From the NCBI RefSeq assembly GCF_014695585.1, contig NZ_JACJON010000067.1, forward strand, positions 1-64,000: DNA of 64,000 nt. The letters are read 5' to 3'. This DNA comes from Microcoleus sp. FACHB-831 (GTDB taxonomy: Bacteria > Cyanobacteriota > Cyanobacteriia > Cyanobacteriales > FACHB-T130). Below, in pieces: positions 1-64,000 of the stretch (the stretch's first letter is position 1; every line of letters begins with the position of its first letter). Made by a program: the position numbers and the translations under genes. The notes beneath the pieces are model-generated. The model did not search any database. It had not been told where the DNA came from and saw only the letters and a list, made by a program, of their open reading frames with translations.

Positions 1-367
1 TCTCGCTCAAAGTTCCCGTCTAAAAAGCCATTTCATAGGGGAACTGGAACTCAATGTGAACATCTTAACTTCTCCATTCTCAACACTGCTTAGAGCTTAA
101 CCGAGAAGTATTGCCAGTAAACTCACTTTTATGTCGTTATTATTACCAGCTAATGTTCATAACTATTTATTAACTATGAAAGTCTAATACCAATTCTCTA
201 TAAAGTTGCACTTAATACCGAGGTAATGATATAATCTCCTCCACCAATAGAAGCGATCGCTTCTGCTGAGATGGCACCCTTGAACCTGTTTTAACTTCCC
301 TCTTAATTCATCTTTAAACCCCTCGCTTGTTGACCATCAAATTTTCTTAGCACCTTGGTATCAAGAA
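1..367. other. Left-edge spacer, no supported gene
   Basis: No convincing gene lies here. A plus-strand reading frame open from the left edge (base 2) ends at a TAA at 98-100 after 32 residues. It could be the tail of an upstream gene, but nothing in it is recognisable. The stretch also holds one arm of an inverted repeat (185-213) and one HIP1 site near 254. The promoter of the cupin gene should lie in the last 150 bases. Confidence 0.5.
185..213 (+). repeat. Left arm of inverted repeat flanking the cupin gene
   Basis: The 29 bases here, read on the opposite strand, match 922-950 at 24 of 29 positions. The shared core is GAGAATTGGTAT. The two arms face each other around the cupin gene. They look like ends of a degraded miniature element or two copies of a dispersed cyanobacterial repeat. 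No transposase lies between them. Confidence 0.6.
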
Positions 368-850
368 ATGGAAAAGTATTTAGTCACTAAAGAAGAGATC
401 GAGTCTTATGAAGGACTAGAAAAAACACATTTTCTCAACTCCAATGCTCGCCGACTGAATAAGTCTTTAGGAGATTTGACAGGTTTAAAAAATATCGGTT
501 TCCACATCATTGAAGTAGAGCCTGGACGTGAATCAACTGAGCTTCATATGCACTATCACGAAGAAGAGTGCGTATACGTTCTTGAGGGAGAAGCTGAGGC
601 AACAATTGGAGAAAGCGTTTATCCAGTTAAAGCAGGAGATTTTATTGGATATCGCGCTGGTGGTAAGCCACACAAGTTAGAAAACACGGGCAATTCTATA
701 TTCAAATGTATAGTAGTTGGTCAAAGGCTAGACCATGATATTGGTGACTATCCAAATTTGCAGAAGCGTATATATAGAAGCAAAGGTTTAAAGTGGAATC
801 TGGTCGATATGGAAAATATAGCTGAACCAGTAGCAGGTAAGAAGGCATAA
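368..850 (+). CDS. Cupin-domain protein
   Basis: A 160-residue single-domain cupin. The first cupin motif is visible as Gly53, His60, His62 and Glu66/67, followed by the V-L-E-G strand. The second motif is Gly90, His102 and Asn106. These His and Glu residues form the usual metal site of the family. There is no signal peptide, so the protein is probably cytoplasmic. Members of this group include small-molecule isomerases, dioxygenases and proteins of unknown role, and the substrate cannot be told from sequence. The gene stands alone between inverted-repeat arms at 185-213 and 922-950. The ATG start is followed directly by family-like sequence. Confidence 0.85.
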   Translation: MEKYLVTKEEIESYEGLEKTHFLNSNARRLNKSLGDLTGLKNIGFHIIEVEPGRESTELHMHYHEEECVYVLEGEAEATIGESVYPVKAGDFIGYRAGGKPHKLENTGNSIFKCIVVGQRLDHDIGDYPNLQKRIYRSKGLKWNLVDMENIAEPVAGKKA

Positions 851-921
851 CAGGTAGGATGCACTTCTACTCGAAACCGATTTTCCATACCCCTACACCT
901 TTACCTCTGTCTCTTATAATT

Positions 922-950
922 TAGTGCATCTTCATGGAGAATTGGTATAA
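922..950 (-). repeat. Right arm of inverted repeat flanking the cupin gene
   Basis: Reverse-complement partner of 185-213, with five mismatches in 29 bases. It lies about 70 bases after the cupin stop codon. The arms enclose about 0.77 kb containing one intact gene. Confidence 0.6.
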
Positions 951-1008
951 CTTGTTTGGCTATAGCTTACCAAACAAGCAAGTTGCGGATTATTAAATGA
1001 GCAAAGTT

Positions 1009-1551
1009 CTAAGCTCCATCGGGTTTGTTAGACTGCACATAGGCAACAGCTAACGGTGCAAGCTTTTCTGTAAGTGCAGTGATAATAGAGTGTTCTTCCT
1101 CTGTCCACACTCTTGGCTGACCAAAAACACACGGTTGCAAAATTCCCCACATATGGCCATCTTGACACAGGTGAGCGTGGACTAATGCTCTATGCCCAAA
1201 TTCTCTTTGCTCGAATGATTTATTAACAACAGAGGGGTCAGCTGTCTCAACATCTTCAACAAAAACAGAGGGATCTGTACGCAGCGCCGCAGCAAATAGG
1301 GGGTCTTCTTTTGGCAAAGATTCTGGTTCTTTGTTCCAGGTAGAGTCAAAAATTTTGGGGTACTCAGGAGTACGAAGCCAGTAATAAGGTACTTTACCCA
1401 GCCGTGTATGCGGATCGCGTAAATAGAGAAAAATGCGATCGCACTGCAACATCTCACCCAAAGTAGGAAGTAAGGCGGAAAACACAGCCTCTGGCGTGCT
1501 GTTGTCGTCGAAAATTTTATCTATATTTGGGGGTAGATTGTGTTCTGTCAT
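1009..1551 (-). CDS. GAF-domain protein
   Basis: A 180-residue protein that is essentially one GAF domain. It has the alpha-helical entry (STPEAVFSALL), the D-R-I-F-L-Y strand, and a C-terminal part with H-M-W-G-I-L and a closing helix. GAF domains bind small ligands or tetrapyrroles, and many cyanobacterial ones carry a bilin. The canonical bilin-attachment Cys-His pair is not obvious: a Cys is found in A-H-L-C-Q-D-G, but the spacing is not typical, so chromophore binding is uncertain. No output domain is attached, so it may act as a sensor subunit. I chose the ATG at 1551 because the longer frame would begin with TTG and adds 22 basic residues outside the domain. Confidence 0.8.
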   Translation of the reverse strand: MTEHNLPPNIDKIFDDNSTPEAVFSALLPTLGEMLQCDRIFLYLRDPHTRLGKVPYYWLRTPEYPKIFDSTWNKEPESLPKEDPLFAAALRTDPSVFVEDVETADPSVVNKSFEQREFGHRALVHAHLCQDGHMWGILQPCVFGQPRVWTEEEHSIITALTEKLAPLAVAYVQSNKPDGA

Positions 1552-1911
1552 TAGCTTCTTTGCTAGATTTTTCGAGCGGTTAAAGCGAGAATTGATGATG
1601 ATATGTAATATTGACAAAGTGCATCTGCTGTTAAGCTGATGCCGAAAAGCATTATTAACATATCTTCAAAACTGCCTGAAATGATTTTTACTCACATTGC
1701 AATATTTAGCTTCTAACTTACGGAATAAGCGAATCAGGCTTAACTCATTAGTAGGTTTTTTCAGTTCAAAAAACAGGGAAAAGTAGAATAGCGATCGCGC
1801 TTTCTCCCTCACGCATCTGTCACTATCGGGAAAAGCTCGCTAAATTGCTATGAATTTGCCCCTTATAGTAAAAAGGGACAGAATAACAACTTGTCAGGCG
1901 TCTATTAAATT

Positions 1912-2511
1912 ATGAACACACCCAGCCACGTAATTCTTAACCTTGCTATTCTAATTAACCCGCAGTCAATATCACAACCTCTACCGATTTTGTGCGGTGC
2001 AGTTTTGCCTGATATACCAATGTTCCTTCTCTACTTCTGGGCAAAATTCATCCGCCGTCTACCAGAACGGCAAATATGGACAGAAACTTACTACGAACCT
2101 TTTTGGCAAAACATCACGCACACCTTTCACTCAATTCCTTTAGCGTTAATAGGATGGCTTGTTGCTTACTATTTCAGTTGGCAAGAAATTCAAATTATTT
2201 TTAGCAGTGTCTTTTTGCATTCCCTGTGCGATTTACCAGTACATAATGATGATGCACATCGCCACTTCTTACCCTTCAGTAACTACCGTTTCATCAGCCC
2301 TATTTCTTACTGGGATGTGAAGCATCACGGCGAAGTTGTGGCTAAAGTGGAGATGCTGTTGGTGTTGGTAGCGACGCTTTATGTTTTACCGTTTTTCCAC
2401 TCTTACATCAGTAAAGGTTTACTGATTGGGGTTAACTTGATGTACCTGTTGCGATTACTGCGGTATGCGGTTGCAGTTCAACGCGCCGACGAAAATAAGA
2501 AATATAGTTAA
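1912..2511 (+). CDS. Membrane protein resembling YdjM/DUF457 metal-dependent hydrolases
   Basis: A 199-residue integral membrane protein with about four hydrophobic segments (roughly 22-44, 74-90, 94-106 and 146-185). Conserved-looking polar residues sit at membrane edges: His6, Asp34 after L-P, His70, His73, His103, Asp107, His111, Asp113/114 and His116. A starting P-S-H, an L-P-D, and a cluster of His and Asp residues later on recall the membrane-bound metal-dependent hydrolase family (YdjM/YbcI, DUF457). The family's reaction is not well defined, so hydrolase is only a label. Neighbours on both sides are separated by spacers of about 300 bases, so it is probably transcribed alone. Confidence 0.65.
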   Translation: MNTPSHVILNLAILINPQSISQPLPILCGAVLPDIPMFLLYFWAKFIRRLPERQIWTETYYEPFWQNITHTFHSIPLALIGWLVAYYFSWQEIQIIFSSVFLHSLCDLPVHNDDAHRHFLPFSNYRFISPISYWDVKHHGEVVAKVEMLLVLVATLYVLPFFHSYISKGLLIGVNLMYLLRLLRYAVAVQRADENKKYS

Positions 2512-2869
2512 GTTGGCTATTATTTTTATTTTGTGATAAATTTTTCGTGCGAATCCATCTGCGATCGCTAGTGCTTACGCACCTTACAATATCCTTATAA
2601 CGGGGGTATAAGTTGCTTCCAGCATCGGCTGATTGGGGAAATATAGGGATTTTGGTAATTAGAGGGGAGAAGGGCGATCGCGGCTGCATCCTGTTAGTTA
2701 CTGCAAACTAGCAATTTTGATTACTAAACCCGTTCAAGGGCATATCATATCAAAATAGGTAGCTCACGCCTTATCAACTGGTACAACACAAACAAACTTT
2801 GTTGTGATTTCTGCGTTTTACCTACTCCTCTATCAGCGACTATTAAACCAGGGTAAGGGATAACAGTCT
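2512..2869. other. Spacer with HIP1 sites, no gene seen
   Basis: 358 bases with HIP1 sites near 2563 and 2676. I see no plausible coding frame. The region just before 2870 has a purine-rich stretch (GGGTAAGGGA) that can serve as the ribosome binding site of the BON/OmpA gene. Confidence 0.5.
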
Positions 2870-5290
2870 ATGAATTTATCAAATGAAGATGCATCTACTA
2901 CAAAGCAGCAGCAAGAAGATTTTTTTGAGTTAATTGAGCGGAATCCTTATATTTTCGCCCAGTTTGAGCGCTTATTAAATTTATTAATTGACTTAAATAT
3001 TATTACTCCCATAAGTAAAGGAAACTCTAAACTAAACAATAGCAACGGCAAAAGGGGATTAATTATTGAGAATTTTTCAAATCTGCCTCTTGAATCAGAA
3101 AATTTGGTGAAGGTATCAAAGATATCGGCTAAAGAATCGAGTGCAGATATAGATAATTTAGAATATACAGATAATTTAATCGTGGAAAATAATTTAGCAC
3201 CAAATTTTGATAATCAGCCGACTCATCTCTTGAGCGAAGAAGAATCTCCTAAACAAGTAAGTCCGGATGTTTCTATTTTAGAGCAACCAGGAGACTTATT
3301 ACCGCCGAATTTGCCACAGCCAAGTGTTGATATTGAACCGCAGCCTTCCCACTTACAAGCTGAAGAATCTACTAACTATTGGATTCAAGATCCTGAGACT
3401 ATAGAGGAAACACCAGAAGCATCTTCTAATGAATCGATTCACAATAATTGTAATTTAGATAAAACAGCAGAACCATCTCCTAATTATTCAATTCAAGATG
3501 CTGAAATCTTAAAGGAAATAGCAGAATTATTTCCTAACTATTCAATTCAAGATGCTGAGATTGTAGAAGCAACAGCAGAATTATTTCCTAACCCAGCGAT
3601 TCAGGATAATGAAATTTTAGGCGAAGCAACATCGTTTCCTAATGATTCGATTAAAGATGGTGAAAATTTAGCGCAAACACAAGATTTAAACACAAATATC
3701 TCACAGGATGAAACTTTAGCTAGCGAATTACATCGGCTTTTGAACGCAGAAAAAGAATCAGCTAACGAGTCGAGTCAAAATGAGCATAATTTAGAACAAA
3801 AAGAAAATATAAACATAAGCAGTTCTCAGGCGGAAAATATGGATAAACCGCCGTTGAATATCCAGCAGGATAAAACGTTAATTATTGAAGATAAAATTGC
3901 TAATATTGAGCATATTATTAATGATGTTTTCAAAGATAGAAGTTATGCCACAATTTTATCTTCAATAGAGGATAAAGTGAATAATATAGAACATTGGCTC
4001 TATGAGCCGACAGAGTTAATAAATCTAATTATGCCTGCGATCGCAGATATTATAAATCGCCAAAGGGCTGAATCAAAGGAAGAAATTATTGGCGCGATCG
4101 CACCCATGATAGATGCATCTATCCAGAACAAAACCAAACAGGATAGCGACGCCATTAGTGAGGTTATAGCATCGACAATTTCGCGCCAGATGCACAACTA
4201 CCATCAGGAAATCGCAGATGCTATTACAAAACAGATTAACCTCGAACAAGAAGCGATCGCAAATGCTTTAGTTCCTGTGATTGAGAAGACAATTGCTAAA
4301 CATATCGCTAATAGTGAAAGGGCTTTTAGCTTCAACAAGGCAATTGGTAATATCGCTGCTAAACTTCAGATATTAAAAGTACCAACGCATACAAACGCAG
4401 TACCATCACCGCGCAAAAAACCTCCTTCCCTCCGCATTGCGGGCTTATTCTTTTTAAGTTTAATTTTTCTCCCTTTAGGATTTCTTTGGTATCGCAACGG
4501 AATTGAACGCCGCATCGAAGCAACAACTACAACAGCCTTAGAATCTGCGCCGGAATTATCTATGTATCGTATTGGTGTTGATGCCAATAATGGAATTATC
4601 CGGCTTTCTGGAAAAGTACCAAATCAAAATTTGCGTCAAAAAGCTGGACAAATTGCTAAAAAAGTTGCGGTAGGACTAAAGTTAGACAATGACATCATAA
4701 CCGTAAAAGTACCTGTAGATCCCGCAGTAACCGCAGCAGAAGTAAAACGGGTGACATCCATACTAAATCAGAGTAGTGGCGTTGCTATAAAAGCTAAGTA
4801 TACAGAGGGGAATGTCAGGGTTGAAGGAACTGTGGATCGGGATGCAGATATAAAGAAGATTGTACAAGCTATAAAGCAAGTTCCGGGGGTTAAATCTGTC
4901 AGTAATAAAGTACAACTAGAACCGAACGCGATCGCTACCCGCATTTACTTCGCTCCTGGTTCAGCAAAATTAAATAATTCTGATATAAGTAGCAAAATTC
5001 TCCTAGTCAAAAATTTCCTGGAGAGATATCCCCAGGAAAATATAAGGATAATAGGCAATACTGATGCCACCAGCAACCAGCCAAAATATCAGCAGTTGGC
5101 GTTGAAACGTGCGGAATCGGTGCGAGATGCCTTAGTTAACAAAGGGGTTGACGCCAAGCGACTGCAAGTTACAACAAGAACCAACCGTCCCGGATCTCTT
5201 GATGCTAACCAACCAGCCTGGTTAAGTAGATCTGTAGAATTTGAAGCGATCGCGCCTGCTGTCAAAACTAAGCAATCGTCAAAAAAATAG
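2870..5290 (+). CDS. BON/OmpA-domain membrane protein with long acidic N-terminal region
   Basis: An 806-residue protein without a signal peptide. Residues about 1-335 are acidic and low complexity, with four clear and one or two degenerate copies of an 18-residue repeat around 165-275 (core N-Y-S-I-Q-D-A-E-I). Residues about 340-505 look helical, with repeated I-A-P/I-A-D-A-I patterns. A single transmembrane helix lies near 521-541 and is followed by R-N-G-I-E-R-R. Two BON-like domains (about 548-690) and an OmpA-type peptidoglycan-binding domain (about 690-795, with F-A-P-G-S-A-K-L and N-T-D-A) complete it. The layout suggests a cytoplasmic N-terminus and a periplasmic C-terminus holding the cell wall. 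Similar OmpA proteins occur in cyanobacteria, but their role is not established. Confidence 0.85.
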   Translation: MNLSNEDASTTKQQQEDFFELIERNPYIFAQFERLLNLLIDLNIITPISKGNSKLNNSNGKRGLIIENFSNLPLESENLVKVSKISAKESSADIDNLEYTDNLIVENNLAPNFDNQPTHLLSEEESPKQVSPDVSILEQPGDLLPPNLPQPSVDIEPQPSHLQAEESTNYWIQDPETIEETPEASSNESIHNNCNLDKTAEPSPNYSIQDAEILKEIAELFPNYSIQDAEIVEATAELFPNPAIQDNEILGEATSFPNDSIKDGENLAQTQDLNTNISQDETLASELHRLLNAEKESANESSQNEHNLEQKENINISSSQAENMDKPPLNIQQDKTLIIEDKIANIEHIINDVFKDRSYATILSSIEDKVNNIEHWLYEPTELINLIMPAIADIINRQRAESKEEIIGAIAPMIDASIQNKTKQDSDAISEVIASTISRQMHNYHQEIADAITKQINLEQEAIANALVPVIEKTIAKHIANSERAFSFNKAIGNIAAKLQILKVPTHTNAVPSPRKKPPSLRIAGLFFLSLIFLPLGFLWYRNGIERRIEATTTTALESAPELSMYRIGVDANNGIIRLSGKVPNQNLRQKAGQIAKKVAVGLKLDNDIITVKVPVDPAVTAAEVKRVTSILNQSSGVAIKAKYTEGNVRVEGTVDRDADIKKIVQAIKQVPGVKSVSNKVQLEPNAIATRIYFAPGSAKLNNSDISSKILLVKNFLERYPQENIRIIGNTDATSNQPKYQQLALKRAESVRDALVNKGVDAKRLQVTTRTNRPGSLDANQPAWLSRSVEFEAIAPAVKTKQSSKK

Positions 5291-5659
5291 CTGAATTTTA
5301 GTAATTGAGTTTCTACCTTAAAAAAATTAATTTTACAAAATTGCCTAACTATAGCGCTAGCTCAATTTATTTTAATTGGGTACAATCAGTAGTTTTGCAG
5401 GCAAACTTATAGATTTTTTATAAAGCAGCTTATTTGCCAGCCTATGCATACTGTCAGTGCTTCGACGGTAGCTTTTGGCTTGCTTACCTAGTAAATTAAT
5501 TTTCAGATTGTAGATACAATCGGTTGCTTACTTTAGGCGATGGGCGTCTGCGACTTAAGATACCAAAAAATCGTCAACCACTGGACAATCCCGGTTTACC
5601 GCCCTGCGGAGATAATACGCTAACTCAGGCAATTTATACTATCCAAACCCTAAAGTTTT
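5291..5659. other. Spacer, no gene seen
   Basis: 369 AT-rich bases downstream of the BON/OmpA gene. Neither strand shows a frame that looks coding. The promoter of the following exported protein should lie here. I see no clear hairpin terminator. Confidence 0.45.
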
Positions 5660-6478
5660 ATGACTGCCTTCACTTCTACTAAGAAGAAAAACTTGTGGAA
5701 AACAGCAGGGACTTTCCTCCCTCTCCTGCTTGCTAGTCTACTATTCACTCCTAATGCCCTAGCTGCCAAAATTGTCCTTGCCAACGATGAATGGATTTTT
5801 AGCAATTTGGGGTTTTCTCATACGCCCGATGCTGGAATTTTTGCTACAAATATTGGTAAATGGTTTACAGATGGGCGTCCCGGCAAGTTTCATGCCTACT
5901 CTACCAACTTTGGCCTTATAGAGTCTTCGCTAGCTAATGCTATGACTGGCGCTGGTAACAAATGGACTACGGGTATAAAAATTAAGTTCGATCTGCCGAC
6001 TTTATTGACATATGATGCAATTTTTCTGGCTGGGAATGTTGCTGACAACCAAGTGCTAATCGACTATGTTAAGGCGGGTGGCAATGTTTATATCGCTGCT
6101 GGTACGGGTTGGGGTGGCGAGGTGAGTGAAGCAGCTAGATGGAATACTTTCTTAAACAATTTTGGTTTGGGATTAGAGCCTAGTTACAACACTGATACCG
6201 GGAAGAAAATTGCTATTAACAGTCAGCATCCCATATTTCAGGGAGTTAGTTACCTATGGAATGGTTTAGGAAATGCAACGGTTGTTCTCAATCCAGATAA
6301 CCGGAAAACATCTGTTGTTTTAAGCACCCGCAAAGGTTTGTATGCGGTTTATGACGATCGTCCCAAACCTGTAGGCGTTCCCGCATCACCCTCTGGGCTG
6401 GGGGTGTCGGCATTTGTTGCTTATGGTATGGGTTGGAGGTTGTGGCGCAAACATAAATCTCGTCGCCGGGATTTCTAG
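5660..6478 (+). CDS. Exported protein with PEP-CTERM-like C-terminus
   Basis: A 272-residue protein. It begins with a signal peptide (K-K-K, then a hydrophobic stretch at about 14-29, with likely cleavage after A-L-A near residue 35). The mature part has alternating strands such as Y-D-A-I-F-L-A-G and G-N-V-Y-I-A-A-G-T-G, plus a H-P-I-F-Q-G-V motif. Together these recall class I glutamine amidotransferase-like folds often found in secreted cyanobacterial proteins. The tail has V-P-A-S-P-S-G, a short hydrophobic segment and a basic end (R-L-W-R-K-H-K). That is the shape of a PEP-CTERM sorting signal, but the VPEP core is altered. It is therefore a candidate exosortase substrate. Function unknown. 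Confidence 0.7.
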   Translation: MTAFTSTKKKNLWKTAGTFLPLLLASLLFTPNALAAKIVLANDEWIFSNLGFSHTPDAGIFATNIGKWFTDGRPGKFHAYSTNFGLIESSLANAMTGAGNKWTTGIKIKFDLPTLLTYDAIFLAGNVADNQVLIDYVKAGGNVYIAAGTGWGGEVSEAARWNTFLNNFGLGLEPSYNTDTGKKIAINSQHPIFQGVSYLWNGLGNATVVLNPDNRKTSVVLSTRKGLYAVYDDRPKPVGVPASPSGLGVSAFVAYGMGWRLWRKHKSRRRDF

Positions 6479-7197
6479 GAAGCGATCGCACTCGTCTAGT
6501 CCAGCTAAGACTAACCCCGAATTCCTACTCTAGTAAACCCCGGAGTGTCAAAAAAAATACATATATAAAGGTTTTGTTAAGGCAGCCGTTGGCTGCCTTG
6601 GGCGCTTGCATAAATTTAATTTATGAGTATGGGGTGTTTAACCCCGCTATAAGGCAACGCCAGCTTATGAACTCCAATATTTTCTTATCCTCTTTAAAAA
6701 AGTTTACAAACAATGTTTTTAGTTTCAGATTGCTTCATCCGTTCTTAATACTCAATAAAGTGCTTGTATAAAAAGGAATTTAGTTAATTTTCAATTGTCA
6801 AAAACTTAACTGGAAAAGTTACGGTAGTATTTTGCTTTATATAAACTTTATATTTTTGTTGATAAGTCGCCGCCTAATTTAAAAATAAAAAGACTTGGTA
6901 AACCTCAAGAAAACCATATTAAATACAAGTATTCTTACTTATAACGAGTCATCCTCTTAAAGACAGATGCGTAAATACGGCAATGTGAATTTTTCCCTAA
7001 TTTGTAGGAATGGAGCTGACGTTTTAATAGCATCTTGACGACCTGAACTCAACCAGCAATAACAAATCTTCATAAATCTGCATGCAAGCCTTATGTAAAT
7101 TCGGCTTAGCGTCTAGACTTACCTTGCCTTTAGGATGCTAAGTCAACACCCGTTGACATAAATTCTCGCGCACAAATTATCCCCAAATAAGTAGATA
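6479..7197. other. Long AT-rich spacer
   Basis: 719 bases with strong A+T bias. The only notable structure is a hairpin at 6579-6599. A plus-strand frame of 65 codons (6574-6771) starts inside the hairpin and has no ribosome binding site or recognisable sequence, so I do not call it. The stretch before 7198 may hold the promoter of the next small gene. Confidence 0.5.
6579..6599. repeat. Perfect 9-bp-stem hairpin
   Basis: AAGGCAGCC, loop GTT, GGCTGCCTT. No T-run follows on either strand, so it is more likely a dispersed palindromic repeat than a terminator, although it lies about 100 bases after the exported-protein gene. Confidence 0.6.
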
Positions 7198-7461
7198 ATG
7201 ATCTCTCTGAATTTCCGCAAACTTAGCGTTGCCCTAACAACGTTCGCGGTCGTAGGAACTGTTACGTCTTACCACATAGACAGCGTTAAATATCGCCAAG
7301 CTAACACTCAGTTTATTCAGAAAGGAGCAGGCAGCAAAATCAATATCGATGCTGGCAAATTGCTGCCATTCAACACTGATAAGCTGCCATTTGCAGGTAC
7401 AAGGGGGTCTGATACTAGCCCAAATTTGTTTATTGTTGGCAATGTTCGCGCCAACGAATAA
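7198..7461 (+). CDS. Small protein with hydrophobic N-terminus, unknown
   Basis: An 87-residue frame starting with ATG. The N-terminus has K/R residues followed by an uncharged stretch (V-A-L-T-T-F-A-V-V-G-T-V-T), as in a membrane anchor or weak signal peptide. The rest is polar with D-A-G-K-L-L-P-F and F-N-T-D-K-L-P-F, a possible short internal duplication. No family is recognised. The ribosome binding site is poor. It could be a real small exported protein or a chance frame. Confidence 0.4.
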   Translation: MISLNFRKLSVALTTFAVVGTVTSYHIDSVKYRQANTQFIQKGAGSKINIDAGKLLPFNTDKLPFAGTRGSDTSPNLFIVGNVRANE

Positions 7462-7598
7462 CTGAGTTTGATGTTAGTGCAAACCTTTTTCGTGCGAGAA
7501 GGCAATCGCCTCGGAGAGGAGATAGCCGCAGGAAATAGTAAACTTACCACGCGAGATAATAAGCAGCGATATCTACGATATATCGCGTCTCTCAGACT

Positions 7599-8630
7599 TT
7601 AGCCTGCGGGTGTAAGTTCGGGTTTCAACAGACCTGTAAGTAGGGAAGCGGGTTTTTGAGTGTAAGGCCAAGCAAAAGCATGGCGGAAAGCCGCATCCTG
7701 ACAAGCTCGCAACTGTTCAAAATCAATTATGTCCAGAGTCAGCAAGTTTTCATACTCAAACGGCAGACGCACGTTATGCAATCCAGCATTATCAGTGCAG
7801 ATGGCGATATCTACACCCGCCTCAAAACAGCGGTCGAATACCACCTTTAATTCACGCATATTCGATAGCGTGCCTGTTTTTAGATAAGTTGTGGGGCATA
7901 CTTCCAAGCACTGACGCTGGGATGCCAATTCGGGCAATAGTTCTGGATATTTTAGAGGAATCTGGATGCCGTGACCAATACGCATCAGATAGGGGAGGAG
8001 TTGGGGATAACAACCAGATGGGGTTTCATAGAGATGGCCTGTTGTTTTGATGCCCAGCGATCGCGCATACTCATAAAGGCCTACAAATTCATCCAATCTC
8101 TCCCCTACCTGAGCATCCCCCCCAGCCAAGTCTATGGCGCAAACATAATCCTTGGCAGTAGCAGCCAAATCGACAATCGCTCGGTTTACCTCATAAGGCA
8201 AACGCGAGTGCATGCACAAAATTTGGCTGGTTACAATCGGATACTCGCTCACCCGGCTGGCTTGGCCAACTATGTCTACAATTTGCGCCATCAAGTCAAT
8301 TCGTTCCGACTGGCTCAAATGTTCGGGCGTCCGCAAATACGGAGTATATCGCAACTCTAGATAAGCTAAATTTTCAAAAATGTAAGCACCACGAATCAGC
8401 CTATAGATGAAGTAAGGCAAAGTTTCTGCCGTTTGCGTGCTTTCCACTAATGTATGTAATTCTAAATACTCATCTAGCGTATTGCGGGGGCGCGTGTAAA
8501 ACTCCTCGAATGAGGCATACTCCGGAAAGCGTTGAGCCAAATCGGAATTGCTGCGATGGAAATACCGCCACAGAACGCGGGGTACAACCGAACCGCCTAG
8601 ATGACGGTGGAGTTCAGCATATAAAGTCAC
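7599..8630 (-). CDS. Adenosine deaminase-family protein
   Basis: A 343-residue amidohydrolase of the adenosine/AMP deaminase group, which removes an amino group from purines in salvage. Metal ligands are visible as His8 and His10 (E-L-H-R-H-L-G-G), His199 (H-L-Y-E, with catalytic Glu202) and Asp280 (C-T-D-N). His220 in the R-I-G-H-G motif is also kept. The usual T-D-D-P end of the active site is T-D-N here, so the second Asp, which contacts substrate, is Asn281. This makes the substrate uncertain; adenine, adenosine or another deaminase activity is possible. It starts with GTG behind a good ribosome binding site (GAGGT). It is divergent from purA, fitting a purine role. Confidence 0.8.
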   Translation of the reverse strand: MTLYAELHRHLGGSVVPRVLWRYFHRSNSDLAQRFPEYASFEEFYTRPRNTLDEYLELHTLVESTQTAETLPYFIYRLIRGAYIFENLAYLELRYTPYLRTPEHLSQSERIDLMAQIVDIVGQASRVSEYPIVTSQILCMHSRLPYEVNRAIVDLAATAKDYVCAIDLAGGDAQVGERLDEFVGLYEYARSLGIKTTGHLYETPSGCYPQLLPYLMRIGHGIQIPLKYPELLPELASQRQCLEVCPTTYLKTGTLSNMRELKVVFDRCFEAGVDIAICTDNAGLHNVRLPFEYENLLTLDIIDFEQLRACQDAAFRHAFAWPYTQKPASLLTGLLKPELTPAG

Positions 8631-8722
8631 TTGTACCTCAGTGTAAGTAAGTTCTAGTTGTTAATTGTCCTCCGCCGACATCAAGCAGCAATTTGTTGCT
8701 CCTATGTTGACAGCAGTAGTGA

Positions 8723-10126
<1,404 letters not shown>

Positions 10127-10229
10127 GGAGAGTTTTGAATTTTGAGTTGTTAATTCCTAATTCAGAATTCATCATGCCTTATTATTGGCCGACCTGCTAA
10201 TTCTTGAAAACCCTCACAAGCTAAACGCA

Positions 10230-10823
10230 ATGCAAGTTACAGTTGAATGTCAAAAGCGAGCCGAAGGCAGCAAACCAAAAGCTCTTCGTCGCTCTGGGTT
10301 AATTCCTGCGGTTTTGTACGGTCATAATGGTGCAGAATCCATCCCTCTGACCGTGAACGCGAAAACAGTTGAAACCCTGCTGAAAAAAGCTGCTGTTAAC
10401 AACACGCTGATCGATCTAACAGTTCCTGAAATTTCCTGGAGCGGACAGACACTCCTCAAGGAAGTTCAAACCCATCCCTGGAGAGGATATCCTTATCACC
10501 TCAGCTTTTTTGCCGTCGCCGCTCATGGCGACCTGGATGTGAAAGTGCCCCTGAATTTTACAGGAGAGGCAGCTGGTGTTAAGCAAGACGGCGGCTTGCT
10601 AGACCTCGTGATGAACGAACTTCAGGTAAGATGTGCGCCGGAAAGCATCCCCGATTCAATTGAGATTGATGTCTCTAATATGCAAGTTGGTGATGCTCTG
10701 CACGTCCACGAACTCGCTTTGCCCGCAGGCGTTACAGCTTTGGCTGAACCGGGTCAAGTGGTTGTAAGCGTTCTGGCTGCTAGACCCAGCGAAGATCCAG
10801 AGCCTGAAGCAGCAACCGTATAG
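10230..10823 (+). CDS. rplY: 50S ribosomal protein L25 (CTC/TL5 type)
   Basis: A 197-residue protein binding 5S rRNA in the large subunit. The N-terminal L25 domain (about 1-95) has the [13 protein letters not shown] signature. The C-terminal beta domain (about 96-185) has [15 protein letters not shown] and the closing [10 protein letters not shown]. Many proteobacteria keep only the first domain; the two-domain form is usual in cyanobacteria. I chose ATG 10230 over an upstream TTG at 10185 because the family sequence begins there. A strong terminator follows. Confidence 0.95.
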
Positions 10824-10833
10824 GCATGAGGGC

Positions 10834-10862
10834 AACCCGCGATCGCGGGTTAGTTCTTTTTT
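10834..10862 (+). terminator. Terminator of rplY
   Basis: A perfect palindrome built on a HIP1 core, AACCCGCGATCGCGGGTT, followed by TAGTTCTTTTTT. Position right after the stop codon and the T-run support rho-independent termination. Confidence 0.8.
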
Positions 10863-10872
10863 GTCTGTAAGT

Positions 10873-10899
10873 CCAGGGGCTATAGTCCCTGGGTTTTTT
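10873..10899 (+). terminator. Second terminator hairpin after rplY
   Basis: CCAGGGGC, loop TATA, GTCCCTGG (8 bp with one G-T pair), followed by GTTTTTTAT. A back-up terminator about 20 bases after the first. Confidence 0.75.
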
Positions 10900-10908
10900 A
10901 TTTAATTG

Positions 10909-10963
10909 AAACCGCCAAGACGCCCTAGCGAAGCGAAGGCGTTAGCCGTTAGAGCGCCAAGGG
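10909..10963. repeat. Cyanobacterial dispersed repeat (GCCAAGACGCC type)
   Basis: ACCGCCAAGACGCC, then GCGAAGCGAAGGCG, then AGAGCGCCAAGGG. The outer pieces form a direct GCCAAG pattern often seen in cyanobacterial spacers, split by a GC-rich insert. It lies just before the next gene's start. Confidence 0.5.
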
Positions 10964-10973
10964 AAATAGAAAG

Positions 10974-12506
10974 ATGACTGATACTGCTCTCCCGCCTTTA
11001 ATTCAGCAAATGTTGCAACCTGGGTTCTATCCCCATTCGGTGACAGAACCAATTGGGTTGATTCAGACTCACGTTTCTTATGTTTTGCTGACTGGCGATT
11101 ATGTCTATAAAGTTAAAAAGCCGATGAATTTTGGCTTTTTGAATTACTCAACTTTAGAGTTGCGGCAGCATTTTTGTGCTGAAGAAATGCGGCTAAATCA
11201 ACGCGGTGCAGCGGAAATTTATCTAGAAATTTTGCCCATAACTCAGACTGGGAAACAATATCATCTGGGTGGCACGGGCGAGCCTGTGGAATATGCACTA
11301 AAAATGACCCAATTCCCGCAAGATGGGTTGTTCAGCGCTATGTTTGAGCAGGGCAAACTGACTGAAACACATATGCAGGAACTGGGGCGGGTTGTCGCCA
11401 AGTTCCACGAAAAAGCGGAGATAAATGACTATATTCGCAGCTTTGGTAAAGTTAGCCAAGTTCGCGATGCTATTGATGAAAACTATCGGCAAACTGAGAA
11501 GTATATTGGTGGCCCTCAAACCCAAACCCAATATGAGGAAACTAGAAAATATACAGATGAGGTCTTTGCCAAGAACGAGGATATTTTTAATAGCAGAATC
11601 GAAAATAACTGGTTTCGGGAATGTCACGGCGATTTGCATATAAGGAATATTTGTCTGTGGCAAGACAAAATACTGCTGTTTGACTGCATTGAATTTAATG
11701 AACCGTTTCGTTTTGTCGATGTGATGTTCGACATTGCCTATGCAGTGATGGATATGGATGCGCGATCGCGTCCAGACTTGGGTAATGCATATTTAAATAC
11801 TTACGTCGAACAGATGGGTGATTGGGAAGGTTTGCAAGTGCTGCCGTTGTACTTGAGTCGTCAAGCTTATGTACGGGCGAAAGTAACTTCTTTCCTGTTA
11901 GACGATCCAGCGGTTCCGCCAGATGAAAAGGAGGCGGCGGCAAAAACTGCGGCTCAATACTACAAGCTGGCTTGGGAATACACTCAACCCAAACAGGGAC
12001 GCTTGATACTGATGTCGGGTTTATCTGGTTCGGGAAAAAGTACGGTTGCAGCGCAACTGGCGCGAAAAATCGGCGCAATTCATATGCGTTCTGATGCGGT
12101 GCGGAAACATCTCGGTGGCGTACCTTTGGCCGAAAAAGGTGGCGCAGAACTTTACTCAGCCGAAATGACCCAGAAGACTTATAACCGCTTGTTGGAATTG
12201 GGGATAAAGCTGGCGTCTCAAGGGTGGACGGTAATTTTAGATGCGAAGTACGATCGCCAACAGTTACGGGGGGATGCGATCGCCAAATGCCAATCCCACA
12301 ATCTGACGCCGCAAATTCTACATTGCACCGCGCCTGACCAAGTGTTGCGCGATCGCCTCTCGTCGCGTGCTGGCGATGTCTCTGACGCCACCGCTGACCT
12401 ATTGGCAGCTCAACAAGCAGCCGCTGAACCTTTCACACAAGCAGAACAAACCTATGTGACAACGATAGACACCACCAAGGATTGGCAGCCACAATTCCAG
12501 TTTTAG
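10974..12506 (+). CDS. Fused aminoglycoside phosphotransferase-like / P-loop kinase protein
   Basis: A 510-residue two-domain protein (COG2187 plus COG0645 type). The N-terminal half has an APH-like fold: H218-G-D-L-H with catalytic Asp220, then N-I-C and L-L-F-D-C-I-E-F-N. The C-terminal half is a small nucleotide kinase with Walker A G-L-S-G-S-G-K-S-T at 349-357, M-R-S-D-A-V-R-K and a later R-D-R-L-S-S-R-A. Such fusions are widespread; the substrates are unknown, and antibiotic resistance should not be assumed. A 39-base gap links it to the small membrane gene downstream. Confidence 0.88.
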   Translation: MTDTALPPLIQQMLQPGFYPHSVTEPIGLIQTHVSYVLLTGDYVYKVKKPMNFGFLNYSTLELRQHFCAEEMRLNQRGAAEIYLEILPITQTGKQYHLGGTGEPVEYALKMTQFPQDGLFSAMFEQGKLTETHMQELGRVVAKFHEKAEINDYIRSFGKVSQVRDAIDENYRQTEKYIGGPQTQTQYEETRKYTDEVFAKNEDIFNSRIENNWFRECHGDLHIRNICLWQDKILLFDCIEFNEPFRFVDVMFDIAYAVMDMDARSRPDLGNAYLNTYVEQMGDWEGLQVLPLYLSRQAYVRAKVTSFLLDDPAVPPDEKEAAAKTAAQYYKLAWEYTQPKQGRLILMSGLSGSGKSTVAAQLARKIGAIHMRSDAVRKHLGGVPLAEKGGAELYSAEMTQKTYNRLLELGIKLASQGWTVILDAKYDRQQLRGDAIAKCQSHNLTPQILHCTAPDQVLRDRLSSRAGDVSDATADLLAAQQAAAEPFTQAEQTYVTTIDTTKDWQPQFQF

Positions 12507-12545
12507 ATTCTAGATTGGTAGTGACAATCCTAAATCTAGCGGCTG

Positions 12546-12905
12546 ATGACTAAAAACATTTGGCAAGACTCAACCGCACTTGCAGCGGGATTTTCCGCTG
12601 GGCTAAAGTGGTGGCTGTTTTTTATAGTTTGCTTTCTTTTGCTGAAATATTCACCGCTCTTTAGTGTTTTTTGTGGGGCAGTTGGGGGGTTAGCTGGTGG
12701 TTTTGTTATGGCTTGGTCAAAAAGTACAGATCAACCCTCCAAACCACAGCCAACTTCAACTCCAACCCCTAGAGAAAATACGCCTGTGTTGAGCGGACTC
12801 CGTTTAGCGGTACAGCAGAGGAAGAGCAAAAACAAGAACCGAAACACTACGCACACTAGCGGGTTGTTTGGCAAAAATCCCCCACGCAAGTCAAAGCGTC
12901 GCTAA
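12546..12905 (+). CDS. Small membrane protein, unknown
   Basis: 119 residues. A hydrophobic region at about 20-60 probably forms two closely spaced transmembrane helices with a glycine-rich end (A-V-G-G-L-A-G-G-F-V). A Pro/Thr-rich linker and a strongly basic tail ending in K-S-K-R-R follow. This shape occurs in small cyanobacterial proteins of unknown role. It probably shares a transcript with the fused kinase gene 39 bases upstream. Confidence 0.65.
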   Translation: MTKNIWQDSTALAAGFSAGLKWWLFFIVCFLLLKYSPLFSVFCGAVGGLAGGFVMAWSKSTDQPSKPQPTSTPTPRENTPVLSGLRLAVQQRKSKNKNRNTTHTSGLFGKNPPRKSKRR

Positions 12906-13011
12906 CTTCGTTCATACTACACCTGTTGCATTAGTCACTAAATACCCTCAGACTGGGACTTAGTTTGTCTGATCGAAATTTCCAATCGCTGGCATTTTTT
13001 CAAAAAGCCTA

Positions 13012-13803
13012 ATGTTTCTCTTCCTCTCAAAGTTACTCCCGCTATTCTTCTATCCCTTGGGGTTAGCGTGCCTGTTGATGATTGTGTCTCTGGTGGTGCT
13101 GTGGAAACGTCCGCGCTGGACACCCCTGCCGATTGTTCTGGCACTGCTAGTTTTACTGCTAGGGGGTAATGGCTGGATTTCGGACTCGATAGTGCGATCG
13201 CTTGAATGGCAAAATATCCCTACTACACCGCTACCAACTGCTGACGCGATTGTTGTCTTGGGAGGCGCAACAAAAGCAGCTTTTCCGCCGCGTCCTGCAC
13301 CAGATTTGAGCGAAGAGGGCGATCGCGTTTTTTATGGTGCCCAACTATACCGCGAAGGCAAAGCACCGATAGTCATTGCCAGTGGGGGACGCATCGAATG
13401 GAAAGGCAGCGGCCCCCCGGAATCTGGGGATATGGCTGTAATTTTGGAGACTCTAGGCGTACCTAAAGAGGCAATAATTGAAGAGCCGCGATCGCTAAAC
13501 ACTTACGAAAATGCGCTCTACGTGAGGCAAATTTTGCAGGAGAAGGGCATCAAGAGGGTGTTATTAGTAACATCGGCAATGCATATGCCGCGATCGCTCT
13601 TGATTTTCAAGCGTCAGGGGATTGAAGCCATCCCCGCACCAACAGACTTTTTGGTGACAGAAGCCGACATCAACGAAACCAGCAGCACGCCGCAAGCAAT
13701 TCTGCTCAACGCCGTACCAGACGCCGATAACTTATACAAAACCACGCGAGCGCTGAAAGAGTACCTTGGAAGAGTAGTCTATAGCCTGAAAGGGTGGCTC
13801 TAA
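13012..13803 (+). CDS. YdcF/SanA family (DUF218) membrane protein
   Basis: 263 residues. Two hydrophobic helices (about 6-27 and 36-54) anchor a DUF218 domain. The domain shows A-D-A-I-V-V-L-G-G-A (start of the Rossmann-like core), I-V-I-A-S-G-G, E-P-R-S-L-N-T-Y-E-N-A and V-T-S-A-M-H-M-P-R-S. Relatives (SanA, ElyC, YdcF) affect envelope integrity and polyisoprenoid-linked precursors in other bacteria, so a role at the membrane surface is likely. The N-terminus is hydrophobic right after the ATG, which supports this start. Confidence 0.88.
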   Translation: MFLFLSKLLPLFFYPLGLACLLMIVSLVVLWKRPRWTPLPIVLALLVLLLGGNGWISDSIVRSLEWQNIPTTPLPTADAIVVLGGATKAAFPPRPAPDLSEEGDRVFYGAQLYREGKAPIVIASGGRIEWKGSGPPESGDMAVILETLGVPKEAIIEEPRSLNTYENALYVRQILQEKGIKRVLLVTSAMHMPRSLLIFKRQGIEAIPAPTDFLVTEADINETSSTPQAILLNAVPDADNLYKTTRALKEYLGRVVYSLKGWL

Positions 13804-13942
13804 GCAAGGCATAAGGCAGAAGGCAAACAAGGAAGTTATTAGTTAGAATAAATTGCTTTCGTGGAGCGATGCTTCCTTAACTTTTGCTGAATACTGTCTT
13901 TTATGCTTTTTTTTGCCTTTTTAATTTTTACTTTTTCAACTC

Positions 13943-14170
13943 ATGCCAGAAGAATTTCAACACCTTATTCCCAAGCGTCCGCCACCGCCCGCTGACATCT
14001 TTGCAGTGTACCAAGCGACGCGAGAGTTTTACCGAGAAGTAGAGTATCGGCAAGAGTTTGAGAGTTACTGCGAGTGGTATCGAGCGACAGCCGACAGCCA
14101 TCGCAAAGAATACCAAAAAATGCAAAGTGACATCAATATATGGGGATGGTTTAATCGCGGTAAGCGATAA
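13943..14170 (+). CDS. Small hydrophilic conserved-looking protein
   Basis: 75 residues, rich in Tyr, Glu and Arg, with a Pro-rich start (P-K-R-P-P-P-P-A) and a helical middle (R-E-F-Y-R-E-V-E-Y-R-Q-E-F). It has no transmembrane segment and no known motif. The even codon pattern and the lack of a better frame on the other strand support coding. Function unknown. It lies between a YdcF gene and ftrV, convergent with the latter. Confidence 0.65.
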   Translation: MPEEFQHLIPKRPPPPADIFAVYQATREFYREVEYRQEFESYCEWYRATADSHRKEYQKMQSDINIWGWFNRGKR

Positions 14171-14237
14171 ATAATTTATCCCAACTGTTCATAGTTCATT
14201 GCTGATAGCAACGAGCCACGAACAATTGCAGATTACT

Positions 14238-14462
14238 CTAAGACAAAGCTTCCAGCTCATCTGGGCGTAAGTGAGAGCGGAATTTTTTGTCAAACTGGAC
14301 GTAAATGGGAAGGTTGGCGCTGACTGGTCTACCTTGCCATTCGGTAACAATAGCTACCACTTCCCCTTCATGATCTTTAATATCAAAAGGTTGACTGCGG
14401 TGTTCGGGATGGTGGTAGACAACTACAGATTTAATGACACGGACGCGATCGCCAACTTTCAT
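14238..14462 (-). CDS. ftrV: Ferredoxin-thioredoxin reductase, variable chain
   Basis: A 74-residue SH3-like barrel subunit of the heterodimeric ferredoxin-thioredoxin reductase. With the catalytic FtrC chain it passes electrons from photosystem I via ferredoxin to thioredoxin. The family sequence is clear throughout: V-G-D-R-V-R-V, V-V-V-Y-H-H-P-E-H-R, E-G-E-V-V-A-I-V-T-E-W-Q-G-R-P-V-S-A-N-L-P, then V-Q-F. ftrC is not in the window. The gene lies 81 bases downstream of the PP2C gene on the same strand, with a small GC hairpin between them. Confidence 0.95.
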   Translation of the reverse strand: MKVGDRVRVIKSVVVYHHPEHRSQPFDIKDHEGEVVAIVTEWQGRPVSANLPIYVQFDKKFRSHLRPDELEALS

Positions 14463-14543
14463 GATCCTGGTGTTCCCTCTCCGGGAGCCTTCGTCCCGGC
14501 TCCAGACAACTTTTTTATCTTTGCACAGAACGGGAGCAAAAAC

Positions 14544-16649
14544 TCACTGGGGTTGTACGGGTGTAGGAGATGGGAAAGATCGGGCTGGTGAAGGTTGTTC
14601 TGGATTGAGAATGCGATCGCGCACAGTATCCGATCCTGTAGGATTAACCAGCCACTTCACTAATAACCCAGCAGCGCCCGCAGCTAGAGCCAGCATTACC
14701 AACGCCAGCAGCCACACCCAGACTTGCGATCGCCCCTTTTCTGACTTAGCCACCACGACGGGGGCGGGTACCATTTCTTCAGCAGGCGGCGTCGGTTCCT
14801 CATGGGTCTGTGGTGGCGAAGCGCTTTGAGTAACTTCGGCAAACTGGGTGGGTTTTATCAGCACTGGAGGCGGCGTACTGTTACTGGCTATTTCCCCAAG
14901 ATTTAGCAAGACTGGATATTCTGGGGAAACGCGGCAATAAGTAAGTACCACCGACGTGTTATCGTGGCCATTTTTTTGATTAGCTAGATTAATTAAATAC
15001 TTGACTGCTGATTCCAAAGACATCTGACCCTTGAGAACAGACTCGGCGTAATCTGCCCAAGATTGCTCAACCCAGTTGTTATCGCTAAGACCGTCGGAAC
15101 ACAGCAACAGCAGCCCGTCTTCATCCAAAATAAATCGCCGCACATTAGGACGCAGATACTCAGAATCTTTCGTCCCCAGTGCCTGGGTTAATGCACCCCC
15201 ATCAGCGCGTTCCAACGCCTGCCGATACAGAGATCGACCTAATTTCACTTCCCGCGTCGCCACGTCATCATCGACGGTCAATTGTTGGCAAGAGTTAGCT
15301 GTAATCCAATAGGCGCGGCTATCCCCAACATTGGCGATGTAGAGTTCGTGAGAATTGCCCGTATCAGATAGCGTTTTTATTGCTTGGGGCAGTTGCAGCG
15401 CCATCACTAGAGTTGTCCCCATCCTGCGCCGCGATTCTCGCCCTTGTTCGTCATTGCGGGTGGCAATCATGTTATTCGCTATGCGAATAACTGCCGCTAT
15501 TTGTTCTGCTACCACATCCGGCAGCATGATTTCATCCTGTTCCGCCACCTCTGTCAGCAGTGCTTGTATTTGCAGTTTGAGGGACTGCACTGCTAGTTGG
15601 CTTGCTACTTCGCCGCCTTCGTGACCGCCAATGCCATCGCAAACGACACTTAGGTAAGGAATCATCGGGTCGCTAGGGGGAGCGAAATCTGTGGGGAGTT
15701 CTACTGCTGTGGGGTAGTAAGCATCTTCATTGTGTTGGCTTCTGGGGCCAGTATCGGTTGCACTGGCAATCCGCAAGCGCAAGTGTTGCGTTGCTGCTTG
15801 CTGTAGCAAGAGTTTGTTGAGATTTTGCGCGATCGCTCTGTAGGGCGTTTCCCCCATCTGCATTTGCTGATAAATTTCTAGCAATTGCGGCGCTACCGAT
15901 CTTTGTGCTTCTTTAAACCACTCTGCCCAGCGATCGCCCAGATGTTGCAAACTCGGTTGCACTGATGTTTCTTCCATCAAGGCGGCTCTTTTCCCTTCTA
16001 CCGCTGAGGAGTTTATCTCATATTTTGCTGATAACCCGTTGCCGTTAACGCCTGCGCCCAATCCTAGATTTGTATCTCCAACTGGATCGCTATAAAGTTC
16101 CCGCAGCCGCACGCGCCACCCATCAACCCGCAGATTTTCCACACTAAACAGACTTGTTGCTACTCGCAACTCCGTTAACTGCGGCCAAAGTTCCAAAATC
16201 TGCCACAGCCAGTAAACTTGTCGCACTGGTGATGCTGATGCCCACGCCTCTACAATTGACGGATAATAGTTGCCTTTGGCATCTACAGGGATATTATCCA
16301 GCAAAAGAATCTCCCCCATTGGGGACATTTTGCAAACTCCATACACTTCCGGTACGTGGAGGCGCTGGGGATACAACCGCAGGTAGGGAATCATTTCCGC
16401 GGTCAGTTGTTCAGGAGCGTGGGGGGCAAAAGTCGGACGTGTATCCAACCAAATTTGTCCTGGCATCACATAGTATTTGTCTGCAACTAGCGAGCCTGGT
16501 TGAATTTGTTCCGTCCCTCGATGTGCTGCACGCAGATAGCGATAGAGCAGAGTTGTTTGACAACTTTCACACACGCGATGCCCGACTGGATTTAAGGGGT
16601 TGGAGCAGGTTGGATTAGGACAATGAATTAGCGGCTGGGAACGGCTCAT
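14544..16649 (-). CDS. Membrane-anchored PP2C-type Ser/Thr phosphatase with zinc-ribbon and kinase-like N-terminus
   Basis: 701 residues. Residues 10-30 form a zinc ribbon (Cys10, Cys15, Cys27, Cys30). Residues about 50-290 resemble a degenerate protein-kinase-like region without clear catalytic motifs. A PP2C domain spans about 292-572: D-T-G-P-R-S-Q-H-N-E-D (Asp309), C-D-G-I-G-G-H-E-G-G (Asp338), V-G-D-S-R-A-Y, C-S-D-G-L-S-D (Asp519) and G-H-D-N-T-S (Asp563), giving the metal-binding aspartates. A Pro-rich linker and one transmembrane helix (about 642-668) end the protein. It should reverse Ser/Thr phosphorylation near the membrane. Partner kinases are not encoded here. Confidence 0.9.
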   Translation of the reverse strand: MSRSQPLIHCPNPTCSNPLNPVGHRVCESCQTTLLYRYLRAAHRGTEQIQPGSLVADKYYVMPGQIWLDTRPTFAPHAPEQLTAEMIPYLRLYPQRLHVPEVYGVCKMSPMGEILLLDNIPVDAKGNYYPSIVEAWASASPVRQVYWLWQILELWPQLTELRVATSLFSVENLRVDGWRVRLRELYSDPVGDTNLGLGAGVNGNGLSAKYEINSSAVEGKRAALMEETSVQPSLQHLGDRWAEWFKEAQRSVAPQLLEIYQQMQMGETPYRAIAQNLNKLLLQQAATQHLRLRIASATDTGPRSQHNEDAYYPTAVELPTDFAPPSDPMIPYLSVVCDGIGGHEGGEVASQLAVQSLKLQIQALLTEVAEQDEIMLPDVVAEQIAAVIRIANNMIATRNDEQGRESRRRMGTTLVMALQLPQAIKTLSDTGNSHELYIANVGDSRAYWITANSCQQLTVDDDVATREVKLGRSLYRQALERADGGALTQALGTKDSEYLRPNVRRFILDEDGLLLLCSDGLSDNNWVEQSWADYAESVLKGQMSLESAVKYLINLANQKNGHDNTSVVLTYCRVSPEYPVLLNLGEIASNSTPPPVLIKPTQFAEVTQSASPPQTHEEPTPPAEEMVPAPVVVAKSEKGRSQVWVWLLALVMLALAAGAAGLLVKWLVNPTGSDTVRDRILNPEQPSPARSFPSPTPVQPQ

Positions 16650-16805
16650 CAGTTTAAAAAGTTAAAAAAATTTAAATGAGACTGGTAGTGGAAAATTATT
16701 GGCAGATTAGGGGAAATCTATGAACAAGTATTGTAGTCAACAACAATGGGCTAGTGGTCGAATAGTTCATTCTACCCATATAAATACACTGACCTGGATA
16801 TCAAT

Positions 16806-17309
16806 ATGCCATCGAATCTGACGAATATCTGGTTACTAGCAGGAGCTACGGGTTCCAATGTAGCGGTTAGCCAGTTCCCATTCAGCCCCAGTATGTTTTG
16901 GTTAGCAGCGGGGGCGATGCTTTGTTTGGTGGAATTGTTTGTGCCAACAGCTTTCACCACTTTTATGATGGGGCTGAGCGCCTTGGTAGTGGCCCTAGTT
17001 GCTATGCTGCTACCATCGCTGATTGGCGTACAAGTTGCCTTGTGGATGGCACTGTCTGTAACTTTTGTTTTCTTAAGCCATCGGCTGATGCCGAAGCGTA
17101 AAGTATCCACAATTGAGGATGCAACAGAGGGCCAGACTTTAACCGAAATTTTGCCAGGACAGCCAGGGCGGGTGCTATACGAAGGAAGTTCCTGGAGGGC
17201 GCGGTGTGGCGATGAGAAACTAGCGATCGCCCCCAATCAAAAAGTTTATGTTGTCGGACGCGAAGGCACAACGCTCATCGTCCTTCCAGAGAACCTGTTG
17301 CATACATAG
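16806..17309 (+). CDS. NfeD-family membrane protein
   Basis: 167 residues. Two or three transmembrane segments (about 32-80) are followed by an OB-fold domain (about 100-165) with D-A-T-E-G-Q-T-L-T, G-R-V-L-Y-E-G-S-S-W-R-A-R and a final V-V-G-R-E-G-T-T-L-I-V. NfeD proteins pair with stomatin/SPFH proteins, and the next gene is one, 120 bases downstream on the same strand. The pair probably forms a membrane microdomain complex. The gene is divergent from the PP2C gene. Confidence 0.9.
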   Translation: MPSNLTNIWLLAGATGSNVAVSQFPFSPSMFWLAAGAMLCLVELFVPTAFTTFMMGLSALVVALVAMLLPSLIGVQVALWMALSVTFVFLSHRLMPKRKVSTIEDATEGQTLTEILPGQPGRVLYEGSSWRARCGDEKLAIAPNQKVYVVGREGTTLIVLPENLLHT

Positions 17310-17429
17310 CAGCCGACTAAAAACAGAGGCGATCTTTCCCCCACGCAAAACTAAATTTTATCTGTGCATCCGCGTTCATAATCCGTGTAGGCGTAACCGA
17401 CTAATAACAACAAACAAAGGGCAAAACAC

Positions 17430-18413
17430 ATGGAAGGATTCTTCGGTTTTATTATCTTTATGATTCTGGGCGGGTCTACCCTATCCAGCGTCAAAATTAT
17501 TACTCAAGGCAACGAAGCCTTAGTCGAAACATTGGGTAAATACAACGGCAAGAAACTTAAACCCGGTCTGAATTTTGTTATTCCTGTTTACGAAAGAGTG
17601 GCTTTTCAAGCAAATACCCGCGAAAAAGTCTTAGACATTCCCCCGCAACAATGTATTACTCGCGACAACGTTGCTATCACTGCTGATGCTGTCATCTACT
17701 GGCGCATTCTCGATCTGGAGAAAGCTTACTACAAAGTGGAAAATCTCCAGGCAGCGATGGTGAATTTGGTGCTTACTCAAATTCGGGCAGAAATGGGCAA
17801 ACTCGAACTAGATGAAACCTTTACCGCCCGTTCTCAAATCAACGAACTTCTACTGCGGGAATTGGACGAATCGACAGATCCTTGGGGTGTAAAAGTCACG
17901 CGAGTAGAACTGCGAGATATCGTTCCCTCCAAGGCGGTGCAGGAATCGATGGAATTGCAGATGTCAGCGGAACGTCGCAAGCGGGCAGCAATTCTCACTT
18001 CCGAAGGGGAAAGAGAATCTGCCATTAACTCTGCCAGAGGTAAAGCTGAGGCGCAAGTCCTTGATGCCGAAGCCCGCCAAAAATCCGCGATTCTGGAGGC
18101 GGAGGGTCAGCAAAAGACAATAATTCTTAAAGCCCAAGCAGAACGCCAGCAGCAAGTTCTTAAGGCACAAGCTACTGCTGAGGCGCTGCAAGTGATTTCC
18201 AAAACTTTGAAAACCGACCCCAATGCTCAAGAAGCACTCCAGTTCTTAATAGCCCAAAATTATATAGAGATGGGAACGGCTATCGGCAAGAGCGACAGCA
18301 GCAAAGTGATGTTTATGGACCCCCGCACCCTCCCGGCAACTTTAGAGGGAATTCGCTCTATCGTCGGCGATGGCAACAACTCTAACTTGCTCGATCTGAA
18401 GAATCAAGCTTAA
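17430..18413 (+). CDS. SPFH/stomatin-family (band 7) protein
   Basis: 327 residues. One N-terminal membrane helix (about 1-20) is followed by a band 7 domain: [29 protein letters not shown] and V-E-L-R-D-I. A long helical region (about 180-265), rich in Glu, Ala and Lys, then probably forms a coiled coil for oligomerisation. It resembles QmcA/slipin proteins that assemble rings on the membrane. It follows an NfeD gene, the usual partner. Confidence 0.93.
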
Positions 18414-18429
18414 TCTAAGTGGGCTGGAG

Positions 18430-19518
18430 TTATCTTTGCGTTCGTAACTCCGCTCGTATCCTTCGCCAGACAGTAAAACCCAAAAGAAGGATGATACTGC
18501 CCGTAGTGGCAAGCATTACTGCAAAGGACATCCCTTGCATTCTCATAGCCACCCAGTTGGAAAACAAGGTAAATGCCCACAGTATTATCGAAGCGCTGCG
18601 TTGGGAGAATCCCCACGCTAGCAAGCGGTGGTGGAGGTGGTCTTTGCCAGGGGTGCTGAGGGGGTTTTTCCCGACCATCAGCCGCCGCACAACTACCTGG
18701 GTGGTGTCGATTACGGGCAATAGCAAGAATAGAGCGGTCGGAACTAAGGCAAACACGGTAGTGACTTTGAGGTTGCCTAAGATACTCGTGGCAGCCAAAA
18801 CGTAGCCAAAAAAGTAGGCTCCGGCATCGCCCATGATGATATGGGAGGGGTGGAAGTTGTGCCGCAAAAAGCCTAGCGCAGACCCCCCTAAAGCGGCCAG
18901 AAGCAAAGTCGCCGCAGCACGGGTCTCAAACTGGGCTGAAACTGCTAAAAGGCTCATAGCGGTAATAAAGCTTACCCCTCCAACCAAGCCGTCCATCCCG
19001 TCCATTAGGTTAACGGCATTGGTGATTCCCACCACCCAGAGGATGGTGAGTAACATTGAGAGCATCGGGTCGATGGGAGTGCCGAAAGTGGCTTCGATGC
19101 CGTTGCCGCTAGCAATCAGCAAAAGTGCGGCGAGAATCTGGATGAACAAGCGAAACAGGGGTGGCAAGCCATACTGGTCGTCGATAAAGCCCACCAGTAC
19201 GAGCATCGAGCCGCCCAGAAGGATGGTCAACACCTCAGCCAATACGTTTTCGATCACGATGGGCCTTAAGAGGCTAGCTAGTACGAGGGCGGCTACAACT
19301 CCGGCGTAGATGGCTAGTCCTCCGGCGTTGGGTAAGGGTTCCCGGTTAATCCGCCTAGCGTTGGGTTGGTCGGCCCAGCCTACCCGCAAAGCAAAAGAGC
19401 GTACTATGGGAATAAAGCGATAGGTAACAACCCAGGCCGACACAAAGGTGAACACCACCGCTAGCCATCCGGTACCTGTTGGGTTGGCAATGCCTAGTGA
19501 CTGAAGGAAGCCGTACAC
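18430..19518 (-). CDS. Polyprenyl-phosphate sugar-1-phosphate transferase (WecA/TagO/MraY family)
   Basis: About 362 residues, with around ten transmembrane helices. Family motifs: V-G-F-I-D-D-Q-Y-G-L (the Asp pair), N-L-M-D-G-M-D-G-L (catalytic Asp) and M-G-D-A-G-A-Y-F-F-G. The R-R-I-N-R-E-P-L-P-N-A-G-G-L block is typical of the WecA/RgpG branch rather than MraY. It transfers a sugar phosphate, usually GlcNAc-1-P, to undecaprenyl phosphate to start an envelope polysaccharide. I chose GTG 19518 because GGGGAG lies 6 bases upstream; the longer frame starts with TTG at 19536. It ends convergently, 16 bases from the stomatin gene. Confidence 0.88.
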   Translation of the reverse strand: MYGFLQSLGIANPTGTGWLAVVFTFVSAWVVTYRFIPIVRSFALRVGWADQPNARRINREPLPNAGGLAIYAGVVAALVLASLLRPIVIENVLAEVLTILLGGSMLVLVGFIDDQYGLPPLFRLFIQILAALLLIASGNGIEATFGTPIDPMLSMLLTILWVVGITNAVNLMDGMDGLVGGVSFITAMSLLAVSAQFETRAAATLLLAALGGSALGFLRHNFHPSHIIMGDAGAYFFGYVLAATSILGNLKVTTVFALVPTALFLLLPVIDTTQVVVRRLMVGKNPLSTPGKDHLHHRLLAWGFSQRSASIILWAFTLFSNWVAMRMQGMSFAVMLATTGSIILLLGFTVWRRIRAELRTQR

Positions 19519-19720
19519 ATTTATCTCCCCGTTCAACTCTTAGTGGCAACGATCAAAATGAGCCTCAAAGTATATTAATTAGTCCTGACTAAATTGCGGT
19601 GTAATATCGTGATGAAAATGTGGGGGCATTATGCCCTTCTGCTACTCTACTCCTCTCCGACTCAGGACTCAGGACTTTTTAAAATCAGTAGGGGTGAGAT
19701 TGCGATCGCAATTTTTTTGG

Positions 19721-20131
19721 TCATGGAGTTACGTTACTGGCGGTGTCGGCTAACTGGCAGCGATCGCACAGCCCAAAAAACTCTAAGGTGTGGTAAAAAA
19801 TTTTGAACTGGTGCGACTGTTGCAGCTGAGTCTCTAGGTTGTGGACTGGGCATTCATTGATAGGTATCGACTCCCTACACTGCAAGCAGGTCAAGTGATG
19901 CTTGTCTTGCTTGGCAGAACTGTAGAGAGACTCGCCGCTAGCCAGCGTCCGCACCTGTACGACGCCTTCAAGTTTTAGAGATTCTAAGGCGCGGTAGACT
20001 GTTGCTAACCCCATGCTAGTATTGCGGTTGCGAAGTTCTACATAGATATCCTGAGCCGAAACAGATCGGTTTAGACTCTTGAGCAGGTTCAAAATATGCT
20101 CTTGGCTGCGGGTGCGTTGCTGGCTCTTCAT
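19721..20131 (-). CDS. zur: Fur-family regulator, Zur type
   Basis: 136 residues. The N-terminal winged helix carries S-A-Q-D-I-Y-V-E-L-R and L-A-T-V-Y-R-A-L-E. The C-terminal part has K-H-H-L-T-C-L-Q-C and L-C-D-R-C, giving two Cys-X2-Cys pairs for the structural zinc, and H-Q-F-K-I-F-Y-H-T-L-E-F-F-G for the sensing site. The overall sequence, as I recall it, matches cyanobacterial FurB/Zur, which represses zinc uptake genes. No zinc transporter gene is nearby. It is divergent from purS over 159 bases. Confidence 0.88.
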   Translation of the reverse strand: MKSQQRTRSQEHILNLLKSLNRSVSAQDIYVELRNRNTSMGLATVYRALESLKLEGVVQVRTLASGESLYSSAKQDKHHLTCLQCRESIPINECPVHNLETQLQQSHQFKIFYHTLEFFGLCDRCQLADTASNVTP

Positions 20132-20290
20132 GGTCTGCTGTGTTGTTAGAGTTCTTTAATCTTTTCAGGTTGTAGTCTAATGTTGTCTCTATTTCCAAGT
20201 TAACCTCACGCCCGCTTCGACTTCAGACCAGTCGAGATCTAAAATAGGACAGCTGGAGCATCTAAAGCATCACAAAATTAGGGGACGCCT

Positions 20291-20578
20291 GTGAATCGGA
20301 AATATCAGGCTCGAATTTACATTACTCTTCGCCCTTCCGTTCTCGACCCCGCTGGAACAGCTGTCCAGTCTGGGTTGAAGCACTTGGGATATGAGAATGT
20401 CGAGCAGGTGCGAATTGGCAAGTATATTGAGCTTATGCTTACGGCTGTTGATGACCAGACGGCACGGAAACAGCTAAACCGGATGTGCGACCAGATGTTG
20501 GCGAATCCTGTCATCGAAAATTATCATTTCGACTTACGCGAAGCCGAGGTAGTTTTACAGGCGGGGACATCCGTATGA
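20291..20578 (+). CDS. purS: Phosphoribosylformylglycinamidine synthase subunit PurS
   Basis: A 95-residue small subunit of the three-part FGAM synthase (PurS, PurQ, PurL) in purine synthesis. Sequence marks are Y-I-T-L-R-P-S-V-L-D-P-A-G-T-A and L-G-Y-E-N-V-E-Q-V-R-I-G-K-Y-I-E. PurS joins the glutaminase PurQ to PurL. It begins with GTG. Its TGA stop overlaps the ATG of purQ (ATGA, 20575-20578), so translation is coupled. purL is not in the window. Confidence 0.95.
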   Translation: MNRKYQARIYITLRPSVLDPAGTAVQSGLKHLGYENVEQVRIGKYIELMLTAVDDQTARKQLNRMCDQMLANPVIENYHFDLREAEVVLQAGTSV

Positions 20579-21246
20579 AGTTTGGGGTTGTTGTTTTTCC
20601 GGGTTCTAATTGCGATCGCGATGTTGCCTATGTCACCCGCGATTTGCTTTTGCAGCCTACCCGTATGGTTTGGCATGAAGAAACGGAAATATCAGATCTA
20701 GATGTTGTGGTGATTCCGGGCGGCTTTAGCTATGGGGATTATCTACGGTGCGGCGCTCTCGCTCGTTTTTCCCCTGTGATGAAAGCTACTCTAGAACACG
20801 CAAATCAGGGCAAGTTTGTTTTAGGCATCTGCAATGGTTTTCAGGTGCTAACTGAGGCGGGATTGTTACCAGGGGCATTGGTACGAAATCGCGATTTGCA
20901 TTTTATCTGCGATCGCCTCCCCGTTAAAGTTGAGCGCAATAATCTACCTTGGACGCAAGGTTACTCATCCGGACAAGTTATCTCTCTGCCAATTGCTCAC
21001 GGTGAAGGTAGCTACTATGCCGATGCAGCTACTTTGGCACAGTTGGAAGATAACGGTCAAGTTTTGTTCCGCTATGAGGGTGAGAATCCCAACGGTTCTT
21101 TGAATAATATTGCAGGTATTTGCAATCTTCAAGGCAACGTTTTAGGAATGATGCCCCATCCAGAACGGGCATCAGATCCGATGTTAGGGGGCGCGGATGG
21201 GCTAGCGGTGTTTAAGGGATTGTTAGAGGCTGTAGCGTTAGTATAG
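20575..21246 (+). CDS. purQ: Phosphoribosylformylglycinamidine synthase subunit PurQ
   Basis: A 223-residue class I glutamine amidotransferase that supplies ammonia to PurL. It opens with F-G-V-V-V-F-P-G-S-N-C-D-R-D, has the nucleophile elbow L-G-I-C-N-G-F-Q (catalytic Cys) and closes with M-M-P-H-P-E-R-A (catalytic His and Glu). The start at 20575 is fixed by the family N-terminus and the 4-base overlap with purS; a longer frame from 20485 would lie inside purS. Confidence 0.96.
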   Translation: MKFGVVVFPGSNCDRDVAYVTRDLLLQPTRMVWHEETEISDLDVVVIPGGFSYGDYLRCGALARFSPVMKATLEHANQGKFVLGICNGFQVLTEAGLLPGALVRNRDLHFICDRLPVKVERNNLPWTQGYSSGQVISLPIAHGEGSYYADAATLAQLEDNGQVLFRYEGENPNGSLNNIAGICNLQGNVLGMMPHPERASDPMLGGADGLAVFKGLLEAVALV

Positions 21247-21636
21247 GTTGGCAGAGCGATCGCTGATGATGCTATTAGATTTAATAGAACATTTTGAATT
21301 AGCGATCGCCCTTCAATCTGGCAATTTACTCAATACTTGTTACCATACTTTGAATAATATTTTTTTATTAAATTTGGGCAGCTTTGCAAATATTAGTTCA
21401 ATATAGTAAGCCCTATAACTTTGTCCATAGTGGGAAATAATAAACTAGCAGTATTTTTGATAACTCCCAAGTATTGATTGGGGCGATAAATCTTCATTTC
21501 TTGGTTATCCTGCCGGATCAACCAACACAATTTAATTGAAGTTCAGATCCCCGACTTCTTAAAGAAGTCGGGGATCTCGCTTTCGCGAATTATTTAGGAC
21601 TGCTATAAAAAGTAGCCGTCCGCTGCAATGCAATTT
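21247..21636. other. Spacer with a palindromic repeat
   Basis: 390 bases between convergent purQ and the RibD-like gene. It holds HIP1 sites near 21258 and 21302 and the long inverted repeat at 21545-21577. I see no coding frame. Confidence 0.5.
21545..21577. repeat. 16-bp inverted repeat, dispersed palindrome
   Basis: AGATCCCCGACTTCTT, one A, then its exact reverse complement. In RNA this would be a very stable hairpin. Near-identical palindromes (GATCCCCGACTTC) are, as I recall, common repeats in filamentous cyanobacteria. No T-run follows, so a terminator is not the best reading. Confidence 0.75.
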
Positions 21637-22173
21637 TCAGATTGTATCTGTGGTTCTTCTTATCAAATCATAAGATACTTGCAACAATCCGGAATTATAG
21701 GTTTTAACGTCTTTCAACTCAAGCACAGTCTCAAGAGTTGGATCGTTCACAATAAGTGGAATACCACTCCCTAGAATAATTGGGTGGATTGAGAGAATCA
21801 ATTCATCGACAAAACCATGTTTCATTAAATAATGAATTATCTCCCCTCCCCCAACTAGCCAGATATCACCACCAGGAGATTGACGCAGTGAGTTGAGGAA
21901 GCCTTTCAAATCACCCCCAACAAATTTTACATTGTTGTCTTTTTCACCTTGCAGAGTTTTTGAGAAAACAAAACCTTCTTTACCTGCGTAGGGATATTCT
22001 CCAAAACCAAGCATCTGCTGATATGTCTTATTACCCATAATTACTGTATCAATTTGGGCAAAAAAATCCGTATAACCGTAGTCTTGGTCGGTGAACAGCC
22101 AATCTACGTCTCCCGATGTCCTTGCAATGTATCCGTCAACGCTAGAAGCAATGAACAAACGTATTTTTCTCAT
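21637..22173 (-). CDS. Dihydrofolate reductase-like protein (RibD C-terminal domain family)
   Basis: 178 residues. It has the RibD_C/DHFR fold marks: R-K-I-R-L-F-I-A-S-S-V-D-G-Y-I-A, D-V-D-W-L-F, V-I-M-G-N-K-T-Y, G-D-I-W-L-V-G-G-G-E-I and L-I-L-S-I-H-P-I-I-L-G-S-G-I. These are usual for stand-alone reductases of the YyaP/YwjB kind. They bind NADPH in relatives; the substrate is unknown. It is flanked by spacers and probably transcribed alone. Confidence 0.85.
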   Translation of the reverse strand: MRKIRLFIASSVDGYIARTSGDVDWLFTDQDYGYTDFFAQIDTVIMGNKTYQQMLGFGEYPYAGKEGFVFSKTLQGEKDNNVKFVGGDLKGFLNSLRQSPGGDIWLVGGGEIIHYLMKHGFVDELILSIHPIILGSGIPLIVNDPTLETVLELKDVKTYNSGLLQVSYDLIRRTTDTI

Positions 22174-22312
22174 AGTTTCCTTATGAGGTAATTTCCTACT
22201 AAGCGCGTCAGTCTTACATACCCGATTTTTTAACTCTTGTGAAAAGTTAGCACGATTTCCTCTCTGCGGCTTCGCTGTTCCAGAGTTTTATTCACAACGC
22301 AAGTTAGTTGGC

Positions 22313-23968
22313 CTAGTTAAGTGCAACAGCAACAGGCTCTAACTTGGCAACTAATTTAACGTTAAATTCCTCTTCAAATACGCCTTTGTTGTAATCTAAA
22401 CTCCAAAGTTCCAAAGCGCAATCATCCTCTAAATGAGCAGGTTGCAGGCGTAAATGCAGCGATCGCCGTTCTGGCGTAAACTCGCAATTTACGCCTGCGA
22501 TCGCGCCAAGCTGTCTCCTATCCAACGCTACTGCTAATCGCAATATCGCGCTCAACTGGCTAACTATATGCCGATGAACTTTACTAGCTAGCTTGCTGTA
22601 GCTCTCATGCTTCTTTTTAGGGCTACTTTTGCGGTGATATCTGGCTAAATTTGCCATAACTTCGATATCTGTTTCCGTATATCCCAACAGTTCGCCGTTG
22701 CGAATCAAATAATAAGAATGCTTGTGGTGGGCGGAATGGCTTATATAATGTCCGCAGTTGTGCAAAATCGCCGCAGCCCACAACAATTCCCGTTCTTCTT
22801 CACTCCAATTGTGCAACACGCCCCTAGTTTGATCGAACAAGCTTAGGGCAAAATTTGCGACTCTATGGCTGTGTTCCAAATCTACGCCATATTTATGGGC
22901 TGTTTTAATAACGCTGCGCTGACGCACCTCAGTTTGATAACGCAATCTGTCTTCAATTAATCCGTGCGTTAGCATCCAGTCAACAATGACTCCTTCGCGG
23001 AGACTTCGTTCGCATACCGTCAACGAATCTAACCCCAGCAGCGCCATCGCTTCTTGCAAAATCAACGCACCAGCTAAGACAATTTCTGAACGTCTATCTG
23101 ACATACCGGGAATGGCGGCGCGTTCTGAATTATTTAGCTTGCGTAAGCGATGAACCAACTCGCGCAGGTAGCTAAGACTCAACTGGTAGCCTGTAAGCGG
23201 ACTGGGTACCGTTCCCAGTTGTTCTCGCGCCTGAATTATTGCTAAAGTCTCTATCGTGCCCGCAGTTCCCACTAAGCGAGGAGTTTCGCCCGGTTGCAGA
23301 GCAGCCCGCACTTCCTCAACTGCACGTTCTAGAGTTCCTTTAATATAAGCTTGCAAAAACTGGAATTCGGCGTTGCTGATGGGGTCGGTGGTGATGTACT
23401 CGCTGGTAAGTCGCACAGCGCCTATCTTAGTGCTGGTGAGCGATCGCGGTTCGTGGCTATCTCCCAAAATTAATTCTGTTGAGCCGCCACCAATGTCAAT
23501 AATAATGTGGGATTGTCCGTCAAATTCCATCCCCGACAATACGCCGAGGTAAATCCGTCGTGCTTCTTCTTGTCCGGAGATCAGGTTGACAAGCAGACCC
23601 AACTCTGACTTGATGTATTTAATAAAGTCGCGTCCGTTGGGTGCTTCTCGCACTGCGCTGGTGGCGACGGCAATTATTTGTTCGGCTTTGAAACTCTTGG
23701 CGATTTCTTGACAGCGCCGCAGGGATGCGATCGCGCGTTCCATTACTGCGGCTTTCAGATCGCCAGTATCAGGATCGCGATCGCCTAACCTTACTGTGTC
23801 TTTCTCTCTAGCAACAATCGTAAAAGCAGGCAGATCCGGTTGAATCCGCACCACTACCATGTGAATCGAATTCGTACCAATGTCAATAGCTGCAAGAACG
23901 CGCTCTTGTTCCCCCATCTGAGGAACATTCACCAAACTATCCCCCGTTTGTGCGAGTAAATCAACCAT
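22313..23968 (-). CDS. ppx: Ppx/GppA family exopolyphosphatase
   Basis: About 551 residues. The N-terminal ASKHA domain has A-A-I-D-I-G-T-N-S-I-H-M, E-E-A-R-R-I-Y-L-G-V and I-D-I-G-G-G-S-T-E-L-I-L-G. The C-terminal half is HD-type, with H-S-H-R-V-A and A-A-I-L-H-N-C-G-H-Y-I-S. Such proteins cleave terminal phosphates from polyphosphate or convert pppGpp to ppGpp. Both roles are possible; the nearby ppk1 makes the polyphosphate role attractive. ATG 23968 is preferred to the in-frame GTG at 23989. Confidence 0.9.
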   Translation of the reverse strand: MVDLLAQTGDSLVNVPQMGEQERVLAAIDIGTNSIHMVVVRIQPDLPAFTIVAREKDTVRLGDRDPDTGDLKAAVMERAIASLRRCQEIAKSFKAEQIIAVATSAVREAPNGRDFIKYIKSELGLLVNLISGQEEARRIYLGVLSGMEFDGQSHIIIDIGGGSTELILGDSHEPRSLTSTKIGAVRLTSEYITTDPISNAEFQFLQAYIKGTLERAVEEVRAALQPGETPRLVGTAGTIETLAIIQAREQLGTVPSPLTGYQLSLSYLRELVHRLRKLNNSERAAIPGMSDRRSEIVLAGALILQEAMALLGLDSLTVCERSLREGVIVDWMLTHGLIEDRLRYQTEVRQRSVIKTAHKYGVDLEHSHRVANFALSLFDQTRGVLHNWSEEERELLWAAAILHNCGHYISHSAHHKHSYYLIRNGELLGYTETDIEVMANLARYHRKSSPKKKHESYSKLASKVHRHIVSQLSAILRLAVALDRRQLGAIAGVNCEFTPERRSLHLRLQPAHLEDDCALELWSLDYNKGVFEEEFNVKLVAKLEPVAVALN

Positions 23969-24078
23969 TGTCTTTGTACCCAGCGCCACAACCGCATTGC
24001 ACTATCTATGCATAACGATATCTTTAAAAGGTAGATATTTATGAACCTGTTTTTTTTAACTAACAACTACTCAAGAGT

Positions 24079-24963
24079 ATGGTGACGACTCCACAACCAC
24101 AATCTGAACCTACATGGCTGACTATTATTCGGCTTCTGCGGTGGGATAAGCCAGCAGGACGCCTAATTTTGATGATTCCAGCGCTGTGGGCTGTCTTTTT
24201 GGCTGCACGAGGTACGCCACCGCTACCGCTTGTCGGCGTTATTGTTTTGGGCACTTTAGCTACCAGTGCGGCTGGTTGCGTTGCGAATGACTTGTGGGAC
24301 AGGAATATCGATCCGCAAGTAGAAAGAACGCGATCGCGCCCCCTCGCTTCTCGCGCTTTGTCGGTACGGACGGGAATTGTAGTAGGCTTGATAGCTTTAA
24401 TCTGCGCTGGCGTTCTGGCGCTGTATCTCAATCAGCTAACTTTTTGGTTGTGCGTTGCAGCCGTTCCCGTTATTCTCTTCTATCCTTCAGCCAAGCGCGT
24501 GTTCCCAGTTCCGCAACTTGTACTGGCGATCGCGTGGGGTTTTGGCGTCTTAATTAGTTGGACTGCTGTAACTGCACGCCTTGAAGAACCTATGTGGATT
24601 TTGTGGGGTGCAACGGTATTCTGGACGCTAGGCTTTGATACCGTATATGCAATGAGCGATCGCGAAGATGATAAGCGAATTGGCATCAACTCCAGCGCTT
24701 TATTTTTTGGCAAGTATGCTGCCGAAGCTGTTGGCGTATTCTTCACTTGCACTGTAATTTTACTGGAGTGGTTGGCTATTGTTATGGATCTTAAGCTAGG
24801 CTTTTGGCTAGCACTAGCAATTGCAACTACAGCATGGCTTTGGCAATATAGCCGACTTAGCCAAAAAGATATTCCCAGACCTGTTTACGCTGAAACTTTT
24901 CGCCAAAATGTCTGGATTGGATTTGTTTTACTTGCTGGTATAATTATCGGTTGTTTACCTTAG
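24079..24963 (+). CDS. 4-hydroxybenzoate polyprenyltransferase-type UbiA (plastoquinone pathway)
   Basis: 294 residues with about eight transmembrane helices. Two Asp-rich motifs bind the prenyl diphosphate through magnesium: N-D-L-W-D-R-N-I-D (about 73-81) and D-T-V-Y-A-M-S-D-R-E-D-D (about 187-198). In cyanobacteria the homologous enzyme attaches the long prenyl chain to 4-hydroxybenzoate for plastoquinone. The R-S-R-P-L-A-S after the first motif is usual for UbiA. The gene is divergent from ppx over about 110 bases. Confidence 0.9.
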   Translation: MVTTPQPQSEPTWLTIIRLLRWDKPAGRLILMIPALWAVFLAARGTPPLPLVGVIVLGTLATSAAGCVANDLWDRNIDPQVERTRSRPLASRALSVRTGIVVGLIALICAGVLALYLNQLTFWLCVAAVPVILFYPSAKRVFPVPQLVLAIAWGFGVLISWTAVTARLEEPMWILWGATVFWTLGFDTVYAMSDREDDKRIGINSSALFFGKYAAEAVGVFFTCTVILLEWLAIVMDLKLGFWLALAIATTAWLWQYSRLSQKDIPRPVYAETFRQNVWIGFVLLAGIIIGCLP

Positions 24964-24974
24964 TTCGTAGGGTG

Positions 24975-25100
24975 GGCATTTCCCACCTTGTTGCTGCTTG
25001 TCTCTACGCGATCGCGCCTGCAATTTGCTTCATTACGCGCAGGCATTTCCCACCTTGCTGCTGCTTGTCTCTACGCGATCGCGCCTGCAATTTGCTTCAT
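24975..25100. repeat. 59-bp direct duplication covering the end of the nuclease-like gene
   Basis: Bases 24975-25033 and 25042-25100 are identical except for one base (TTGTTG versus TTGCTG). The period is 67. The second copy contains the last 30 coding bases of the nuclease-like gene (stop codon at 25071) plus sequence downstream; the first copy is a duplicate lying entirely downstream. Each copy includes a HIP1-containing stretch (ACGCGATCGCGCC). Confidence 0.9.
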
Positions 25101-25703
25101 CACCCGCAGCACTTCGTATAACTCGTTGTTACTGCGTTTTGATATTGTAAACTCGTCTGACAGTGCGTACTGCTTCTCCTGAGCCGTCAGCTTAATAAAA
25201 ATATAGTGCTGCCCATTCGTCACCATTCCAAAAGTTGGCCTTTCCGAGTGCGGGTTTGCCATCATATAAGCTAGAGCCTGCGGTATGGCAAAGGAAGCAG
25301 TAAAACCATAACGCTTTGCCTCAATTACCACTACCCAGAATTGATTTTGCACAACCAGGGCATCAATGCGTCCTTGTAAAACTACATCTTCGTCTTCAAG
25401 CTCTACTTTTACCGATGCCTCTCCCTTAATCTTAAAAGGTGGATCGCACAGCTGCACCAGTTCCAGAAGGGGAGACAGCATAATAATGTTAATCGTACCT
25501 TCTGTTATAGCACCATCCGCTGCATGGTAAAGGTAGCGATTTTTCAACCCGTTTAGCGATTCTTTTTCTTGCTCTGTGAGTTCGGGCAAACCCTCAAACC
25601 ATTCTCTAAAAAAGTGATTATCCGTACTTTGGCTCAGGTTTAATTTGTCGTGCGCCTCGTTTAGGCTAGTAATTGCTTCTGTAATCCCAACTGCTTGAAC
25701 CAT
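25071..25703 (-). CDS. Restriction endonuclease-like protein (PD-(D/E)XK type)
   Basis: 210 residues. A PD-(D/E)XK nuclease core is visible: R-I-D-A-L-V-V (Asp114), V-V-V-I-E-A-K-R (Glu128 and Lys130) and then P-Q-A-L-A-Y-M (Gln142). This arrangement resembles the N-terminal domain of type I restriction subunits and the many stand-alone cyanobacterial relatives. No methylase or specificity gene is adjacent, so it is not a complete restriction system. The role is unknown. The 3' end is duplicated downstream (24975-25100). Confidence 0.75.
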   Translation of the reverse strand: MVQAVGITEAITSLNEAHDKLNLSQSTDNHFFREWFEGLPELTEQEKESLNGLKNRYLYHAADGAITEGTINIIMLSPLLELVQLCDPPFKIKGEASVKVELEDEDVVLQGRIDALVVQNQFWVVVIEAKRYGFTASFAIPQALAYMMANPHSERPTFGMVTNGQHYIFIKLTAQEKQYALSDEFTISKRSNNELYEVLRVMKQIAGAIA

Positions 25704-25816
25704 ATCTTTTATTCTTGCTTTTACATCTGATTAAATTATTTTAAACTAAACTATACTTCAAGACACATATCATTTTTTAATACCGAGCGCTTTCAAACAA
25801 TTTGTAATTCAATTTT

Positions 25817-26308
25817 ATGGGAAAAATTATTATGGGTGTCATGGGGCCAGGAGCCAATGCATCAGAAACAGACTTACAAAATGCCTATCAACTCGGTCAA
25901 CTTATCGCCCAAGAAGGATGGGTTTTGCTGACTGGTGGTAGAAATGCTGGTGTTATGGATGCAGCGAATAAGGGTGCAAAAGCTGCAAATGGTCTAACTG
26001 TTGGAATTCTGCCCAATAACGACACTAATAATATTTCCGAAGCCGTAGATATTGCTATTGTCACGGATATGGGAAACGCTCGGAATAATATTAACGTTCT
26101 TTCTTCTAATGTTGTCATTGCTTGTGGGATGGGTGCGGGAACTGCATCAGAAGTAGCACTCGCCCTGAAGGGAAATAAACAAGTTATTTTGTTAACTGAC
26201 TCTGAAGAAAGCAAGCTGTTTTTCAGAAGTTTATCGGCAGATAATATTTTTATTGCTAAGACGGCAAAAGCTGCTATTAAAATTGTCAAAGAACTTTTAA
26301 CCCATTAA
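25817..26308 (+). CDS. SLOG-domain protein (TIGR00725/LOG-like)
   Basis: 163 residues with a Rossmann-like SLOG fold. Marks are K-I-I-M-G-V-M-G-P-G, V-L-L-T-G-G-R-N-A-G-V-M-D-A-A, and C-G-M-G-A-G-T-A-S-E-V-A-L-A-L. The P-G-G-x-G-T motif of cytokinin-activating LOG enzymes is replaced by G-M-G-A-G-T, as in the TIGR00725 branch, whose members bind nucleotide-like ligands; one algal relative carries molybdenum cofactor. The exact ligand here is unknown. Divergent from the nuclease-like gene. Confidence 0.83.
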   Translation: MGKIIMGVMGPGANASETDLQNAYQLGQLIAQEGWVLLTGGRNAGVMDAANKGAKAANGLTVGILPNNDTNNISEAVDIAIVTDMGNARNNINVLSSNVVIACGMGAGTASEVALALKGNKQVILLTDSEESKLFFRSLSADNIFIAKTAKAAIKIVKELLTH

Positions 26309-26544
26309 TATTCTCCTCGAAGGAAGTTAGTGGGTTGACAAAGTACGCTATTTACTGTAAAAAATGACCAGCCGCCAGCAGATTATCGGCTTTTGGCTGT
26401 GTCTCCAGTTTTAAGCTAAAATCCTATGGTTAAGTTTTGTTTCAAGCGCTGTTGGCGCGATCGCTGGTAAACCTTAATACCAGAAATGCTAAAGCGACGG
26501 TATTCGCTTTAAGCTAAGAAGCAATTAAGAGAGGATTTCACTCA

Positions 26545-27150
26545 ATGGCATTTGAACTACCCCCTTTACCTTACGACCAAGACGCCCTAGAACCGTCGGG
26601 TATGTCGGCTCGCACGCTTGAATTCCATTACGGCAAGCACCACGCTACTTACGTCAACACCCTCAACAACCTAGTCAAAGACACGGAACTAGCTGATAAG
26701 TCGCTTGAGGAAATCATCAAAGCAACCTTCAAAGACCCATCCAAAGCGGGTGTGTTCAACAACGCCGCTCAGGTGTGGAACCATACCTTCTACTGGAACG
26801 GCATCAAGCCTAACGGCGGCGGTTCGCCCAGCGGTGAACTAGCTGACAAAATTAACGCCAGCTTTGGCAGTCTTGATAAATTCAAAGAAGAGTTCAAAAA
26901 CGCTGGTGCGACTCAGTTTGGTAGCGGTTGGGCGTGGCTTATCAAAGACGGCGACACCCTGAAAGTCACCAAGACCCCGAACGCGGAGAACCCGCTTGCT
27001 CACGGTCAAAGCGCCTTACTGACTATGGATGTTTGGGAACACGCCTACTATCTGGACTACCAGAACAGCCGTCCCAACTTCATGCAGAACTATGTAGACC
27101 ATCTAATTAACTGGGACTTCGTTGCTCAAAATTTAGCTAACGCTGCCTAA
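26545..27150 (+). CDS. sodB: Superoxide dismutase, iron type
   Basis: 201 residues. Metal ligands fit the Fe/Mn family: His28 (E-F-H-Y-G-K-H-H), His80 (W-N-H-T-F-Y-W), Asp162 and His166 (D-V-W-E-H-A-Y). Gln76 in A-A-Q-V-W-N-H and A-T-Q-F-G-S-G-W-A-W-L favour iron rather than manganese. There is no signal peptide, so it protects the cytosol from superoxide. GAGGAT lies upstream as the ribosome binding site. A perfect terminator follows. Confidence 0.95.
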   Translation: MAFELPPLPYDQDALEPSGMSARTLEFHYGKHHATYVNTLNNLVKDTELADKSLEEIIKATFKDPSKAGVFNNAAQVWNHTFYWNGIKPNGGGSPSGELADKINASFGSLDKFKEEFKNAGATQFGSGWAWLIKDGDTLKVTKTPNAENPLAHGQSALLTMDVWEHAYYLDYQNSRPNFMQNYVDHLINWDFVAQNLANAA

Positions 27151-27171
27151 GCAACTGCCTGTAATCTTAAG

Positions 27172-27206
27172 AAGATAGGGTGGGAATTTCCCACCCTATC
27201 TTTTTT
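27172..27206 (+). terminator. Terminator of sodB
   Basis: AAGATAGGGTGGGAA and its reverse complement around one base (27172-27202), then TTTTAG. A long stem next to a T-run, 22 bases after the stop codon. Confidence 0.9.
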
Positions 27207-27223
27207 AGTAAAAGGCTTTAATT

Positions 27224-27430
27224 ATGGATAGCAAAGAATTAGCGTATTATCTCGAAGCAACAGATAGCATCTCAAAACCTTGGTTGTTAGTGCAACTGCG
27301 TCTGAAAAAACTTGAAGAGAGCCGCAGTATGGTTTCGCCTGAAGAATATGCGAGCATCTTAGCTGATATTCACGAAGATTTGATGAATCTTGGTGAATGG
27401 TGGCAGGGTCGGGAAGAAGAAGTATTTTAA
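27224..27430 (+). CDS. Small acidic protein, unknown
   Basis: 68 residues, acidic and probably all-helical: E-L-A-Y-Y-L-E-A-T-D near the start, then V-Q-L-R-L-K-K-L-E-E-S-R, and N-L-G-E-W-W-Q-G at the end. No transmembrane segment or known motif. It sits between the sodB terminator and ppk1 (57 bases), so it may lead the ppk1 transcript. The AAAGG upstream of ATG supports translation. Function unknown. Confidence 0.7.
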   Translation: MDSKELAYYLEATDSISKPWLLVQLRLKKLEESRSMVSPEEYASILADIHEDLMNLGEWWQGREEEVF

Positions 27431-27487
27431 GAGAGCGAGGCGTTGCTTTATTGTAAGAATTGGTGACGCCTCCATTCCCCCAAAGCC

Positions 27488-29617
27488 ATGGCTAAACATA
27501 AGAAGACTGCGACAGAACTTAATCTTAGAGATCCGCAATATTACATCAGCCGAGAAACAAGCTGGTTAGAGTTTAACAGCAGAGTTTTGCATGAAGCTAT
27601 CGACCCCCGGACGCCCCTGCTGGAACGTCTCAAGTTCATGGCTATTTTCAGTTCCAACTTAGATGAATACTTCATGGTGCGAGTCGCCGCTTTGAAGGAA
27701 CAGCTAGAAGCCAAAGTAAGTAAACTGACGGCGGATGGCCGGACGCCCGGCGAACAGCTTGAGATAATCAGCTCTCGTCTGCGTCCTTTAGTAATTCAAC
27801 AGCATCAACACTTTGAGCAGGCATTGCGGCGGCAGTTGTCGGCTAAAGGCATCCACATTGTTGACTATGTGGACTTGAACCAAGAACAGCGAACTTACCT
27901 GCAAAACTATTTTGACCAGCAAATTTTTCCCGTACTAACTCCTCTGGCTATCGACCCCTCGCATCCTTTTCCCTATATTTCCAACCTCAGCTTAAATCTG
28001 GCTGTAGTGGTAAAGGAACCAGAAACGGGAGAAGAATTGTTTGCCCGCATTAAAGTACCTAAGACGCTGCCCCGGTTTATGGCGCTACCAGAGGAGTTGC
28101 GCCAGCAGTTTTACGATCGCCCCTGCGTTTGGACGGGGGTTCCGCTAGAACAGGCGATCGCTCATAATCTAGAATCCCTATTTCCAGGGATGAACATTCA
28201 AGAATATCACCCCTTCCGTATCACACGCGATACAGATTTGGAACTAGAAGAAGATGAAGCCGACGATTTGCTGCTAGCCATTGAGCAAGAACTGCGTAAA
28301 CGCCGCATTGGTGGCTCTGTGGTACGGATGGAACTTCAAAGCTCAATGCCCGAAGCAGTGCGAGGAATGCTGATGCGGGAAATGGGAATTTCAGATAGGG
28401 AAGTCTACGAAATTGATGGTTTGTTGGGATTGGGAGATTTAATGTCCTTGATGGAATTGCCACTCCCAGAACTTAAAGACCCAGCTTGGACGCCTGGAAT
28501 ACCCCCGCGCCTTCGCCGGATGAACGATCCGGATGATGATGAGGGTGAAGATTTTTTTAGCCTAATCCGCCAGCGCGATTTGATGGTTCACCATCCCTAT
28601 CATTCTTTTGTCGCAACGGTGCAGCGCTTCATTACCCAGGCGGCGCACGATGCAAAGGTGCTGGCAATTAAAATGACGCTATACCGCACCTCTGGTGACT
28701 CGCCTATTCTTAACGCCTTGATTGCGGCTGCTGCGAATGGCAAGCAGGTGGCGGTTTTGGTGGAACTAAAAGCCCGTTTTGATGAAGAAAATAATATCAA
28801 CTGGGCGCGTAAGTTAGAACAAGCTGGAGTTCATGTGGTTTACGGTCTGGTGGGGCTAAAGACTCACACCAAAGTGGTTTTAGTGGTGCGTCGCGAAGAT
28901 GACCGCATTCGTCGTTATGTCCATGTTGGGACTGGCAATTACAACCACAGGACAGCGCGAATTTATACAGATTTGGGCTTAATAAGCTGTCGCGAGGAAC
29001 TAGGTGCAGATTTGACGGATTTGTTTAATTATTTGACTGGTTACTCGCGCCAGCGGTCTTATCGCAAGTTGTTGGTAGCACCTGTAAATATGCGCGATCG
29101 CTTCCTTGGATTGATCCACCGCGAAATCGATTGCGCCCACAACGGTCAACACGCCCGCATTGTCGCTAAAATGAATGCCCTTGTAGACCCCCAAATGATT
29201 GCAGCCCTCTACGAGGCGTCGCGGGCTGGCGTTCAAATTGATTTGATTATCAGGGGAATTTGCTGTCTGCGTCCAGGAGTGGAAGGCATCAGCGAAAATA
29301 TCCGCGTTATGAGTATCGTGGGGCGCTTTTTAGAACACTCGCGTATTTACTATTTTCATAACGGAGGACAAGAAGAAGTTTATATTGGCAGCGCAGACTG
29401 GATGACACGCAATTTAGATCGGCGAGTCGAAGCGATCGCGCCTATTGAAGATCCAGAAATGTCCAAAGACCTCCAAGAAATACTCGGAGTTATGTTAGCC
29501 GATAACCGTCAATCCTGGGATTTACAACCCGATGGTCGCTACCTTCAACGGCGCCCCACTGAAGAGTCCCCCGAACAAAATGCTCAAAAAATATTGATGG
29601 AAATGGCTAATAGCTAA
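27488..29617 (+). CDS. ppk1: Polyphosphate kinase 1
   Basis: 709 residues, the normal size. PPK1 makes polyphosphate from ATP reversibly. The N-domain opens with Y-I-S-R-E-T-S-W-L-E-F-N-S-R-V-L. The head domain has D-E-Y-F-M-V-R-V-A. The catalytic part has V-G-L-K-T-H-T-K, with the phosphorylated His near residue 460, and V-G-T-G-N-Y-N-H-R-T-A-R. I-I-R-G-I-C-C-L-R-P-G and F-L-E-H-S-R-I-Y follow. The nearby ppx could work in the opposite direction. Confidence 0.97.
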   Translation: MAKHKKTATELNLRDPQYYISRETSWLEFNSRVLHEAIDPRTPLLERLKFMAIFSSNLDEYFMVRVAALKEQLEAKVSKLTADGRTPGEQLEIISSRLRPLVIQQHQHFEQALRRQLSAKGIHIVDYVDLNQEQRTYLQNYFDQQIFPVLTPLAIDPSHPFPYISNLSLNLAVVVKEPETGEELFARIKVPKTLPRFMALPEELRQQFYDRPCVWTGVPLEQAIAHNLESLFPGMNIQEYHPFRITRDTDLELEEDEADDLLLAIEQELRKRRIGGSVVRMELQSSMPEAVRGMLMREMGISDREVYEIDGLLGLGDLMSLMELPLPELKDPAWTPGIPPRLRRMNDPDDDEGEDFFSLIRQRDLMVHHPYHSFVATVQRFITQAAHDAKVLAIKMTLYRTSGDSPILNALIAAAANGKQVAVLVELKARFDEENNINWARKLEQAGVHVVYGLVGLKTHTKVVLVVRREDDRIRRYVHVGTGNYNHRTARIYTDLGLISCREELGADLTDLFNYLTGYSRQRSYRKLLVAPVNMRDRFLGLIHREIDCAHNGQHARIVAKMNALVDPQMIAALYEASRAGVQIDLIIRGICCLRPGVEGISENIRVMSIVGRFLEHSRIYYFHNGGQEEVYIGSADWMTRNLDRRVEAIAPIEDPEMSKDLQEILGVMLADNRQSWDLQPDGRYLQRRPTEESPEQNAQKILMEMANS

Positions 29618-29619
29618 TT

Positions 29620-29636
29620 GGTAATTGGGCATGGGG
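29620..29636. repeat. Spacer repeat GGTAATTGGGCAT
   Basis: GGTAATTGGGCATGGGG between ppk1 and cinA. The same core occurs at 47009-47025 and 51441-51457. It is short repetitive spacer DNA rather than a regulatory site. Confidence 0.6.
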
Positions 29637-29667
29637 CATGGCAATCAACACTGGACAATGAATAATT

Positions 29668-30933
29668 ATGAGCGCTGAAATTATTTGCGTTGGCACCGAA
29701 CTGTTGCTGGGCGATATTCTCAATACCAATGCCCAATTTTTAGCCCAACAACTGGCAACTCTGGGAATCCCCCACTTCTATCAAACCGTAGTGGGAGATA
29801 ATCCAGAGCGCATTAAGCAAGTTATTGACATTGCGCTTAACCGCAATTCGCAAATTCTCATCTTCACGGGCGGTCTTGGCCCTACCCCCGACGATCTTAC
29901 AGTCGAGACTATTGCTGACTTTTTTGGCGTCGGTCTAGTTGAAAAACCAGAAATTATAGAAGACATCCTCCGCAAATACGCTTCTCGCGATCGCGAAATG
30001 ACGCCCAGCAACCGCAAACAAGCCCTCATCCCTGAAGGAGCAGAAATTTTGCCCAATCCGGGGGGAACTGCCCCCGGTATCATCTGGCGGGTGGGGGGTG
30101 CAACTATTCTCACGTTTCCAGGCGTGCCGTCGGAAATGCAACGGATGTGGCAAGAAACGGCTGTTCCTTATCTTAAAAGCCAAGGCTGGGGTAAGGATAT
30201 TATTTACAGTCGGTCGTTGAAGTTTTGGGGTATTGCGGAGTCTGCATTAGCTGAGAAAGTTGATGCGTTCTTGAATATGCAGAATCCAACTGTTGCGCCT
30301 TATGCCGGAATGGGCGAGGTGAGGTTGCGCGTTTCTGCTTTAGCTAAATCGGAAGAGGAAGCGCAGCAACTTATAGAACCTGTCGCGCAACAGTTGCAAC
30401 AAATTGGGGGACTTAATTATTACGGTGCTGACGATGACACCCTCGCCTCTGTTGTTGGTAGTTTGTTGCAAGCGGAGGGTGAGACGCTTGCTGTAGCGGA
30501 GTCATGCACGGGTGGGGGTTTGGGTAGTATGTTGACGGCTGTTTCTGGTAGTTCTAATTACTTCTGGGGTGGGGTTATTTCTTATGACAATAAGGTGAAA
30601 ATTTCCATGCTGGGCGTCAATCCGGAAGATTTAGCCCAATCTGGTGCTGTTAGCGAAACGGTTGCCAAACAAATGGCACAGGGGGTGCGATCGCGTCTCT
30701 CAACTACTTGGGGACTAAGTATCACTGGCATTGCTGGGCCTGGTGGCGGAAGCGAAACTAAGCCTGTGGGTCTAGTTTACATTGGCCTGGCGGGGCCGGA
30801 TGACTATGTAGAAAGCGTGAAATATCAGTTAGGCCAACAGCGCGATCGCGCCTCGATTCGCTTGGTGGCTGCTTGTAACGCTCTCGACCAACTGCGGCGC
30901 AAGTTATTGGCAAGATCGTTATCCTCTCGCTAG
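29668..30933 (+). CDS. cinA: CinA-like protein (nicotinamide mononucleotide amidase domain)
   Basis: 421 residues in two parts. The N-terminal molybdopterin-binding-like (COG1058) domain has E-I-I-C-V-G-T-E-L-L-L-G-D-I and F-T-G-G-L-G-P-T-P-D-D-L-T. The C-terminal CinA domain has V-A-E-S-C-T-G-G-G-L-G (Ser near 279) and S-I-T-G-I-A-G-P-G-G-G. In relatives, the C-terminal domain deamidates NMN and the N-terminal one hydrolyses ADP-ribose, recycling pyridine nucleotides. Fifty bases separate it from ppk1, so co-transcription is possible. Confidence 0.93.
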   Translation: MSAEIICVGTELLLGDILNTNAQFLAQQLATLGIPHFYQTVVGDNPERIKQVIDIALNRNSQILIFTGGLGPTPDDLTVETIADFFGVGLVEKPEIIEDILRKYASRDREMTPSNRKQALIPEGAEILPNPGGTAPGIIWRVGGATILTFPGVPSEMQRMWQETAVPYLKSQGWGKDIIYSRSLKFWGIAESALAEKVDAFLNMQNPTVAPYAGMGEVRLRVSALAKSEEEAQQLIEPVAQQLQQIGGLNYYGADDDTLASVVGSLLQAEGETLAVAESCTGGGLGSMLTAVSGSSNYFWGGVISYDNKVKISMLGVNPEDLAQSGAVSETVAKQMAQGVRSRLSTTWGLSITGIAGPGGGSETKPVGLVYIGLAGPDDYVESVKYQLGQQRDRASIRLVAACNALDQLRRKLLARSLSSR

Positions 30934-31136
30934 TAAGAATTACTCAAAAATATACTCTTAGCAAGCAATTCCTCAATGTTTAAGAACATTTCTCCCTTGT
31001 CAATAGCGCAAGTATGAAAAAATTGTTAATTTTTAATTGATATGTTAAAAATCTGAAGCCTGGATTGGCGCAAACTCGTCTATAGAGAGAGTGGGATGCT
31101 CTTAATAGTTGTGCTAGGCTTAAAGTAAATACAAAC
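30934..31136. other. Spacer downstream of cinA
   Basis: AT-rich, no coding frame. It leads into the structured stretch at 31137 and may hold a promoter for it and for the small gene at 31351. Confidence 0.4.
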
Positions 31137-31285
31137 TACCACGCGAAACTAAAGTTTCAAAGTGGTAATCGGATAGCAAAAAAGGCTTGTATAAAGCATC
31201 ATATGCTATGCCCCGATTGGGGTGGGGCGTGTTATCCAGCACAAAAATATATGGTGCTTGTGAAAGCGCCATCGGCGCACGCAAC
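31137..31285 (+). ncRNA. Possible structured RNA or leader upstream of a small gene and aroQ
   Basis: Several hairpins can be drawn by eye. TACCAC (31137-31142) pairs with GTGGTA (31162-31167) around an inner GAACT-type stem, GAAACT/AGTTTC. GGATAGC (31171-31177) can pair with GTTATCC (31231-31237), with one G-U, closing a C-rich/G-rich hairpin. AGCAC/GTGCT and GCGCC/GGCGC follow. The density of complementary arms exceeds that of neighbouring spacers. It resembles no RNA family I can name. It could be a 5' leader, a free small RNA, or repeats by chance. Confidence 0.3.
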
Positions 31286-31334
31286 CCCCCAAAAACCCTT
31301 GCCCATCTGTCAATTAAAATCCTGGTTGTATTGC

Positions 31335-31339
31335 AGGAG
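31335..31339 (+). promoter_or_regulatory. Ribosome binding site of the 47-residue gene
   Basis: AGGAG lies 11 bases before the ATG at 31351. It supports translation of the short frame. Confidence 0.6.
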
Positions 31340-31350
31340 CCGTTGGTTCA

Positions 31351-31494
31351 ATGGATGATTATATAGAGAAGGTACTGGAAAAGCTGAAAGAATGGGCACG
31401 CAAGCTCATAGAGACGTTGCTAGGGCCGGAGGCTGAACCAGAACCGGAACCGATACCAATACCAGTAAACGAGCGATCGCGCCAGCGCCGCTAA
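31351..31494 (+). CDS. Small conserved-looking protein (47 residues) upstream of aroQ
   Basis: 47 residues: an amphipathic helix (D-Y-I-E-K-V-L-E-K-L-K-E-W-A-R-K-L), then an L-L-G-P hinge, then a Glu-Pro repeat (E-A-E-P-E-P-E-P), then P-I-P-I-P and a basic end (R-S-R-Q-R-R). It is preceded by AGGAG and ends 24 bases before the aroQ start, so the two probably share a transcript. The ordered helix-acidic-basic layout is unlike chance reading. I recall similar short cyanobacterial proteins but no function. The helix could lie on a membrane surface. Confidence 0.7.
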   Translation: MDDYIEKVLEKLKEWARKLIETLLGPEAEPEPEPIPIPVNERSRQRR

Positions 31495-31518
31495 CACAAT
31501 TGAATTAATAGTAAAACT

Positions 31519-31971
31519 TTGCTTCAGCTAAGTATTTTGGTACTGCACGGGCCAAACATTAACCTGCTGGGAAAACGAGAACCAGGGGTGTATGGCACGG
31601 TGACTTTGGATGAAATTAATCGCCTGTTAGTAGAGGAAGCTCAAAAGCTACAGGCGAAGGTTTATCCCTTACAGTCGAACCATGAAGGCGTCTTAGTCGA
31701 TGCAATACATGATGCTGCGGGCAAGCACCAGGGAATTTTGATAAATGCTGGGGCGTATACTCATACGAGCGTGGCTATAAGAGATGCGATCGCGGCTGTT
31801 AACATTCCCACTGTAGAAGTGCATCTGAGCAACATTTATCGCCGCGAAGAATTTAGACATCATTCCTATATTGCACCAATTGCGATAGGTCAAATCAGCG
31901 GTTTTGGCGCGGATAGTTACACTCTGGGATTGCAAGCGTTAATTAACCACCTGAGAAAGTTACAAGGATGA
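31519..31971 (+). CDS. aroQ: 3-dehydroquinate dehydratase, type II
   Basis: 150 residues. A dodecameric shikimate-pathway enzyme that converts 3-dehydroquinate to 3-dehydroshikimate. Motifs: [18 protein letters not shown] (with the catalytic Tyr and Arg of the lid), [20 protein letters not shown], and [15 protein letters not shown] (catalytic His). The start codon is TTG. No in-frame ATG lies between the upstream small gene and the H-G-P-N motif. Confidence 0.95.
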
Positions 31972-31976
31972 GTGGT

Positions 31977-33335
31977 TTATAGTTGTGATTTGCCATTTCC
32001 GGCTCTTACTTGGGAATTGCGATTAATTTGACCGTCGCTGTTAGGTGAGTTACCAAACATAACCGTATAAATCTCGGTAGGTATCTCAATTCCAGCTTGT
32101 TGCAAAGCTTCTTTAATCGCCTGATTGGCCAGCGATGTGGTCTTCATAAATTGCAAACGCTGGGAATTTACCCAAAAGCGCACTTCCAGGGTGACATTGC
32201 CAGTAGCCAGTTCCCGTACGAGGACTTCTGGTACTGGTTGTTCTTGGACGCCTTTAACCTTGACGACCGCATCGAGGATGATCTGTTGTGCGGTGGAAAT
32301 GTCCGCAGCATAGGCAATACCAACGCTGACGGAACTGCGCCTATAAGGGAATGCGGTGTTATTTATGATGCTGGCTTGGAAGACATCTTGATTGGGGATG
32401 TAAACCTTGCGACCGTCGTATGTATTAATTGTTGTCGCCCGCAGTTGAATTTGGGTAATTGTGCCTTCGTATTCTTTGATTACAACTTGATCGCCCAGGC
32501 GGAAGGGTCGGGCAGCAAGTAAAATCATCCCAGAGATGTAGTTACTAAAAACATCTTTGAAACCAAAGCCGATAGCTACGCTGGTTAGCCCCAGCGCTCC
32601 CAACAAGGCTCCAAAGTCAAGTCCTAAGACTCCCAGCGCGACGACAGAACCAATCACCCAGACTCCGCCATAACCCAGTCGCGCCATGAGGATTTCGGTG
32701 CTGCGATCGCCTTCTGTTTGATGCGCCCATCGCAAGGCGACGTAACCGACGCCCTTGGCGAAGCTCCAAGTGAGAAAAATCACAACAATCGCCCCTAAAA
32801 TTGAGGGCAACCTGCTGATGGTGTCCTCCACCAAATCGCTCACAGTAAGGTATAGCCGCTGTCCAACATCAAGGGCTAGAGACGGTTTGTTAAAAGCTCT
32901 ATTTAATTGATCTGCCCACTTCTGGGCTAAAACTTCAACAGACATACCGAAGTCGCGGGCGTCCTGTTGGGTGACAGTCATCAAAACTCGATTATTTAGT
33001 TGTAGAGTGGCAATTTTGCGGGTATTGTCAAGTTTTACAGTAACTTCGCCTAAAGATTCAGGTTGCTCAATTAGGCTGGCAATGCGTCGATTGATGATTT
33101 GCGATCGCTCTAATGCACCAATTCCCGACAAGCTACCCACTTGAAATACTGGGCGTCCTCTGACGATAATATCGGCAAAATATTGTTCTTCTGAAGCAAC
33201 TCTCAGCCGTGCTGTGTTCGGCTTTGGTTCGCTTAATGTATTCGGCTGCTGTGTAAACCCAGCGTTGGCGGTAGTGAATAAAATGCCGCTGATTACTAAA
33301 CTGCCGAACCAATGTATTGCGTGCCGAGGTTTCAT
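31977..33335 (-). CDS. MscS-family mechanosensitive channel
   Basis: 452 residues. An N-terminal signal-like segment (about 8-28) is followed by a periplasmic region (to about 175). Three membrane helices then run to about 290, including the glycine/alanine-rich pore helix (G-A-L-L-G-A-L-G-L-T-S-V-A-I-G-F-G). The MscS beta domain (F-R-L-G-D-Q-V-V-I-K-E-Y-E-G-T-I) and C-terminal cage end it. It should release solutes on osmotic downshift. Convergent with aroQ, 5 bases apart. Confidence 0.9.
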   Translation of the reverse strand: MKPRHAIHWFGSLVISGILFTTANAGFTQQPNTLSEPKPNTARLRVASEEQYFADIIVRGRPVFQVGSLSGIGALERSQIINRRIASLIEQPESLGEVTVKLDNTRKIATLQLNNRVLMTVTQQDARDFGMSVEVLAQKWADQLNRAFNKPSLALDVGQRLYLTVSDLVEDTISRLPSILGAIVVIFLTWSFAKGVGYVALRWAHQTEGDRSTEILMARLGYGGVWVIGSVVALGVLGLDFGALLGALGLTSVAIGFGFKDVFSNYISGMILLAARPFRLGDQVVIKEYEGTITQIQLRATTINTYDGRKVYIPNQDVFQASIINNTAFPYRRSSVSVGIAYAADISTAQQIILDAVVKVKGVQEQPVPEVLVRELATGNVTLEVRFWVNSQRLQFMKTTSLANQAIKEALQQAGIEIPTEIYTVMFGNSPNSDGQINRNSQVRAGNGKSQL

Positions 33336-33794
33336 TTCTATTCCGAGGAACGATCCACCTTAGAATAAACCTACTAGCTGGTGTATGAGTTCTGGCTGTA
33401 GATAGGGAATTTTCTTCTGAATTTGTATAACAGAAGATTGGCGCGATCGCGCCAATCTATTTTTACCCCTATCGAGAGAAGTAATTTTCCGCCGCGTTAA
33501 GTATAGGGGCTTTTAATAATTTTTTTCACCACTTTACACTTAAATCTTAAATTAATATCTCTAAATAAATTTTTTCGTGATTAAGCAAGAGCAACAGTTT
33601 AATGTTTAAGCGGCAATTGGTAGTAGGTAGTAATTAAGGTGGGCATTGGCCGAACCATAAATGGTCAAAAGCCCTAAAACGCATAGCTTGTCTTTTTTTG
33701 GCATGACAGCCTACGTTCCTTCGCTCTGACTGAAAAGGCCTTTTATTTGCTGATTAGCCTGATTCTACCTATTACCAATTAGCCATTACCAAGC
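33336..33794. other. Spacer with a HIP1-centred palindrome
   Basis: 459 bases between two minus-strand genes. It holds the perfect palindrome at 33435-33458. GGTGGGCATTGG near 33640 resembles the repeat found at 24971 and 47792. No coding frame seen. Confidence 0.5.
33435..33463. repeat. Perfect 24-bp palindrome centred on HIP1
   Basis: AGATTGGCGCGA and its exact reverse complement (33435-33458), followed on the plus strand by ATTTTTA. It looks like a terminator on that strand, but no plus-strand gene ends nearby, so it may be a repeat or an orphan terminator. Confidence 0.7.
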
Positions 33795-34091
33795 CTATTT
33801 TTCTTCTACATACATTGGAGGCTCTATTGCAAAATTATTAATCTGTCCAGCCTCATCAATGACATAGCCATCCGTAGTGTGAAGATCGGTCTCTTCTTCT
33901 TGGGCTTGGAAAGCCTCAAGTTGCTTTACGTTTTGGTCTACATCAACATTAGAGGGAATCAGCTCATCTGGGGCATTGACTCCAATTGTTTGTGCCAGTT
34001 GAACTCCAAAATGATTGTTTCCTGGCGCACCTCGTCCGGGTTCGGCTTCTCTGGGATCTTCTGGCAAAACTTGGTTTTCTTCGTTGGGCAT
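33795..34091 (-). CDS. Small acidic hydrophilic protein, unknown
   Basis: 98 residues, strongly acidic, with a Pro/Gly-rich start (E-D-P-R-E-A-E-P-G-R-G-A-P-G) and a tail with D-G-Y-V-I-D-E-A-G and P-P-M-Y-V. No membrane segment or known domain; probably largely disordered. AAGGAG lies 10 bases before the ATG, a strong ribosome binding site, which makes it a real gene. Function unknown. Confidence 0.7.
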   Translation of the reverse strand: MPNEENQVLPEDPREAEPGRGAPGNNHFGVQLAQTIGVNAPDELIPSNVDVDQNVKQLEAFQAQEEETDLHTTDGYVIDEAGQINNFAIEPPMYVEEK

Positions 34092-34300
34092 AAAATTTAA
34101 GCTCCTTTTTCTTATGTAATGAAGGTAGCCCAGTTAGTATCGAACTTTGCTCTTTCTGCGGGATTAAATTGCTACTAGGGACAGGAAGAAATTTAGGAGA
34201 AAGGCAAGCATTTTTATTGGGTTGCAGCGATGGGGCGGGCAAACCCAACCGCTGCTTACTTAGAAAAGAGGCTTCTTAGACACTAAGGAATTGCAATTGC

Positions 34301-35317
34301 TTAAACATCTTTCCCTGGAAGTAGCGCACCCAAGAGGGATGCAGCTCCCAAAACCGCAGCAGCGATCGCGCCCCACTTGAACGGCGGATTCTTATCGAAC
34401 CAGTCACTGATGGCTGGTATCTCCAAGTTGTTAAAATCTCCCTGAACTCTGTCGTAACCTTCGATAGGCTCGAACACATTGTTGGGCGCGTCTTCTGATT
34501 TCGGCTCGTCGGTGTGCTGTCCTGCGAAGCCGACAAGCATCAAAATACTATCTGCCAACGCTGGCGAAATCCGCTGTACTATATCGATAGCCTTGCCGAC
34601 ATCCCCGACAATAAAATCTCTCGTCGGGTTCTCGGCGACGTAGAGAATGGCGTCGGCGACAAGGCTCGGATCGTAGTAGGGTGGTACTCCAGTTGGCTTC
34701 ACGCCTATCTTGGTGCGAACTTTATTGTAGTATGGCGTGTTAATCACCGAAGGCATTATGTTAGTGACGCTGATGGGCCATCCTTCATGTTGAAGTTCAA
34801 GGCGTAAGGCGTCGAGCATACCCTCAACGCCGTGCTTTGACGCAGAATAAGGGCTTTGGTAGGGTACTGAGCGTCTAGCTTCAACTGAGGAGATGTGGAT
34901 CAGCGCCCCGCGTCCCTCACGCTTAAGATGGGGCAGTGCAGCCATTGCACCGTAAGCCTGTCCTGTTAGGTTAACGTCGATGACGCGCCTAAATTCTTCT
35001 GGGGTTATTTTGTCGAAGGTGGCGATTACTCCTGTAGCGGCGGCGTGTACCCAGGTATCGAGTCGCCCGTAAACTTCAACGGCTTTATCTGCGATCGCTT
35101 GTACTTGTTCAAAATTACTTACGTCCGCAATTACTGCGATCGCGTCGCCGCCAGCGCTGCGAATCTCGTTCACCAATGACTCTAGCGCCGACTGAGTGCG
35201 AGCGGCTACTACCACTTTCGCCCCCCGCGAAGCAAACTGCTTCGCCGTCTCCCGCCCGATTCCGCTGGATGCGCCAACGACGGCGACGACTTGCTGATTA
35301 ATTGGCTTCAGTTGCAT
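34301..35317 (-). CDS. Short-chain dehydrogenase/reductase with C-terminal extension
   Basis: 338 residues. The Rossmann motif is V-V-G-A-S-S-G-I-G-R-E-T. The catalytic Ser lies in H-I-S-S-V-E-A and Tyr/Lys in Y-S-A-S-K. It uses NAD(P)H; the substrate is unknown. Beyond about residue 250 an extension runs to a hydrophobic end (A-A-V-L-G-A-A-S-L-L-G-A-L-L-P-G), which may touch the membrane. The AGGAG upstream of ATG supports the start. Confidence 0.9.
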   Translation of the reverse strand: MQLKPINQQVVAVVGASSGIGRETAKQFASRGAKVVVAARTQSALESLVNEIRSAGGDAIAVIADVSNFEQVQAIADKAVEVYGRLDTWVHAAATGVIATFDKITPEEFRRVIDVNLTGQAYGAMAALPHLKREGRGALIHISSVEARRSVPYQSPYSASKHGVEGMLDALRLELQHEGWPISVTNIMPSVINTPYYNKVRTKIGVKPTGVPPYYDPSLVADAILYVAENPTRDFIVGDVGKAIDIVQRISPALADSILMLVGFAGQHTDEPKSEDAPNNVFEPIEGYDRVQGDFNNLEIPAISDWFDKNPPFKWGAIAAAVLGAASLLGALLPGKDV

Positions 35318-35764
35318 TGCTGCTGCTCCTTAAAGTACAGATGAAAAACTCTTGTGTTAACACCGCCACCCTCTTCCCTTAATGGCAAGAAGGGTACGGG
35401 AGGGGTTTTTAGATTTTGCCAGCTAGAATGTTAAGTTCTATTAACTAAATTAACAATCTTTAGCATTGTTCCATCAGTCTCAGGGTTGACAAATGCCTTT
35501 AGATGCGTATTTCTGGGGGTTCGGCTCGAATGCCCGCGCATAGTAAGAAAATGCCAGCGATCGCATCACACGGTATCGCAGGTTAGATGTGCAGGAGTCC
35601 TAAACTTTGGCAAAATTTGTAACAGCGCAATAAATTAATGAAAAATAAGCCATTTGAAACAAAAACACGTCATTCTGAACTGAGGCATAGGGGAGTTAAG
35701 AATCTCCGGTATGCTCTTTCAGGGCTGCGTAAATCCTGTTAATCCCATATAAAAAACCGATTTC
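35318..35764. other. Spacer upstream of ABC permease
   Basis: 447 bases between divergent genes, containing both promoters. No coding frame seen. One HIP1-like GCGATCGC is near 35558. Confidence 0.45.
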
Positions 35765-37021
35765 ATGGCTTCTATTGCCCGCAAGAATTTATTCGAGGAT
35801 ATTCCCCGCTTCCTGGTAGCTCAAGCGGGTATTATGTTTGCTGTCAGCTTGGTTACTATTCAGACTGGTATTTTGAACGGATTTAGTCGTTCCACCAGTC
35901 TATTAATTGATAACTCTGAAGCCGACATCTGGGTGTCATCAGCCGATATGGTTCACTTTGAGCTAACATTACCATTCCCGGTGCAGCGAGCCATCGAAGC
36001 TCAACGGGTAGAAGGCGTAGCGGGAGTAGAAGTGCTAATAGTCCAAGCAGCTATGTGGCGCGACCCGCAAGGTAAGATTGCACCTGTGAGGATAATTGGA
36101 TTCAATCCAGCGGGACAATTATTTACACCAGGTAAGGTAATTAAAGGCAATTTGAGCGATTTGCAGCAGCCTTACACCGTGATGGTGGATAAATCTAACT
36201 TAAGTACGCTCAACGTACAAAAGATTGGTGATGTGGCTCAAGTTGGCTCGTTTCAGGGAGGCTTAGTTGCCCTCAACCAAGGCACGACATCCATTACATC
36301 AAGTACGTTTTTGTTTACTTCCTTGGAAAATGCCAATGCTTATGCAAATTCCCGTCTGACTTCTAGTTTGCAATGCAAGGTGCAAACGGGAGGAGATATA
36401 CAGTGTACTAGCGCAACTGCAACTTTCCGCCCAACTGCTGAACCTTTACAGCCGTCTGCGCCTCCGCCGCAGAAGTTAACTCCAACGGATCTAATTACTT
36501 ATGTGTTGGTGCAAGCAAAGTCTGGTGAAGATTTACAGCAACTAAAGCAGAAGTTAGAGACCGCCTTGCCAGGAACCCGCGCTTTTACTAAAGCTGAGAT
36601 GTCTGAACAAACTCGGGCTTACTGGCTTAATAGAACCGGAGTTGGGTTTGTGCTGGGTTTGGGTGCGGCTGTGGGCGTTATTGTGGGTATGGTGATTGTC
36701 GGCCAGATCCTCTACGCTTCTGTCTCTGACCACCTTAAGGAGTTTGGAACACTCAAAGCAATGGGGGCGTCGGATTGGGTAATATACCGCGTGATTGTCG
36801 AGCAGTCGCTATGGATGGCGGTTCTCGGCTATGTTCCCAGTATGGCCCTGTGCTTGGGGTTGGGAGCTTGGACGTTTGCAACTAAGGGGATTTTGATTTT
36901 AATCACCCCCGGAACCGCCGCCGCAGTTTTGGGAGTCACGCTGGTAATGTGCGTTGGTTCTGCTATCTTTGCTATTCAACGGGTTACGAGGGTAGATCCA
37001 GCGATCGTGTTTAAGGCTTAG
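35765..37021 (+). CDS. DevC/FtsX-like ABC exporter permease
   Basis: 418 residues. TM1 at about 19-41, a large periplasmic domain (about 42-285) with Pro-rich linker (A-P-P-P-Q-K), then three helices (about 288-415). The K-E-F-G-T-L-K-A-M-G-A-S motif before a coupling helix is typical of MacB/DevC permeases. In heterocyst-forming cyanobacteria DevBCA exports glycolipids, but many cyanobacteria have other DevC-like exporters. The substrate is unknown. The ATPase is next, 131 bases downstream. Confidence 0.9.
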   Translation: MASIARKNLFEDIPRFLVAQAGIMFAVSLVTIQTGILNGFSRSTSLLIDNSEADIWVSSADMVHFELTLPFPVQRAIEAQRVEGVAGVEVLIVQAAMWRDPQGKIAPVRIIGFNPAGQLFTPGKVIKGNLSDLQQPYTVMVDKSNLSTLNVQKIGDVAQVGSFQGGLVALNQGTTSITSSTFLFTSLENANAYANSRLTSSLQCKVQTGGDIQCTSATATFRPTAEPLQPSAPPPQKLTPTDLITYVLVQAKSGEDLQQLKQKLETALPGTRAFTKAEMSEQTRAYWLNRTGVGFVLGLGAAVGVIVGMVIVGQILYASVSDHLKEFGTLKAMGASDWVIYRVIVEQSLWMAVLGYVPSMALCLGLGAWTFATKGILILITPGTAAAVLGVTLVMCVGSAIFAIQRVTRVDPAIVFKA

Positions 37022-37152
37022 GTTAAGATTTATTAAAGTGTTGTAAATAATTACTAAGTTTTTAAACGACCTGATACACTAAACGCGGCGCTTCCAGCAC
37101 AAAGCAGCAGGCAAAGAAACCGACTTTTGAAGAAGTTCTACTAGGAAATGTA

Positions 37153-37911
37153 ATGGCTCTTTCTCAAAGCAACCGTATTGAATTTGCCAGCGTCCGGAGT
37201 CGGGCTGATTATAGTTATACAAGTCCGATGAATGGGAGGAATAGAGCGATCGCTGCGCTAGGCGTAAAGATGGTATATGAGTCTGGGGCAGGTAATTTCC
37301 AAGCGCTTAGAGGGATTGACTTGGAAATTCAGAGGGGTGATATTCAATTATTGATGGGGCCTTCTGGATCTGGCAAGACTACATTGCTATCAATTTTAGC
37401 GGGAATTCTAACGCCAACTGCTGGAAGCGTGTATTTACTGGGTGAAGAGATTACGAGTATGTCACGCAGTAAGTTAGCAAAGTTTCGATTAGAAAATATT
37501 GGCTTTATTTTTCAAGGATTTAACTTATTTCCGGCGCTGAGTGCAGCTGAAAATGTGGAAGTGGTGCTGAATATGAAGGGAATTCGGGGACGCGCCGCAC
37601 GACATGAAGCACAGATTTTGTTAGAACAAGTTGGGTTGGGAAGTAAGGGAAAGAATTTACCGCGAGATTTGTCTGGCGGACAAAAACAACGAGTAGCGAT
37701 CGCGCGTGCTTTAGCAGGAAGCCCTCAATTAATTATGGCAGATGAGCCGACTGCTGCATTAGATTCGCAATCGGGGCACGCGGTAATTGAGTTACTACGA
37801 AATTTAGCCAAAGAAGGCGGATGTACGGTGCTGATGGTAACGCACGACGCTCGAATTATGGATGTAGCCGATAAAATTTTGCACCTTGAAGATGGTGCAT
37901 TGAAGAGATAA
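37153..37911 (+). CDS. DevA-like ABC transporter ATPase
   Basis: 252 residues. Walker A G-P-S-G-S-G-K-T-T, Q-loop with F-I-F-Q-G-F-N-L-F, signature L-S-G-G-Q-K-Q-R-V-A, Walker B L-I-M-A-D-E-P-T-A-A-L-D and H-loop V-T-H-D. About 30 residues precede the domain, and an in-frame ATG at residue 25 is an alternative start. It energises the upstream permease. No membrane-fusion DevB gene is adjacent, so that partner would be elsewhere. Confidence 0.93.
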   Translation: MALSQSNRIEFASVRSRADYSYTSPMNGRNRAIAALGVKMVYESGAGNFQALRGIDLEIQRGDIQLLMGPSGSGKTTLLSILAGILTPTAGSVYLLGEEITSMSRSKLAKFRLENIGFIFQGFNLFPALSAAENVEVVLNMKGIRGRAARHEAQILLEQVGLGSKGKNLPRDLSGGQKQRVAIARALAGSPQLIMADEPTAALDSQSGHAVIELLRNLAKEGGCTVLMVTHDARIMDVADKILHLEDGALKR

Positions 37912-38170
37912 AGGATAGCGAAACTTATCTCGGCATTAGGCAGTTAGTAGCCCATCTATGCGTACTTCCTAGATTCAGCTTAGGAACGACTTAAGCCCCG
38001 TGAGCGTAATTAAACACAATTTGTTGTCTAGAAAACCTTAGTTTTAACCATGCTAGGTTTTGTTATGACTTGAAGGCACGTTATGCTTCCAAATCAGGTT
38101 CGCCTTGATGCCTTCATGTGGGGAATCAGGGATAGACTAGAAATTATTTAGAAGCTGATTGGACAAATTT

Positions 38171-38758
38171 ATGGACGCGGCTACAATTACATTACCTCCT
38201 ACTATCGAATTGAAAATCGACTTGACTCAAGAGCAATTTTTCCAGCTTTGTCAGGACAACCGCGATTATAGATTTGAGCGCACAGCGTCAGGAGAACTAA
38301 TAATCATGCCACCTACAGGTAGCGAAACCGGGAATCGTAATATCGATTTATCGTATCAATTACAAGGCTGGAGCCGACACAACAATCTAGGGCTTGCTTT
38401 TGATTCTTCAAGTGGCTTCACTTTGCCGAATGGTGCGGAACGTTCCCCTGATGCGTCTTGGGTAAGACGAGAGCGTTGGGATGCTTTAACACCTGAAGAA
38501 CAAAGTAGATTTGCTCCCCTGTGTCCTGATTTTGTAGTGGAGTTACGCTCTCGTACTGATTCGCTGGAAAAACTGCGGACGAAAATGCAAGAGTACATCA
38601 ATAATGGTACTAAACTGGGTTGGTTGATAGATCGGAAAAACCAGCGAGTAGAAATTTATCGCCCCAATCAAGATGCCGAAATTATACCCAATCCTGCTAG
38701 TTTATCAGGTGAAGATGTGCTGCCTGGATTTCTGTTGGATTTAGCGTCAATTATGTAG
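38171..38758 (+). CDS. Uma2-family (DUF820) nuclease-like protein
   Basis: 195 residues. Uma2 proteins have a PD-(D/E)XK-like core: R-T-A-S-G-E-L-I-I-M-P-P-T-G, S-P-D-A-S-W-V, then P-D-F-V-V-E-L-R-S (D and E) and G-W-L-I-D. They are very numerous in cyanobacteria, and the target is unknown; a link with mobile elements is suspected but not shown. I chose ATG 38171 over TTG 38159. Isolated by spacers of about 200 bases on each side. Confidence 0.88.
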   Translation: MDAATITLPPTIELKIDLTQEQFFQLCQDNRDYRFERTASGELIIMPPTGSETGNRNIDLSYQLQGWSRHNNLGLAFDSSSGFTLPNGAERSPDASWVRRERWDALTPEEQSRFAPLCPDFVVELRSRTDSLEKLRTKMQEYINNGTKLGWLIDRKNQRVEIYRPNQDAEIIPNPASLSGEDVLPGFLLDLASIM

Positions 38759-38954
38759 TTAGGTTTAAGAGCGATCGCGTTTAATCTTTTTGTAAAGGGC
38801 GAAGGGTAATGTATGGTACAGATTTCAACTTGGAAAATATGCGTATCCTCGCCGATAAAATAAAGTTGTTTAGTTAAAAAATATAGATTAAAAGCGATCG
38901 CTCTCTACAAAATAAAGCGATCGCTCCTCCTATTAACAAATATTCAGTTAGTAG

Positions 38955-40811
38955 CTAATTCCCCGTTTTAGGCGCTCCAGTTAAAGCATAGATAGGGCTA
39001 CCCATTTGCATCAGAACTGGTTGGGTTTTATTGCTCAACAACTTACCACCAAGAGCTAAAACCGCAAGCGAATCGTTTGCAGAGTCGGGCTTTGCTATCG
39101 TTTCCCGCAAATTTTTCAGCAATTCTTCAATCCAAATCTTGTCAGCCTCAGACGCCTTCTTACCCAGTTCCGTTAGTTGCCGTTCAGTCTGGACAACTAA
39201 AGATGCAGCCATTTTTCTAGCTTCAATTGGTTCGCTTAATTTTATATCTTCTTGGTAATACTTTTCCGCATCCTTCAACATTTGTTCAAGTTCTTTCTGC
39301 TCAACAAAGAGGCTATTAATCGTAAGCGATCGCTCTTGTTCCGTGGCTATATCCTTAGCCGAAACCGTTAGAATACCATTAGCATCAATCTCGAAAGTAA
39401 CTTCGATTTGTGGCACACCCTTTGGAGCCGGAAAAATCCCGTTGAGGCGGAGAGTACCTAAGCTCTTATTGTCCTTTGCAAACAACCGCTCCCCTTGCAA
39501 AACGTGGATTTCTATACTCGTCTGCCCATCAGTTGCAGTAGAGAAAATTTCAGATTTTTTGGTAGGGATAATGCTATGGCGGGGAATCATAGTCGTCATA
39601 GCGCCATCTAAAGTTTCGATGCCTAATGACAGGTAAGTGTAATCCCACGAAACACAACAAAAGCTCGTCCAGCCATCACCCAGAACACTAGCTTGGATAG
39701 CTGCGCCGACTGATCCAACTTCGTCGGGATTAATGCTTTGATAGGGTTCTTTTCCTGTCAGCGATCGCACGAATTCTTTCACAGCCGGAATACGGGTGGA
39801 ACCACCAACCAGTACGACTTCATCAATCGCGCTTTTGTCTATTCTTGCATCCCGAATTGCGTTTTCTATTTGGATGCGACAGCGTTCTATCAACTCCGAA
39901 CACATTTTCTCAAATTGAGTTACAGTGAGGGTTGTGTCTATGTGCTTTGGGCCATCCTGAGTTGCAGTAATGAAGGGGAGGTTAATCTCTGCTTGGGTAA
40001 CGCTGGAAAGCTCAATTTTTGCTTTTTCCGCAGCTTCAGTTAGCCGCTGCAAAGCTTGCTTATCATTCCGCAAATCAATGCCTTCAATGCGCTGGAATTC
40101 AGCAGCAAGCCAATCTACAATCTTTTTGTCGAAATCGTTGCCACCAAGGTAAGGTTCGCTGCTTGTAGCCAAGACTTCAAATACACCATCGCCAACGTCC
40201 AAGATGGTGACATCCAAAGTGCTACCACCAAGATCGAATACGAGAATGGTTTCGTTGCTTCTTCTTTCTAGTTCGTAGACGAGACAGGCAGCAGTTGGTT
40301 GGTTAATGATGCGGAGGACTTCCAAACCCGCCAGTTTGCCAGCATCTTTGGTGGCTTGTCGCTGGGAGTCGTTAAAGTAAGGAGGAACGGTAAGCACCAC
40401 TTGGGTAACTTCTTCTCCCAAATATTTGTTGGCAGTGTCGGCAAGTTTACGCAGAATTTGGGCAGTAATTTCTTCTGGGGTAAATTCTTGGTCTAATATG
40501 GGACAGTTGAGTTTAACTCCTCCGTTGCTATCGGGCAAAACTTGGTACGAAACTTGTTCGGCTGCGTCGATAACTTCATCATATTTGCGCCCGATGAAGC
40601 GTTTAACTGAGTGGAAAGTGTTGTCAGGATTCATCAGTGCTTGGCGTTTAGCAATTTGACCAACCAAGCGATCGCCATTCCTCCCATAAGCCACAACACA
40701 AGGAGTTATGCTATATCCTTCAGCGTTAGCAATGACGGCAGGAGTTCTGTCTTTCATCACTGCAACACAGGCATTTGTCGCGCCTAAATCAATACCTATT
40801 ACTTGAGCCAC
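38955..40811 (-). CDS. Divergent Hsp70/DnaK-like chaperone
   Basis: 618 residues. The ATPase domain (1-378) and substrate domain (about 395-500, with [16 protein letters not shown]) are both present. With the GTG start at 40811, numbering matches E. coli DnaK: D-L-G at 8-10, Thr12, Asn13 and Lys70 are kept. But position 11 is Ala (usually Thr), 171 is Gln (usually Glu) and D-L-G-G-G-T reads D-L-G-G-S-T. The interdomain linker, usually D-V-L-L-L-D-V-T-P, is [13 protein letters not shown]. No EEVD-like end exists. I chose GTG 40811 over a TTG at 40829 because of this match and an upstream AAGG. Partner genes dnaJ and grpE are not here. Confidence 0.85.
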
Positions 40812-40995
40812 TGTATTCGCCTTTTGCAAATTTGGGTTTTAGGAAAAACCAACAAAATTAGTTTTGTCAATCTTGGCTTTTACCCTCTACCTTTGCCAGT
40901 GCGGGTGGCATCCCTATAACCGATCGGTTATCCCTAAGTGTTGTATTATTTTATAAATCTTTATACTTTGGCGGTAATCAGCCCGCAAAGCTATC

Positions 40996-41289
40996 TCAAC
41001 TTTCGGCTTGGTGAACCAGCATTCCTCGCAGGCGTTTCACTTCAGCCAAAAGCAAGTCAACATCTGTCTCCGCTCCCAGATCTTTATCCATGTTGCTGGC
41101 ATAAAGTTCCTGGAAATACTGAACTTTTTCTTTAGGAACCCGCTGAATATATATAACCTTGCTATTATTAGGAGAACGATCGTCTGGTTCTATGTGAGTA
41201 GAACCGCCGCTAGAGCCAACGGCTGCACCTTTAACTTCTTTTCTTCTCTCGTTCCGCTGACGGATAGCTTCTAAATGTTCATCTGTCAT
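40996..41289 (-). CDS. Small hydrophilic protein with C-terminal coiled-coil, unknown
   Basis: 97 residues: basic N-terminal helix (A-I-R-Q-R-N-E-R-R-K-E-V-K), Ser/Gly linker, then K-V-I-Y-I-Q-R-V-P-K-E-K-V-Q-Y-F-Q-E-L-Y and a short coiled coil at the end (L-L-L-A-E-V-K-R-L-R-G-M-L). The opposite frame lacks such features. It may be co-transcribed with the divergent Hsp70 gene downstream (184 bases). Function unknown. Confidence 0.6.
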   Translation of the reverse strand: MTDEHLEAIRQRNERRKEVKGAAVGSSGGSTHIEPDDRSPNNSKVIYIQRVPKEKVQYFQELYASNMDKDLGAETDVDLLLAEVKRLRGMLVHQAES

Positions 41290-41493
41290 TTCTTCACCGA
41301 TAAATATATTTAGACATGCGCTCGTATGTCCAATATCACAATATCAAAGGCTAAAACCCTTGTTCATCAATCAATAGTTTGAAGTTTAAGGCGACGAATT
41401 AACCCCATCACAATAAATGAGATTAGGGTTTTCGGTTGTTTTTGGATATAGCTTTTAAAACTTTAAATGGCGCAAGAAAGCGCAAAGATAGGG

Positions 41494-41799
41494 TTAACAA
41501 GGGCGCCCATTACCGCGCAGGTGTTGATAGTTGTACAAGGCGTAGGTGTTAAACATAGCTCCTACTAGGCTACAGGTGAAGCCAATAACTAGGCTTCCTT
41601 GTAGGGGACACCCACTACCGAAGACTGCGAGGAACTGCATAATCTGCGTTGCGGCAATTTGCGCGATCGCTTCTATGACGGGAATGTAAGTTAGTAGCGA
41701 CAGGCTTGCCAACAAAGCGGCTATTAACACCATAGGGGCTGAAAAGCTCAGCAGGCTTGTCAGCAGTAGGGAACGGAGAAAGGTAGGAAAGAAAATCAT
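41494..41799 (-). CDS. Small hydrophobic membrane protein, unknown
   Basis: About 101 residues with roughly three transmembrane segments. A Cys occurs in G-S-G-C-P-L-Q and another at the end (R-P-C). No family recognised. The ATG at 41799 is preferred to a TTG at 41847. Coding is supported by the regular hydrophobic blocks and absence of a better frame; it could still be chance. Confidence 0.5.
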   Translation of the reverse strand: MIFFPTFLRSLLLTSLLSFSAPMVLIAALLASLSLLTYIPVIEAIAQIAATQIMQFLAVFGSGCPLQGSLVIGFTCSLVGAMFNTYALYNYQHLRGNGRPC

Positions 41800-41847
41800 G
41801 AGCAGGGCTGCACTAGAGAGAGGACTAAGAAAGGTCTGTGACAACAA

Positions 41848-42343
41848 TCCTTGACAACTTCTACAATAGGCGCGATCGCTCCTCGTGGGTAAATATGTCA
41901 GAAATCTTAAAACAACATTAAGAATCTTGGTTAAAGTCCGTAACTATATCTCAGATTATTTTGCCCTTTTTAGAGCAGGGATTACTCAGATTTTACTGTT
42001 ACCGTCCACATATAGCGCTTTTTTATTATATGCCTGCTATATATAGCGTTTAAAAATTTAAACTAGCCAACGCTAGGAAAGTTTACAGTTTCGAGGAAAA
42101 TTCATTTTACTCAACTTTGTTACTGAATGGATATTAAGAGTAGTTACAACAATGTTGCAATAAAGGCAATACACGGGTATATGACGCTGCTCGAAGCAAA
42201 GCAGTAACAAACCGTTGGGCGCGATGATACTGCAACAGCACTCATCGAGTTCCTTGGGGATATTGCAGCGAACTAGCCATGCATTCAGCAAATGATATTT
42301 ACGGAACAGGTTTTGCTGCCATCAAAATAGATAACGATGAGTT
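41848..42343. other. Spacer, no gene seen
   Basis: 496 AT-rich bases. An imperfect direct repeat of TATATAGCG-like words lies at about 42009-42051. A minus-strand frame of 72 codons near 42073-42291 has no recognisable sequence and is not called. Confidence 0.45.
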
Positions 42344-42658
42344 ATGGATAAAAAGGCAATGTCTGAAACAACAGTTCGAGTTGTGGCTCGTGTTGTGGCA
42401 CTTCCCGACAAAGTAGAACAAGTAAAATCCATTTTGCTCCACATAATTGAGCCGACGCGCCAAGAGCAAGGTTGTATCAGCTACGAACTTTTGCAGAATC
42501 AACAAGAGCCGAGGGATTTTACATTTGTTGAGGAGTGGGAGAATGATGCGTTATTACAGGTGCATCTTGCGTCAGCGCATATCCATGAGGCTGGTAAAAA
42601 ACTCAACGGTTTAGTAGTAGGTGAACCAGACATTCGCATTTATCGGTTAATAAAATAA
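42344..42658 (+). CDS. ABM-domain protein (putative quinol monooxygenase)
   Basis: 104 residues, one ABM domain: V-V-A-R-V-V-A-L-P-D-K-V-E-Q-V, then E-Q-G-C-I-S-Y-E-L and F-V-E-E-W-E-N-D-A-L-L-Q-V-H-L-A-S-A-H. Relatives include YgiN quinol monooxygenase and heme-degrading IsdG-like enzymes, many of unknown role. A second ATG at 42359 is behind AAGG and may be the true start. The HetZ-like gene is 177 bases downstream. Confidence 0.85.
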   Translation: MDKKAMSETTVRVVARVVALPDKVEQVKSILLHIIEPTRQEQGCISYELLQNQQEPRDFTFVEEWENDALLQVHLASAHIHEAGKKLNGLVVGEPDIRIYRLIK

Positions 42659-42835
42659 GCTGCGTTAAAAATACTTTTTTTCCGGATGACTTAGTACAAA
42701 CTCTGTATCGGCTGGTAGCACCTTGAACAAAGACAGCCAAACCAACCTCACACGCCGATTTGACGCATAGCCATGTTGGGTGTGGGCTTTGGTGGGGTGG
42801 GCTAACCACATCTGTAAGGGAGAGCTGCCAAGGGT

Positions 42836-43474
42836 ATGGACACGATATTTCAACTGCTGTTGAGCGAACTACAGCAGTCTACTCGTGTGAAAAAGCAGAA
42901 CTGCCGGGACGTAGCAGAGCGTTTAGCTACAGAAGTTATGGAAATCTGCACTGGAAGCGATCGCATAATCGCTTCCGGTGAGATGGAAACTTGGGCAACT
43001 TTGCTAGCTCAGCATCGTTTACAGCAATGTTTGCGCTATTACAAATTGGGTTCTTGCCAAGGTCGGGTGCAATTAAATAACACTTTAGGCGGGCTTGTTT
43101 CTGTTTATTTCACTATCTGGCTAAGGCACTTGAGCGAACAAGCTCAACTAACAAGGCTCGAAGATTTTTTGCAGGGATTTTATATGGAGGCGTTAAACAC
43201 CTTCCGGCAAGAAGCGCATTTGAGCAAAACCTATCATCCCCAAACTTTATTAGAACTAGCAGAATACATGAGCTTTACAGAGCGCTACGCCAAGCGCCGC
43301 ATTCCTTTATTCAACGAACTTTTAGGGAATATATCACCCCAAGATATATCATCGCTTGAGACTCCAATGCCTGATTTTTGGATATTTAATCATCCAGAAT
43401 TTGCCGAATATCATCAGCGCAGGCAAATATTGATCGTCCTGCGGGCGCAAACTTTTTTGCGAGAAGAAACTTAG
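42836..43474 (+). CDS. HetZ-like N-terminal domain protein
   Basis: 212 residues, largely helical. I recognise a block close to the N-terminal half of HetZ: A-Q-H-R-L-Q-Q-C-L-R-Y-Y-K-L-G-S (58-73), then Q-G-R-V-Q-L, E-D-F-L-Q-G-F-Y-M-E-A-L-N (109-121), and Y-H-P-Q-T-L-L-E-L-A-E-Y-M with F-T-E-R-Y-A-K-R-R-I-P-L (133-158). The end, L-I-V-L-R-A-Q-T-F, matches the point where HetZ, as I recall it, continues into a further domain; here it stops after six residues. HetZ controls heterocyst differentiation, and relatives occur in filamentous species. This version also has an extra segment (about 159-193). Role unknown. Confidence 0.75.
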   Translation: MDTIFQLLLSELQQSTRVKKQNCRDVAERLATEVMEICTGSDRIIASGEMETWATLLAQHRLQQCLRYYKLGSCQGRVQLNNTLGGLVSVYFTIWLRHLSEQAQLTRLEDFLQGFYMEALNTFRQEAHLSKTYHPQTLLELAEYMSFTERYAKRRIPLFNELLGNISPQDISSLETPMPDFWIFNHPEFAEYHQRRQILIVLRAQTFLREET

Positions 43475-43670
43475 CTCATAACATCTTAGATAAGTGAATT
43501 ATTGTACCCAAGTGCCATAAGAATTTAGCGTAGTTAACAGGCATTTTTCAGTCGGAAACAAACTAAGAGGAAAATGGCATTGCTTGGGTAACTGGCACAC
43601 TTTTGGCAAAAATGACTTTAGTGCCGATTGTGGAAATTTTGATGGCATTGTTGGAGCGATCGCTCTAAGT

Positions 43671-43931
43671 CTATAGCACCCGCCGTAAAGTTTGGGTTTT
43701 TGGGTTGACGATATTGGGTGCGTTCTCGAATGAGTCGTTAGCAGCTGTAGAGTTTAGGTAAGCTGGTTGAGGTACAGGTGCAGTAGCGAGTTGCCGCGCT
43801 TTATCTTTAATTGACTTGAGTACCAGACGCACAACCCAGGAAGAGAGGTGGGGATTTTCGTCTATTTCGACAATGAGAGCATCTAAATCGTTAATAACGG
43901 CTATCATTGGTAGGTTTATATCTTTTTGCAT
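43671..43931 (-). CDS. Small hydrophilic protein, unknown
   Basis: About 86 residues. The ordered core is A-V-I-N-D-L-D-A-L-I-V-E-I-D-E-N-P-H-L-S-S, then V-V-R-L-V-L-K-S-I-K-D-K-A-R, suggesting a compact helical protein. The rest is Ala/Pro/Asn-rich. The ATG at 43931 is preferred to the upstream GTG at 43955. Convergent with the HetZ-like gene. No known motif. Confidence 0.6.
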   Translation of the reverse strand: MQKDINLPMIAVINDLDALIVEIDENPHLSSWVVRLVLKSIKDKARQLATAPVPQPAYLNSTAANDSFENAPNIVNPKTQTLRRVL

Positions 43932-43955
43932 GACTTTGCGGCTCTCTGTAGACAC

Positions 43956-44378
43956 ATTTGTTCTTGTTCTATATTTTTAAAATAAAAAATTCTCATAAGC
44001 CTCGTGCCAGATGATGTGTCACTATATCAGGCGACAGGAAAATTAAGTCATCTATGCTTGTTGTCCTCTAAGGGGTAATATCGTTGCTAATGCTTTGGGG
44101 ATAAGGATTTGAGCCGCTGGTGATAAGGTAGCGATCGCTATCGGAGAATTGATCGCAGTGGACAATTACGCAACCGTCACCCCAAGGAAAAAGGATACGC
44201 GATCGCTTCCCCCGCCGCCTTAGTTGACCAACTTACTTAGTTTTACCCAACAAAGTCCTTACCCATCTGCAACAGCAGGACTCCCTATAAACTTATGGTT
44301 GGTTAGAATTCAAAAATCCCCAATTAGTAGTGCAAAAGTCGGTTATCCTTTAGCCAGGTTTGGAGTCAGCATTACATA
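43956..44378. other. Spacer upstream of the MlaE gene
   Basis: 423 bases with an extended HIP1 palindrome (TAGCGATCGCTA at 44129-44140). No coding frame is convincing. It should hold promoters for both flanking genes. Confidence 0.45.
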
Positions 44379-45179
44379 GTGAGCGAATTTAGTTCCAATT
44401 CCAGCTTAGGGTTATGGAGTCAGCGATTGCTGGCAGCGATGTTTTTGGGCGGGCAGGTACTCGTTCACATATTTTTGAAGCGCAAAATTCACCGCCGCAA
44501 CACCCTTGACCAAATGGCATCAGTTGGCCCAGAATCGCTGAGCATTGCCCTAATAACTGCCGCTTTTGTGGGCATGGTCTTCACCATTCAAGTGGCGCGA
44601 GAGTTTCTTAACTTGGGTGCAGGTAATGCAGTAGGGGGCGTTCTGGCACTTTCATTAACCCGAGAACTCGCACCAGTCCTCACCGCCGTAGTTTTAGCTG
44701 GGCGAGTTGGTTCGGCGTTTGCTGCTGAAATCGGCACCATGCAGGTTACAGAGCAAATCGACGCCCTATATATACTCAGAACCGACCCAATTGATTACCT
44801 GGTCATTCCCCGCGTCATTGCTTGCTGCTTGATGCTGCCGATTTTAACAATTTTGTCGATTATTACAGGCATGCTGGGAGGGCTGTTGGTTTCTACAGCT
44901 TTATACAGTATTTCTCAAAACGTATTTCTCGATTCTGCCCGTAACTTCTTAGATGTCTGGGATTTATGTACCGCGGCGATTAAGGGTTTTTGCTTTGGGG
45001 CGTTGATTGCTGTAATTGGTTGTAGCTGGGGGTTAACAACAACAGGAGGAGCCAAGGGAGTTGGTCAATCAACCACTACTGCGGTCGTCACGTCTCTACT
45101 AGCGATCTTTATTGTCAACTTTTTCTTGACTTGGGCAATGTTTAACGGAACTGGCAGCGCTGTTCTCAAAGGTCTCTAA
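44379..45179 (+). CDS. MlaE-family lipid ABC transporter permease
   Basis: 266 residues, about five membrane helices. Family marks: S-I-A-L-I-T-A-A-F-V-G-M-V-F-T-I-Q, E-L-A-P-V-L-T-A-V-V-L-A-G-R-V-G-S-A-F-A-A-E (split over 20 positions), and G-G-A-K-G-V-G. In cyanobacteria and plastids such permeases (TGD1-like) work with an MCE protein and an ATPase to move lipids between membranes. Those partners are not adjacent here. It starts with GTG. DUF3119 follows, a common cyanobacterial arrangement. Confidence 0.93.
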   Translation: MSEFSSNSSLGLWSQRLLAAMFLGGQVLVHIFLKRKIHRRNTLDQMASVGPESLSIALITAAFVGMVFTIQVAREFLNLGAGNAVGGVLALSLTRELAPVLTAVVLAGRVGSAFAAEIGTMQVTEQIDALYILRTDPIDYLVIPRVIACCLMLPILTILSIITGMLGGLLVSTALYSISQNVFLDSARNFLDVWDLCTAAIKGFCFGALIAVIGCSWGLTTTGGAKGVGQSTTTAVVTSLLAIFIVNFFLTWAMFNGTGSAVLKGL

Positions 45180-45277
45180 TATGAGTTGTTAGTAGTTGAG
45201 CAAGTGTAGGGGTTGGTATGTGTAGAACCTTTACAATAAAAGAGTGAGAATAGTTTACCAAAAGGAATTGAAGGATC

Positions 45278-45667
45278 GTGGCTACTGCGGCGTCATCTTC
45301 TGCATCCCAAGGAACAATTGAGTTAAAACCCAGCTACACGCTGCCTTTAGCGTTGGCGATCGCAGCCATCCCGTTGCTGCTGGTGCAACCCTGGTTAAGT
45401 TTCGCGATCGGTGCTTTCGGTTTATTCCTCTTGTTCCAAGCGGCAACCATCCGCCTGCAATTCACAGAAACAGCATTGGATATCTACCGCTCTCAATCCT
45501 TAATTCGGCGCTTTCCTTACCAGGAATGGCAAAACTGGCGGATTTTTTGGCCTGTTGTGCCTATTCTGTTCTATTTTAAAGAAATCAACAGCATCCACTT
45601 CCTGCCAATTCTGTTCGACCCAAAAACTCTACAAACCTGCTTAGAGCAACGCTGTCCCAAGATATAG
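45278..45667 (+). CDS. DUF3119 family protein
   Basis: 129 residues. Two membrane segments (about 23-56) are followed by a beta domain with T-E-T-A-L-D-I-Y-R-S and R-R-F-P-Y-Q-E-W-Q-N-W-R-I-F-W, the family's hallmark stretch, as I recall it. The fold may be PH-like. It begins with GTG behind GAAGGA. It lies 98 bases after the MlaE permease, so it may help lipid transport, but function is unproven. Confidence 0.88.
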   Translation: MATAASSSASQGTIELKPSYTLPLALAIAAIPLLLVQPWLSFAIGAFGLFLLFQAATIRLQFTETALDIYRSQSLIRRFPYQEWQNWRIFWPVVPILFYFKEINSIHFLPILFDPKTLQTCLEQRCPKI

Positions 45668-45725
45668 TGCAGAGTTGTAGAGAGGCAATAAATTGCGTCT
45701 TGAGTGTTGAGTGCTGAGTGGTTAG

Positions 45726-45750
45726 CTGTTAGTTGTTAGTTGTTAGTTAT
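45726..45750. repeat. Heptamer repeat TGTTAGT
   Basis: Three near-perfect copies of TGTTAGT just before the DUF3086 gene. A short tandem repeat of the kind frequent in filamentous cyanobacteria. Confidence 0.75.
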
Positions 45751-45753
45751 TAA

Positions 45754-47013
45754 ATGAATTCAGACGAACACCAAAACCAAGATCGGCAGCCAGAGCAAGA
45801 GCCACCTGTTGAGGCATCCCAAAATTTAGAGGAGCCACTTGCTGCCATTGAACCAGCGGCAGAGCTAAATATCAACCAAACAACCGACATAGAAACTACT
45901 GATGCCACCGTTGAACCGACTGCAATAGAACCAGCAGCCGAGGAAGATGAGAATGCGGTAGCTGAGTTAGAGCAAGTAGTGGCTGAAATACAGCATCAAG
46001 AGCAGGCATCACAACAGGAAGCCGAATTAGAGCAGCGCGTGGCAGAACTACAGCGCCAAGAGCAAGCGTTGAGGCAAGAAATCGCCACACTCCAAGCTGC
46101 CCAAGCTAAAATGCTGCAAGAGCAGTTGACTCAAACCCAAGCGGCTATGGGACGTTTGGTGCAAGAAGCTTTGAGCGATATGGAGCAACGCAAGCAAGCG
46201 CTCCAAATTGCTGTAGAACAACTGGAACGGCGCCGGGAACGCATCCGCGATGAAATGAAGCGGACTTTTGCCGGAACTTCCCAAGAGCTGGCGATTCGAG
46301 TCCAGGGTTTTAAAGATTATCTAGTCGGTAGCTTGCAAGATTTGGCCGCTTCAGCCGAACAGTTGGATCTGGTAAAAGTGCCCGAACCCCAACAAAAGCC
46401 TGTAGTGGAGGAAGCTCCGCCACCGACTAAGCAGCAGATTCAGCCTAAATTCGCAGAACAGGGGTTTCAATCGACGGCGAAGCAAATTCGCGGTTTACTG
46501 GACCAATATCGTTCGCGTCCTGATTATTACGGCCCCCCTTGGCAACTCCGACGCACGTTTGAACCAGTCCACGCGGAGCGAGTCTCTAACTGGTTTTTCA
46601 CCCAAGGGGGTCGCGGAGCGTTGCGAACGATGGGCAGCCGCTTGCAAAATATCTTGATCAGTTCTGCTGTTATCTCGGTTTTATCGACGCTGTATGGCGA
46701 TCGCGTCCGCGCTCTCATCCTCGCTAATTCCCCAGAACGCCTGGGCGAATGGCGGCGCGGTTTGCAAGATTGTCTGGGTATTTCCCGCAGCGAGTTTGGC
46801 CCAGATCGCGGTGTTGTCTTGTTCGAGTCGGCGGAAGCTCTGGTGTTAAAAGCAGACCGACTGGTAACCGAAGGCGATTTGCCGCTAATTATCATTGACG
46901 AGACAGAAGACAAAATCAGCCTGTCCTTGCTGCAATTTCCTATGTGGTTAGCTTTTGCCCCCGATCCTCAGCAAATGGCCGCAGCTGAAAGGTTCAATAG
47001 TAGTAATTGGTAA
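45754..47013 (+). CDS. DUF3086 family protein
   Basis: 419 residues. An acidic, low-complexity start (1-80) is followed by a long coiled coil (about 85-180, with Q-E-A-E-L-E-Q-R-V-A-E-L-Q) and then a conserved globular part (about 235-410): S-R-P-D-Y-Y-G-P-P-W-Q-L-R-R-T-F-E-P and V-S-N-W-F-F-T-Q-G-G-R-G-A-L-R. These stretches, as I recall them, define the cyanobacterial DUF3086 family. Function unknown. It sits with MlaE, DUF3119 and plsY, and its stop codon lies in the spacer repeat that precedes plsY. Confidence 0.9.
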   Translation: MNSDEHQNQDRQPEQEPPVEASQNLEEPLAAIEPAAELNINQTTDIETTDATVEPTAIEPAAEEDENAVAELEQVVAEIQHQEQASQQEAELEQRVAELQRQEQALRQEIATLQAAQAKMLQEQLTQTQAAMGRLVQEALSDMEQRKQALQIAVEQLERRRERIRDEMKRTFAGTSQELAIRVQGFKDYLVGSLQDLAASAEQLDLVKVPEPQQKPVVEEAPPPTKQQIQPKFAEQGFQSTAKQIRGLLDQYRSRPDYYGPPWQLRRTFEPVHAERVSNWFFTQGGRGALRTMGSRLQNILISSAVISVLSTLYGDRVRALILANSPERLGEWRRGLQDCLGISRSEFGPDRGVVLFESAEALVLKADRLVTEGDLPLIIIDETEDKISLSLLQFPMWLAFAPDPQQMAAAERFNSSNW

Positions 47014-47025
47014 TTGGGCATTGGG
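47009..47025. repeat. Spacer repeat GGTAATTGGGCATTGGG
   Basis: Overlaps the end of the DUF3086 gene (its TAA is part of the repeat). The same core is at 29620-29636 and 51441-51457. Confidence 0.7.
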
Positions 47026-47103
47026 AATTGTATGTTTTACGATTCCCATTCGCCATTTCCTATTGGCCTTTACCAATTACGCATTCTCTATTACCTATTA
47101 CCC

Positions 47104-47781
47104 ATGAACAAAAGTGTAGAGCTAACTTTAATAACTGGGGCATTATTAATAACAGCCTATCTGCTAGGCTCCTTTCCCACTGGTTATCTTGCAGGACGAA
47201 TGCTCAAGGGCATTGATATTCGGGCTGAGGGTTCTGGCTCCACTGGTGCAACTAATGTGCTGAGAACGTTGGGGAAAGGGCCAGCCGTAGTGGTTTTACT
47301 GGTTGATTTGCTCAAAGGTGTAGGCGCGATCGCCCTCGTTAACGCTTTCTATACTTTTGCCCCAACTCCCATTCTGCCTGCTTCGTGGCAACCCTGGCTT
47401 GTAGCGGGAGCGGCATTTGCCGCGCTACTAGGTCACAGTAAATCAATTTGGCTTAACTTCAGCGGCGGTAAATCTGTAGCTACAGGTTTGGGAGTCTTGC
47501 TGGCAATGTCTTTACCTGTAGGCTTGGGAACGTTGGGAGTTTTTAGTTTATTTCTGGCAATTTCCCGGATTGTCTCGCTTAGTTCTATTGCAGGAGCGAT
47601 CGCAGTCTCGCTGCTGATGATTTTCCTCAAACAACCGCTGCCTTACCTAATATTTGCGATCGCTGCTGGCAGCTACGTTATTTGGCGTCACCGCACCAAC
47701 ATCCAACGCCTGCTCGCCGGAACTGAACCGCAACTGGGACAAAAACTAGCACAACAAGAAGAGTCGCAAGTCACCAGTTAA
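47104..47781 (+). CDS. plsY: Glycerol-3-phosphate acyltransferase PlsY
   Basis: 225 residues, five or more membrane helices. It acylates glycerol-3-phosphate using acyl-phosphate, the first step of phospholipid synthesis. Motifs: Y-L-L-G-S-F-P-T-G-Y (first), G-S-G-S-T-G-A-T-N-V-L-R (phosphate binding), H-S-K-S-I-W-L-N-F-S-G-G-K-S-V-A-T-G (His and the glycine loop). ATG 47104 is where the family begins; a longer frame from 47014 is spacer DNA. Confidence 0.94.
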   Translation: MNKSVELTLITGALLITAYLLGSFPTGYLAGRMLKGIDIRAEGSGSTGATNVLRTLGKGPAVVVLLVDLLKGVGAIALVNAFYTFAPTPILPASWQPWLVAGAAFAALLGHSKSIWLNFSGGKSVATGLGVLLAMSLPVGLGTLGVFSLFLAISRIVSLSSIAGAIAVSLLMIFLKQPLPYLIFAIAAGSYVIWRHRTNIQRLLAGTEPQLGQKLAQQEESQVTS

Positions 47782-47791
47782 ATATTTTAAA

Positions 47792-47812
47792 TTGGTGGGC
47801 ATTGCCCACCAA
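47792..47812. terminator. Bidirectional hairpin between plsY and proC
   Basis: TTGGTGGGC, loop ATT, GCCCACCAA. It lies between the convergent genes and is preceded by an A/T-rich stretch that gives T-runs on the minus strand. The stem core GGTGGGCATT recurs at 24971 and 33640, so it is also a dispersed repeat. Confidence 0.65.
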
Positions 47813-47813
47813 A

Positions 47814-48617
47814 CTAGCTGCCAAGCTCCTTAGATCGCTTTGACGCAGCTACAACCCCCTCAATCAGGGCAGATCGCAAACCCGCACGTTCCATCTGGGC
47901 AATTCCGGCAATAGTCGTACCGCCTGGACTCGTCACGCGGTCTTTGAGTTCGGCTGGGTGCATACCAGATTCATGCAATAACTGAGCAGTGCCCAAGACT
48001 GTTTGCAAAGCTAACTTATAAGCGATCGCTCTGGGCAACCCAGCACATACTCCGCCATCTGTCAATGCTTCGATTGCGATCGCTACATATCCTGGCCCCG
48101 ATCCCGAAAGTCCAGTTACAGCATCCATCAGGCTTTCCGACACTTCAACAACTTCGCCGACGGCTTGGAATATTTCCTTTGCCTGTTGCAGATGGCTGGG
48201 TTGGACGTGTGTCCCTGGAGCGATCGCAGTAATTCCAGCCCCAACTGTTGCCGGAGTATTCGGCATCGCCCTAATAGCAGGCTGTGAGCCAAAAGCAGAT
48301 TCCAACTGGCTTAACGCAACACCAGCCAAAATAGAAATTACCAGTTGTCCTGGTCGGACATCAGAAAGAGAACTGACAACCGCATCAAATACCTGGGGTT
48401 TAATAGCCAACAACAGCACCTCACTTGCTGCTGCCAAAGCTCGGTTGTCATCTGTCACCCCAACGCCGTATTTATGCGCCAAAAACTCCCGCCGTGCAGG
48501 CAAGGGATCGCTAACCAATACGGCGTCAGGTTTATAGACCTGCTTTGCAATTAGGCGAGATAAGAGCGCTTCTCCCATTACCCCGCCACCAATCATGCCC
48601 AACTGTACAGACAACAC
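47814..48617 (-). CDS. proC: Pyrroline-5-carboxylate reductase
   Basis: 267 residues. The last step of proline synthesis, using NADPH. L-G-M-I-G-G-G-V-M-G-E-A is the Rossmann motif; A-I-K-P-Q-V and R-A-M-P-N-T-P-A are substrate and cofactor contacts; the end has the proC signature (A-E-L-K-D-R-V-T-S-P-G-G-T-T). GTG start: an ATG at codon 8 would remove the first strand. It is the last gene of a minus-strand run with sepF, pipY and pipX. Confidence 0.95.
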   Translation of the reverse strand: MLSVQLGMIGGGVMGEALLSRLIAKQVYKPDAVLVSDPLPARREFLAHKYGVGVTDDNRALAAASEVLLLAIKPQVFDAVVSSLSDVRPGQLVISILAGVALSQLESAFGSQPAIRAMPNTPATVGAGITAIAPGTHVQPSHLQQAKEIFQAVGEVVEVSESLMDAVTGLSGSGPGYVAIAIEALTDGGVCAGLPRAIAYKLALQTVLGTAQLLHESGMHPAELKDRVTSPGGTTIAGIAQMERAGLRSALIEGVVAASKRSKELGS

Positions 48618-48639
48618 GGCCCCCGTCTTTTAAAAAAAT

Positions 48640-48699
48640 TTTGGATTTTGGATTTTAGATTTTGGATTTCGGCCAATCTAAAATCTAAAATCTAAAATC
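48640..48699. repeat. GATTTTA/GATTTTG heptamer repeat and inverted repeat between sepF and proC
   Basis: Blocks of GATTTTG and GATTTTA (48651-48670) face their reverse complements (AATCTAAAATCTAAAATC, 48675-48699), forming a possible long hairpin. It sits right after the sepF stop on its strand. Confidence 0.75.
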
Positions 48700-48700
48700 A

Positions 48701-49297
48701 TTACTGAGCCATCCGCGTCGGTTCAGGAGTCCACGCGGGAGCGGGAGCAGCTGGACGGGTTGTGCGGGGTTGCGCTGTAGCCTGGGTAACTTCGTGAACA
48801 ACGCCAGACTGCGTACTCACCTGAACGCAACTGGGGGTAAATAAGAATATACTTTCGCCAATTCGCTCTTGGTGGCCATCAATAGCGTATGTCCCACCTG
48901 CGACAAAATCTACAGCCCGTTGCGCCTGATCCGGGTCCATAATCGTCAGATTCAAAACTACTGACTTGCGTTCGCGCAATGCTTGAATCGCTTGGGGCAT
49001 TTCTTCAAACGAACGCGGCTCCATTACGATCACTTCTGAAACGCCGTTGACAGCTCCGGGCATACCGATCACGTTATTCATTGGTTTTGTCCCCACTCCT
49101 ACTTCTGGTGTAACAGCTGTGCGCTCCCGATTGCGGCGGCTTCTACGTTCTTCCTCCGCTGCTGATGGTTGTTGTTGGGGAGGTTCTTCCTGATAGGGAG
49201 GTTGGTAGGTTTCGGGTTCTTCTTCGTACTCGTACTCGTATTCTACTGGTTCGTTGAGACCAACGAAATCTCGTAGCTTGGAAAAAATACTGTTCAC
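48701..49297 (-). CDS. sepF: Cell division protein SepF (Cdv2)
   Basis: 198 residues. SepF links FtsZ filaments to the membrane. The N-terminal helix (L-R-D-F-V-G-L-N-E) can bind membrane, an acidic/Pro-rich linker follows (about 18-60), and the SepF domain (about 80-170) shows [23 protein letters not shown] and [13 protein letters not shown]. It starts with GTG. Gene order pipY-sepF-proC is conserved in cyanobacteria. Confidence 0.94.
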
Positions 49298-49438
49298 GGC
49301 TCACGCTCCATAAAATTCATACAACACGCGCGGCAAACGCTCGGATACTTAAGGACAACAATACTAATATATAGTCGCCCTGCAATATATTAGCTTATGC
49401 CTTTTTTCTCACCAGCCCTCGCCGGGGTAGATTGTGTT

Positions 49439-50110
49439 TCATGTTGCCCGTTCTCCAAAAATAATTGTTCCTAGTCTAACCATGGTCGCACCCGCTTGAA
49501 GGGCTAAAGAATAATCTGCTGACATTCCCATAGATAGCTGCTGCATTTGAATATTAGACCACTTTTGCTGTCTAATTTTCTCAGCCAATTCGCGGGTACT
49601 TTCAAACACTGCTAGAGCTTCTGAACTATCAAGGCCGAGGGGTAAAATTGTCATCAAACCTTGAATTTGCAGATTGTAGCATTCATTGAGGGCTGGTAAA
49701 TCTGCAAGTAGGTCGGGGACTGTCCAACCATACTTATTAGGATCGGGCACAAGTTTGACTTGAAGACAGACAGAGGGCGAGACAGCCAGTTCGCTAGCCA
49801 ACTGATTTAAGCGTTGGGCTAGGTCTAAGCTGTCGAGTGCGTGAATCCACTGGAAGTGTTCTAGGGCTTTTTTGGCTTTATTACTTTGGAGATGCCCAAT
49901 TAGATGCCAAGTGATGTCAGGCAAATCTTGTAGTTGGGCTTGTTTGGTTTGTGCTTCTTGAATCCGACTTTCGCCAAAATCGCGTACCCCAGCTGCATAA
50001 GCTTCTCGCATGGCGTTAAGGGACGCCTGCTTGGTAACGGCAATTAGTCGAACGGATGGGGGTAGAGATTGACGAATTTGGGCAATGCGCTGTGCTATCG
50101 TTCCGGTCAT
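49439..50110 (-). CDS. pipY: YggS-family PLP homeostasis protein PipY
   Basis: 223 residues, alanine racemase-like barrel without the second domain. Pyridoxal phosphate binding Lys in L-I-A-V-T-K, then F-G-E-S-R-I-Q-E and W-H-L-I-G-H-L-Q-S-N-K. S-M-G-M-S-A-D-Y and V-R-L-G-T-I-I-F-G complete the signature. It keeps free PLP in check. In Synechococcus it is linked with PipX, as the order here shows. Confidence 0.95.
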   Translation of the reverse strand: MTGTIAQRIAQIRQSLPPSVRLIAVTKQASLNAMREAYAAGVRDFGESRIQEAQTKQAQLQDLPDITWHLIGHLQSNKAKKALEHFQWIHALDSLDLAQRLNQLASELAVSPSVCLQVKLVPDPNKYGWTVPDLLADLPALNECYNLQIQGLMTILPLGLDSSEALAVFESTRELAEKIRQQKWSNIQMQQLSMGMSADYSLALQAGATMVRLGTIIFGERAT

Positions 50111-50241
50111 TTTACACTTGTGACGAGTGTGGGACTAGGGGGCGATGAACGCTGGATGATTAATTAATCATTCATCATTAAGCGGCAGAAAGAATTACAC
50201 TAATTAACCCCTACGCATTGGGACAAGGCGCGATCGCGCTT

Positions 50242-50508
50242 TTATTGAAACGTTTGCTGATAAACGGCTTGAAGTTGTTCGTACTCCTGAGATTGACCAG
50301 TGCGGCGCAGCAAGCGGATGCGGTTTTCCACCATAAGGCGTGCATCGCTACGACCGATTGGTTCAAATTTGAAGCCCGTGCCTGCCGTCGTCACTAAAAA
50401 AAAGAGACGCTGGGCATACAGGGTGGTAAATAACTCCTGGCTGTCTTCCAGCACGCAGACTCTGTAAAGCAAGCCAAATGTTGGGTGATTTAAATAGGTT
50501 TCGCTCAT
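50242..50508 (-). CDS. pipX: PII-interacting protein PipX
   Basis: 88 residues. PipX is a small Tudor-like coactivator that binds NtcA under nitrogen limitation and is captured by PII when nitrogen is ample. The N-terminal stretch N-H-P-T-F-G-L-L-Y-R-V-C is characteristic, followed by T-L-Y-A-Q-R-L-F-F-L-V and a helical end with R-L-L-R-R-T-G-Q-S. The family begins at ATG 50508. A longer frame from 50577 runs through a repeated hairpin and should not be used. Confidence 0.95.
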   Translation of the reverse strand: MSETYLNHPTFGLLYRVCVLEDSQELFTTLYAQRLFFLVTTAGTGFKFEPIGRSDARLMVENRIRLLRRTGQSQEYEQLQAVYQQTFQ

Positions 50509-50519
50509 TAACATCCACA

Positions 50520-50606
50520 CAAGTAATGCCCATTCCTCGCTGGAGGATTGGGAAGAGTCACCGCAAGTAATGCCCATCCCCCGCTGGGGGATGGGGAAGA
50601 GCCGCC
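50520..50606 (-). repeat. Two tandem 44-bp hairpin repeats in the pipX leader
   Basis: Copy 1 (50520-50563) and copy 2 (50564-50606) both read CAAGTAATGCCCAT... and end GAAGAG. In copy 2 the inner part is a perfect 10-bp stem, CCCATCCCCC with GGGGGATGGG; in copy 1 the stem is similar with one mismatch. They lie 12 bases upstream of the pipX start. They could fold in the pipX mRNA or be dispersed repeats. Confidence 0.7.
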
Positions 50607-50985
50607 TTTATCTGCGGCATCCCGCGATAATGCATCCACATAATATGCGAATGCAACAGCCACTTTACTTCAGAAACTCAGGGGGCTGACTCAGGTAAAA
50701 CTATGCAGATAATAGCTCGATTCTGGCTCCACAGGGATAATGCGGCTGCACAGATTATTCTATCCCTAATAGGGATTAATCCACGAAACACTGCGTTTGA
50801 AAAAGTTAATCATAATATTTAATGGTTAGCATACCATGGCTTAAAAAAATAGTTGGACGTTCTCTTGACGAGAACTGCTATAGCAATCTTAAAAGTTAAG
50901 CGAACTTTCTGTGGAACTTTCGCAGTTCGTTCTATCAGTTTGTTTGACAAATCTGCATAGGAATAGTAAGCATCTGTAAATACGA

Positions 50986-51438
50986 TTATTGCGGAGTAGT
51001 TGAAGGTAAGCAAACCAGCAAGGCAGTAGCGACACAATAATCGCGATCGTGGCTGAGACTCAACTGCCAGTGGCACTCTCCCCACGCAGATGCAATATCC
51101 GCAGCAGCGCCGTAAAGATACACAGAGGGCGCACCGCTGATATGGCGTCTAATCTCGATATCGGTGTAGCGAACTCCCGCAAATCCAGTCCCTAGCGCTT
51201 TGGCAACGGCTTCTTTAGCTGCCCAGCGCCCAGCCAGATAATTTATAGAAAGGCGGAGTGGGGATGAAATAATTTTGTCGGGGAGCAAGTTTTGCTTGCG
51301 ATCGCCTCTAGCATGAGCGTACTCGCAATCGTGTTGTTCAGTTGGGGTATAGACGCGCTGCAAGAAGCGATCGCCAAACCGATCTAAAGTCGCTTGAATC
51401 CGAGGAATATAAACGATATCAGTTCCCAGTTGAATCAT
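50986..51438 (-). CDS. acpS: Holo-[acyl-carrier-protein] synthase
   Basis: 150 residues. It moves phosphopantetheine from CoA to acyl carrier protein. L-G-T-D-I-V-Y-I-P-R-I (metal Asp) and A-G-R-W-A-A-K-E-A-V-A-K-A-L-G-T-G (metal Glu) are intact; L-S-L-S-H-D follows. A segment of about 20 residues (R-G-D-R-K-Q-N-L-L-P...) lies between them where family members are short. I chose ATG 51438: the ATG at 51453 and its first five codons are spacer repeat. Confidence 0.9.
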   Translation of the reverse strand: MIQLGTDIVYIPRIQATLDRFGDRFLQRVYTPTEQHDCEYAHARGDRKQNLLPDKIISSPLRLSINYLAGRWAAKEAVAKALGTGFAGVRYTDIEIRRHISGAPSVYLYGAAADIASAWGECHWQLSLSHDRDYCVATALLVCLPSTTPQ

Positions 51439-51440
51439 CT

Positions 51441-51457
51441 GGTAATTGGGCATTGGG
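51441..51457. repeat. Spacer repeat GGTAATTGGGCATTGGG
   Basis: Third copy, directly upstream of acpS. An alternative acpS start codon lies within it. Confidence 0.7.
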
Positions 51458-51482
51458 GATTGGACGAAAACTAACTTAAAAC

Positions 51483-52907
51483 CTACAACTTAAAACTGCT
51501 AAGTGCTGCAAGTTGTGCTTGAGCTTTGTGGAGAGACTCGTGCCATTCTCGGTTGGGGTCGCTATCGGCAACAATTCCGGCTCCGACTTGACCCCATACA
51601 GTAGCACCGCTGTCACTATTGGTAAACAAAAGGGTGCGGATCAAGATATTCAAATCTAAGTTACCCCGAAGATCGAGATAGCCGCAGGAGCCATAGAACA
51701 AGTTGCGACGCACGGGTTCTAGTTCTTCAATAATTTCCATACAGCGGACTTTAGGGCAGCCAGTAATAGTGCCGCCGGGGAAGAGGGCGCGGATCAGGTC
51801 GATTTCGTCGCACTCCGGGCGTAAAGTGCCCTTAACGTTGCTGACGAGGTGCATGACATGGCTGTAACGCTCGATGGTAAATAGTTCATTTGCCGTGACA
51901 GAACCCCACTGGCAGACTCGCCCTAAGTCATTACGCTCTAAATCGACGAGCATGATATGTTCGGCTATTTCTTTGGTATTGGCAATCAAGTCACTAGCTT
52001 GCTGGGCATCAGTTTCTGGGGTAGTGCCGCGCGATCGCGTCCCGGCAATTGGTCGCGTCTGTGCCTGTTGGTTTTGCAGCTGTACCAGTCGTTCAGGCGA
52101 ACAGCTAATGACTGCTCCCCAAGGTGTCTGCCAATAACTCGCGAAGGGGGAAGGATTAATTTGCTGCAAAGCTTGATAAATATCCCAGCTTGAGGCTGTG
52201 GTGTCTGCGGCAAACCGTAGGGATAAATTCGTCTGAAAGATATCGCCTGCTTGGATATATTTCTGCGCTTGCCTCACGGCGCTTTCATAGCCAATTTGGG
52301 ATGTGAAGAAATGCGGAGGCTGAGATTTTGGATTTTGGATTTTGCTCGTTCCCATACTCTGCTTGGGAATGATATTTTGCGGCTCTAGCTGTTGTTGTAA
52401 CTGGTCTAGTTGATCTGGATGGGTGGCTGCAAGCCATAGGGTTTGCTCGCAAAAATCTAATACGGCAAAACACTCTGGTTCGTACCAGTAAGCAACGGGG
52501 AAGGGTAGCGGATCTGGTTTTAATTTGGGAAGTCGTTCAATTTCCCAGGCGGTGTCGTACCCCAGCCATCCCAGCCAGCCTCCGGTGAAGGGAAAGTCAA
52601 AAGTAAAAGGTGAAGAGTCAAAAGAATTACTTTTTCCTTCTTTTGAGCGTTGGAGCAATTGGCGCAGGAAGGGAAAAATTTCCCCTACTGCTGGAGTCCA
52701 CATTTGCGGGATGCCATCTAATATTCGGGGGGAACCAGCGCAAATGGAGTAACGAGCCAGGTTGCTGCTTTCTGACGGTGTAGGGTAAGGACTTTCTAGG
52801 AGAGTAGCGATCGCGTTAGGTTTGAGAAATAGGGCGGCGAAAACTTCAGATCCGGTGCGATGTTCTAGGGGGAGCGATCGCCAATGCCAAGTTTGTAGCG
52901 CTTTCAT
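51483..52907 (-). CDS. Chorismate-binding enzyme, PabB/TrpE family
   Basis: 474 residues. It acts on chorismate to give aminodeoxychorismate (folate) or anthranilate (tryptophan). Motifs: I-Q-A-G-D-I-F-Q-T-N-L-S, P-I-A-G-T-R-S-R-G, L-V-D-L-E-R-N-D-L-G-R-V, F-P-G-G-T-I-T-G-C-P-K and L-D-L-N-I-L-I-R-T. PIAGT is found in TrpE and in many PabB, so the choice is open; length and lack of the TrpE feedback motif lean to PabB. The ATG at 52907 overlaps the stop of the upstream gene (ATGA). Confidence 0.88.
   Translation of the reverse strand: MKALQTWHWRSLPLEHRTGSEVFAALFLKPNAIATLLESPYPTPSESSNLARYSICAGSPRILDGIPQMWTPAVGEIFPFLRQLLQRSKEGKSNSFDSSPFTFDFPFTGGWLGWLGYDTAWEIERLPKLKPDPLPFPVAYWYEPECFAVLDFCEQTLWLAATHPDQLDQLQQQLEPQNIIPKQSMGTSKIQNPKSQPPHFFTSQIGYESAVRQAQKYIQAGDIFQTNLSLRFAADTTASSWDIYQALQQINPSPFASYWQTPWGAVISCSPERLVQLQNQQAQTRPIAGTRSRGTTPETDAQQASDLIANTKEIAEHIMLVDLERNDLGRVCQWGSVTANELFTIERYSHVMHLVSNVKGTLRPECDEIDLIRALFPGGTITGCPKVRCMEIIEELEPVRRNLFYGSCGYLDLRGNLDLNILIRTLLFTNSDSGATVWGQVGAGIVADSDPNREWHESLHKAQAQLAALSSFKL
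52324..52343. repeat. GATTTTG heptamer repeat inside the chorismate-binding gene
   Basis: GATTTTGGATTTTGGATTTT in frame, encoding S-K-I-Q-N-P-K-S-Q on the minus strand. It is the same repeat type as in the spacers at 48640 and 53926. Confidence 0.75.
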
Positions 52908-53920
52908 AACCCTGGAGTTTGATCTCCACCCCAGAGCGATCGCGCTCCCCACAGCACGGCCAAACTCACCAAGGCCATCCAGTCAGCATTTTTAAGGCGT
53001 AACTGATACCACTGCACCCGATGCTCGTTAGGACTTGTAAATCCGCGCACCTGCATCGCATTAGCCATTTGCTCGGCTCTTAATAATAAGTTTTGCAACA
53101 GTCGTTCAGCGACTATCAACCAAACTTGAAGACTTTTGCGAAAGCCTAGTTTTTTCCAGTTGATTGCCCGCGTCCACACAGAACGAACTAGATTTTGTAC
53201 TTCTTCCAGCACTAGGGGAATGAACCGCAGCGATAAAGTTAATGTCAAGACAATTTCTGTTACTGGCACGTTAAATCGTCGCAGCGGTCGCATCAAGCTT
53301 TCTAGCCCGGCTGTAATTTCTTCTGGAGCAGTTGTTAGTAAGTAGAGGTTGGTGCTGTAAATCAGGGTAAACAGCAAAGTGCTGAAGCTAACTGCCATAT
53401 CTAGGGATTTGCGAGTTATCTTGAGCGGTCCCTGATGTATGAGAACGTAGGAATATTTTTGAGTTTTTGAAGGCTCATTCGCGGCGGTTGTAGAGGCAGA
53501 ATTTACAGCATCTGAGCCTTGATTTGCAGGGCTGGCTGTAGCTTCTAACTGCCTTGTTTCGCCCTTATTTTCGCTACCATCAGTTGGGGATTGGGGAAAT
53601 GTTAATTCTGACGAGGGTAGGCGTGGCTGATGCTCTGCTTGCATTCCGTCGGGGGCGATCGCTGTCAGGACTAGGACGAAAAATGCTAGCATTAGCAGCC
53701 AACCCATTTGCTGACGCCACACGCGCAACGGTATAGAGGCACTCAAAGTAATAAGAACTAGCACAGCCGCAAGTACGAGGCGCCAAACGGGATTGGCTAA
53801 GACGGGGGTTGCTAAAAAGCTCATCAACCAGGCAAATTTTACTCTGGGGTCGAGGTGATGCAGCCAAGTTATGGGTTGTTCGAGATAAAGTCCTAGTGGC
53901 AGCGATCGCAGCAGATCCAT
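52904..53920 (-). CDS. ECF transporter T-component (CbiQ/EcfT family)
   Basis: 338 residues with about five or six membrane helices. The T component couples ATPases to a vitamin- or metal-binding S component. Marks: L-H-H-L-D-P-R-V-K at the N-terminal, and the coupling-helix motifs A-R-G-x-like (Q-V-R-G-F) near 305. A loop of about 60 Ser/Thr-rich residues (about 95-160) is inserted, which is unusual. No EcfA or S gene is near. Confidence 0.87.
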   Translation of the reverse strand: MDLLRSLPLGLYLEQPITWLHHLDPRVKFAWLMSFLATPVLANPVWRLVLAAVLVLITLSASIPLRVWRQQMGWLLMLAFFVLVLTAIAPDGMQAEHQPRLPSSELTFPQSPTDGSENKGETRQLEATASPANQGSDAVNSASTTAANEPSKTQKYSYVLIHQGPLKITRKSLDMAVSFSTLLFTLIYSTNLYLLTTAPEEITAGLESLMRPLRRFNVPVTEIVLTLTLSLRFIPLVLEEVQNLVRSVWTRAINWKKLGFRKSLQVWLIVAERLLQNLLLRAEQMANAMQVRGFTSPNEHRVQWYQLRLKNADWMALVSLAVLWGARSLWGGDQTPGL

Positions 53921-53925
53921 ATGGC

Positions 53926-53974
53926 GATTTTAGATTTTAGATTTTGGATTGGGGTGAACGATTTTAGATTTTGG
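53926..53974. repeat. GATTTTA/GATTTTG repeat
   Basis: Blocks such as GATTTTAGATTTTAG and GATTTTAGATTTTGG upstream of the ECF gene. Same repeat family as 48640-48699. Confidence 0.75.
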
Positions 53975-54127
53975 CTTGGAAGTTCACTATTCAACCCTTT
54001 GGGCTATTAGAATTGGCGAGCAATGCTTTAATCCCAAATCCATAATCTAGACTCCTTCCTTGGCACAGCCTTTCATAATTCACTATTATCAGAGTCGCAG
54101 AACTCCGACAAGACAAAATCCGAAAGC

Positions 54128-54180
54128 AAAAAGGCAAAATAAACTCAAAAGCTTGATTTGTTATTTTGCCTTTTTACTTT
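54128..54180 (-). terminator. Inverted repeat downstream of der
   Basis: AAAAAGGCAAAATAA (54128-54142) and its reverse complement (54161-54175). On the minus strand it follows the der stop and is followed by a T-rich stretch, so it may stop der transcription. It is A/T-rich, so partly uncertain. Confidence 0.55.
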
Positions 54181-54195
54181 TTACTTTTGCCTTTA

Positions 54196-55560
54196 TTATT
54201 TGACGCGAGTGGCTCTGTTTCTGGTTCCGCCTTCAACTTCGCGCACCTTTTTACCGCGCCACAGCAAGCGAACTGGGGTTCCACTAAAGCCTAGCTGCTG
54301 TCTAAATTGACGTTCTATGTAGCGGCGGTAGTTATCGTTGAAGCGCTTGGGTTCGTTGACAAAGAGAGCGATCGCGGGGGGTTGGCTGCTTACCTGAGTT
54401 CCGTAGTATATTTTCCCCTGACGCCCTTGACGGGTAGCGGGTGGCGATCTCCATGCAACTGCTTCTTCTATGACTTCATTAATCACAGAAGTTGTAACGC
54501 GGCGTTTGTGTTGTTCTGCTGCTGTATTCACCAATTCCAGAATTTTTTCAACTCGCTGTCCGGTCATGGCGCTAACAAAAATTGTCTCTGCCCAATCGAC
54601 AAAATGCATCCGGTCTTTTACGAGCTTTTCGTGGTCATAAATTGTATAGGAATCCTTTTCAACAGCATCCCATTTGTTAACGACAATTACGCAGGCGCGA
54701 CCTTCTTCTTCAATTCGTCCAGCTAATTTTTGGTCTTGTTCTGTAACGCCATCCAGGGCATCTAATACCAGTAACACTACATTAGCGCGGCGTATAGCTT
54801 TGAAGGCGCGATTGATGCCGAAGAATTCTGGGCCGTAGTCAACGTTTTTCTTTTTGCGTATCCCGGCGGTGTCGATCAGGCGGTAGGTTTTGCCATCGCG
54901 TTCGATAACGGTATCAATGGCATCGCGGGTAGTTCCAGAGATTGGGCTGACAATAGCTCGATTGTTGCCAACGAAGGCGTTTAATAAGCTAGATTTGCCT
55001 ACGTTTGGGCGTCCGACAATAGCGATTTTAATTTCGTCTATTTCGTCTATTTCGCCTGCGGGTGGCAAGAAGGTTACGAGTTCATCTAGTAACTCGCCAG
55101 TACCGTTACCGTGAATTCCCGAAATAGGGAAAGGTTCGCCTAATCCTAATTCCCAAAATTGAGCAGCTTGAGCTAAACCTTGTTCTGGCGATTCGCATTT
55201 ATTGACTCCCACCAGTACAGGTACGGTTTGTTGACGCAACCACTCGGCGATCGCTTCATCTGATGCGTTTGGCCCTGTTTGTCCGTCTACAACAAATATG
55301 GCTGCACTTGCTTCTGATAGTGCTAATTTCGCCTGTTCGCGAATCTGGGGTAAAAATTCAGTGTCATCATTAAACACTAAGCCGCCAGTATCAACGACGA
55401 CGAACTCGCGATCGTTCCAAAATGCTGGTCGATAAGTGCGATCGCGTGTCACGCCTGGTTCGTCGTGAACAATGGCATCTTGTACATCGCACAGGCGATT
55501 GACTATGGTAGATTTGCCCACATTAGGGCGTCCGATAATAGCAACAATAGGAAGAGGCAT
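54196..55560 (-). CDS. der: GTPase Der (EngA)
   Basis: 454 residues. Two GTPase domains with identical P-loops (G-R-P-N-V-G-K-S, about 10 and 186), D-T-G-G and D-T-A-G switch motifs, and N-K-C-E and N-K-W-D specificity motifs, then a KH-like domain (about 360-440). It helps assemble the 50S ribosome. It heads the minus-strand run, and lies divergent from the FAD oxidoreductase. Confidence 0.97.
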
Positions 55561-55636
55561 AGTTTGGATGCTGTAAGACAGCTATAGGCATTGAGTCTCT
55601 AACCTTACCATTGTAGCTAGACGTAATCTTAATAAG

Positions 55637-57190
55637 ATGAAAAACTCAGTAGATGTCATCGTTATTGGTGCTGGGCACAACGGACTTGTGGCGGCGTTAC
55701 TGCTGGCGCGTCATGGTCTGGATGTTCTGGTAGTTGAAGAAAAGGATATTATCGGTGGTGCTTGTCGCACCGAACAGCCGTTTGGCAAAGCGCCAAATCT
55801 GGGTACTTCAACTGGTGCTTATTTGCTGGGGTTGATGCCTCCAGAGCTTATTAAGATTTTAGATATAAATATTCCGCTGATTAGGAGAGATCCGCACTAT
55901 TTTTTACCGACGACCGATCGGCGTTATCTACTATTTGGTTCAAATACTGAGGAGATGCAGCGCCAGTTTACTTCGTTTTTTTCGGATTCTGATTGGAAGG
56001 CGGATCGGGCGCTACAGGATGAAATTGCTCAACTGCGAGAGGATATTGCACCAACTTGGCTTGATGAACCGCTTTCTATTGAGGATACGGCAGAGCGATA
56101 CGTGCGAAAAGAGTTGCGCGGAGTGTTTGTGAATCTTTGCCGCAATTCGGTGGGGGAATATCTTGACAGGTTTGGTTTCAAGAGTGACCTTGTGAAGGCG
56201 ATGTATGCGGTTACGGATGGTTTTTCTGGGCTGTACGGAACTTGGGATACTCCTGGTACGGGGATGAATTTTCTCATCCACAATATGTGTCGGCTACCTG
56301 GTAGTGATGGCACTTGGATGGTTGTTAAGGGTGGAATGGGGACGGTTACAAGTTGTCTGGCGGATGCTGCGAGAAAGGCGGGGGCGCGAATTGAGACTGG
56401 GCGCGGGGTGATGAAGGTTTTAGTAGAGGATGGTGTTAGTAGGGGAATTGTTTTTAAGGATGGTAGTGAGTTAAAGGCTACAACTATTGTTGTTAATGCT
56501 GACCCGTTTCGGATGCGCGATTTGATTGGCGATCGCAATTTGCCTGCTGATTATAATAAGCGGCTGGATGGGTATAAGAAGGATGGTTCGACTTTTAAAA
56601 TTAATTTGTGTTTGAAGGGGTTGCCGAAGTTTAGTTGTTTGCCTGAAGATTGCGGGCAGTATGGGACGACGATTCATTTGCTACCTGATGAAGATGAGGT
56701 TATGTCTGTTTTGGGTAGCACTTTTGCTGATGTGCAGGCGGGAAGATTGCCTAAGTTTCCAGCTATTGAATGGTACATTCATACAACTGTGGATCGGTCT
56801 TTACAGGATGCGGAGGGACACCACAATTCGGCGCTATTTGTGCAGTGGGTTCCCTATGAGTTGGAGGGGACGAGTTGGGAGGTTGAGGAGGATGGTTATG
56901 TTAGGCATTTATTGTCGATATGCGATCGCTTTGCCCCCGGTACGTCTAATTTAGTTGAGGATGTGTTTGCGTTGCATCCGCAGAAAATTGAGCAGCATTT
57001 TGGGCTGACGCGGGGACATATCCATCACGTTGATAATTCTTTTGGTTTTGCTGATAGGTTGCCTTATCGTACTCCGATTGAGGGTGTGTATTCGGCGAGT
57101 GCTGGTTGTCATCCGGCGGGGTCGGTTATTGGTGCTGCTGGATACAATGCGGCTAGGCGGCTGATGCGGGATTTGGGGGTTGGGGGTTAA
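55637..57190 (+). CDS. FAD-dependent oxidoreductase (PYROXD2/CrtO-like)
   Basis: 517 residues. The dinucleotide motif V-I-V-I-G-A-G-H-N-G-L-V-A-A-L-L-L-A and E-E-K-D-I-I-G-G-A-C-R-T-E are at the N-terminus; the FAD end is V-Y-S-A-S-A-G-C-H-P-A-G-S-V. K-G-G-M-G-T-V-T and T-F-K-I-N-L-C-L fit the COG1233 (phytoene dehydrogenase-like) family, PYROXD2/CrtO branch. It could be a carotenoid ketolase or another reaction; not decided. G-rich codon use (GGG, TTG) differs from neighbours. Confidence 0.88.
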   Translation: MKNSVDVIVIGAGHNGLVAALLLARHGLDVLVVEEKDIIGGACRTEQPFGKAPNLGTSTGAYLLGLMPPELIKILDINIPLIRRDPHYFLPTTDRRYLLFGSNTEEMQRQFTSFFSDSDWKADRALQDEIAQLREDIAPTWLDEPLSIEDTAERYVRKELRGVFVNLCRNSVGEYLDRFGFKSDLVKAMYAVTDGFSGLYGTWDTPGTGMNFLIHNMCRLPGSDGTWMVVKGGMGTVTSCLADAARKAGARIETGRGVMKVLVEDGVSRGIVFKDGSELKATTIVVNADPFRMRDLIGDRNLPADYNKRLDGYKKDGSTFKINLCLKGLPKFSCLPEDCGQYGTTIHLLPDEDEVMSVLGSTFADVQAGRLPKFPAIEWYIHTTVDRSLQDAEGHHNSALFVQWVPYELEGTSWEVEEDGYVRHLLSICDRFAPGTSNLVEDVFALHPQKIEQHFGLTRGHIHHVDNSFGFADRLPYRTPIEGVYSASAGCHPAGSVIGAAGYNAARRLMRDLGVGG

Positions 57191-57498
57191 TGGCGCGATC
57201 GCGCTATATTTCGCTTACTTAGATTTAGTTATGAAAAAACCCGGGCTTGGGGGGAGACCCCCAAACCCCCTGCTGGGGGCGTGGCGCCGCCCCCAGACCC
57301 CCTACGCATGTGGGTTATCTGCTGTGCAGGATGTTTTTAGGTTCGGGGAGGTGTGGGTAATGGTAAGGAGTAAAGTCGGTGTTTTAATACGCAAGGTGTG
57401 TGGAACCCAAATAAAACCCCATAACACGTTTAGGCGGCTGGAAAGATAAGCTGGTAATAGCACCAGTTCTGTATATATTGTTTTAGGTTCAAGTTGCT
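57191..57498. other. Spacer with GC-rich repeat
   Basis: 308 bases between the FAD oxidoreductase and rlmN. A GC-rich repeated hairpin element sits at 57240-57303. A frame of 89 codons through it is repeat, not a gene. Confidence 0.55.
57240..57303. repeat. GC-rich palindromic repeat
   Basis: C-runs and G-runs (CTTGGGGGGAGACCCCCAA, then CTGGGGGCG...CGCCCCCAG) that can form two nested hairpins. Very GC-rich in an AT-rich spacer; a dispersed cyanobacterial repeat is the likely nature. Confidence 0.65.
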
Positions 57499-58581
57499 AT
57501 GATTAGCCCTATGCAAAGTCAGTCTGATGAGACTGCGGCGATCGCTGTAGAATCGCGTCAAGAAAGTAATTCGTCAAGTCCTTTGTTAGGTTGTTCTGTT
57601 GCGGATTTGACTTCTTGGGTAAAGTCTCAGGGACAACCTGGTTATCGCGGACAACAATTGCACCAATGGATTTATCAAAAGGGGGCGCGATCGCTCTCTG
57701 ATATTACTGTTTTTCCTAAGCAATGGCGCGAGTCTGTTGCAGATTTTCCGATTTGTCGGTCAACTATACACTATCGATCTGTTGCTCCAGATGGGACGAT
57801 AAAATATTTGCTGCGTCTGGCTGATGGTCAGATTATTGAAGCTGTTGGTATTCCTACAGATAAGCGCCTTACTGTTTGCGTATCTTCTCAGGTAGGTTGT
57901 CCGATGGCTTGCGATTTCTGCGCTACGGGAAAGGGTGGTTTTACTCGGAATTTAGCACGCCATGAAATTGTCGATCAGGTGTTGACCGTTCAGGAAGATT
58001 TCCAGCGCCGGGTTAGCCATATTGTGTTTATGGGTATGGGCGAACCTTTGCTGAATGTGGACAATGTTCTGGGTGCGATTAAGTGTTTGAATGAGGATGT
58101 GGGTATCGGTCAGCGGATGATGACGCTATCAACTGTTGGTATACGCGATCGCATCCGTGAACTAGCTGAACATCAATTGCAAGTTACTCTCGCTGTTAGC
58201 CTCCACGCTTCCAATCAAGCCTTGCGTAAGCAGTTAATTCCTAGCGCCCGTGCCTACGATTTGGATGATTTAATATCAGAATGTCGGGAATATGTTCAGC
58301 TTACCGGGCGTCGCGTTTCTTTTGAATACATCCTCCTGGCTGGAGTGAATGACTGTCCGGAACACGCCGATGAGTTAGCTAGACATCTGCGCGGTTTCCA
58401 GTGTCACGTTAATTTAATTCCCTATAATCCCATTCAGGAAGTTGATTACCAACGCCCTACTCCCAACGGTATTCAAGCTTTTGTAGCCGCTTTGAAAAAC
58501 CAGCATATTGCTGTTAGCGTCCGCTATTCTCGTGGGTTGGAAGCTGATGCAGCCTGCGGACAACTCCGGGCAAGTAAGTAA
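57499..58581 (+). CDS. rlmN: 23S rRNA (adenine-2503-C2)-methyltransferase RlmN
   Basis: 360 residues. Radical SAM enzyme with the cluster motif C-P-M-A-C-D-F-C (about 134-141), which methylates A2503 of 23S rRNA and A37 of some tRNAs. [11 protein letters not shown], the catalytic Cys region near the end (D-A-A-C-G-Q-L) and [11 protein letters not shown] are kept. ATG 57499 or 57511 could be the start. A terminator follows. Confidence 0.95.
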
Positions 58582-58623
58582 AAAAGTAAAAAGCAAGCTA
58601 GAAAATTCTTTCTTTTGCCCTCG

Positions 58624-58660
58624 TTCCCAGGCGCCCGCCTGGGAATGCTTTTTATTTTTT
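58624..58660 (+). terminator. Terminator of rlmN
   Basis: TTCCCAGGCG, CC, CGCCTGGGAA (10-bp stem) followed by TGCTTTTTATTTTTT. Strong rho-independent signal. Similar palindromes are also repeated in cyanobacterial genomes. Confidence 0.85.
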
Positions 58661-58853
58661 ATCGGGGGGCGTAGATACCAGGGGCATAGGCTTCAATAAC
58701 TCTGCCCGTTTTAGAACACGTAACCATTAAGTAGTCGCAGGCTGGGCATTGCGTTCTAGTCTGAAGGCTGCTGGTAAGGTAATAACGTTCAGCCTCGCTG
58801 CCGCAGTTTGGACACCGCACTGCTTGGGAGATTTTTACATTCAAAGTATTCAT
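58659..58853 (-). CDS. Small zinc-ribbon protein
   Basis: 64 residues with C-P-N-C-G-S-E-A and C-P-A-C-D-Y, forming a four-Cys zinc ribbon, then T-G-R-V-I-E-A-Y-A-P. A short nucleic-acid- or protein-binding module. Such proteins are sometimes named after PriA helicase in databases by mistake; there is no helicase part. Its last bases overlap the rlmN terminator T-run. Confidence 0.8.
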   Translation of the reverse strand: MNTLNVKISQAVRCPNCGSEAERYYLTSSLQTRTQCPACDYLMVTCSKTGRVIEAYAPGIYAPR

Positions 58854-59516
58854 TTCAGTCAGTTTTTAAACAAATTTATTACAAACTAGGATTCTGAGGC
58901 ACTATTGCCAAAAAACTTACCCTTTACGGTCTTGAAAAACCGTGTTTATGCGTGCGATCGCATTAAATTTCAGGTTTACAAAAACCTGGTTTCTTATGGC
59001 TAAGCTCTGCCAAAACTTTAGCTAAATCAACAGGGTAACTAAAATCTAGGAACAAAAAATTATTTAACCTTATGTTCTATTATGTCAGGCTTAACGTGAA
59101 TTAGCAATTAAACTTTGGTAAGTATATAGTTTAATTCTTTAGGAATACTTTGGCTTTTGGCTTTGATCCCCACTGCTAATTCATGGTAATAAGTAGCTTT
59201 AGCTTACGTCTGCCTGGATATCCTTACAGGCTAAAACCAAAGAGATTGTAAAAGTTTACAAATTTTCAGTGCCTATTTGTATTGTTTTTTTACACTGATA
59301 AAAAGGGTAATCGCTATAAAATAATGCTTAGTGGTTAATACTTTAGAAAAATCTATATTATTTTAAGGAAAGCGGGATTTTTAGCCTCACCCTCTAGATA
59401 GATTAATCTGGAAAATCGAACTTAGTTTGGATGTATAGCTAAAGACTATAACTACAAACACAGCGGGAGTAGCAGGGTAATAGAGGAAATTTGTAGACAC
59501 TATTTAACTACCCATA
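58854..59516. other. Long AT-rich spacer before the kinase cluster
   Basis: 663 bases. Contains a hairpin CAGGTTT/AAACCTG at 58971-58988 and one HIP1 site near 58954. No coding frame is convincing on either strand. Confidence 0.5.
58971..58988. repeat. Small inverted repeat
   Basis: CAGGTTT, ACAA, AAACCTG: 7-bp stem. Palindromes with CAGGTTT are common dispersed repeats in cyanobacteria. Confidence 0.5.
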
Positions 59517-61040
59517 TCAGGTTTGTTGGAGCAAGGTCTTTTCCTGATTGTGCTGTCTAATGGGAATTTGAATAACGAACTCTGCTCCTTGCCCCGGTGC
59601 TGAAAGACAATGAATTTTACCGCTATGTTTGTCCACGACAATCTGGTAGCTAATAAATAATCCTAAGCCCGTGCCTTTGCCGATGGGTTTGGTTGTAAAG
59701 AAGGGGTCAAATAGTTTAGAACGTACTTCCTCCCTTATGCCAGGGCCATTATCGGCAATCCGAATCGCCACCGTTTCTTCGTCTATCACTTCGGTGCGAA
59801 TGAAAATCGTGCTGGGGCAAGAGAGAATTTCTGGGTGCGATCGCTGTCGGTTATACTCTTCTAATGCATCTATACCATTGGCTAGAAGATTCATAAACAC
59901 TTGATTCAGTTGCCCTGCAAAGCATTCAACTTTGGGCAGGTTGCCATACTCTTTGATTACTTGAATTGCAGGATAATTAGACGTGGGCTTGAGGCGATTG
60001 TGCAAAATCAGCAGGGCGCTATCTAGCCCATCGTGGACATTAACTGGCTTCATCTCAGCCTCGTCCAGGCGCGAAAAGTTCCGCATCGACTGAACGATCT
60101 CGCGGATGCGTTCAGCCCCTACATTCATGGATGCCAAGAGTTTGGGCAAGTCTGAAATCATAAACTCTAAATCCATAGCTTCTAACTCCTCTTGAATTAC
60201 AGGACTAGGTGAAGGGTTGTACTCCTGATAAAGGTGAACGAGGTGGAGCAGATCTTGGGTATAGTGAGCGACGTGAATGAGATTGCCGTAGATGAAGTTA
60301 ACAGGATTGTTAATTTCATGGGCGACACCAGCAACTAGCTGTCCCAAACTCGACATTTTTTCGCTGTGAACAAGTTGACCTTGGGTTTGTTGGAGTTGGC
60401 GAAAGGCAAGTTCTAACTGATTTGCTTGTTCTCGATAGCGTGCTTCTGACTGCTGCAATGCCGCCTCTGCTTGCAGGCGCTCTTGAATCTCCTGTTTGAG
60501 GCGCTCGTTGGCTTGGGAAATAGTAGCAGTCCGTTGTTCTACTCGTCTTTCTAACTCTGATGTAAGCGTCAATAGCGCTTCCTCTACCCCCGCACGCTCT
60601 TGGATCTCTTGTTCCAAACGCACATTTTGCTCTTGGAGTTTCTTGGTCAGGTTCCTGATATTCAGATGGAGCTTCACGCGGGCTAAAACCTCTTCATGCT
60701 GAAACGGTTTTGTAATGTAGTCCACTGCTCCCAAATTCAAACCTCTGACTTTATCTACAGTCTCGGTAAGCGCGGTCATGAAAATCACTGGAATGTCTTG
60801 AGTTGAGGGGTTGGCTTTTAATAAACGGCAAGTTTCAAAGCCATCCATTCCAGGCATGATTATGTCTAATAAGACGAGATCTGGTGGTGCATATTCGACT
60901 TTTTGTATGGCACTTTCGCCATCTCTAGCTACCAAGACTTTGGAGCCAGCATTCGCTAAAAAATCGAACAATACTCCTAAGTTTGTGGGATTGTCATCTA
61001 CTATTAATATAGTCCCTTCTCGTTTCATCTCAAGGTTCAT
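59517..61040 (-). CDS. Hybrid receiver-histidine kinase
   Basis: 507 residues. Receiver domain at 9-125 (D-D-N, phospho-Asp in L-L-D-I-I-M-P-G-M-D, Lys in I-T-K-P-F). A long coiled coil (about 130-228). Histidine kinase core: L-V-A-G-V-A-H-E-I-N-N-P (phospho-His), then ATPase motifs D-N-G-P-G-I and G-K-G-T-G-L-G-L. There is no sensor domain, so the receiver may be the input. It follows 61241-63580 after 200 bases; no DNA-binding regulator is in view. Confidence 0.93.
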   Translation of the reverse strand: MNLEMKREGTILIVDDNPTNLGVLFDFLANAGSKVLVARDGESAIQKVEYAPPDLVLLDIIMPGMDGFETCRLLKANPSTQDIPVIFMTALTETVDKVRGLNLGAVDYITKPFQHEEVLARVKLHLNIRNLTKKLQEQNVRLEQEIQERAGVEEALLTLTSELERRVEQRTATISQANERLKQEIQERLQAEAALQQSEARYREQANQLELAFRQLQQTQGQLVHSEKMSSLGQLVAGVAHEINNPVNFIYGNLIHVAHYTQDLLHLVHLYQEYNPSPSPVIQEELEAMDLEFMISDLPKLLASMNVGAERIREIVQSMRNFSRLDEAEMKPVNVHDGLDSALLILHNRLKPTSNYPAIQVIKEYGNLPKVECFAGQLNQVFMNLLANGIDALEEYNRQRSHPEILSCPSTIFIRTEVIDEETVAIRIADNGPGIREEVRSKLFDPFFTTKPIGKGTGLGLFISYQIVVDKHSGKIHCLSAPGQGAEFVIQIPIRQHNQEKTLLQQT

Positions 61041-61240
61041 ATATTTACCTCTTCATTTTGCTGAAAACTTATATTTTTGTTTAAAGCCTGAATGTTATTT
61101 AAGTGATTGTGGTAAAAAGGGCTGCTTATATTAATTCATAGGCATACAAATAGCTTTTTTTTCAATTAAACAAGTAACAGCTATTGTTATGTTAGCTCAC
61201 TACTATTTCGCCAGCTTTTAGCTTAAATAAAGTAATTTAT
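61041..61240. other. Spacer between kinase genes
   Basis: 200 AT-rich bases, no gene. A promoter for the downstream kinase may lie here. Confidence 0.4.
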
Positions 61241-63580
61241 CTAGTTTGTATTAAGAACTGTATAGAGTTGTTGTAATAATTCATCTGATGTATACGGTTT
61301 TAGCAAGAATGTTTTTACGGTAGTACCAAGTAAGTCAGCCATTTTATGGTTTGGTCCGAGTCCGCTGACAGCAATAATCTTCACTTGCGGGTTGATTTTT
61401 TGCAAGGTACGAATAGTTGTTGGGCCATCCATACAGGGCATCATCATATCAACTAATACAACATCAATTTCTTCCTTATGTTCGGCATAAAGGGCGATCG
61501 CTTCAATACCATCACTTGCACTTATAACATTGTAAGCATAGTTTTCTAGCGAGCTTTTTGTGATTTCACGGATTGAATATTCATCATCAACAACGAGAAT
61601 CAATTCTCCATGTCCTACAGGTACAAGGTCACGAGTTGGTGTGGTGTAACCGTGGGTAGTTATCTCAGTTGCAGGTAAGTACACTTTAAATTGCGTACCT
61701 TGTCCCAGTTCACTGTATACGTCAACAAAACCGCCGTGTCCTTTAATGATGCCGATGACTGTTGAAAGACCTAATCCTGTACCTTTACCCAGTTCTTTTG
61801 TGGTGAAAAATGGCTCAAAGATTCGCTCCAACATTTCCGTCGGGATGCCAGTTCCTGTATCGGAAACTTTAATAACAATGTAAGAACCAACTGTAGCCTC
61901 AATATGCATTCGAGCATAATTTTCATCAATACAAAGATTGTAAGCAGAAAGAGTTAAAGTACCGCCATCTGGCATAGCATCCCTAGCATTGACACAGAGG
62001 TTGATTAGAACTTGGTGCAGTTGTGTGTTATCTCCAGAGACAGGTAAAAGGTCCGGGGATATATTGGTATGGACTTCGATGGATTTAGGAAATGTCTCTT
62101 TGACGATCTGCTCAGTTTCTAAAATTAAGTGTGTTACTTCAAGAAGCGATCGCTCTCCTTCACAACCGCGTGCAAATGACAAAACTTGCTTTACCAAGTC
62201 AGCACCACGTTTAACATTGAGTTCTAGAAGATCCAGCCACTGCTGGCTGCGAGCGTCGTCAATTTTCATTTGCAATAGTTGAATTGCCATTAAAATTGGC
62301 GCTAGAACATTGTTGAGATCGTGGGCGATACCACCAGCGAGCGTGCCTAAGCTTTCCATCCGCTGGGCGCGAAGAAACTGTTTTTCTAATTGCTTTTTCT
62401 CTTTAATGTCGGTGTTGATTGTTAGTATTGATTTTGGTTGCCCCGCATCATCCCGTACCAGCGTCCAGCAACTTGCAACAATGATTTCTTTGCCGTCTTT
62501 TGTGACTTGATTCAATTCACCCTGCCATACTCCTTTCTCAATAATTATGTCCTGAATTTGTGTTATGTGAGGGGGATTTTCTCTGTACAAAAGCTGATTA
62601 GCGTTCTTACCAATAGCTTCTTCTACCTTCCACCCGTATAAGCGTTCAGCAGATTTGTTCCAAAATAATATTTTGTTTCCCAAGTCTCTAACGAGAATAG
62701 CGTCAGTTGTGACATCGAGCAGCGAAGCTTGTTCGCGGATTTTCTGTTCCGATCGCTTGCGTTCGGTAATATCAGTGAGCATACATAGCGCACCGAGAAA
62801 TTCTCTGTTTTTATTAAATAGCGTACTGGTAGAAATTATTGTCCAGAGTTCTGAACCGTCTTTCCGAATAAACCGGAAATCATGCTGTTCGTTAATTCCT
62901 TGTTGCTGTCGTGCAAAATGCTGTGATGCTTCAAGACGACCAGTATCATCCATGAAATTGAAAAGAGAATCACCTAGCATTTCTTCGATGCTATAGCCCA
63001 GCATTTCGCTCATACGCTGGTTAACATATGTGGTATTAGCATAGGCATCTAGTAGCCAGATACCTTCCTGAGCTGTATCAACTATCCTGCGGAAGCGTTC
63101 CTCACTTTGCCGCAGTGCTTCTTCAACCCATATGCGCTCGGCGATTTCTTGTTGCAGATGCACATTTTGCTCTTGGAGTCTTTTGGTTAAATTCCGCAGG
63201 TTTAGGTGGAGCTTAATACGAGCTAAAACTTCTTCATGCTGAAACGGCTTGGTAATGTAATCGACCGCTCCCAGATTCAAACCTTTGACTTTATCAACGG
63301 TGTCAGAAAGCGCCGTCATAAAAATTACTGGGGTGTCTTTCGTTGATTCGGTAGCTTTCAGAAGGCGGCAAGTTTCAAAGCCATCCATTCCAGGCATAAG
63401 CACATCGAGCAAAATTAGGTCGGGTGCGGCATACTTTACTTTTTGGATAGCACTTTCGCCATCTTGCGCTACCAAGACTTTAAAGCCCTTGGCAGCTAAA
63501 AAATCAAACAGTATTCCTAAATTAGTGGGGGTGTCATCAACGATTAAAATGCTGCCTTCATTTAGTGTTTTAACGCTCAT
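61241..63580 (-). CDS. Hybrid REC-PAS-PAS-histidine kinase-REC
   Basis: 779 residues. N-terminal receiver (1-125), with L-L-D-V-L-M-P-G-M-D and I-T-K-P-F. Coiled linker to about 150. Two PAS domains (about 155-275 and 280-395; D-A-I-L-V-R-D, W-N-K-S-A-E-R-L). Kinase core with G-G-I-A-H-D-L-N-N and G-K-G-T-G-L-G-L. C-terminal receiver (about 660-775, V-L-V-D-M-M-M-P-C-M-D and F-L-L-K-P-Y). It overlaps the upstream gene by 11 bases, so translation is coupled. The N-terminal receiver and linker are closely similar to those of the next gene, suggesting duplication. Confidence 0.94.
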   Translation of the reverse strand: MSVKTLNEGSILIVDDTPTNLGILFDFLAAKGFKVLVAQDGESAIQKVKYAAPDLILLDVLMPGMDGFETCRLLKATESTKDTPVIFMTALSDTVDKVKGLNLGAVDYITKPFQHEEVLARIKLHLNLRNLTKRLQEQNVHLQQEIAERIWVEEALRQSEERFRRIVDTAQEGIWLLDAYANTTYVNQRMSEMLGYSIEEMLGDSLFNFMDDTGRLEASQHFARQQQGINEQHDFRFIRKDGSELWTIISTSTLFNKNREFLGALCMLTDITERKRSEQKIREQASLLDVTTDAILVRDLGNKILFWNKSAERLYGWKVEEAIGKNANQLLYRENPPHITQIQDIIIEKGVWQGELNQVTKDGKEIIVASCWTLVRDDAGQPKSILTINTDIKEKKQLEKQFLRAQRMESLGTLAGGIAHDLNNVLAPILMAIQLLQMKIDDARSQQWLDLLELNVKRGADLVKQVLSFARGCEGERSLLEVTHLILETEQIVKETFPKSIEVHTNISPDLLPVSGDNTQLHQVLINLCVNARDAMPDGGTLTLSAYNLCIDENYARMHIEATVGSYIVIKVSDTGTGIPTEMLERIFEPFFTTKELGKGTGLGLSTVIGIIKGHGGFVDVYSELGQGTQFKVYLPATEITTHGYTTPTRDLVPVGHGELILVVDDEYSIREITKSSLENYAYNVISASDGIEAIALYAEHKEEIDVVLVDMMMPCMDGPTTIRTLQKINPQVKIIAVSGLGPNHKMADLLGTTVKTFLLKPYTSDELLQQLYTVLNTN

Positions 63581-64000
63581 GGTTTCCCCTGCACTGTTTA
63601 ATAAATTCTATAATTTTCTTCTCTTCAAATCCTTTTGCTAATTGACGTAAATGACTGGTAAACTGCACCCATTCTTGATTCATCTTTTCAAGGGTTTCAG
63701 CTCGGTCGATAATGCCTCTAAGATCGCCCATCATCGCTAAATCGAATAAGGTAGCTAGTTCTTCCGCAGGCGGAGTAATTAATTGTGAGTTTTGGTTTTC
63801 CCCTTTTGCTAAGCTTGGCTTTGCTTGCAATACCTCTGGCCTATCCTCGGCTGGTTCATTAAAAATCCATTCCAAGCCTAAGTAGATCTGTAACTTGTTT
63901 AAAAGCTCCTGTTCCCGAATGGGTTTAGGAAGAAAGTCGTTGCAACCAGCCTCCAAACTTCTTTGTTGATCGAAATCAAAAACGCTGGCGGAGGTAGCAA
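63570..64000 (-). CDS. Partial response-regulator/hybrid kinase, 5' end outside the window
   Basis: The C-terminal 143 residues of a longer protein; the frame stays open to the right edge. A receiver end is visible (A-T-S-A-S-V-F-D, C-N-D-F-L-P-K-P-I with the conserved Lys), then a linker and a helical tail (about 80-128) with L-F-D-L-A-M-M-G-D-L-R-G-I-I and F-T-S-H-L-R-Q-L, possibly a short helical module such as an Hpt-like or dimer helix. Its stop codon overlaps the following kinase start by 11 bases. Confidence 0.85.
   Translation of the reverse strand, partial: ATSASVFDFDQQRSLEAGCNDFLPKPIREQELLNKLQIYLGLEWIFNEPAEDRPEVLQAKPSLAKGENQNSQLITPPAEELATLFDLAMMGDLRGIIDRAETLEKMNQEWVQFTSHLRQLAKGFEEKKIIEFIKQCRGNHER

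Follow-up and report, generated by a model that had tools for sequence, protein, structure and literature searches.

The 212-residue open reading frame described here, from Microcoleus sp. FACHB-831, is a HetZ paralogue that has been cut down to the N-terminal domain and has no C-terminal domain. The gene, called short hetZ below, lies in the window that was analysed, a stretch of 64,000 nucleotides at the start of contig NZ_JACJON010000067.1. The NCBIfam profile for HetZ (NF037963) aligns to residues 4–159 over profile positions 1–156 of 366 with an E value of 1.1e-66. This rules out a missing HetZ hit, and the two blocks that a first-pass annotation of the DNA had recognized as the N-terminal half of HetZ are located at residues 60–73 and 140–151. 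The score of 225.2 bits is below the curated whole-protein cut-off of 550, and the profile of HetZ-related proteins (NF037964, E = 2.2e-55) also matches below its whole-protein cut-off; both outcomes are expected since the second half of the protein is missing. A search of Pfam gave no match at E values up to 10. The ATG is the first start codon in an open frame of 218 codons. The first-pass annotation had raised the prospect of a pseudogene created by a frameshift in one strain; no frameshift or internal stop was seen over the 212 codons, although the gene is represented by one genome only.

As had been noticed from the sequence, the frame ends at the RAQTF stretch: HetZ homology restarts at LIVLRAQTF and is followed five residues later by the stop. 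The extra segment reported at about residues 159–193 is indeed present, with exact bounds of 161–193 (33 residues). No continuation follows the stop. When the C-terminal portions of HetZ and of HetZ-related proteins were searched by tblastn against the whole 64-kb window, the best match outside the ORF had an E value of 0.27. The features of the gene and its surroundings are collected in Table 1.

The predicted model of the short protein has a mean pLDDT of 82.5 and a pTM of 0.75, with 131 residues at 90 or above and a helical N-domain. By blocks, the pLDDT is 84–98 as far as residue 150, falls to 78 in residues 151–160 and is below 50 in residues 174–196. For comparison, the model of a full-length HetZ from a Tolypothrix brevis metagenome-assembled genome (L048, calculated with 33 sequences; mean pLDDT = 74.1, pTM = 0.45) may be considered in terms of an N-domain (residues 19–173), a low-confidence region (176–238), and a helical C-domain (240–386). 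The short ORF ends in what is the low-confidence linker of the full-length model and thus retains one whole domain. The gene singles out the HetZ N-domain as a unit that may be specified by itself. As a truncated paralogue from a single genome, short hetZ is in itself a modest finding.

Table 1. Positions of short hetZ, its parts and its neighbouring features in the window, and of the region-4-like domains of a full-length HetZ
Feature	Position	Strand	Basis
Segment with ABM gene, short hetZ and 94-aa ORF	41848..44378		Neighbour comparison, four same-family genomes
ABM-domain gene upstream of short hetZ	42344..42658	+	PF03992, E 9.9e-17
TCCGGA (DIF1-like), ~150 nt upstream of short hetZ	42681..42686	+	
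Candidate ribosome-binding site AAGGGAG, 13 nt upstream of the ATG	42816..42822	+	Read from sequence
212-aa HetZ N-domain protein, whole ORF including stop	42836..43474	+	
HetZ-like N-terminal domain, residues 1–158, six helices	42836..43309	+	Alignment, model
Residues 81–108, which hold six of the nine N-domain changes at family-invariant sites (H81N, S82N, Y89S, R90V, R104Q, I108L)	43076..43159	+	
33-residue insert, residues 161–193, without counterpart in the other 31 aligned family members	43316..43414	+	
Residues 194–212, kept start of HetZ linker (RRQILIVLRAQTF), then stop	43415..43471	+	
Two tandem region-4-like domains, protein residues 239–314 and 328–390	L048:4947-6140		Full-length HetZ

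A full-length hetZ, which the first-pass annotation had proposed looking for, is present elsewhere in the genome. It encodes a protein of 387 amino acids on contig C39, 61% identical to the short protein over residues 2–158, with a score of 648 bits that exceeds the HetZ cut-off. The genome also encodes a full-length HetZ-related protein of 403 amino acids on contig C74, with an N-domain that is 47% identical to the short protein. Compared to HetZ (NF037963), the short protein belongs to the same clade and has the homologous N-domain in common, but it is without the PatU3-binding, region-4-like C-terminal half and contains the insert. From the HetZ-related family (NF037964) it is separated by clade. 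Downstream of the hetZ gene on C39, and overlapping it, lies a 352-aa ORF that matches no Pfam or NCBIfam family and that we take to be patU by its position. Short hetZ, by comparison, does not adjoin a putative patU: it is followed by a 94-aa ORF and then by MlaE.

The first-pass annotation had named as options a separate regulator, a partner or inhibitor of a full-length HetZ, and a truncated copy, and the sequence by itself does not decide between them. The reading that we favor, with a probability of roughly 45%, is that the short protein is a re-specialised paralogue, most likely a weak competitor or modulator of full-length HetZ that acts through a partner of the N-domain. Regulators that have been truncated and antagonise the full-length proteins to which they are related are a general kind. 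The short protein, which likewise keeps one domain of a multidomain regulator and has a full-length relative in the same genome, may be of this kind. According to the proposed mechanism, full-length HetZ would act as sigma factors do. The -35 box (DIF1, TCCGGA) would be recognised by the two region-4-like domains at its C-terminus, through which PatU would also bind or hold HetZ, and RNA polymerase or another partner would be contacted by the N-domain. The short protein, with the N-domain kept, would be unable to recognise the -35 box and would escape PatU; it would occupy the partner of the N-domain and in this manner compete with full-length HetZ in the same cell. A bolder formulation, in which HetZ constitutes a divergent sigma family of filamentous cyanobacteria that has tandem region-4 domains and is the missing reader of DIF1 promoters, PatU is anti-sigma-like, and the short gene encodes a natural sigma lacking region 4, a competitor that is blind to both the -35 box and PatU and tunes HetZ, is doubtful as a whole.

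A role in heterocysts is unlikely for short hetZ in this host, since hetR is present and no nifH was found in the genome over the cut-off. A single hetR match was identified (L181 959-1888) and is named HetR by NCBIfam. The best nifH match reached 220.7 bits against a cut-off of 394 and is presumably a chlorophyll-synthesis relative. Judging by this gene content, the host probably neither fixes nitrogen nor forms heterocysts. Leptolyngbya BL0902 is described in the available text of PMC11298460 as likewise having hetR and hetZ-patU without a nif cluster.

HetZ-family matches, with the host genome included, were found in 35 of 60 relatives, 248 of 388 genomes of the order, and 200 of 388 genomes of the class; the order and class samples overlap, the host genome is counted in both, and no other species of the host genus is among the 60 relatives drawn. 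The best match among the relatives is 65% identical to the N-domain of the short protein. The best non-self scores, 207.5 bits in the order and 207.7 bits in the class, belong to matches that extend no further than residue 158; the frames around them are 391 and 409 codons long. A scan of GTDB contigs identified 36 loci that encode relatives, all 36 of them in frames of 360–548 codons. No second short form was present among the matches listed for the order and class samples (388 genomes each) or in the GTDB scan, and the idea that the short form is conserved across filamentous cyanobacteria was not supported. On the genomes searched, a conserved class of short HetZ proteins was rejected: an orthologue of the short form should outscore full-length HetZ, and the best non-self match listed is a full-length frame. 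By the matches listed the short form is rare, which is a statement of rarity and not of absence, and low-scoring short copies may exist beyond them.

All matches were inspected in 26 order genomes, comprising 24 with at least three matches and two with frames shorter than 300 codons. Among these were hetZ-family genes that are split or contain stops (G098, G125, G361 and G034), a piece at a contig edge (G212) and weak matches in frames of 315–320 codons (G142 and G182), and no lookalike of the window gene. In G125 (C1:3107011-3108848) and G098 (C1:980825-982792), the match to the N-domain of a hetZ-family gene is split by about 1.4–1.5 kb, perhaps by an insertion element.

A split with support of 100 divides HetZ from HetZ-related proteins both in the tree of all alignment columns and in that of the N-domain, and the short protein groups with HetZ in each. 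Within the HetZ clade its position is unsure from these alignments. The end branch in the N-domain tree is 0.72 for the short protein and 0.21 for the host's own HetZ, and three full-length HetZ rows in the same tree have longer branches (0.90–0.94). In a tree of 56 rows, which were left from 69 after removal of six near-duplicates, two uncuttable rows and five long rows, the branch of the short protein is 0.92. An approximately unbiased (AU) test did not reject the short protein and the host's own HetZ as sisters (p = 0.098).

The identity of short hetZ and the host's own hetZ by codon position is 0.71/0.76/0.38 over 146 codons, with an amino acid identity of 0.60. Fourfold sites are identical at 9 of 38, compared to 22/56, 23/53 and 23/54 between the host's own hetZ and three hetZ genes of the same family. 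Whether short hetZ is a recent duplicate of the host's own gene is answered both ways by these sequence comparisons: the fourfold agreement is low, yet the AU test retains the pair. The codon-position and fourfold patterns together suggest protein-level selection for much of the branch.

The short protein alters 11 of 53 sites that are invariant in 31 relatives, while each relative alters 0–3 in a leave-one-out comparison; for the N-domain alone, 9 of 47 invariant sites are altered. Four of the altered residues were arginines. The changes are clustered, with six of eight consecutive invariant sites altered (permutation p = 0.006, or p = 0.013 and 0.025 for two other window sizes, all sizes having been picked after seeing the data). 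The EDFLQ, FTERY and KRR blocks are intact. Neutral drift simulated at an excess divergence estimated as 19% of codons left the frame without a stop in 8% of runs; the other shares tried left it stop-free in 25%, 13% and 4% of runs.

These data bear on the possibility, which we regard as a serious but less favored one, that short hetZ is a remnant in decay: a single event would have removed the C-terminal half of an extra hetZ copy, which has since been drifting without function. The many changed invariant sites and the long branch would also fit relaxed constraint. The restriction of the short form to one genome among those searched, by the matches listed, is in keeping with decay, as are the share of neutral simulations that left the frame open and the low confidence with which the insert is modelled. 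Decay would account less readily for 212 codons without a stop or frameshift, for the excess of changes at third positions, or for the uneven distribution of changes along an N-domain that retains three intact blocks. In our judgement, function is likelier than decay.

The ABM gene precedes short hetZ, as the first-pass annotation had stated, on the same strand and at a distance of 177 bp. In four genomes of the same family (G001, G003, G004 and G005), the left neighbour and MlaE are separated by approximately 350–540 nt as measured from tblastn ends, the left neighbour being a homologue of the 117-aa ORF at 41494–41847 that is matched from residue 37. In the host, the distance from the 117-aa ORF to MlaE is 2531 nt, or approximately 2640 nt by the same tblastn-end measure. 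Neither the ABM gene, short hetZ nor the 94-aa ORF was detected in the intervals of those four genomes at an E value of 1e-3. From the longer host interval and the contents missing in its four relatives, roughly 2.1–2.3 kb appears to be lineage-specific at this place. In G006, from the same order, the interval is approximately 1.7 kb with a partial left match, and in G008 only MlaE was matched; G002 and G007 were left out of the comparison. The segment showed no clear terminal repeats such as an element would have. The 94-aa ORF inside it (window 43671–43955, minus strand) has no Pfam or NCBIfam match.

The presence of the ABM gene, short hetZ and the 94-aa ORF together in a segment missing from four genomes of the same family might suggest a neofunctionalised regulator that is independent of HetZ, in which the N-domain and insert have found a new partner, perhaps tied to the adjacent ABM gene. 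The rewriting of a conserved patch and the gain of a 33-residue insert would be consistent with such a change. However, the 177 bp between the ABM gene and short hetZ and the lack of a significant homologue for the insert argue against it, and we consider it improbable. The last alternative, a sequencing or assembly artefact that splits a full-length hetZ, is scarcely credible: although the genome is a draft of 85 contigs with 3.77% contamination, full-length hetZ is intact on another contig, no C-terminal half is present in the 64-kb window, and short hetZ is found on a 404-kb contig near MlaE and HSP70 genes.

With respect to the insert, a search with the 55-residue tail outside the host genome identified no significant homologue (best E = 0.015). 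An origin from an M15 dipeptidase was considered and rejected, as the tail hits, which lie in M15-type ORFs at four of five loci opened, were weak (E of at least 0.015). A profile made from 34 relatives scored the tail above 2000 shuffles, yet at 9.2 bits, and the whole protein at 5.8 bits. After allowing for selection, the apparent M15-dipeptidase likeness of the insert and tail (window 43316–43471) is weak and not significant. A DNA search of the host genome identified only a 43-nt stretch in common with hetZ.

The sigma-like design of HetZ is a more interesting lead than the short gene. A Foldseek search with the full-length HetZ model placed sigma and transcription-initiation chains on top, with a best E value of 0.04. 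By VIA-align, residues 240–309 of the L048 HetZ superimpose on region 4 of CnrH (Z = 9.2, 2.5 Å over 66 residues) and SigD (Z = 8.8, 1.8 Å over 61), residues 328–390 superimpose on that of WhiG (Z = 8.0, 1.4 Å over 62) and E. coli SigmaE (Z = 7.8, 1.7 Å over 63), and a likeness at Z of 8–9 extends to SigL, although the tool warns that Z scores of this size may reflect a common helical arrangement.

The sequences give a related picture. TIGR02937 was detected at E values up to 0.1 in 22 of 33 HetZ-family proteins (best 2.1e-7) and Pfam Sigma70_r4_2 in 13 of 33 (best 1.2e-6); the general family HTH_23 was also found in 13 of 33 (best 3.7e-4), and the sigma-family scores, among those listed, are below the curated cut-offs. 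When the C-terminal part of HetZ was compared by hhalign to 20 cyanobacterial ECF sigma factors, the second repeat aligned with an E value of 1.2e-5 (probability 81%) and the first with 0.004 (probability 8%) in a search with one target. Against a broader sigma set the E value was 0.0011, the two sigma sets of that comparison being the same 50 sequences. A local ECF profile reached a maximum of 10.4 bits on full-length HetZ (median 0.3), and a phmmer search of the host's own HetZ against PDB sequences returned no sigma chain (best E = 0.26). Taken in both fold and sequence, the C-terminus of full-length HetZ resembles region 4 of the ECF and sigma-70 sigma factors in two domains. The short protein, by contrast, is without region 4 and the -35 recognition that goes with it.

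The likeness of the N-domain to sigma region 2 is only suggestive. Residues 1–73 of the window protein align with region 2 of SigH at a Z of approximately 5, with a non-sigma chain first at 6.2. No Pfam sigma family was detected in 32 HetZ-family N-domains, and two NCBIfam sigma models matched one member each at an E value of about 0.03. The local ECF profile gave a median of 1.75 bits on N-domains and -0.8 on shuffles, with overlapping top scores. Neither the broader set nor the ECF set gave a significant hhalign match, and a Foldseek search of the PDB with the short-protein model had a best E value of 1.2. One helix (around residues 50–70 of the short protein) is overlapped both by the hhalign alignment in its best register and by a TIGR02989 match in the host's own HetZ (E = 0.02). 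At the level of sequence, a sigma region 2 in the N-domain received no significant support from hhalign, Pfam or the ECF profile.

The region-4-like domains of HetZ bear on the open question of which factor reads the DIF1 promoters, with their TCCGGA at -35 and unusual extended -10. Expression from promoters with this motif depends on hetZ "directly or indirectly", and in a yeast two-hybrid assay, deletion of HetZ residues 289–401 abolished PatU3 binding (both from the available text of PMC7377430). PatU3 is described in the accessible part of PMC12288457 as a limiter of HetZ availability. As given in the portion of PMC6133370 consulted, DIF promoters have a non-SigA extended -10, which in a synthetic version follows after 17 bp, and this 2018 paper calls the proposal of one among the known sigma factors "tempting". 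The word sigma is absent from the main text of PMC7377430 (2020) and of PMC6316738, and HetZ is not called a sigma factor in the available text of PMC12584617 and PMC4192349, within the open-access literature. The two tandem region-4-like domains are a possible explanation for promoters with a DIF1 box at -35 that depend on HetZ.

A DIF1 promoter for short hetZ itself was rejected. TCCGGA occurs 10 times in the window compared to 10.8 expected, and the copy upstream of the gene is followed by no clear AT-rich -10 after 17 bp. No TCCGGA was found in the 3.5 kb around the host hetR, in contrast to the DIF1 promoter predicted for patX-hetR of Leptolyngbya BL0902 (PMC11298460, available text).

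Mobile elements were also searched. One scan of viral contigs found no relative of short hetZ, none was found in phages at an E value of 0.01, and a BFVD fold search with the short protein produced no E value under 0.9. A plasmid search identified one record, with a full-length HetZ-family gene and no short form. This gene (L198 4860-6092), on the 38-kb plasmid pMIC7113.05 of Allocoleopsis franciscana PCC 7113, is annotated as a "hypothetical protein"; nearby is an AAA ATPase gene whose annotation refers to chromosome segregation.
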